Part shown: positions 1 to 64,000 of the stretch, piece by piece
How the letters are laid out: each line of letters starts with the position of its first letter
Position numbering within the stretch: the first letter of the stretch is position 1
Source of the DNA: Anadara kagoshimensis
Lineage: Eukaryota; Mollusca; Bivalvia; Arcoida; Arcidae
Assembly (NCBI GenBank): GCA_021292105.1
Contig: CM037865.1
Location: 66,151,630 to 66,215,629, forward strand
DNA: 64,000 bases
Reading direction: 5' to 3'
Program-made: the position numbers and the translations under genes
The notes under the pieces: generated by a model
What the model was told of the DNA's origin: nothing
The model's database searches: none
Seen by the model: only the letters and a program-made list of their open reading frames with translations

Positions 1-485
1 ATGTATATGGTTTTCAACTTTTAACATGAATGTATTACATTGGGAGTCAAACTAGGTTATTTCTTGTATATTTCAGTTGAATATAAGGATACTGTTTACT
101 TTTCCATGCTATTTATTGCAATGTAGAATTTAATGGATTGTCTTTGAGTATCTTATGTTAGATTAAATAGCTGTGATAAAGCAAAACATCTGTGGCTACT
201 AGAAGATCTGATGGTGCCATGCTCTATAACACATTGATGAAACGGGGCATTTATAGCTTGAGTTTTAAAATATTTTCAAGCATTGTCAACATTTGAAGTG
301 AAAAATTAAAAGTTTAGTCAGATAACAAAAAGAAATTAATAATAATGTATGAACCATAACCGTTGCCATGGATTTTGTGATTGAAGATGTCATATACATG
401 TACTAGTAAAAGGAAAGCATGTTTAGTGTTGCTGTAATACACACTTCATAGGATTTAGTTTTAGTTTTACATTTTTATTTAACAG

Positions 486-20981
<20,496 letters not shown>

Positions 20982-22057
20982 ATTGTGAACAAAACAACAT
21001 CCAAGTTGTACGTAATGTCCCCAAGAACAAGAGCTAGCTTGTTGGGTGTTTGAAGTGGGAACAAAATACTAAGGCTAGCGTACTCTATGTCCCAGAGAAC
21101 GAGAGCTAGATAGGTGTGTGAAGTATGAACAAAACACCAAGGCAGTACTTATTGTCCCAGATAACCAGAGCTGGGGGTGGAAGGATATGAAGAAAACAAG
21201 ACCAAGGCTGTTCTTACAGGTAATATCACATAGGACCAGTGTGTGATCAAGGTAGCTACCCCACTATGTGGGAAGAATAGATTGAAACGAATTACAGGAA
21301 TCTGTAGTCACATATCAGTATGTTTTCAGTGTTTACTGTGTAAACCAATTGATGATATCTGTGATAAAGATACAGTAAAACCTGTCTATAAAATATATTG
21401 ATGGGGATTGATAGGTAATGTGTTGATCTTAATGCATATTTAGTGGTTGGTTCAGTTTAATTAGAATATACAAATGATACAAGCAAACAGATAGATGGAT
21501 GGGTTGTAAGGAGGGGGAGAATTATAGTGGGTTATACTTAACCCATGATCTTTTTCCAGCCTAGATTATGATTCAGAGATAGTCTTTTATAAGATATTTA
21601 TGTGGCCATTACACCAGTGATATCAAATGTAAAGAGGTTACTGATAGCTGTGTTATTGAGTAAAACAGACATTTTCTGTTACAATGGTTTGATATTTAAA
21701 GGTGTTTACAAGGCTAGTTAAGTTTTTGACCTTTATTGTTGGTTAACAGGACAGATTTATTGTTACTGTGTTTACTGATGACATTTTGATTCTCTTATAT
21801 GCAATAGCTGCCATAATTATGTTTGATTGTAATATACCATATGTGTTCATAGAGATTTAAAAATTGACAATATATACTAGGGAAGATGACTTGACCAACT
21901 CTAGCATTTTATTGAAAAAAAGGTTTTTTTTATCTGTACCAACTTTAAACATTGTAGCTTACTTAAAGGTATACCAAATGATACCACATGGTGTATTGAA
22001 CTATTGAATGTCCATATTACAGAAAACCATCATATAAATATTTTATTGTTAGATCTA

Positions 22058-22293
22058 TAGGCAAACAATTGACCTGTCTCTTTGACCTTTCATTAGGAAT
22101 ATTCATATAGGAGGGTCCACTCACTAAATGGGAAGTGTTAGGATTCACAGTTAATACATTACACATTGTCCATGATTAGTGTTCACATCACATAGACGAA
22201 ATATACACACATGATCCCTATTCTTTATTTACTTGTCCATATTGAATATTTAAATCATAGGTCAAACTGACAGGTCAATGTTGTTTGCCTATA
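22058..22293. mobile_element. MITE with TAGGCAAACAA ends, copy in BRWD 3' UTR region
   Basis: Same family as 12139-12358. Left end TAGGCAAACAATTGACCTGT; right end TCAATGTTGTTTGCCTA. The interior keeps TTTCATTAGGAATATTCATA, GGTCCAC and GTGTTAGGATT. If the BRWD transcript ends near 24.65 kb, this hairpin-forming element is part of its 3' UTR. Confidence 0.75.
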
Positions 22294-24626
22294 CATGGTA
22301 ATTCTGTACACATTATGGAGTGTTATATGGTACAATGGTGAACCCAAGTCTACATCTTAAGTTCTGTCTACTTACATTGATTTTATAGTTAAGGCAATAC
22401 ATATAGAGAGTACTTATTTTCTTGCAAAATAATTTTATTAATGATTAGGCCAGTTACGATACCATATTTACCAGTATACTTCCTAACCTATCATGCCAGT
22501 TCTGAGGCAAAATCTACCATTTTACTGCCTTGTCTTCCAGTTCAGTTTTTGACTTTCTTAAAAACTTACTTTGGTAGATTACTTAAATACATAATTTATA
22601 ATTTTCATTTTTGGACATTGTTGAATGATTAAAAAAACAACATGCCTATTTACAAAAGCTATGGTTTACCTAAATGTTGAATGATGCTTAATAAAAAAGT
22701 TATTCTTAAACAAAGTTATGTGATAGTACCTCTTGTTAAGCTGTGTGTATTAAAAGTAGATACATCAAATTTAGACAGAGGAAATATACAACTATCATTA
22801 TTGTCTGATATAAAAATATATGTTTTAGGCAGAAAGGGTGAAAAAAATGACCAAAATAAAAACTTAGAATTGAAACCATTGAATTGAGGTTTCAGTTATC
22901 AAGATAAATTAGGCAGTGTAGTATACCATGTGTTACATACAGTATAGCAGTGTGCATGTCATCCATTGACAATATTTTCTTGACAAAACATTAAATACAA
23001 CATAATGGAATATTTTCTGTAACATGTAATTTGATTTTAAAGTAACAGCCTAAATCTTAGACAATAAAACTTAAGTACTTAAATGAATAAAATTATTAAG
23101 GTAATACATTATGTCTTAAAGTCTTTTGACATGGAATCCATGTTTTGGCTCTAGCTCAGATAGAGAAGAAAGCTCTTCCCACCATTATGTGCCAAAAATG
23201 TTGTAAATTTTAGAGTAAAAATGAAATGTGTTTATCTGACGTCTGATTGTAGAGACATGATGTGTGTATACAGAGAGGCAGTGTATTTGTTATTTAGTGA
23301 TATATTTTTGTTATTATGTTGATGATTATGATAATAGTGCTAAATGTTTATATAGGAGAAAATGTAGAATTACATCCCCGTACCATGTGATACCATTAAC
23401 TATTCACCAAAATCATGTCATGCTGTGACAAGACTACTTTAAACAATGGTTGTAAACAAAGATTACTAGATATCACATTGTGCACATGCAGATACACTCA
23501 ATATCAGTTTTGTATAGGTTCACCCATATTCATGTGGTATCTATTAACAATTTTGGAGTAACATGACTTCAGTGTTAAGCAGAATCATGTTTCATATTTG
23601 AGTTGTAGAAAAAAATAGTTCCACACAGATGTTTGAAGGTGTCAAATGACACACAGGAGATGCCTGTTTACTGTAACTTATGTTTATTATAGCTTTTTAA
23701 CACATTTAGCATTTAAATACTCTTTTGTCTATGGGTAGTAATTGGCAATCCGTGGTCTTGAGGTCTATAAATTTTTCTTTTACAAGTAAATGATTTCCCC
23801 AGAACCAGTAAACCTGTGTCAGTAAAATTTGACAGTGGTGTTGCTAGGTTCAGCCGTCTTCAAGTTTGCGAAGCTGGTTGACCTTGACCCTCATTCAAGG
23901 TCAAATGTGACCTGAAGTAGTAAAACAATCAAACATCTTGTCTTGAACTAAATGGCATAGAAGCTTGAAGCTTCATATACAGCAGCAATCCCTTAGCTAT
24001 TTCTATGAAGTTGGTTGACCTTGACCCAAATTCAAGGTAGCAGTAACCATAAGTATATGTAGTACAACTTTTTAATATCTAGCCAATTTTAATTACAGCT
24101 TCGGTACTTAAAGAATTCACATGCAGGACCTTTGCTTTCAAATGCAATTAAATCCCAATGTTATTACACTTTTAATTTCCTCAGGTGAGTGAAGTCCCAG
24201 GGGCCTCATGTTTTTAAATTATTTTCACAAAGAATCTCATCAGTTGAATTAGAAATCCATTTGTTGATACTGTTGTTCTACAAGCATTAGATGATTTTAT
24301 GGAATGTTGTGCTGGTTGAGATGCTTTCACTTATTTTGAGATGTTCAGTTTTGAGCTGATGGAGACATAAATAACCTTTGATAAGTGAACTGACAAACTT
24401 CCTTATAGTAGTATCCTCTTGATGGGATTTAGACTTTTGTAATGAGAGTTTCTAGTTACAGGATGAGTTATTCTCAGTGCACATAACTCATTCTGTAACT
24501 TGGATGTGTGTTAGTGTGAACAAATCTCATATTGCTAAGATCATGCAATTTTCTCTATGTTGAAAACAAAACCCAATGCCTGGAAAGTACTATGTGCTTG
24601 TAGGAAACATGATTGAATTGAAAGAG

Positions 24627-24632
24627 AATAAA
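24627..24632 (+). terminator. Candidate polyadenylation signal of BRWD
   Basis: AATAAA is followed within 20-40 bases by a T/GT-rich stretch (TTTGTTTTTTGTATGTTG), the usual layout of an animal cleavage site. It is the last convincing signal before the (AT)n tract at 24986. Confidence 0.5.
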
Positions 24633-24983
24633 GTTAAATTTATGATTTGTTTTTTGTATGTTGTTTAATGTTATTCTTATGAGTGATTATTACACAAATG
24701 TTGTGATGAAAGTGTTTTTTCTACAAATTATATACATTTTTTCTTGAAGTGTAAATGATATAAGACATTTAATTATTTACATTCCCATACAAAATTTTAA
24801 ATAAAATCACAAAAATACCTCATATAGTTGTTTATTTTTAGTTCAACTGTCTAGTCAGCTGATATTATGGTTTGGCGAAGTGTTGGTGCATAAACTTTAA
24901 TATTCTCTGAAACTGAAGCTACTGGTTCAGCTTGAATCAGATTTGGTTTGTAAGGTCCCTCCATGTGACATACAAGATGACAA

Positions 24984-24985
<2 letters not shown>

Positions 24986-25030
<45 letters not shown>
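24986..25030. repeat. (AT)n microsatellite
   Basis: About 22 AT dinucleotides without interruption, downstream of the probable end of the BRWD transcript. Confidence 0.95.
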
Positions 25031-25034
<4 letters not shown>

Positions 25035-25383
25035 TTCATTTATGGATGCATTTAGTTCAAATGTAATATACAGAAAGTAGATGAATAGCCATTTAATATT
25101 ATTATATTTATTTACAAATATGAATCTAGATCACATTTTATACATGGAATATAATAATAGAACTTCGATGGACTTCGGACAAATATTTGAGTCGGCGGGT
25201 TCAAGCGGTTAAACATCTGCCATTTTAATCGACAGTCAAAACATCATGAAATTTGTAATATTGAAAAAGTCAGAAAATTAAATGTCCCTTTTAAAAATAC
25301 AAAATTCACTGAAACTGCTTGGCCAAATGAAACTAAATTATGGACCTTATTTAAAAAAAAACTTTAAGAAAAACTGTTCATTT

Positions 25384-25758
25384 TTAGCTCACCTGACCGA
25401 AAGGTCAAGGTCACAGATGTGAACAAATACTGAAATGGTTAATTTTCTCGAAAACTATAGGCATGTATATTAGAATGTTGTAGGTATTAATACAACAATC
25501 ATTTTGATGTATAGAAAAAGGTCATGGGTTCAAAGGTCAAGGTCACAGATGTGAAACAATACTGAAATGGTTAAATATCTTGAAAACTATTAACTTTTTG
25601 TATAGGCATGTATATTAGAATGTTGTAGGATTGATACAACGGTCATTATGATGTAAAGAAAAAAGTCATCGGGGTTTCAGTATTTATGTTTTCTTTAAAT
25701 CTATCAGTTAGCCATTAGTTATCAGGTGAGCGTATCAGGCCCATGGGCCTCTTGTTTA
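25384..25758 (+). repeat. Interspersed repeat with TAGCTCACCTGA start and GGGCCTCTTGTTT end
   Basis: It opens TTAGCTCACCTGACCGAAAG and closes CAGGTGAGCG...CCCATGGGCCTCTTGTTT, so the ends contain a short inverted CTCACCTG/CAGGTGAG pair. The interior is an imperfect duplication: AAGGTCAAGGTCACAGATGT, ACTGAAATGGTTAA and AGGCATGTATATTAGAATGT each appear twice. This end structure is common among bivalve repeats as I remember them; its class is unknown to me. Confidence 0.65.
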
Positions 25759-25845
25759 AATTAAAATCCAATTTAGCTTAATGTATTGCCTGATTTCCGA
25801 TGTAGTTAAGGTTTTCGAATGGTTTCAAGTTCATTGTTATGAATG

Positions 25846-26194
25846 CAGTACAGACCAGTCAAAAGTTTAACACTGAGATAAACGAAAAGGAATAGTGGAG
25901 TTGAAAGTGGACTGCCGATTGGCCGAGATATGGAGAGTTAGTAGCCGAAAAACTCGATAAATGACGGGTGCTGAAAAAACTCGATAAATGACGGATGCTG
26001 AAAAAACTCGATAAATGACGGGTGTTGAGAAAACTCGATAAATGACGGGTGCTGAGAAAACTCGATAAATGACGGGTGCTGAAAAAACTCGATAAATGAC
26101 GGGTGCTGAAAAAAAACTCGATGTATAGCTAACGAGGGGCCAATTCGACACTAATTTGTTAGCTTAGTGTTGAACTTTCGACATGTCTGTACTG
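25846..26194. mobile_element. 349-bp non-autonomous Tc1/mariner-like element with internal minisatellite
   Basis: Left end CAGTACAGACCAGTCAAAAG and right end, on the opposite strand, CAGTACAGACATGTCGAAAG continue as inverted repeats for about 37 bp. Such ends resemble Tc1-like elements. TA follows the right end, but the left flank is TG, so the target duplication is not clean. The centre is filled by a 27-bp tandem repeat (separate entry). No transposase is present. Confidence 0.7.
25947..26118. repeat. 27-bp minisatellite, about six units
   Basis: The unit AAAAAACTCGATAAATGACG plus GGTGCTG repeats about six times with one- or two-base differences. Because 27 is divisible by three, the minus strand reads as a nine-residue peptide repeat (FSAPVIYRV); I regard that as a by-product. 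Confidence 0.9.
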
Positions 26195-26479
26195 TATATG
26201 ATTGCTGCATGCCACAAATACCAAGTCAGTTTTCATGCATGATCTGAAAGACATACTACCAACAAACTTTAAGTATGAAAATTCATAAAGCTTTAACTAC
26301 TGTGGCCGTTGCTAGTCTGTACTAAGTGTAAAAGTTTTGTAATACCCCACCCCCGGCGTATGGGTCAGCACCCAGTATTTAGTTTATAGGACAACATCTT
26401 GTTAAAATTTTGACAATGAAATAACAGTAGCAATGTGTTTCAAGTCTGTTGTATCTAGCCAGAGTTTGATTTACATTCC

Positions 26480-27015
26480 AACAAAAATACATTGAAGATA
26501 TACCGTCAACAAAATGTTGGGAGTTTTTGAAAGACAACATATATATTTCTTGTTTGGTGATTTTCCAATAAACAATCGGTATACCCATGGGCACAAACTG
26601 TGTGCCATTGCTTTTTATTTGTTTCTTTATGCAGAATTTGTGCAGAACCTTGTTCAAAACTGGAGAGAAGACCATTCAACTCCACATACAGACATATAGA
26701 CGGCGTGCTTTTTATTCCTAAATTTGGAGATTATGCGGATATCATCTATCTCGGTGAGCTTGAAATAAAAGATACGTCCGATTCTTCAAGTTCTGTATCA
26801 TATTTAGACTTGCACTTCAATTACGACGCTAGCGAAAGGTTACATCTTAAGGTGTATGACAACATGTTGACTTAATTTTTATATTGTCAACTTTCCTATT
26901 CTATGCAGTGATATACCCGATTTTCCTGCTTATTTGCATCATGCCTGTGTATTTATTTCGCAATAATACGCTATAGCAGAGCTTGCTCCAACCACAAGAA
27001 CTTATACAATAACAT
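26480..27015 (+). pseudogene. Reverse transcriptase fossil, probably Penelope-like element
   Basis: Conceptual frames contain, in the right order, IEDIPSTKCWEFLKDNIY, GIPMGTNCVPLL, the expected RYIDDVL region altered to RHIDGVLF, KFGDYADIIYLGELEIKDTS, SVSYLDLHFNYD, IVNFPILCSDIP and IRYSRACSNHKN. These match the reverse transcriptase family I know from Penelope-like elements of animals. They are spread over three frames with in-frame stops, and the catalytic YIDD is damaged, so the copy is dead. No endonuclease part was recognised. Confidence 0.75.
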
Positions 27016-28123
27016 ACCAATTAATCTTATTTTGTCTAGCTAGACATTCATCTATAAGCTGAAGCGATTTTGCATTCAATGTCACAATATTTACCAAACT
27101 TTTTGTTTACTAAATAAGCACAAAAGTAATGACACACCGCCTTTCATTTGCATTTTTATACGTCAATTTGGTTATATCTTCTGGACAAATGCTAGTCAAA
27201 TCCACCGCGTAAACATACCAATTCATCTTCGCCTAGCTTAATAAACACATTAATTAAAGTTTGAAGTGTTATTTCATTTAATGTCAAAATGTAACCGAAT
27301 TTTTAATTTCACAAAAAGCGTTCATTAGCACAAAATCAATGATCAAACCCTTTTTACTTTGCATTTTACATGTCAGTTTGGTTATATTTAATTAGACGAT
27401 CTAAACAAATGATATTTATACCTTTATTTAGAAACATTTTAACAGATTAGTAACTTTGTGTGGCTTCAAAGAATAACTTTTGAATATAAGTACATCATTT
27501 TTACCCGTGATTAAATATGTTGATAAATTAGTCTAACCCCTGAATTAGGATATTATTTACTATAAAACATGAAGGAATGAAAAGTCGGTTAATCTTCATA
27601 TATTTGAAGTTAAAAAGCGTCACACCCTTACAAATGAAACCCTTTTCATACAGAAACGGGTTTTTCTAATTTCATGTCGATATCACATCAAAATTTATTT
27701 TTGTGAAGCACTATTGATGAGGAATTGTATTCTGAAACGGCCATCTAGTGTAGAAAACTAACACTGGTGTAATATGTTATTCAAGTAAACAGACATACAT
27801 GTATAGTTCAGGACAAATGAAACGGTATTTGTCAATAATTATAGGATTGGCGAATACTTAATGAGATCTTTGTAGTCAAGTATTGTGTTTCATGGAACTA
27901 TGTAATTCTTAATTGTCCTCCCTTCCATATATTACACATCAGAAAATGATAAATTGGGATAAAAATGTTTGATCCGTTTCTAATATGAGTATATTCTGTT
28001 GCTTTGTGTTGAGCAGTTCTGTGGTTATTCTACAGCGGGGTAATTGCACCTATCTTTCATGCTTAGTGATGTTCCTATGAATTCTTGTAATTACGATAAT
28101 CGTTATTCAGATTTTATGAAAAA

Positions 28124-28125
<2 letters not shown>

Positions 28126-28154
<29 letters not shown>
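28126..28154 (+). repeat. Poly(A) tract
   Basis: 29 consecutive A residues in intergenic DNA. It could mark the 3' end of an old retrotransposed copy, but nothing upstream supports this. Confidence 0.9.
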
Positions 28155-28156
<2 letters not shown>

Positions 28157-28744
28157 AAATATCTTGATTGATTTTCTATTCTTTTATCCGATAGAAATTT
28201 GAGACGATTTTACATTACATTTATATTTTATCTTTAAATATGCTCTCAACATGAATGGAAAACACATAAATTTGTATTACATTGATTTTCCTATTTCGAA
28301 TACAAATGATTTGTTTGTCTTACGTGTTAAAGTATGGAGTATATGTATGAATGTTAGTATTTTAGAAGTTACTCTGGTGTTTGTCAAGTAAATGTCATTC
28401 AGCTATCTATATCCGTTTGCAATATGTTCAATTAACATACATAACCATCCACAGAACAAATACCAATATTCAGACTGCATAATGAATGAGTAACACGCAT
28501 TGCTCAACCAAACCTCACCGTATACTTGATAATCTGAAAAGTTCATAGAACAGCATATTAAACCATTTCTGCATACCACTTCGTTTACTTGTCAGAGCAT
28601 ACTCGCTTGATTCTCTGAAGCAAATTAAGCAATGGTGGAAATTAAAAAAATTAAAGCAAGGACAATAATAAAACCCCAAACAAAAGACGGATCAAACGCT
28701 AAAGACATTAAACGACGAATAACAAGGTAGAAGGTTATAATTAC

Positions 28745-29225
28745 CTTGACTATTCAACAGGGGTAACATGGTCAGCTAAATTTAAACGTGGGTGCAGATC
28801 AATGGAAGATGACCAACGGTCAGCTGATGTCATCATAAAGGCGATGGACAATTCTACGGAGTTACCTTTAATAACTTATTGTCTACTTAAGATTGATGGC
28901 ACAATTGGGGTGTGATATTTCACATGGAAGTGTTTTCATGATTATCCAAGGACATATTGGTGTCAAAGGTAGCCGCAAGATGGATTCCAAGAAACCCCAA
29001 TGTGAAGAATAATTTCCAAGGACTTCATCCAAGCCTGGAGCATATCGGCATTTATAATCTAGACTGTTTCCATGTACGTTCAGTAACATGGATTAATAAT
29101 TGAGACACGGAAACCAAACAAAAGAACCCATGCAACAGAAGCAGCCTGATTCGCCCTCAACAAAGATATTCAAATCAGCTGGCAATGTCATAACCACGGT
29201 GTTTTGATTGATTGTTAGTGTATCT
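28745..29225 (+). pseudogene. mariner-family transposase fossil
   Basis: In successive frames one finds YSTGVTWSAKFKRGCRSMED, ISHGSVFMIIQGHIGVK, KVAARWIPRNPN, TWINN..DTETKQ and SPSTKIFKSAGNVITTVF. These correspond in order to the mariner (irritans-like) motifs YSTV.RW..EFKRGR.S.EDD, ISHGSVH.I....LGM, KVSARWVPRNL, TW.H.YDPETK and a PSAGKVM.TVFWD-like block. Several frameshifts and stops interrupt it. I did not find its terminal inverted repeats. It stands in the gap between BRWD and the coiled-coil gene. Confidence 0.8.
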
Positions 29226-30052
29226 TGTTGGTAACTTGCTTGGATATCTATATATGCAGGTTGCTACGGAGATCTAACAAAGCAACCGATTTTTAATTAA
29301 AGAAAACAGGAGGGGAAAGTATATTGTTTCTTCGGTAAACTGCTCCAATCCTAATGAAATGTAGGTCCGAGAAACTACAGTACAAAATATAATTTTAGGA
29401 ACACATTGAACACTTCTATTTCCAACAAGAGTTGTTTACTCTTCCTTGGCACCAGACTTTACTTCCCTAGTGGAGTTGTTTAATTTTTGCCAGTTTTCAA
29501 AGTTTTTACTGTGGTTTGAACATGATCTAGTATATTGTAATTTTTGAACTCTTTAACCCCAGTCGTATTGTATTTGAAGTATTCTTCGCGATATAATTAT
29601 TGCAAGTTTTCTGTAAATAATTCTGTTGTTTGATAAAATGACATCTAGATGAACCATACTGCCTATTGCTCGATGAAAATTGCAAAGGAACATATAAGAC
29701 TTAATCAGGGTCTCCTTAAAGTTAACATTAACTATTATAGTTGAATGTTATTTACACTGATGTTAACATGTTTGGGTATCCAACCAAGAAATAATGGACA
29801 CATGTTCACACGGTAAATACATGCACACTGAGACTGCTGCTATACCAATTCCCTATTTTTAAAAATTCCTGCTACATAAAAACAGAATGGTTTCTGGTGA
29901 TATGATTCAAGTGTTTGGCAAGGGATATTCCTGAAATAGGCTTCATTGAGAATAAATTGCTCAAATCTAATATAGTCAAATAAAGAAACTTTTAATAGAA
30001 GTAAATCAACAAGAGCTAGATATAAAACAAAACGTCTCCCATTACGGATTGT

Positions 30053-31006
30053 CTAGTGAACTGTATGGCACCGTTCCATCAATGGCGGAAGTGGGGGTGG
30101 TTTTCCATATTTTCTGTTTATTGCGCCATCTGGCGTGACAGTATTTTCTGGTATATCGGTTGATCTGGTTCGTCTTGTCTTTTTGTAAGATGTCCTTACT
30201 AATCTAGGTACAGCGTCTCTTTGGACAATATTTACTGTCGGTTTGAAGTTGGTTTTCATTTGTTTTTCCCTGTCTGGAGTCCAATCTGATTTGATCATAA
30301 ACAGTTTTACATTTACCCGTGACAAAGCCGGACATGGTTGTCATTTTTGACATTTCTGGACTAGGAGTGAATTTTGACTCCTCAATTTCGACTATTGGCG
30401 TACTTCTAATTTGCGTTGCAATACTGATATTAGGAAAACTGCCAAAAACGACATTACTTTCCCTTTTGTCAATAGCTGACCTCCCTCTCAAATGTTGTGT
30501 TTGCATTCTTAATAAGTCTGGATCAGAAATGCTTTTTCTTAAGCTTAGTTACTATGGTAACGATAGAATTTCGGTTTTTCAACTTCACTGTATACAGCGT
30601 TTGTTCCATTTTCTTGTAAAATAGAAATAGGTTTCTCTATTGCTGGAAGCCGAGCAATGTACTGGTCATTTTGTTTTTTCTGGTCAAAGTCATATTTTAT
30701 TTTCATCCTTTCAACATTTTGTTCAAAGGCAAGTTTTCCTCGAATATCCTTAATATAATTCTTCAAGGATTCGCCTTGTAGTTTCTGGTTAAAATGCTGA
30801 GCGCTTGCTTTTTCATTATACAAATTCACTAGATCTTTTTTAAGTTCTAATTTTTCTTTTGTCAAATATTTCAATTGTGCATGCCATAACTTTTCCAGTT
30901 CTTTAAGACGAGTTTCTAAGTGCCGCTGTTCTGTGACATTCTTTAAAGAAGCTTCCACTGAATCATTCTTTTTCTTTCTAGTGAAGTCTTCCATGACCAT
31001 TTTCAC
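30053..31006 (-). pseudogene. Coiled-coil protein gene (CCDC190-like?) with two compensating frame changes
   Basis: Reading leftward from 31006, the first frame gives a charged coiled coil (NVTEQRHLETRLKELEKLWH, QLKYLTKEKLELKKDLVNLY) of 153 residues ending at TAA (30545-30547). The next base frame continues at once with SLRKSISDPDLLRMQTQHLR and stays open to about 30310. The original frame then resumes with NVKLFMIKSDWTPDREKQMK and runs to TAG at 30053. All three parts look like one soluble protein of about 315 residues. The helix RLKELE.{8}K.L..E...L...L..L resembles vertebrate CCDC190 in spacing, a weak assignment. An acceptor (TTTTATTTTCAG) at 31025 puts a 5' UTR intron just upstream. It may be a decaying gene, or a real gene with two assembly indels. 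Confidence 0.6.
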
Positions 31007-33017
31007 ACAGTTATCTAGCTAAATCTGAAAATAAAAATGAAAATTTGGTTATTATCAATACAGGTGAAACGGATAATTTATGTGATGAAATATGTTCTTA
31101 CATTCACCCATTTAGGGGTCGGTACACTTTCATAAATTGAATTCCCTAATTAATATAAACAAGATAGGTCAAATGCTTACAATAGAAACAGAATGGAAAT
31201 GAGGTTATTTATGTCCTTCATCTCCAGTAGATTTTTGGTAAGCTAAATCCTGCTCAAAATCTCGAAGCTGTGCTGGTGCGATGATCTGTGCTTAATGTTG
31301 TACATTTTATGAATTGCCAGTGTTTTTATTTGGTCACCAAGACAACAAGAACTCTTAAAGTATTAATCCACAACAAAAAACGGCAAAAATGTACTGTCCA
31401 GAATTTTTAAAACTTGTACATGGTGCTTTATGTTTTGTGATAGGAAATGATCAAAATTGGCTGCCTAAATACCATTATATCTGATCTATTACTGATTACA
31501 CCACAACAATAATGATCTAGTTTTTGTGACTAAGATTTTTGTAGGTAGTGTATATCTATTTTGATTTAAAATTCTGAATATGACATAGCCGAAAAGCACA
31601 TATATTAAAATTGAAGCTCCCCTTATGCCAGAATTATAGAATTTTCTAATTAAAGCTTTTTAATTGAAGCACCCAATATGCACGCATTAGTTTCATCAAA
31701 ATTGTATTTAATACCGGTATGCGTGTCTTTTCTTGTTGTCTTTCATCGTTGTTTCTCTCTTTTATCATTTTGGTGTTTTTGGTTCCAATGGCTGTTGTTA
31801 AGTAAATGTTTACAAGTCAGGTACATATTGCTTTCTACTATTATGATATCAAACACTTACAAATCTACGACAAAAACTTTCCATCGAGCTTCCAAATTTT
31901 AATATTTGAACTTATTACATACTATAATCATTACCATAGGCATTTGCTTTATTTATTTATTGTTTGTAAGTTTTAGAGTAAGCTTCTTTCATTTATTTCA
32001 TTGCTGGTTTTCATTTCAACTTTACAGACTTTCATCCCTTAATTCAGAGTTGGAATATATTACCTATATTAAAACCGCACTGGTTGCCTGTCTTAAGCTG
32101 AGCTTTTAATCTGTGTATGATAATCCAATTGTTCTACTGAACATTATTTAAGTGTGTCTAATACGTTAATCCCATAAGTCTGTAATTTGGTCGGTCAAAA
32201 TTACATAAAGCCAAAAAGTATATCAGCCATTTATCATGATTTCACCACGTTTTGGTATATATCTTAGATAAAGACTTGAACTAAATACATACATACATAC
32301 ATATATATATGACTTTCTGTACAATATTTTACTGGGATAGGCGTAATATTATGATGGTATTTGGAACAGGTGGCCGTAATCTTTTATTTACATTAAAACA
32401 AAGCACATAGAAGATGAAGTGTACTATAACCACACCACCAGACATATACCATAGCAAAAAGAACACCAAAACAAACACAAATATTAAGTTTGGAAGTTAT
32501 TTGGTCCTTTGTATCGGTACAAGTTGAGTAGAACTTAATAGTACTATGGTACTTTAACCACACTACTGGACAATGGCTTCAGGCACCCTCCAAAGTTAGT
32601 AGTTTTATAATCACTGGTCTCAATATGTTCTCTTTTCTTTTCTTGTCATGTTCTGGTTTGAGTTGGACATGGATTGGTATGTTTGTTTTTTATATGTTTA
32701 GCTGTTTTTCATTAGGTTTGGCTTTGTCATGTTATTAGTTACATTGATTGTACCTAAGTAGATTTTTTCTTTCTAAAGTTTAAGCGCTTTCCAAATCAAA
32801 CGCAGTAACATGCAGCTGAAACCAAAGTCACTAGTAAAAGGTTATAAGAACATGAACACCAAAATGAAGAAATAATAAAACAAGACAAGACTAACATATT
32901 AAAGCCATTAAAATAGGATATCATAATGATATATAGGAAAGGTTGCAGTTACGTAAAGGAATCAAACTATCTTTCTTGTTTACGATATTTATGTTTTTGG
33001 TGTAAGTAGAATCGAAT

Positions 33018-33590
33018 TTTGATGAACATAAAAAAACCTTGTGACTTCTACATACAAAAATGCCTTCGACTTTTAGTGTACATAAAAATACTGCAGACTC
33101 TTGGTGTACATAAAATGCATTTCATTTTTAGTGTACATAAAAATACTGCAGACTCTTGGTGTACAAAATATACCAGCCACTTTTGTCATGCATGATGCTC
33201 TGGATTTTTATGTACGTAATAAGTTTTGTGTGTTGCAACTTTCGGAGTACAACATCCCAGTGAATTTTAATATACATAAAAATACCGGCGACTTTTGGTG
33301 TCCGTAAAAACCCAGCAAACTGGTGTTCATAAAACTTCTGCCTACTTTTGGTGTAATAAAAAAAACCCCGGCGACCGTAGGTGAACATAAATCTCTTGGG
33401 ATCTTTTGGTGTACATAAAATCCCGGTGAACATAAAAACGCTTGGCTACATAGTGTACAAAAAGAACAGCGAATTTTGCTGTACTTGAAAGTCTCAGAGA
33501 CTTTTGGCGTACATAAATATCCATTCAAATTTTGGTGTACATAAAAATTCAGTCGAATTTTGGTAAACATAAAAATCCCTGCGTATTTTG
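33018..33590. repeat. Degenerate ~30-bp tandem repeat (TTGGTGTACATAAAAA core)
   Basis: The word GTGTACATAAAA or a one- or two-base variant recurs about every 28-32 bases some 18 times, separated by variable words such as CCGGCGACTTT or CTGCAGACTC. The minus-strand open frames across it are by-products of the repeat. Confidence 0.75.
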
Positions 33591-34849
33591 CTATTTGGTG
33601 GAAATGGTGTTTAACGACGCATCAGCAATATGTTTTAGCTAGTCTAAACTTTTGGTCAAAATTAAACTTAATGCCAAAATGGTGTCTATTGCTTTTGTTG
33701 AATAAATGATGTAGTGGCCAGTCTCCGCCATTTACTGACAAACCATTGATCCCAATAAAAACGTGTTTCTGTTTGATATTTACAGCAAGAATGTTTTGGG
33801 CACACACACATGTACTTCGCTTCAATAAAGCTTGTGAAGAAGCTAGACTGACATCTTTGGAGTCTCTGGTGATTTTGTTGTGCACGGTGCTAAGTTTGAA
33901 TATATCAATTTTATTACGATTTATATGTTGTAATTGTGAACATTAAAATTTTTAATCAATAATTCCCCACCCTACCATTGCAAAATGAATTTAAAGATTC
34001 AATCAGATATTTTACACTCACGTAACTAACACCAAATTGGTTTCCTCCAGGTTTGCCATTCAAAGTCCTGATGTATCCACACAACTCGTTATAAATGGCG
34101 TAAAATACCGCCAACCTTTCTTAAATACTTTAACAAACTAATGTTTAAATTAATGTAACATTTATAGAAGAGAGGATTTAGATTATTTGATTAAAATCAC
34201 TTACAGATTATAATCAATAAGCTTATGTGTAAGTTGTATTTAAAACCAAATTGATTAATATACATTCACCAACCTGCACTCAGGATCTGTACTCTGTGTC
34301 GACAGGTACCCGAGCGTGTAATTATTCAAGATTATGTTTAAGTTATATAATTACATGTATATTATAGTTTGTTTAATGTAACCATTAGTCTCCCACATAG
34401 CCACTACAAATATCTTACATTGCTTCTAGATATAGCGTTCATGTGTTTCTTTCAGTATTGAGCAACACTAGCGTTGTCAATATTTGCTTATTGCTTTCAC
34501 GATATCATTATGCACTGTTTAGTGGATGGTTATTCTTATTATATAACACATAATCATGTTTGATGAAAGTTCTGAAAGTGGGATTCAGAGTGGCTACAAT
34601 TATTTTAAACACAGAAGTTATGTATTTATGGGTTAGTTGACGGATCTCTGAACTGGACTGAAGGCACTCCACGAACATAAATGTTGTTGACAAGACAACA
34701 GGACAGCCTTACACCCCCAGAACAGTCGCTTTCTCCTTCATATTAATTAGATCTGTGTGATGTGCTCCATGATTTGCCCAGTTCTTATTTGGATTATTAT
34801 ATTATTAATCCAGTATTTTCATATTGTCCCAATTATTTGGCCTTGGTGT

Positions 34850-35310
34850 GCCATATTGGCCCATGGTCGAACCACATCGGACACAATGACTGTCTAGGCC
34901 TAATTTACCACATCACCAAACGTGCATATTAAAACATTGTCTAATTTATCACACCATTACAATGGGCATAATGACAACTGTGTCTAGCGCGTCGCACCAC
35001 AGCTCCAGGCTTAATGAAAGTATTGTCTAGTTCGGTACACCACCACACTAGATATAATAACAGTAATATTTTAATCATTACACTGCAACATCGGGCAAAA
35101 TATTAGATGTATGTAACTAATCAAACCGCCACAACGGGCATAAAACAGTTGTCTAATTAAACCATCACAACACCTGGCATATGAATAAACCGGACCCGCA
35201 AACGGCATAGTGACCGGTACCGTTGTGTCTAATTTATACTACCACAACACTGGGCATTTGTATCTAATTTATCACACAAGAATACCGGCCATAATGACAT
35301 TGTCCAATCC
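34850..35310. repeat. Degenerate ~45-bp tandem repeat (CACCACAACNGGGCATAATGACA core)
   Basis: Words such as TGTCTAATTTATCACACCA and ACAACGGGCATAA recur roughly every 40-50 bases from the GGCCTTGGTG at 34850 to the end near 35310, with heavy divergence. It is an old minisatellite; no gene was seen. Confidence 0.6.
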
Positions 35311-35346
35311 ATTCCATTAAGTGGTGTTTGTTGTAAGATAATGGGA

Positions 35347-35532
35347 TTTGCCGCTGTATCACGTGATCAACATCACATGGCGTTTTTACTGGACGTTTAG
35401 GTAAAAGTATACGTCGCGAGTTACCGAAAATCATTGTTTTTTTGCGTGAAAACGTGAACTGATATGAGTCCATATCCAATAGAAATACGTGTTCCGTAAT
35501 CGTTATGGAATATCACGTGGTACAGCGGCGAA
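35347..35532. mobile_element. Small inverted-repeat element
   Basis: Left TTGCCGCTGTATCACGTGAT and right ATCACGTGGTACAGCGGCGAA are inverted copies over about 20 bases, enclosing 145 bp without an ORF. Likely a MITE; no convincing target duplication. Confidence 0.55.
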
Positions 35533-35699
35533 CCTCATTGTCATTCCACTCAATCAAGACAAATTTACCACTTTACGTCTTATAATAGTATTGTCATCCC
35601 GAAGTTTGGGTCTGTGTGAAGATGTTCCGGCAATATTGATGGAGCACATTACCCACTAGTAATTACCTCCCCTCGTTTACAACACAACTACTGACATTA

Positions 35700-37600
35700 T
35701 AATTCCAAACTATATAAGTCGAGTCGTTTGTAGTTAATAATAATGTTATCTTTCAAACAATTTAATGATTTTATTTGCATTAAAGCTGTAACAATCAATG
35801 TGCAAATATGAAAAACAATCTGCAATTTTAGACACACTTTATATATAACAAAATCATTCTCTCACTCCATCTCTCTCTCTCGCTCATAACATTTCAAATA
35901 AAGGTGCTTGGGGTTTAATTAGTAAATAATAACAACTCAATATCACGAGAAATAATTATAATCATTGATATAGCTCATTCACTCCTAAACCATTCAAAAA
36001 CCTACATTAAAGCACCATCATTATCTTCTACCTTGTCATGGTATCTTAACAAGGGTTTGTTAAAGGTTTCCTGAGGATCTGCGAATTGCTTGCATTATTC
36101 AAATGGTCTCACGACGATTTTTTTTTTAGGTTTGGACCAACAGCAGAGACTGACAAAAGTAATAAAGTAATGCATATTCTTAAACAGTCTTTCGGAAGAT
36201 ACACACGTTACCAGCAACACCATGACATGAAATCTGGGAACATCAAACTAAATATGAGAATAATACATGATGTATAAAACAAAAATAAATTTTATCATTT
36301 TGGTTAGTGTGAAATAAACTGACATATGACGAATGATGTTATTGAAAGAACAAAATGAATAGTTTTCCTTTGGCCTTTTAATATTTATGTGGATTTCATG
36401 ACATAATTGAGATAAAAATGCTCCAAAGGGCACCGATGAATTCTAAACACAAAAAGCATATGCTAAATATGCAAACACTGACTGTTTGAACAGTTCATAA
36501 TGTTAACAGAAAAACATTTCCGTTACAGCTATCAGTGTTTGCGACATATGCGAGTTCCGCCATGGCCTTTTGCTCTCTAATGTGTCAGAGTGGAGAAAAT
36601 TCAAATTTTATCAAATATTAGTACAATCAAATCATGGTAACAAGTTAAATGCATATGATAGATTTCTTGAGCATAAAGGTCTATCCACCAAAAAGGCAAC
36701 AAACAGAAATAAACAAGTACAAACATAAGTAATCAATGCTTATTGCATGGTAGAGAACCGCTTTGGTTGTAAACAGACTCTCTAATGTGGGACTAACAAA
36801 GTTATTAATAACAACAATATATTCTTCTGTATTTTTCCGTTGTTAAACACACCTGCCCTCTCTCTTCTATACTGAATTATTTTCCTCGACCTCTGAAATT
36901 TCGTATTCATGCTCTAAATGGTGCATTATCTGAAAAACAATATTGGATACAATAATTTTTTTATTTGTTTTGTTTATATGTGAACGAAGAGTTTCCTTAT
37001 CGAATGTGTTTATTTTACTATTTAATATCTCGGAAACGTCATAATTTTATGGCAGAGAAAAACAACAACATTTCAGTTTCTATATCCATGGTTTTAAGAA
37101 TGGAACTACATTCAGTTTCAAATATTTGTAAAAGAAATATGAATGTTTTCTACGTTTAGCTATTCATTTCATTAAATCTCTTAACTTCCGCGGTTGTAAA
37201 TTCTTTAAAAGAATTCAAATTAACCTTACACAAACATTTCTAGTCAGAATTTTGATGAAAACACATTAAAAAAAATAAAAATAAGGCGAAGTTTGCCACA
37301 AATTCCAGAAGTTAATGCTATTTAATTCGTTAAAAAGTGACAAGAGAGACTGCAGATAAATTGAAACAATCTTAAGTTCATTTATTTTGTATGGAATTTG
37401 AAACAAGTTCGTCAGTTTTATAGTATTGGTTAAGCAATATGGTTAGATAAAATAATGTGTGCTAAATTATGGATCGGATAAAATGATTTATATGCCCTTT
37501 TAACATCTAGGTGTAGATTTGTTTTATTTTGTTTGAGGATTTTTCTTGTGCATACATAGGATTTGTTCAAAGGAAACTTTAAATGTGTGTAATTTTTTAT
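35700..37600. other. Intergenic stretch without recognisable gene
   Basis: AT-rich DNA with only short chance frames, such as 36086-36277 and 36965-37159. No splice-bounded conserved protein, repeat array or transposon end was recognised. Confidence 0.6.
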
Positions 37601-37684
37601 TTTGTGCAGGGCGACTCAATGTGCACTCAATCTTTGTTAATATTGATGACTTTCAACGTATACATGGATTTTTTTCATCGTGTT

Positions 37685-37797
37685 GTCATGTGCTGTTTTT
37701 GAATTTCTATTAAAATAATGCATTCAAAAACAGCACATGACAACACATGTTTTTAAATGCATTATTTTAATAGAAATTCAAAAACAGCACATGACAG
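37685..37797. mobile_element. Snap-back MITE (TGTCATGTGCT ends) plus inverted partial copy
   Basis: 37685-37742 is a hairpin: TGTCATGTGCTGTTTTTGAA pairs with TTCAAAAACAGCACATGACA around a loop. It is followed by an inverted copy of its first ~42 bases (37756-37797), so two nested palindromes overlap. The same family stands at 56764-56824. It begins 114 bases past the FLVCR stop and may lie at the transcript end. Confidence 0.8.
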
Positions 37798-37887
37798 TGT
37801 GGACGGAATTGTATTTCGGTGCAGAGTATGGGGTTTCTTGACAGGGATGACTTTGAATGTTAATACGTTTACGCCTGTAGCCCCTGC

Positions 37888-37893
37888 TTTATT
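37888..37893 (-). terminator. Candidate polyadenylation signal of the FLVCR gene
   Basis: AATAAA on the minus strand, 17 bases after the TAA stop. This would give a very short 3' UTR. Other AATAAA words further left (for example near 37590) are possible alternatives. Confidence 0.4.
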
Positions 37894-37910
37894 TCCATAT
37901 AGTCATAATG

Positions 37911-40900
37911 TTATCCACTATTTAGTGTTGTATCTACATGATATACCTCTTTTCCTGCTTCCTGTCGTCTGTAATCGGCTGCTATAAAAGCTGAAAATAC
38001 ATAAATACGCAATAAAATAAAAAATACAAAGATACTTGTTACTGTGAAAGCCAAACGGGAACAGGAACATGATGACATGTCTTTAAATGCATAGAGTTGG
38101 TATAGAATCAACAAAATACGACAATATCACAAAATATACAAGATACTTAGGAGTTATCGCTATATAATATTTCTGGCTAATTTGTTCACAAGACAGACAT
38201 TCATATTGGATGAAACTGTTATTCAGACTGCATTTAAAACTTTGTATTTAAATTAATCTAGATTGTCTAGAATCTCATATTGTTTAGAACCATAGGGGTT
38301 GTGTCCCTTACTATACATTGTACAAATCGCTTGTAGGGTTAAAAATATATAATGTTGAATGGTTTAACAGTATTTACCAGTTGCTATGGTTCCCACTAAG
38401 AGTGCTACAGATACCATTATATTGGCTGCTAATACACTAACACCTGTCAACATAGCTCTCATACCTATTGTTAATAGTATTCCAAAGAACTGAAACAAAA
38501 GAAAAAAACACAAAAATGTACAAGAGAATCAAAAAGTAAAGTTTTCAACATTTGCTCTGCAACAAAGGTTATGGTGTTAACATCTACAAAATACATATGC
38601 ATAAAACACATCAGTTGACAACAAATAACATATACTCTTAGTGCAATATAATCCATTTTTATCACACGATAGTCATACGAGGACAGGTGTTCCGGAAGCG
38701 TCAGCATCTCTTGCATTCATAGCATTACCCGTCTTTGTATTCCTAATTACAGTTTATCCTTATATTTCAATTGGTATCGATAATTGTTATATGAAATTCA
38801 AAAATGCATAATATATACCTTTAAACGGTAGTGAAACATTTGCATTGAAGAAGTGTTCAAGTCAAATACTGGCATAATCTTCATCAAAGGGCAACTTTTA
38901 TCTGGATTTCCGGATGGGCATTAAACAATGAATCAATAATTTCTTCGATTTAGGAAAAAGTCAATGGTCATCAAACTTTCAACCACTTCTTTCCAGGAAG
39001 TAACTTACCTGCGCAGAAGCATTCAGCAAACCGGAAGAAGTTCCTTCCGACTGCGGATAAGTTAGTTCTGCTGCAAATTCAAAACCAACGGGCAAGTATC
39101 CAGTCATGAAAAATCTTTAAAAGTTAAAAATAAAATTGTCACTTTTAACTAATTTGACTGGAAAGATATATGTTTTGAAAACTTAATTAATTTTATATGC
39201 TGTACTAATTATTTTCTCTCTGAATTGCAATTCCGAAACAGCTCTAGGACAAAATATGATCTATGGAGGGTTTCTGTCATATAAAAGTACACAAGTTTTA
39301 TAATCAGTGGTCACAGTATGTGATTTTACTGTTGCCTTATCTTCCGATATGCAATTTTACTTGTGCCTTATGTTCTTGATTCCTTTGCTTTTTGTTGATT
39401 GTACGCTTTCCAGCAACATTATATTGTCGTGGATATGAAAATAAGTTTACAACTTAGGTTAACATTAAAATATTGCTGTGGTGAAAAACAAGATACCGTT
39501 ATGTAAAACCCCTTGCTTTGTATTCGTGGGTTTGAATTTTTTTTTGATCAGGTTTTTTGCTGCATATTTCTAGATTTCGATTAAAAAATCATACGAACAA
39601 TCTGCTTAAATTACATTTGGTTTCAAAGAAACTGTTTGTTTCACAATCCCCGTAAATCATATATATAAACCAAAAACTCGAAACGCTTTCAGTTGTAGTT
39701 TTGTTCAAGTTCAATAAATGAGAATATATTCTTATAATTAATCATGGAAAAAGTAAAACACGCCACATATCAATAATTTTGGAATATTTTTTTAAATGTT
39801 TTTGCATGGAGTGGTGTGTTTGTTTTCGATTGTATGCCAAATCAAGATGGTTTTTGGTGTAAATATGAATAAACCTGTTTTAATTTTACAACACTAGACG
39901 ACCGTTTCTGAACAAAATTCCTCAGTAGTGCTCGAAACAAAATTGTGAAAATCCAAATATTTTGAGATGTTAAAATACTTTTTAAGCCTTAGTTGTTTGA
40001 AGGATTTTGAACCATGTTTATCTGACAGTGATATGTATTGAATCCTGAGTTAACAAAACCCTCAGGTATGCTTAGTCCACAAGCAGATTCTAGCCCAGTG
40101 GTTATAATGTATTGAAATGAGACAAATAAAAAAGAACAAAAATATATTTTACTAAATCAACCTAAGACACTTAAAAACTGTTTAGATTTTGTTGTTATAG
40201 CTTGTCTGAAATAAATCGAACACAACAAAAACATCAACCGGCCATTATGCCAAGTTAACATTGAAATTAATTCAAATGAATAGACACTTACCCTAAAGAA
40301 CCTGCAAATAGAAATACGACCCATATCAAACCAATGTCCATAGTAAATGTAAAAGCTATCATTCCAACTAGTGAAAGTAAATATATCGCCACTGTAGTAC
40401 CCCTTGAAAAAGAAAAAAATAGTGACAGTTATTAATATACGGTAACTGTAGTACACCTGGAAATAACACAAATATTGAATACTGTGGTACCCCTGGAAAA
40501 CATAAATATTGAAAGTAAATATATCATCACTGTGGTGCCTCTGAAAATACCACAATTAGTGAAAGTAAATATATTACCACTGTGGTACCTTGAAAATACC
40601 ACAATTGGTGAATGTAAATATATCACCACTGTGGTACCTTGAAAATACCACAATTGGTGAATGTAAATATATTACCACTGTGGTACCTCTGAAAATACCA
40701 CAATTGGTGAATGTAAATATATCACCACTGTGGTACCTTGAAAATATCACAATTCGTGAATGTAAATATATTACCACTGTGGTACCTTGAAAATATCACA
40801 ATTCGTGAATGTAAATATATCACCACTGTGGTACCTCTGAAAATACCACAATTGGTGAATGTAAATATATCACCACTGTGGTACCTTGAAAATATCACAA

Positions 40901-43900
40901 TTCGTGAATGTAAATATATCACCACTGTGGTACCTTGAAAATACCACAATTGGTGAATGTAAATATATCACCACTGTGGTACCTTGATAATACCACAATT
41001 TATGAATGTAAATATATCACCACTGTGGTACCTTGAAAATATCACAATTGGTGAATGTAAATATATTACCACTGTGGTACCTTGAAAATATCACAATTGG
41101 TGAATGTAAATATATTACCACTGTGGTACCTTGAAAATACCACAATTGGTGAATGTAAATATATTACCACTGTGGTACCTTGAAAATACCACAATTGGTG
41201 AATGTAAATATATCACCACTGTGGTACCTCTGAAAATACCACAATTGGTGAATGTAAATATATTACCACTGTGGTACCTTGAAAATACCACAATTGGTGA
41301 ATGTAAATACATTACCACTGTGGTACTTCTGAAAATACCACAATTGGTGAATGTAAATATATTACCACTGTGGTACCTTGAAAATACCACAATTGGTGAA
41401 TGTAAATATATTACCACTGTGGTACCTCTGAAAATACCACAATTGGTGAATGTAAATATATTACCACTTGGTCCTTGAAAATACCACAATTGGTGAATGT
41501 AAATATATTACCACTGTGGTACCTTGAAAATACCACAATTCGTGAATGTAAATATATTACCACTGTGGTACCTTGAAAATACCACAATTGGTGAATGTAA
41601 ATATATTACCACTGTGGTACCTTGAAAATACCACAATTGGTGAATGTAAATATATTACCACTGTGGTACCTTGAAAATACCACAATTGGTGAATGTAAAT
41701 ATATCACCACTGTGGTACCTTGAAAATATCACAATTGGTGAATGTAGATATATTACCACTGTGGTACCTTGAAAATACCACAATTGGTGAATGTAAATAT
41801 ATTACCACTGTGGTACCTTGAAAATACCACAATTGGTGAATGTAAATATATTACCACTGTGGTACCTTGAAAATACCACAATTGGTGAATGTAAATATAT
41901 TACCACTGTGGTACCTTGAAAATACCACAATTGGTGAATGTAAATATATCACCACTGTGGTACCTCTGAAAATACCACAATTGGTGAATGTAAATATATT
42001 ACCACTGTGGTACCTTGAAAATACCTCAATTGGTGAATGTAAATATATTACCACTGTGGTACCTTGAAAATACCACAATTGGTGAATGTAAATATATTAC
42101 CACTGTGGTACCTTGAAAATATCACAATTCGTGAATGTAAATATATCACCACTGTGGTACCTTGAAAATATCACAATTCGTGAATGTAAATATATCACCA
42201 CTGTGGTACCTTGAAAATACCACAATTGGTGAATGTAAATATATCAGCACTGTGGTACCTTGAAAATACCACAATTTATGAATGTAAATATATTACCACT
42301 GTGGTACCTTGAAAATATCACAATTGGTGAATGTAAATATATTACCACTGTGGTACCTTGAAAATATCACAATTCGTGAATGTAAATATATCACCACTGT
42401 GGTACCTTGAAAATACCACAATTGGTGAATGTAAATATATCACCACTGTGGTACCTTGATAATACCACAATTTATGAATGTAAATATATCACCACTGTGG
42501 TACCTTGAAAATATCACAATTGGAATGTAAATATATTACCACTGTGGTACCTTGAAAATATCACAATTCGTGAATGTAAATATATCACCACTGTGGTACC
42601 TTGAAAATACCACAATTGGTGAATGTAAATATATCACCACTGTGGTACCTTGATAATACCACAATTTATGAATGTAAATATATCACCACTGTGGTACCTT
42701 GAAAATATCACAATTGGTGAATGTAAATATATTACCACTGTGGTACCTTGAAAATATCACAATTGGTGAATGTAAATATATTACCACTGTGGTACCTTGA
42801 AAATACCACAATTGGTGAATGTAAATATATTACCACTGTGGTACCTTGAAAATACCACAATTGGTGAATGTAAATATATCACCACTGTGGTACCTCTGAA
42901 AATACCACAATTGGTGAATGTAAATATACCACTGTGGTACCTTGAAAATACCACAATTGGTGAATGTAAATACATTACCACTGTGGTACCTTGAAAATAC
43001 CACAATTGGTGAATGTAAATATATTACCACTGTGGTACCTTGAAAATACCACAATTGGTGAATGTAAATATATTACCACTGTGGTACCTCTGAAAATACC
43101 ACAATTGGTGAATGTAAATATATTACCACTGTGGTACCTTGAAAATACCACAATTCGTGAATGTAAATATATTACCACTGTGGTACCTTGAAAATACCAC
43201 AATTGGTGAATGTAAATATATTACCACTGTGGTACCTTGAAAATACCACAATTGGTGAATGTAAATATATTACCACTGTGGTACCTTGAAAATACCACAA
43301 TTGGTGAATGTAAATATATCACACTGTGGTACCTTGAAAATATCACAATTGGTGAATGTAGATATATTACCACTGTGGTACCTTGAAAATACCACAATTG
43401 GTGAATGTAAATATATTACCACTGTGGTACCTTGAAAATACCACAATTGGTGAATGTAAATATATTACCACTGTGGTACCTTGAAAATACCACAATTGGT
43501 GAATGTAAATATATTACCACTGTGGTACCTTGAAAATACCACAATTGGTGAATGTAAATATATCACCACTGTGGTACCTTGAAAATACCACAATTGGTGA
43601 ATGTAAATATATTACCACTGTGGTACCTTGAAAATACCTCAATTGGTGAATGTAAATATATTACCACTGTGGTACCTTGAAAATACCACAATTGTGAATG
43701 TAAATATATTACCACTGTGGTACCTTGAAAATATCACAATTCGTGAATGTAAATATATCACCACTGTGGTACCTTGAAAATACACAATTGTGAATGTAAA
43801 TATATCACCACTGTGGTACCTTGAAAATACCACAATTGGTGAATGTAAATATATCAGCCACTGTGGTACCTTGAAAATACCACAATTTGAATGTAAATAT

Positions 43901-46900
43901 ATTACCACTGTGGTACCTTGAAAATATCACAATTGGTGAATGTAAATATATTACCACTGTGGTACCTTGAAAATATCACAATTGGTGAATGTAAATATAT
44001 TACCACTGTGGTACCTTGAAAATACCATAATTGGTGAATGTAAATATATCCACTGTGGTACCTTGAAAATACCACAATTGGTGAATGTAAATATATCACC
44101 ACTGTGGTACCTGAAAATACCACAATTGGTGAATGTAAATATATTACCACTGTGGTACCTTGAAAATACCACAATTGGTGAATGTAAATATATTACCACT
44201 GTGGTACCTCTGAAAATACCACAATTGTGAATGTAAATATATTACCACTGTGGTACCTTGAAAATACCACAATTGGTGAATGTAAATATATTACCACTGT
44301 GGTACCTTGAAAATACCACAATTGGTGAATGTAAATATATTACCACTGTGGTACCTTGAAAATACCACAATTGTGAATGTTATATTACCACTGTGGTACC
44401 TTGAAAATACCACAATTGGTGAATGTAAATATATTACCACTGTGGTACCTTGAAAATATCACAATTGGTGAATGTAAATATATTACCACTGTGGTACCTC
44501 TGAAAATATCACAATTGGTGAATGTAAATATATTACCACTGTGGTACCTTGAAAATACCATAATTGGTGAATGTAAATATATTACCACTGTGGTACCTTG
44601 AAAATACCAATTGGTGAATGTAAATATATTACCACTGTGGTACCTTGAAAATACCACAATTGGTGAATGTAAATATATTACCACTGTGGTACCTTGAAAA
44701 TACCACAATTGGTGAATGTAAATATATCACCACTGTGGTACCTCTGAAAATACCACAATTGGTGAATGTAAATATATTACCACTGTGGTACCTTGAAAAT
44801 ACCACAATTGGTGAATGTAAATATATTACCACTGTGGTACCTCTGAAAATACCACAATTGGTGAATGTAAATATATTACCACTGTGGTACCTCTGAAAAT
44901 ACCACAATTGGTGAATGTAAATATATTACCACTGTGGTACCTTGAAAATACCACAATTCGTGAATGTAAATATATTACCACTGTGGTACCTTGAAAATAC
45001 CACAATTGGTGAATTTAAATATATTACCACTGTGGTACCTTGAAAATATCACAATTGGTGAATGTAAATATATTACCACTGTGGTACCTCTGAAAATATC
45101 ACAATTGGTGAATGTAAATATATCACCACTGTGGTACCTTGAAAATACACAATTGGTGAATGTAAATATATCACCACTGTGGTACCTTGAAAATACCACA
45201 ATTGGTGAATGTAAATATATCACCACTGTGGTACCTTGAAAATACCACAATTGGTGAATGTAAATATATCACCACTGTGGTACCTTGAAAATACCACAAT
45301 TGGTGAATGTAAATATATCACCACTGTGGTACCTTGAAAATACACAATTGGTGAATGTAAATATATCACCACTGTGGTACCTTGAAAATACACAATTGGT
45401 GAATGTAAATATATCACCACTGTGGTACCTTGAAAATACACAATTGGTGAATGTAAATATATCACCACTGTGGTACCTTGAAAATATCACAATTGGTGAA
45501 TGTAAATATATCACCACTGTGGTACCTTGAAAATACCACAATTGGTAAATGTAAATATATTACCACTGTGGTACCTTGAAAATACCACAATTGGTGAATG
45601 TAAATATATTACCACTGTGGTACCTCTGAAAATACCACAATTGGTGAGAGTAAATAAATTTGTATTGTAGAACTCCGATAAGTAATTTTCTTTCTGATTT
45701 TTAAAACACAATATGCGGGTTGTTTGTAAAATGAAATTCAGTTTTGTCTTCCCCTGTCTTGTTTTCTTGTTTCTTCCGTTTCTTATTTCATGTTGTTGTT
45801 TGTATTGGTTTTTATCAAGTACATTTTTTCAGGTGTAAATTGCCTTTTTATATTTGTGTTATAGTTTTTGATGTGATAAGGTGATATTCTGGTGTCTGTA
45901 TGGAGATGATAACGCGATCGATTAAATACACCTTCACAAATGTTGTTTATACCAAACTTTGACTCCAAAATGGAAGTTATTGCCAACGCCGACAAAAGCA
46001 AAAACAAATACAAGGCCATTATTAAACACAATAAGGTAACAGATGTTAACAAAGCAATAACGTTATAGCAGTTGCTATTATTCCCATACTGTTTCACGAG
46101 TCATGATGTTGCACACGGTCTACACACAATTGTCTTTTGTCTTTACAAAGTTTAGGTTTTACAACACATAAATTAATCGCATCATTTACATGTAGCTAGA
46201 GCATTAATTTACTGTTTAAATTAAATACATGTATGCTGTATATGTAGTTGTATTAGTAATAAACTTTGAATGTACTAGCATGTGAATATATTTTTGTTCT
46301 AACCAAATAGTGTCCATATAATATGCTAATTTACAAACTCCAATACAAACACTTTGGTATCAAAATCAGTTCTGAGATGACGTCAATTCAACGTAATGGT
46401 GTTTAACGTCTTAGTCAAAAAGATTTTACTTACATTGAGACGTCGCCAGCTATAGGAGAAGGTGCAGACATTTTGCCTATGCGTTGTGCTAATGTCATTT
46501 ATAAAGCATTTTTTGTTTCGTGTCACGTCTACCCTGATACGGGGCCTCGTTTATTTTAAGTTCCATCCGAAAGAACCGTGACTTTTATTTCGTAATACCG
46601 AGTGCTTTGCGAAAGAACAGTCACTACCCACTTTCAAATCTTAGGTCAGACATGGCCAGGGATCGAACCCACAACCTCAACTTACGGAGCGAGATTCTAA
46701 CAATTGAGCTACCGTAGTGGTGTACTGGGATGACAGCGGAAACAGCAATAGCCTTACGGAAACTCTCTTTCAGGAAGAGGATCGAAAAACTTTTACAAAC
46801 CATGATTTGTTTGATTGAGATTCGAACTGGGAGGTGTAATGCGGTGTGATTCGAAGGCGAACCCATTTGACCGTTGAAGTTCCATACTATGAATAGTATG

Positions 46901-49900
46901 GAGAATCGAACATTAGGCAGCTACAATTCACTGAACAACTTACGGATATACAAAAAAATAAAATAACATTTTACTTAAAAGTTTTGGTTCTATCTAGCCA
47001 TATACCAGCAACTATAGATCCTAATACTCCAGCCAATACAATGGTCAAACCTATCTGACCAGCGTTTTCTTCGTGACCCTACATATAAATAAAACATAAA
47101 TTAAAAATGCAAGTATAAATAATAAAAAAGACTTCAGAAATGTTAATAAAATGATTTAAAGAAAAAGACTGGGCGTCAGTTACAATTGATATATAATGCA
47201 AATACAGATATAGCTATATAGCTGAGTAAAAAGCTGTATATAATTGTTAAGAAATCGAATTCAATCGAACAGTTTTTATTACTTTACAATCATTTTAGGG
47301 TAATTTTTACTCAAGATGTTATCAATTGGTTATGTAAAAATAGTCTTCAGTGCAAACAAACACAATAATATGATGACATTTCAACATGACCCATTTAGCC
47401 AGTTTTTATTCAATAATCAGACTTTCAGATGAAGTTAATTCCATTTCGAGTAACATTTAAGCATTGCCTGTATTTTTGTTCGGTCTATTGAGAAATAACT
47501 TGAATGAAGACTGTGTACTTTGTATAAATCAGGCGTAGACCGAACAAAAATTAAAGGCAATGCTTACAATTAAATTATATAAATAAAGAGACCAAACAGA
47601 ACAAGATAAAATGAAGAAAATTAAAAGATTATCAAACAAATAACTTTAATGTTAACAACAATGAAATATGCACATGGATTTATTATCAGGTAGCCATATT
47701 GTACAAAATCAGGCCAATGAGGAAATAATCATAACTTTTTAGCCCACAATCAGAGTGCGTATAAATGCAATCGGCTGGCCTTGGTAGAAAAAACAACCAA
47801 CAGGTCTATGAAGAAATAACTCTAACTTTTAAGACAATCAGAATCCGTGAAAATGGTAAAATTTAAATCTTAGGTATAAATAGTGATCTTACCGGAAAGT
47901 AGTATAAAACTATTGGATTAAGTAGAGTTGATATAGCATAGTATGACCCCGTGTTTATACCTACAATATAGAAAAAAGTACATGGCTTGTAAGTGAAGTG
48001 ACAATGATCATGACGATACACAAAAGTAATTCTTGAGAAATTTCTTGACAGATACCGGTGCAAGGTATTTCTTAACCAAAAGATGTTTCTTTTTAAATTG
48101 TTTAACCTCTTGATGTTCTGTGTAGGTCAATTATACCCCTATCCAAAGTTCAACTTTTACAATATCAATATATGTATGAAACCAACCTTTAGTCTAAACT
48201 GTTCTTGAAGTGAGGTTAAATGTGGTATCTGCCACTGTCAAAACCTAAACCTATATTTAGCCATATGCTATGATTGTTCAATAAACATTATCGCAACGTT
48301 GTTGATGCAACAGTGATTTAGAGATGACGTTGCTTGTCACTTACGCGGATGTTTAGTGCACTGTTATTGTCTAATATGAATGTTAAAGTAATGAAAATAG
48401 CTACAGTACTTACCATATGTTACCATGAGGATAAAGAAGCCTCTGTTCTTGAATAAAGCCGCCAGTGATTTACCATAATGTTCATTGGCAGCATGTTGTA
48501 CTGCTAGTAGTTGAGCTTTGCTTGGAGGCTGGGGAGGATTATTTTTAAATACTGAAACAAGAAATGTAAAAATCATTGTATTTAATTACCTGCCAGGACA
48601 AATGATATGTTTAAAATGACTGTAATCTTTACACAATCCAAAGATCCACAGACATTGCAATACAGTGCATTTCACAAAGCTTATTCTAAAAGGTTTGAAT
48701 GTTTTGAAGAACATTTTATGACACACGTATTCATACAGAATTACACTCATGTTATCAATTTATCGTCACCCATTTCACCCATAGAGAGATTGAACTATCT
48801 TTACGTGCACTAAACATGTTTATGTAATGTCCAAGATCCTAAAAATTGCTTATAATTCTGGGAAGTTTGAGGTGTCTAGCTGCATTCTATGACAAAGGAC
48901 ATTGGACATACAATAAAGTTTATCAATTGGATATGAAGATCTCCTATTGATAGATTAGATAGATTCAGATTTAAACAAAAACACGTTTCTGCATAAATAT
49001 ATTTCTTCCATATCGACCAGGTTGGCTGTATGATACTGCGTCCAATTTAAAGTATTTAACAAATAGTGTTTCGCTATTAGATTTAAAACTTATTTTTTAG
49101 TTTTCAGTTTTCTTTAACAAAATATAGTAATGATAAACCTTTAAGCTTTTGCTTGCCTTCCTCAATATAGAAAATGAATCGGGTGTGCTTAAACAACGAG
49201 TTTATATGCTGTTTAAATATTGAAATTGTACTGCCATGATAAAGCAATGTATTTCTGTTTTTATACTATATCTACCATGGAAATGACCCTGTCCCCAAAT
49301 TGGACTTATTTTAGTTGTCCTTATTTTGACCATTATGGCATGCGTGACCTGGACATAGTTTGTGGACAATATGAAGGACATTGTACGGTTGTAACGTTTA
49401 TCCTAATTATAATATGACGTTGCTTTAATACGAATCTTCAAACGAAGATTTAAACCTTCCTTTTACTGATAACATATAATATGGTTGGTTGTTGGGCTAC
49501 TGTTCAGGAAAATAAATCTTATTTTCGTTTAAAAAAAGTAAATGCCTATCTAGAGATACTACTGATTGTAAACCAATGTGTTCTTAGTGTCTTGTAGGTC
49601 ATTCAAAGCACAACACTGAACGATGTTTGTCCGAATTCGAGAGTTGTTTGTGGTTGCCAATTCTGACAACTAGTGCTGTGTATTTACGAAGTGTGGCAGT
49701 TAAATAAGATTTATTTATCTAAATATTGCATAATAATATAAAACTGTAAACTTGCTTACGCGCTCATTAAACGTATTAATAACAAATAACGATGTATCCA
49801 TGTAGAACTGGTTGTAAATGAAATCATTTCAACGTTAAAGCATTCTAAATAGTTGTTGATGTGACGTAAAACAACATTAAAACAATTCCATCTACTTGCA

Positions 49901-51344
49901 CTGAAGTTTGACCCATAATATTTCAACACTGGCGAAATATATTTAACTTGAGGTGACCTTATATGCATATTTTTCCTACTAGTATTTTCAAATTGTTCCA
50001 AAATTTCTAAACGCTTTAAAATACAAAATCTCATTTCCCTTCTGACATCATTTTTCGGGTCGCTCAATACAATAAGCGTCATTCTATATAAAGAAAAATT
50101 CACCATAGTAGAAGTTTCAAGGAAACGGTTATTATACCCCCTCAAACTAGGGGGCATATATGTCGTCTGTCTGACTGTCCATGTAAAAGCGTGTACCGAC
50201 CATGTCTCATAATTGATTTTGACGACTGTCATAAAACTTGACATAAATTATCTTCATGATCCAAAGGTGTGCCATGACATTGAACCAATGCCATATTGTA
50301 AAGGCCAAGGTCACGGGAAACATTTAATGTTGGGGACAGTGGTATTTGGCTCTCAAGAGACAGTTGATATTGATATTGCTATTAGTGGAGTATGGTATCA
50401 GTTGAACACTTGAGTATTCGAAAGATAATACGAGAAAGAACAGTTGATAGGATATTGGTGATTAAAATCTATACTACCATGCTTAGGGAAGGACATCTTA
50501 TTGAAATCTAAACTATCAAGTCATGGAAATGACATCTTAATCTTAAATCACACATTATAATTTCCGTCTGTCACTAACAAGAACATAAAATCGTCATGAT
50601 TTGACATTGGCCGGTCCCTAGTTTTAATAAAAAAGGAAGGTTTCTATAACATATTATTATAATATTGAAATATCGACCAACTGTATATAATATTGCCGTA
50701 TAAATCGGTGGTTATACATGTATGACAAGGTTAATATCACACAACTGTGTTTATCATTAAAACAAACATACCAGCCCATGTTCGAATGAGAAAAAAAACA
50801 AAAAGCAAATTCAGTGAAACACTTGAACTTCCACCGGGGAAGTGAGACCGGATACGTCGGAAGGATGATCACCTATTGTTAAACTAGCTTCAATCACCCA
50901 ACGTCAATGTAAAGAATAGGTCAGACGTTCTCACATTGCCTGTTTCGTCTCAAATTGATGACATTGAAAATGATAAAATTATATCTAGACACTTCCGTTT
51001 TTCTAGATACAGATAAGCCACCAAATACCATAATATTTTGCATTTCCATTGTGGAAACTTATATGTAATGCTTACAATTTTCACATTTTTAAAATGCAAT
51101 TTTCTCATTTTCTTATCATTCATAAAAACGATATATCAATCAATCAAGTTGTTTGACATAGATTTAAGGTGTAGATAACAGTTACATATTATCGTGTCAG
51201 TGTTTCCTCGAGTCACTAACCGATCAAGAATTTTATTTTTCTCTTTTTTACATTTTGTAAATGTTAGATACTTAAGCTTATTATACAGAGGTTTCCGTTA
51301 TTTTTATATACTGGCCCAGAACAGTTTACAAGCTGGTTCTTCAT

Positions 51345-51395
<51 letters not shown>

Positions 51396-54300
51396 TTGTG
51401 TTTACGTTCATTTGGTTGCTAGAGACCCCCGCTGGTCGGGTGGTCTAATACGTTGGCTTACGGATCACAGCACCTCGAATCACTTAGGATCGAACGCCAC
51501 TTGATCGGGCAGATCCCATGTGTGACTGTCTTTCTGTTGACTTGCCGAAGGTAGTGGTTTTCTCCTGGCATTACGATTTCCTGCACACTCTCTGAACTGC
51601 CCGTCTCGATATAAGTAAAGACTCTTGAATGGGCGTTAAGCCCAATTACTCCACTGCACTTCACTTATTTTAATATTGCACAGTATCTTCCCACTGTGCG
51701 TGCGATATTGACCACATGGTCACACGTGAACACATCTTACATACATGCATAGAGAAAAGAAGGACTTCAATTATTGAGATATTATACATGTATATTTCAG
51801 GTCGATATACGAATTAACATGTATCTATAACTATTTTATTTTGTTATCAATTCACAACTCAGTAAATAACGATTTTCAAAGATCAAAGGGCATATTTGTA
51901 TTTTATCTTCCTGTCTCTACAACCCACGCATAAATAATTAGAAACGCTAGAATATTCAGTGTATCTAAATCAATTTCTATCCAGACAGTATTAAAAGTTA
52001 GTAACAAATAATGAATCTTCCTGTGTATTAGAGACACTAATAAAGAAACTGAAATCATAGATATTCCCACGAATTACTGTGAATGACATACTATACCAGT
52101 TTCGGTATACAATTCCTCATCAGTAGTGCTTGGACCAAAATTATGAAACTATTTTTTTCCAAGATGTTGAAAAGAAACCCAAAGGACCAAAATACATATT
52201 ACCATATTTAACCAAGGAAATACTTTGCATGAAGGAGTATACCTTAGTTTTTGGGGAATTTCAAATTTTTCAAATTTGAACTAGCAGCAAATTTAGACAA
52301 TAGTATATTTATGACAAGAAAACACAGTTATTGCCTACTAGGTTTGGGATATCCTCGGGGACTGAACAAGTGAATAAAACAATACATAATTTTCTAGGGG
52401 TTTGCAATTTCCGTTTACGGTAAGTTTTGTTAAGATATACAATTTCATTGACATGTAATTTCGTGGATCAGGGTATTCTCGAAAACATAAAAGTTAAGAC
52501 ATCACGGGGAAAAAATAATGGCACAGTATATTCTTGTATCACATCACTGTTGAACAGGGAAAACCAGAAACACGCACCTGATTAATATTATTACATTATT
52601 ATTAAGTTTGTCATCAGATGTACACTTAAATAGTTGTTAATTCCATTTTTCGATCCTCTTTGGTGCATTTTCATAGTATGCAACTGTTATATACAACTTT
52701 ATTGAATTTAATCATAAAATACATTAAAAAGTGGTATATGTCACAACTAATAATTATAGTTCCATAACACAGAAACGTACAAAGACAGATGGCGGAAAAA
52801 CTGTTTTGTTCAAGGACACTGATTCCCCAACTAATGGCGGAAATAATTCCTTAACATCTTACGCAACAGCTGTTTTCATAACTAACGTTTATGCCATTTA
52901 ACTTTTTAAACTCGAACTCATTTTTCATTTTGGAAATAAAATGCACGTTAAAAATTATTTTTAATTTTAACAAAAGGTCCAATATGGTCTGTATCGCTCA
53001 CCTGTGCATAATCAACACAAAACACAAGGGATACTACATTTCAGGTAATAACTCTGATGTGGATATTTAGATATTTATGAAACTTGTACTTAGTTAGATT
53101 CTATCATGGAGAGTGTGGCGACACCAACCTCTATTATTTTAACCCGGAGAGTGTGGGGACACCAACCTCTATTATGTTAACCTGGAGAGTGTGGCCACAC
53201 CGACCTCTATTATGTTAACCTGTCAACATATATTCATGATTGCATGATATTTTGTTACAACATTGACCTGTCCTTAACAGACACAATATACCATTCTATC
53301 TCAATGCTTTTTAACCTGAACTGTATGGAAGCAAACCTTGGCATGTATACAAAACAGACATAATTGCTGAGAAGAATGAATCTAATGTTCTTCATCTTCC
53401 TGTGAAACATTGTGAATTCAATCCGATGGAGTTGACATGGCTCAATGTAAAGCTTCCATTCCGAAAAATAACAAAACAAGTAAACTAGTTGACACAGGAA
53501 GACTTATTCTCAAGTTTTTTAACGTTATTACACCAACTGTGAACTTTCTTGAATAACTGTGGAAAACATGATACGAAAGTTGAAACAGGTTATTGGCATT
53601 CAAACGCATAAGTCCAGTGTTACTGACCATTTTGTCATTAGTTTAATTCAGACTAGAGTGATACAGTGATTTAAATGCAGATTTAAGCAAGTGTCGAAGA
53701 TAATGGCATCAGTTTGAATTTTTAATGTTATAATAAAATGTTTATTGTCATCAAACGGATATTTCATATGAACCCATATGAAAGATCTTTTAGTTAAGGA
53801 CTTTTTGTATAAAAATAGAGAGCCATCGCTAACACATTGAAATGATTTTGTACAATTCTATGTAAGACACTTATATTTATATTTACAATCAAACTGCTCC
53901 AAAATTTTATCGCGATTTTTTTAAGAATTAAAATATTTTTTATACAACATGACACTATGTGACGCCATAAGATGTAGCAGCCGATGAAAAAGAAGTATTG
54001 ATTACGTCATATGTTGTGCACGCACTGGACGGCAAACATGGTCTGACAATGCACTTATGTTTTATCACAGAGTAAATATTACAATGTTTTGTAGGTTTTG
54101 AAGAGGAACTCTCTATAACATATCAATCACTAAATACGCCGGCGTTTCAAGACTCGATTATAAGTGAGACTGAGAGCACATGGGTCCTATAGAAATTAAA
54201 CTTACCAATTAATATAAGTATAAATACTAGTGTCATGACACCGGCTCCTACATAGAACATAATACTCAAATCTTCTCCTATCTCATCTATAGTATCACTG

Positions 54301-57300
54301 TTTGGCACCAAGACTGGAGGAATAAGAAAACCAACGGCTACGCCTACCTGTCAATATATAACACAATGCATCAACTACAAACACATATACAATCAAAAAC
54401 AAACATACTAATCCATGTCCGAATCACAATCCAGAAGCAAAGTAAAAACTTTGGAACTGACAAGATAGGTTAGACACGTGAACTTCCACCAGGGAAGTGA
54501 GGCCGGGTGCTCCGGAAAGGATAAACCTTAAATAACCTTTAAGGGTTGATTAGTAATGAAACGGTCATCATGTTCGGTGACTGCGTGAAGAAGAAATGTT
54601 TATAATCGTCGGTTTTATGATATACAATCATCTTTTGTATTATACAACTATTACGAAATAATCATTATAAAAAGCATATCAATCCATATCCAAATCACAA
54701 TACGTGTAACACGTATACCCTAACCATGCAAAGGAGACCGGGTGCTCCGGAAGGTTTAGCACCTAATATTTAGCTCGCTAAATCCATCATCTGTGTAATA
54801 AAAATTGCGAATGATACAGGAGATTTGATATAATGGATTTATGTTATTGCATTGAGCCGCCATGGGGGTTTAGACAATAGAGGCATTATTGCCTTCCAAT
54901 GGTCAATACATGCCAAAATGACCAGCGTTATATTTACTTAGATATGAAGCCGGGAATACAATAAACAAATAACAAATTTCAAATGTAAAAATAACGTGTA
55001 TGATTTTTTCTCTTAAGTATCTGACCTTTTGTATTCTTATACTTTTTGTGCTATCTTTGTCATCTAAGTATTATTTGGTATGAGTCATACGTGTAATTAA
55101 TACATAACAATATTTCTTTTTCCCAGAATACAAAGTGAAAGTACAAATTATATAAGACAGGTATTTTGTTAAATACAGAAAAATGATATATATACCCTTT
55201 TATGTTTTAAGTAACACAATGACATTGTGGCAATGACCGATATAACAAATGAACAATTAGTATTATTGTATCCCAAACATTTGTTTTGATAATATAATCT
55301 TTCTTGGTATAGTATGGTGATACTTTTCAGCTTTCTCGTTTCAAAACAATTTAATTCTATCTTGGATATTTTAAAAATATGAGTTGTGCTGTTGTTCACA
55401 TTTTATTTAACCTTCAGGCTGTGCTTTCACTTTGTTGGATAACACTGGTGTCCAGGAAAGCATCTTCATATTTATTTACTTACAAGTCTGTTTAATTATA
55501 AGATTTCGTGAGATTCACAGAACAGGTAAACAATCACAAATGATCCATGTTCAAATCACAATCCAAATTTAAAAAAATGTTAAAACTTTGAAATTGAAAA
55601 ATCTAACATGGAAACTCTAGGACGTCAAATATATCCAGGATATTTTTGGAATTCTGACATCGATATTTTCCTTACGGTCATAAAGCTTTCCGTGGGCCTA
55701 GATATTCCTAGGGTTGCAATCACCCGAGTCAAAATACGTATACATTTGTAAGCAGCTTGCTTAGTTATAACATGGAACTCTAAAACGCCAAATATATCCA
55801 GGATAATTTTGGAATTCTGACATCGATATTTTCCTTACGGTCATAAAGCTTTCCGTGGACCTAGATATTCCTAGGGTTGCAATCACCCCGAGTCAAAATA
55901 CGTATACATTTGTAAGCAGCTTGCTTAGTTATAACATGGAACTCTAAAACGCCAAATATATCCAGGTTAATTTTGGATACTGACATCGATATTTTTCTAA
56001 CGGTCATAAAGGTTTCTGAGGGCCTAGATATTCCAAGGTTGCAATAACTCTGAGTCAAAATACACTTGTAAGCAGCTGGCTTAGTTACAACAAAACTGGA
56101 TATATCATTTTAAAATTATACAGACAAGATGCATGATAGAATCGTTCAAAGCTAATTAAATCATTTCTTTGTGTGCCACATGCTACAAAAATAGCAATCC
56201 CCTTTAACGATTAAAAAACATTTTTTAATCTTAAAAAAAAACTTTTTCATATAAAATATAGACAGGCCCCAATAGAGCATTTAAATTAAAAAAACGTCTA
56301 CTTTTACGAAAACTTGTTAGTACTATAGCTTATTCGTGTACTGATATTGATAAAAAATAAAAATACATTTAAAATGTAGGGATACAGTACGAACACGGAA
56401 TGACAGAAAGAATGACAGAAAATTTATTTTAAGGGAGTGGGGGGTTAAAATGTAAGGACTTCATGCTTCCTGAACCATAACTGTGTTACAAATGAACAAC
56501 ACTCCGACAACTCCCAATCCTGGATCTGAACAGATCTTGTTTTTTGGATTTTAGCATTGATAGTGTAGTGTTATGGTCTATACAAATACACAAATGTGAA
56601 ACGACAGAAGGTATACACAATTAGGTCGCTTATCTCAAGGTCAGGTGTTATCAATGAACGTGGATAAAAAGTGACACAAAGTTGAATAATAATGCCAACT
56701 TAAACGAAACATCGAACATGTGCGAGTTTTATATATACAAACGATCCACTAAAACTAATACTAGTGTCATGTGCTACTTTTGAATTATATCTTTTTTATA
56801 AAATTCAAAAGGAGCACATGACACTAAAATAAATTTATTTTTGTCTCGTTTTCTTTTCTATTTATCTGTTGTGTGTCGTGTTCTTGGATGCATTTAATTC
56901 CACTAAAAACGTGTGTAATCTATAGTGTTATGTTCTGGAGCTGCAAAGCACCTGTTTTTATCGTAATAGCTACATGTTTCGCAAAGGAGTTTGTACACAA
57001 ACACACTGGCGAATACGTTCGATCAGTATTAGAACAAAAGATGAGTATTTATTGATTGACTCTTGCTTATGGAAAGAAAAAATAAATGTAAGACTTTTTA
57101 ATTGTTACTCACCTGGTTTCCGAACACTCCTATAGAGGTGGCTGTAGAAACCTCATTTGGACCAAACCAGACTGCTGCTAACCTTGCAGGTATACCAAGA
57201 ATAAATATTTGAGCAATGGCGCAAATTGTTTGTGCAGCCATTAACAGAGCAAAACGGTCTGGTGAAATACATGCTACTTTGAGCCATGCTCCTAAGGCGT

Positions 57301-57703
57301 TCAAAAATGATCCACATATCGCGACAATTCTGAGTCCTTTTTTGTCCAGTAACCATGTGGCTGGGAATATAAGTGGAATATAAGCCAGCATATATATCAT
57401 TGACAACCAATCTACGGTAGTGTTTCTTTGAAATTCATTCTCCGGTAGACTTTCATTGTAATACCGGATTATAACGTTCGCTATGATGTTTAAATGAATC
57501 CACTGATAGGCATTGCTTAAGGAATAAAACACAAACAGGAACACCATTAACCATCGCCTTTTAAACACTCTAGGTTTACTAATATCCACGTCTTTTGATG
57601 GAGCGTCCGAAGTCGGGGTTTCCACCAATATTGGTTTCTTCTGTGTTCCATTTTGCTGATTGTTAGAATCACCGTCCCCGACTGATAGTAACCTGTCTGC
57701 CAT
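37911..57703 (-). CDS. FLVCR: FLVCR-family (SLC49) major facilitator transporter, complete, nine exons
   Basis: A plasma- or inner-membrane transporter of the FLVCR1/FLVCR2 type, known in vertebrates for choline/ethanolamine transport and earlier linked to haem. Exons on the minus strand: 57703-57113, 54347-54206, 48551-48414, 47960-47893, 47078-46975, 40402-40292, 39114-39009, 38489-38378, 37990-37911 (TAA). Phases are 0,1,1,0,2,2,0,1 and sum to 1,452 bp, 483 residues, slightly below vertebrate FLVCR2. The first Met gives a cytosolic tail of about 48 residues, then TM1 with [13 protein letters not shown]. Family blocks are [128 protein letters not shown] and FIAADYRRQ. Trp68 and Tyr298 occupy the places where I recall choline-contact aromatics in FLVCR1/2. 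Intron 5 holds the giant minisatellite. Confidence 0.96.
40292..40402 (-). CDS. FLVCR: FLVCR exon 6, apparent source of the adjacent minisatellite
   Basis: This exon encodes the end of one loop and a transmembrane helix ([20 protein letters not shown], then [15 protein letters not shown]). The acceptor on the minus strand is TTTTTCTTTTTCAAG followed by GGGTACTAC, with a good pyrimidine tract; the donor is GTAAGTG. The exon's first ~35 bases plus the acceptor match the 49-bp unit of the array that begins a few dozen bases upstream in the intron. Confidence 0.93.
40425..45669. repeat. Giant 49/50-bp minisatellite in FLVCR intron 5, about 105 units
   Basis: The plus-strand unit is CCACTGTGGTACCTTGAAAA, then TACCACAATTGGTGAATGTA, then AATATATTA (49 bp). 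A frequent variant has CCTCTGAAAA and is 50 bp. Units are mostly 90-100% alike; variants include TATCACAATTCGTG, TATCACC for TATTACC and TTTATGAATG. The first units beside exon 6 (40437-40570) are the most divergent and carry GTGAAAGTAAATATATC as the exon does. Each unit contains the inverted pair TGTGGTA/TACCACA around a 9-base loop and a GGTACC site. Long open frames on both strands result from the 49+50 = 99 bp alternation and are not genes. Confidence 0.97.
46651..46722 (-). other. tRNA-like sequence (tRNA-Thr-like, SINE head or tRNA pseudogene)
   Basis: On the minus strand an A-box-like TAGCTCAATTG, an anticodon-loop-like CTCCGTAAG and a B-box GGGTTCGATCCC are spaced as in a tRNA. The putative anticodon CGT would be Thr. 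The acceptor stem does not pair convincingly and the anticodon stem is imperfect, so I take it for a SINE head or dead tRNA rather than a working gene. It lies in FLVCR intron 5, beyond the array. Confidence 0.55.
47461..47563. mobile_element. Snap-back MITE in FLVCR intron 4
   Basis: AGCATTGCCTGTATTTTTGT with CGGTCT at the left pairs with AGACCG and AACAAAAATTAAAGGCAATGCT at the right. TA flanks both sides. About 103 bp with a 47-base loop and no ORF. Confidence 0.75.
50131..50410 (+). repeat. TACCCCCTC...GTCTGTC repeat family, copy 3
   Basis: Opens TATACCCCCTCAAACTAGGG, continues TCGTCTGTCTGACTGTCC, CGACTGTCATAAAACTTGAC, CCAAAGGTGTGCCATGAC and AAAGGCCAAGGTC. Closest to the 1938 and 59048 copies. 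In FLVCR intron 2. Confidence 0.7.
50755..50880 (+). repeat. Interspersed repeat with TTCCACCGGGGAAGTGAGACCGG core, copy A
   Basis: Core words AACAAACATACCAGCCCATG, TTCGAATGAG, GAACTTCCACCGGGGAAGTG and AGACCGGATACGTCGGAAGG recur at 54375-54525, in part at 54662-54760, and inverted at 63500-63640. Class unknown; no ORF. Confidence 0.65.
51347..51388. repeat. (AT)n microsatellite
   Basis: About 21 AT dinucleotides, 37 bp before a tRNA-derived SINE. Confidence 0.95.
51425..51664 (+). mobile_element. tRNA-derived SINE copy in FLVCR intron 2
   Basis: The head GGTCGGGTGGTCTAATACG resembles an A box and GGATCGAACGCC, about 45 bases on, a B box. The body (GACTGTCTTTCTGTTGACTT, GCCGAAGGTAGTGGTTTTCT, CTCGATATAAGTAAAGACTC, GGGCGTTAAGCCCAA) matches a SINE type common in bivalves, as I recall it. 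Fragments of the same body are at 17205-17600. Confidence 0.65.
53107..53221 (+). repeat. 38-bp tandem repeat, three units
   Basis: The unit GGAGAGTGTGGGGACACCAA plus CCTCTATTATGTTAACCT occurs three times with a few substitutions (CGACACC, GGACACC, CCACACC). In FLVCR intron 2. Confidence 0.9.
54375..54525 (+). repeat. TTCCACC...GGCCGGGTGCTCCGG repeat, copy B
   Basis: Same family as 50755-50880: AACAAACATACTAATCCATG, TCCGAATCACAATCC, GTGAACTTCCACCAGGGAAG and GGCCGGGTGCTCCGGAAAGG. It begins inside intron 1, close to the acceptor of FLVCR exon 2. A further partial copy (ATCCATATCCAAATCACAAT, GAGACCGGGTGCTCCGGAAG) is at 54662-54760. Confidence 0.65.
55607..56093 (+). repeat. Three tandem copies of a 164-bp unit in FLVCR intron 1
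   Basis: Copies start at CATGGAA 55607, 55771 and 55935. Shared words are CCAAATATATCCAGG, GACATCGATATTTTC, GGTCATAAAGCTTTCCG, CCTAGATATTCC and GTAAGCAGCTTGCTTAGTTA. Copies 1 and 2 are nearly identical; copy 3 has more changes and small deletions. Confidence 0.92.
56764..56824. mobile_element. 61-bp snap-back MITE with TA target duplication
   Basis: GTGTCATGTGCTACTTTTGA pairs with TCAAAAGGAGCACATGACAC around an AT-rich loop, and TA stands on both sides (56762-56763 and 56825-56826). Related to 37685-37742 by the shared TGTCATGTGCT ends and TTTTGAATT. Confidence 0.85.
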
Positions 57704-59040
57704 TGAGAAGAAATAGAAAGCACTAAATGAAATGAATGAAACTCAACACAATTTTAAATGTTACAGATATATCATGCCAATGACAACAGGTGTTTCATAA
57801 CGTAACGTAATATTATAACTTATTACACTTTTATCTTCTAGTTTGGTTAGTAACCGCGACTGACCTCCTCAGAGAGCAAAGTTCGCGGCGCTTCTTTAAG
57901 ACAAAACGAGTTTGCTCCAAACAATTCAAATGAGGTTAAGCCAGATATGATATGTAAGGACTAAAGGAAAATTATTATCTACTTTAGGATAGCTCGATAG
58001 ATGAAATTATTTAGACTATATAAAAACCCAGATAAATTCTTGCGTTGAAATTGAAAGAAGAATTCCAATACATGTGTAGTAAATTGTAAACTTAAGTGTC
58101 GTGAGTTGTAATGTCATCGACGTTTTGCTTTTCAGAAATTTTGTTTATAAACGATTTTAAAATCCACACATACATATATACACACACAGAAAGTAAACAA
58201 ACTAGCTGTTATCAGTGACGTTATAGAGGATTTTAGATAACTAAGGCTATTTATATATAAATATATGTTGATTTTAAAACATAAAAAATATATAAAAATA
58301 AATTAAAGATTTTAATCTCATAGAAATAAAATAATGTAACCTTTGATTAATTCAAGCTAAATATTTTTTTCTCTGAGCTAAACCTTAGGGCGGCGGCTGT
58401 ATACTAGATATTACTGATCAATGGTATCTACTGACAAGGATATTAATCATTACCTGTTATAGTATAAAATTAATTGATTTATGTGAAGTAAAATTCAACT
58501 GAAATTTGAGTGGACTGAAACAGCTGGAAATGTGTGTATTGAATGTGAAATGTAAACCCTATCATGGTTGAATCTCTAAAAGGGTTCCTTACATTTTAAC
58601 TGCATAAATGACTTCCACAAATCAGACAGGGATTAAACCATCAATTGACAAATGATGTAATTTAGAAATAAGAGAAGGATAACATATGCATGTATGTTCA
58701 TGACCTTGTTATTGTAACATTATCAGATACTCTTCAATGTAATAAAATTTTAATCTCAGGACATATAAAACTTCTGAAAATGATTCTGAAGCATTAAGTC
58801 ACATATTAACGATACAAATAAAACAGCAATTCAAACTGAAGTGATTTTATTTTGCTATAGGAAGTGAAGTGGTACACACAAAGCCAACACTCAACATATA
58901 ACATGGTTGAACTGTGGAGCCGATGCAAAGAATATAAACACTAAAAAGGTGAACCCCCATCGTCTTTTATGCAAATGCGTCTCCGTTCCAACATACAAAT
59001 GTTTAAGGTAGACTTAATTGTGACCTAATACGACCCAAAG
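57704..59040. other. Upstream of FLVCR; possible 5' UTR and promoter, nothing defined
   Basis: The FLVCR ATG at 57701-57703 is followed to the right by AT-rich DNA with one more GC-rich patch near 57850-57900. I see no convincing TATA box or initiator, and a further 5' UTR exon could lie anywhere to the right. No other gene was recognised. Confidence 0.4.
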
Positions 59041-59047
59041 TTTGTCA

Positions 59048-59290
59048 CATATACCCCAAGCTAGTTTGAGGGGCAGATATAAGAATCATCACGTATGTCT
59101 GTCTGTCCGTTCAAATAGTGTCCGGGTAATATCTCATAATTCTTTGGACAACTGTCATTAATGAAATTTCACATATAATCTTCAAGGTTCAAAAGTGTGT
59201 CGTGACGTTGGAACAGGTAATATCGAAAGTTCAAGGCTGCAGGAAAACATTAAACCATTGTAGATGTTGCGGCTCTTTTGTAAGAGACAG
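59048..59290 (+). repeat. TACCCCCTC...GTCCGTC repeat family, copy 4
   Basis: ATACCCCAAGCTAGTTTGAG, GCAGATATAAGAATCATC, TGTCTGTCTGTCCGTTC, GACAACTGTCATTAATG and CAAAAGTGTGTCGTGACG follow the family order. Confidence 0.65.
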
Positions 59291-59548
59291 TTCTAGTTTT
59301 ATTTGGACAAGTCTAGTATTATGTTCTATAAAACATCAACTGATAACTCATTAAACATAACATATTAAATTAGAATAATTCTCAATGTCATTGTTTGTAA
59401 TACAGTTACAATTGCTGATTTTACAATTCTACTGGCCTTAATAGTCATATTTCCGCTTTACATCATCAAGACCTGACACATACAGTCTAGAAAATCTACA
59501 ACGATGTTAAACGACTTTATGAAAATGAAATACATTGTGATAAATCAG

Positions 59549-59710
59549 CAGTCAAACCTGTCTATAAAGGCCACCCAACGGAACCAGTAAAAGTGGTCAT
59601 TATATACAGGCTCAAATAATATGAATAAAGAACAATTGGGATAGAATTCTACTGACCTTTATAAGCAGATGGCCCTTATATAGAGGTTATCTTTAAGGCA
59701 GGTTGGACTG
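59549..59710. mobile_element. MITE with CAGTCAAACCTGTCTATAAAGG ends, copy 1
   Basis: Left CAGTCAAACCTGTCTATAAA; right, on the opposite strand, CAGTCCAACCTGCCTTAAAG. About 162 bp, no ORF. The interior TCAAATAATATGAATAAAGA and ACAATTGG is shared with the copy at 60624. TA follows the right end. Confidence 0.8.
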
Positions 59711-60500
59711 TATTTTAAGAAGGAAGATATAAAACCCGGTTTTTCCTATTTTTAATTGGCTTACAAGATCTTTTCCCAATATTTGATTGGGATTTCTATT
59801 TTCTAATGTTGTATCCCTGTACATCCGAACACTCGCAGTATGTATATTTTACCCATAGATAATCAATAAGAAGATTACCATGAACCAAGGAAAATTAACA
59901 TCAATACATCAACTTCAATTACTAGGGAAGTAGACATAAAACGATCACAAAGCAAGACAATTCCTACGCCCCATTTCTTAGTAGGCTAAAGTTGATGTTA
60001 TTTTCCTGGAATTACGTTGGAATTACACACACTGACTTCACCAGCTGATGTGTGAATCACGAGTCTGCTAAGATACAAATTACATGTTTTCTGACATTGT
60101 TTTATTGTCGTGTATTGCAGCATGCTAGTAAGTTTCCCGCCAAATTAGTTCCTGGAATATCTCGGATTTTATTTCAGTTTTCTCTGTCAGTATCATACAA
60201 AGTCTACGGATCATGAACGGAGAAAAAAATCAATGTATGAAGTAATTTTAACATGGAAATATATGATAACGTCTTCTGTATACTCTAACAACAATCCAGA
60301 GCAGAGGCGAATCTCATGACTCATTGTTTGATAACCGACCGAAATAATGTTAGAAAATTTATATGTTTTGGAGTTAACTTCTTTAGGAGTTATTATTTAT
60401 TCATGTATTTAATTTTATAAACATGTTCTTGGATACCGCAATGCTGAAAATAGCCAATGATTTTTTATCCAAAAAATAAATGATAAAATTGGTAAAAATG

Positions 60501-60574
<74 letters not shown>
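60501..60574 (+). repeat. Poly(A) followed by (AC)n
   Basis: 31 A residues, then about 20 AC dinucleotides, lying between the two related MITEs. Confidence 0.95.
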
Positions 60575-60576
<2 letters not shown>

Positions 60577-60623
60577 AGGCTAATAACTCTCGCCGTTCGC
60601 GTGGATATGTGGATATTTGAGTA

Positions 60624-60804
60624 CAGTCAAGCCTGTCTATAAAGGCCACCCAAGGGAACCAATAAAAGTGACCTTTGTGGGCAGGTGGCCTTTATATACA
60701 GGTTCAAATAATATGAATAAAGAACAATTGGAATACAATTCAACTGACTTTTATAAGCAGGTGGCCCCTATATAAAAGTGGCCTTTAAGGAAGGTTGGAC
60801 TTCA
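60624..60804. mobile_element. MITE with CAGTCAAGCCTGTCTATAAAGG ends, copy 2
   Basis: Same family and orientation as 59549-59710, about 1.07 kb away. The left end is preceded by TA; the right end (GGAAGGTTGGACTTCAT) has lost the final CTG. An internal inverted repeat (CCTTTATA/TATAAAAG) remains. Confidence 0.8.
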
Positions 60805-61311
60805 TTAAGATCTGTGGCTAAATGCCTTAACCGGTAACAGAACTTACACGCATAACCTAAGGTTAATTTTAAGCTTGTAAATTTTGTGAAAAAAAAATGC
60901 ATTTTGAAATTATAGCTATGTAGTATCATTATGGATTTTCTCAAATATGGTTAGAACGCAATTATATTCGTTTATAAATAGTATACGCTTGTTACATAAC
61001 TGTTGAAATCAATTCTGTAAATGTGCAAGAACCCATTATATAAATCTATATACAATAAAATTCTATCTGTGTGCAAGGCTGCAACATATGTACCTATTAA
61101 TTAAAGTGAATTCTCTTGTAAACGTGCTTAAATGAACAAGACATCAGAATGCTGCAAAACAATACTGATTTTATGTATAAGGTGATAATTCGGTCTATAT
61201 ATACGTCTTATAATTATATACGGTATATATGAGGGCTATTTGGAGTGTTATAACGAGAAAAACAGATGTTCATCATCATATAGGACAGTGCAGATGTTTT
61301 TATATGCCTGT

Positions 61312-61580
61312 GCAATGGAGCGTATTATGGTATGACTTTGTCCGTCTGTCTGTCCGTCCGTACGTACGTTAACATTTTGTATGTCCGTACCACATCTTTA
61401 GACTCGATGGGGATATCAAGATGAAAATTGTACCAAACAAGTATTATGAGAAGGCGATGTGTCGCGCATAAAATTTAGGTCCGAGCTTTGAAAGTCAAGG
61501 TCACAGCTTGAGTTCAAAGATCAAATAAGGACATAATGTAATGCAAGAACCTTTATTATTTTTCTTTAATTCATTTCATA
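61312..61580 (+). repeat. Diverged TGTCCGTC-type repeat, copy 5
   Basis: GTCCGTCTGTCTGTCCGTCC followed by an AAAGTCAAGGTCACAGC block echoes the family but the 5' part differs, so it may be a separate subfamily. Confidence 0.4.
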
Positions 61581-61618
61581 TGTGGTATGGATTTACAACA
61601 AGTAAAAGTAATACTGAT

Positions 61619-62125
61619 TAACATATAGAACGGGATTTTGTGTCGCATTTCAATTTTTTTGCAGAATTTGAGTTATGGTTCTTTGTATCTAGTCTTGTGT
61701 TTAATTTTCTTGTGGGTGCAACTTGTCCCACAGACTGATTGTTTTGAAATTTGGCATGTGTTATCGGGGTCATATGAAGATGCTATATTGTAAAATGAAG
61801 ATACTGCATGGGATTTTTCAGTTATGACCCTTTGAGTGCCACTTAATAAGGGCGTAATTTAAAAATACAATAACTGATACATTTTTCATGTAAATCCTTT
61901 CCAATTTGGAATGATTTCACAAGAAGCATTGATGTTTAACATATTAAACGAGTTTTTGTGTGTGTCGCATTTCAACTTTCCGCAGATCTTTGCATTCATT
62001 TTCTCGTATCTTGTGTTCAATTTTCTTGTGGGTGAAACTAGTCCCACAGTTTTTAACTGATTGCTTTTTAAGTTGACATGTGTGATGGGGATCACATGAA
62101 GATGTGCATATTATAAAATGAATGT
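61619..62125 (+). repeat. Two diverged tandem copies of a ~316-bp unit
   Basis: Blocks TTAACATAT.{2}AACG, GTGTCGCATTTCAA, TCTTGTGTT.AATTTTCTTG, TGGGTG.AACT.GTCCCACAG and TCA.ATGAAGATG occur near 61619-61800 and again near 61935-62125 in the same order. No ORF of note. Confidence 0.75.
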
Positions 62126-62349
62126 TCTGCGAGAAATTTTACCTTCTCTTATTATTCCTGTTTATATTATAGACATTGACGGGCGTATATTGCCCAACTA
62201 AGTGCTCTTGTTTTTATGTGTAACAAATGAAGGATTTTTATTTGAATATCGGTCTTCAACACTATCTTTCACCAAACTAATGAGCGTGATACAGAACTTG
62301 AACATGAAACGGAACCTCGATGAAACTGAAGCACAATCAATGATACGAA

Positions 62350-62371
62350 TCATATATATATATATATATAT
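62350..62371. repeat. (AT)n microsatellite
   Basis: About 11 AT dinucleotides. Confidence 0.9.
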
Positions 62372-62399
62372 CGAACATCCCACTGTAATTAACCAACTA

Positions 62400-63480
62400 T
62401 AGTGACAATCTTCAATACCCGTGTTTAATTAAAAGCAAAATTATTCGATATTCATGATATATTTTTTGTTTGAATAACAACAAAAATGCAATGGATTGTA
62501 AAAAATAGATGCATAACGTAAATTATAAAAACCCAACCCAATACAAACTTTCAGCATGGCAAAAAGGTATTCTACTGTATTTCCAGTAATTCAGTGTACA
62601 TGGAAATTGCAAGAATAAAGTCGTATTTTCCAACAAACTCACAAAAAATTGTTAAAACTTAATACAAAATATACTGACCTAATAGGGAAAAATATTTTTC
62701 ATTCATGAAACAGTGAACTTAATTCTGTACATAGAGCAATTTTTTTTAACTTTTTAACAAAAAAACAAATATGACCATGTCAAAATTATCCCTTCTGTAC
62801 CTTCTTACTTACAACAACTATAAACGTTATGTCATATTTGAATATTCATGATGATCACACCTGGAAAAAACCCGAGCAACAATGACCTACCTGACCCTAA
62901 ATGCACTGATGTAACTTTGAATAAGGCCCAATTGGTGTATAAACTTGATCAAATTTCCACAATTTTCGCAAAATTTCTCTATGTACAAAAGAACTGAACA
63001 ATAATGCTTTTGATTAAAAATATAATTTGGTTAGGTCAGTGCATTTTAAATGCATTTTATTGATAGTTTAATGGAAACATTTTCAATTAAAAGAAATAAA
63101 GAATAAAAACCATCTGCCATCAATTTATGGAAATACAGTAGTCAGAACATCATCGTTCGTTACATTGGTCAATCAAGGTATATAAACAATCCCGTAACCA
63201 GTGTTAATCGATAAATATTTGCGGTGTAGCTAGAATATCGAATGCTTAAAACACCTTATTGTACTAGTTTGATAAAGCTAAATGGAATCCCACTTCAATC
63301 AAAAAGATGTCGATCAGAAAATGGCAGCGTAAACACTTTCTCTAACAAATAGAAACAATAGGGTATCACAAATTTTTTGATAAGTTTGATGTCTGTGTGT
63401 CCAGGATTGCCCTGGATATATTTGAAGTTTCATAGTTCCATGATCCTTTCACACAATTTTTATTACATAGGTGGCTGGTG
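62400..63480. other. Intergenic stretch without recognisable gene
   Basis: AT-rich DNA with no frame over 60 codons that looks real, no clear repeat array and no transposon ends that I can pair. Confidence 0.55.
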
Positions 63481-63499
63481 TAGCTAGCTAAACAGGAGG

Positions 63500-63640
63500 T
63501 GCTTACACTTCTGGCGCACCGGTCTCACTTCTCTGGTGAAAGTTCACGTGTTTAACCTAACTTGTCTGTTTCAAAGTTTTTACGTTGCTTCTGGTTTGTG
63601 ATTCGGACACGGGTCAGTATGTTTGTTTTTGATTTGCATA
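63500..63640 (-). repeat. Inverted copy of the CACCGGTCTCACTTC...TTCGGACACGGG repeat
   Basis: On the minus strand the words CCGTGTCCGAATCAC, GAACTTTCACCAGAGAAGTG and AGACCGGTGCGCC match the 50755 and 54375 copies. Confidence 0.65.
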
Positions 63641-64000
63641 AATGTTAGCAGGGTTTCTCCAAAAGTGTCTGTGTTTAATGCACAATAGTAAAAACGTTTT
63701 ATTGTGTTAACACATCTCGGTAAGAAGAGACACTTCGATAAAAAGCCAATTAAAAAACAAACAGCAACATACCATTCTTTTGATTAAAGATATACATATA
63801 TTTTGACCCCGTAAATGTGCTTTTTGATGTTTTGATAAAAATACCTTAAAATAATTTGTCTAATTGTAAATTTGATTAATACAGGTACAAACAGTGTAAT
63901 ATGTAGGGCAATGGTTTATGTACAAACAGCAATTATATAAATCATCTTTTGTTGTTTAGTCAAAATAGTCTTAAGATTTTTTTAAATTGTGACGTGTTCT

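Follow-up and report, generated by a model that had tools for sequence, protein, structure and literature searches.

Intron 5 of an FLVCR-type transporter gene, encoded on the minus strand of the window (the whole stretch of 64,000 nucleotides that was analysed), is filled for the most part by about a hundred tandem copies of a 49-nt unit. Judged by sequence comparison, the derivation of this array from the acceptor border of the gene itself, i.e., from the end of intron 5 and the beginning of exon 6, is strongly supported and as good as shown. We consider it very probable that we are dealing with a splice-border minisatellite (a "mirage") that arose by duplication of this border and that is now mostly a tolerated passenger, with the true acceptor winning.

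The FLVCR gene and its fifth intron

The gene model extends from position 57703 down to 37911 and is composed of nine exons, separated by eight GT-AG introns, with a single open frame of 483 amino acid residues. The encoded protein matches the solved FLVCR2 (8qcx; E=1.5e-155, residues 27-473) over nearly its full length and with an intact frame, and residues 45-477 could be aligned with the solved FLVCR1 (8ubw); full-length homology to FLVCR1/2 and an intact frame, both observed here, are what define a member of this transporter class. No second FLVCR copy was found when the genome was searched with the 483-residue protein, as the nine matches were, at that sensitivity, the nine exons of this gene. 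No paralog that could have served as an outgroup was thus found.

Exon 6 (40292..40402, minus strand, 111 nt) was defined by the gene model and by the alignment to FLVCR1/2, and it is preceded by intron 5 (40403..46974, minus strand, 6,572 nt, phase 2 in the gene model). The tandem array delimited by TRF makes up 78% of this intron, or approximately 80% when its degenerate ends are included. The stretch marked in the first-pass annotation starts at 40292; exon 6 reads from 40402 to 40292 on the minus strand, and this position is therefore its far end. The donor of intron 5 is the weakest of the gene (-0.14 with the weight matrix used).

Architecture of the array

TRF located the array at 40510-45660, with a period of 49, 105.3 copies and 96% matches. 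Parsing with an anchor gave 108 places including exon 6 itself, and hence 107 copies, with 75 of the 107 anchor spacings being exactly 49 nt, and the mean pair identity was 94% over the 104 core units (u4-u107). A block of six successive units is repeated identically at a distance of 34 units, which points to larger block duplication within the array.

All units were read on the minus strand, starting from the 51-nt source segment, or unit 0 (40369..40419), which is made up of 34 nt of exon 6 and 17 intronic nt that include the true acceptor; its limits are conventional, since nothing in a tandem repeat marks where a unit ends. Unit 0 is adjoined by a degenerate first copy, u1 (40420..40471), with a strong decoy AG (40457) and a branch-point-like TAATAAC (40428-40434), and then by u2 (40472..40507), a copy that has lost part of its sequence and holds a strong decoy acceptor (CCAG/GGGTACC, AG at 40493). 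The array body (u3-u107, 40508..45639), mostly of 49-nt units, is followed by a degenerate far-edge unit (45640..45681), equally near to the exon border (score 30.5, reached by none of 3,000 shuffles) and to the array consensus (score 30.0, reached by one of 3,000). Further units past the TRF end were sought in 45660-45720, but this stretch alone scored no better than shuffles (1,198 and 1,572 of 3,000 reached its scores), so that we claim a single far-edge unit. The main AG module is present in 98 copies within 40420-45660, and AAG/GTACCA at 87 places.

Homology of the unit to the intron 5/exon 6 border

When the circularised unit was aligned with the border (40292-40425), a local score of 51 was obtained, with 38 of 46 columns identical, and the best alignment (40365-40410) starts in exon 6 and runs through the acceptor into the intron. 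A match of the unit to the start of exon 6, through the acceptor AG, had been proposed from the letters of this DNA, together with the suggestion to compare it with shuffled controls, and the match holds. Because unit and border are both AT-rich, chance similarity might be suspected, but dinucleotide shuffles reached at most 29 (5,000 of the unit) and 33 (5,000 of the border), and the second-best score of the unit against the 18 FLVCR exon ends, taken in both orientations, was only 19; we regard a fortuitous resemblance as extremely improbable and already refuted. Over the remainder of the window (1,748 comparisons) the unit scored at most 27, once one segment scoring 44 was set aside for overlapping this exon border itself.

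Between the 51-nt source and the 49-nt unit, aligned in a register with a single deletion, there are 11 substitutions and one 2-nt deletion, the latter located just behind the AG (CAAG/GTACC in the unit, CAAG/GGGTAC in the border). The match is weakest in the A-rich intronic tail, for which similarity to the unit alone is not convincing; homology of this part is carried by u1, which matches the border over its full length (score 50.5, with 5,000 single-base shuffles at or below 39).

None of six other tandem consensus units of the window (15477, 21045, 25948, 33068, 33502 and 53107) could be shown to be a border copy, all scoring 24 or less against any FLVCR exon end in a comparison that left out the 163-bp array at 55604, the remaining TRF rows and the other genes of the window.

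Order and direction of copying

The first copy begins at 40420, the base directly after the source segment, with no gap between them, and its local score is higher with the exon border (50.5) than with the array consensus (35.5). At the 18 columns in which border and consensus differ, some of which are alignment effects because MAFFT misplaces the CCCCTTG stretch, border states average 4.0 in u1-u4 and 0.375 in the other 104 rows. Apart from u3, u4 and the far-edge unit, no copy retains the border-state A of column 11. In column 22 both states occur all along the array, that of the border in 37 units, and at several differing columns no copy has the border state, which is partly an artefact of the aligner. 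The gradient described in the first-pass annotation holds, with the exon-like GTGAAAGTAAATATAT being kept in u4 and nearly so in u3, and an exon-like A being found in the far-edge unit as well. From these states, both edges of the array look older than its middle.

The direction of copying may be read from the protein. Among the first 14 residues of exon 6, seven are common to FLVCR2 and seven to FLVCR1, whereas the reading of the unit over the same residues has four matches with FLVCR2 and five with FLVCR1. Since the peptide at the start of exon 6 is conserved in the solved FLVCR1/2, and matches them better than the reading of the unit does, the comparison supports the exon as the source and the array as the copy.

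The birth of the array from a duplication of the intron/exon border, as had been supposed, is thus borne out by the alignment, the edge states, the abutting u1, the single locus and the exon conservation. We propose that the segment first duplicated in tandem would have comprised approximately 34 nt from the start of exon 6 together with the 17 nt of intron 5 that precede them, and that unequal exchange or slippage would then have raised the number to about a hundred copies, the middle ones becoming homogenised while the edge copies and the exon itself were left out. A role of microhomology, suggested by the repetition of TAGTGA at 40369 and 40420, was considered and dropped, because a tandem duplication copies its own start. 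With the founder segment, the first broken copies and the amplified body side by side, the successive steps by which a minisatellite came into being can be followed here.

Distribution of the unit in the genome

Copies at unrelated loci would be expected of a dispersed satellite or of a minisatellite carried by a mobile element, and the first-pass annotation had named their presence as grounds for rejecting its reading. In the 1.1-Gb assembly, all 84 matches listed for a 30-nt unit pattern with up to three mismatches lie in this array (40569-45584), and neither the opposite strand nor a reversed control gave a match; the search scored only its best candidates and would miss more diverged copies. 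Likewise, all 21 matches listed in a DNA search of the genome, which again scored only its best candidates, lie at this locus.

Exons can in principle be born from repeats, and the unit is AT-rich, so an independent or dispersed repeat might have landed beside the exon, or the start of the exon might have been captured from the array. Against this speak the restriction of the listed 30-nt matches to this locus and the conservation of the exon 6 peptide, which matches FLVCR2 and FLVCR1 better than the unit does (seven and seven of 14, against four and five); this explanation is already largely refuted, and we hold it to be very unlikely.

Splice signals of the true site and of the decoys

Acceptors and donors were scored with weight matrices, and branch points were sought with the consensus TACTAAC. 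The true acceptor of exon 6 has the highest score of the eight in the gene (9.58, range 2.49-9.58). Decoys of the array body (TTTTCAAG/GTAC, ATTTTCAG/AGGT) have lower scores: most are at 3.6-4.8, one is at 6.74 and three are at 2.27. The two decoys adjoining exon 6, in contrast, are on a par with the true site, at 10.08 (AG 40457) and 9.66 (AG 40493). Of the 232 AGs in the array, 119 attain at least the lowest score of a real acceptor; elsewhere in the introns of the gene, 22% of 581 AGs do so. High-scoring AGs are also found in intron 5 outside the array (9.22 at 46450 and 8.61 at 46725), which means that the score alone does not decide use.

The TAATAAC of u1 agrees with the branch-point consensus in six of seven positions, its A is found 27 nt upstream of exon 6, the interval contains no AG, and the motif is downstream of all decoys. 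Beyond the 17 intronic nt that belong to unit 0, and for as long as the array extends, the intron consists of array-derived sequence; the branch point of exon 6 is therefore probably situated within an exon copy. Exclusion of the decoys by a missing branch point was ruled out, as 94 of the 98 carry a branch-point-like motif of their own at five of seven positions, better than in six of the eight real introns and equal to one; on linear signals the decoys are thus not clearly dead.

Use of a decoy is predicted to bring in a stop codon in 101 of the 102 cases read (only the downstream AG was read in the CAGAG variant), in 66 of them 21 codons on, and the remaining decoy meets no stop in exon 6 but is read there in a frame that is not that of FLVCR. 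The unit is 2 nt shorter than the border behind the AG, and a decoy is consequently out of frame as a rule. In-frame extension of the exon through decoys was discarded in view of these stops and of the wrong frame of the sole read-through. Of the "about 105 decoy acceptors" counted in the first-pass annotation, the copies are indeed present, 98 of them with the main AG module; as acceptors, however, they are mostly weaker than the true site, out of frame and more base-paired.

Folding of the array

In an analysis made after the sequence had been seen, two two-unit RNA pieces of the array folded far better than their shuffles (z -4.6 and -4.9), whereas no such excess was seen for the exon border (z +0.8) or for a control taken from intron 5 (z -0.2). 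With a control that keeps the tandem arrangement (shuffled unit, doubled), the consensus dimer had a z of -3.2, with one of 500 controls as low, and the source dimer a z of +0.6. The folding energy is -9.3 kcal/mol for the source dimer and -34.3 to -34.9, depending on the register, for the unit dimer, and when the same 11 types of substitution were placed at random, eight of 2,000 trials attained -34.9. In windows of 98 nt, the array averages -31.7 (n=103) and the other introns of the gene -14.2 (n=191, lowest -35.7); the first three array windows, at the exon edge, are at -12.4 to -15.6. As single-stranded DNA the effect is smaller (z -2.2 and -2.8).

The mean unpaired probability of the decoy acceptor stretches is 0.24 (sd 0.10, n=96, up to 0.68), compared with 0.28-0.52 for the eight real acceptors, 0.39 for the true site of exon 6 among them, and an average of 0.45 for 200 other intronic AGs. 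The two strong edge decoys, with 0.30 and 0.36, are inside the real range. The pairing effect on decoys, as modelled, is therefore moderate and absent from the two strongest.

Masking of splice sites is one possible meaning of this excess of pairing, which could as well reflect a hairpin-driven expansion. It may be imagined that the 11 substitutions and the 2-nt deletion made an unstructured source strongly self-complementary and placed the body decoys in hairpins, so that the array silences itself; either the palindrome would have driven the expansion at the DNA level, or selection would have kept the decoys folded. We regard this as rather unlikely. Were it true by way of selection, it would be a means by which about a hundred splice-site copies are carried without harm. 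Inspected by eye for covariation across units, the hairpin gave no support for selection on structure, as the common TATCAC variant breaks a pair with no compensation.

Expected consequences for splicing of exon 6

The most likely reading of the functional consequence, as far as the signals in the DNA allow, is that of a tolerated passenger: the array would do little more than lengthen intron 5, and splicing of exon 6 is expected to be mostly normal. The true acceptor would still win, because it has the full pyrimidine tract and the TAATAAC that lies downstream of every decoy and because the body decoys are short-tracted and partly paired. At most, low-level mis-splicing into copies may occur, with premature stops and probably decay of such transcripts.

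Alternatively, the copies could form a functional decoy array that competes with the true acceptor, its length tuning FLVCR output through unproductive splicing or skipping of exon 6. Body decoys score inside the range of the real acceptors of the gene and the two edge decoys equal the true site, nearly all decoys have a branch-point-like motif and nearly all would bring a stop; moreover, in human ABCA7, VNTR length is described as correlating with skipping of exon 19 and lower expression (PMC5954066). Nevertheless, the true site outscores the body decoys, which are on average also more paired than the eight real acceptors, and the amphioxus mirages seemingly do not disturb splicing (PMC3087553; PMC3902484), and we consider such a function unlikely.

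Several observations do not sit easily with a passenger: the edge decoys (10.08 and 9.66, against 9.58 for the true site) have pairing in the real range, 94 of 98 decoys have the 5/7 motif, 119 of 232 array AGs are at or above the lowest real acceptor, the intron 5 donor (-0.14) is the weakest of the gene, and the VNTR of ABCA7 is reported to accompany changed splicing (PMC5954066). With about a hundred near-identical copies of an acceptor upstream of the real one, the locus is a natural test of how the spliceosome chooses between true site and decoy, and also of whether the length of an array tunes a conserved transporter.

Relation to known splice-border repeats

The phenomenon is not new: the FLVCR array belongs to a kind of repeat that is rare but already known, of which it is an unusually large representative with an unusual copy number. 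Tandem duplications of intron/exon borders were described in globin and Adh3 genes of amphioxus and named "mirages"; according to that description their length is unstable, their interiors are homogenised with the edges excluded, and splicing is apparently undisturbed (PMC3087553). TnC and PGBD5 are further members of the set (PMC3902484). The amphioxus cases (Adh3, BflGb6/BflGb9, TnC and PGBD5) are described as tandem duplications of a border with splice signals in many copies, homogenised inside and with edges left out, and the FLVCR array likewise has border-spanning homologous repeats, splice signals in the copies and, except for column 22, a homogenised interior with diverged edges. Its 49-nt unit falls within the 10 to about 160 bp given for amphioxus units. 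It differs in that BflGb6 has six and three copies of 150-160 bp in two haplotypes (PMC3087553) and PGBD5 has units of 60 bp and of 108 bp, the latter in three copies (PMC3902484), whereas here about a hundred 49-nt copies are found, in another gene and in a bivalve.

On the donor side, the VNTR in intron 18 of human ABCA7 has a 25-bp unit that includes the donor of exon 18, in about 12 to 427 copies, and skipping of exon 19 is reported to rise with its length (PMC5954066). In both genes the repeat lies in an intron and its unit takes in a splice site from the exon next to it, but the ABCA7 unit carries the donor (GT) and the FLVCR unit the acceptor with approximately 34 nt of coding exon; variation in length, correlated with splicing, is known for the former, whereas the latter is known here from one assembly. 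The bivalve occurrence extends a phenomenon otherwise met, in the sources cited, for amphioxus and, on the donor side, for man (PMC3087553; PMC3902484; PMC5954066). Among the matches listed in a literature search, which covered mostly titles and abstract openings of openly available papers, we recognised no other splice-border minisatellite, and none in a mollusc.

A further likeness is to the model of Rogers, in which introns are gained through tandem duplication of AG/GT proto-splice sites (cited in PMC3087553): in both, a stretch with splice signals is duplicated in tandem. In that model an intron is gained, whereas here an intron between conserved exons was lengthened.

Splice sites of the array-bearing intron

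Scored with a splice-site weight matrix, the donor of FLVCR intron 5 (TAA|GTAAAA, at the end of exon 5, 46975) has the lowest value of the gene (-0.14) and the acceptor of the same intron (start of exon 6, 40402) the highest (9.58). Within the 49-nt-unit array that this intron carries (40508-45639), the majority of the units contain CAAG|GTACCA, in which an acceptor-like AG is immediately followed by a donor-like GT, and the shorter string AAG|GTACCA occurs 87 times. Recursive splice sites are built in this way.

Other repeats and open frames

Upstream of the array, the intron 5 stretch 46627-46870 looks by eye like a candidate tRNA-derived SINE, including on the minus strand GGTTCGATCC, which resembles the B-box motif. 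Tandem Repeats Finder (TRF) identified a second FLVCR minisatellite in intron 1 (55604-56092; three copies of a 163-bp unit) and a short one in intron 2 (53107-53222; 38 bp x 3.1), whose unit matched none of the FLVCR exon ends. Intron 2 also contains a minus-strand open frame of 163 aa (49756-50247), for which a Pfam search returned no match.

Outside FLVCR, TRF reported a short minisatellite at 25948-26114 (27 bp x 6.2), its unit likewise without a match to FLVCR exon ends, and, in the stretch 33053-33592, degenerate repeats of 28 bp and 55 bp around ACATAAAAAT. A perfect 41-bp tandem duplication (15477-15559, TRF) lies within an apparent neighbouring WD-repeat/bromodomain gene resembling BRWD/PHIP, of which we observed a weak WD40 piece at 1189 and bromodomain pieces at 14409 and 16964.
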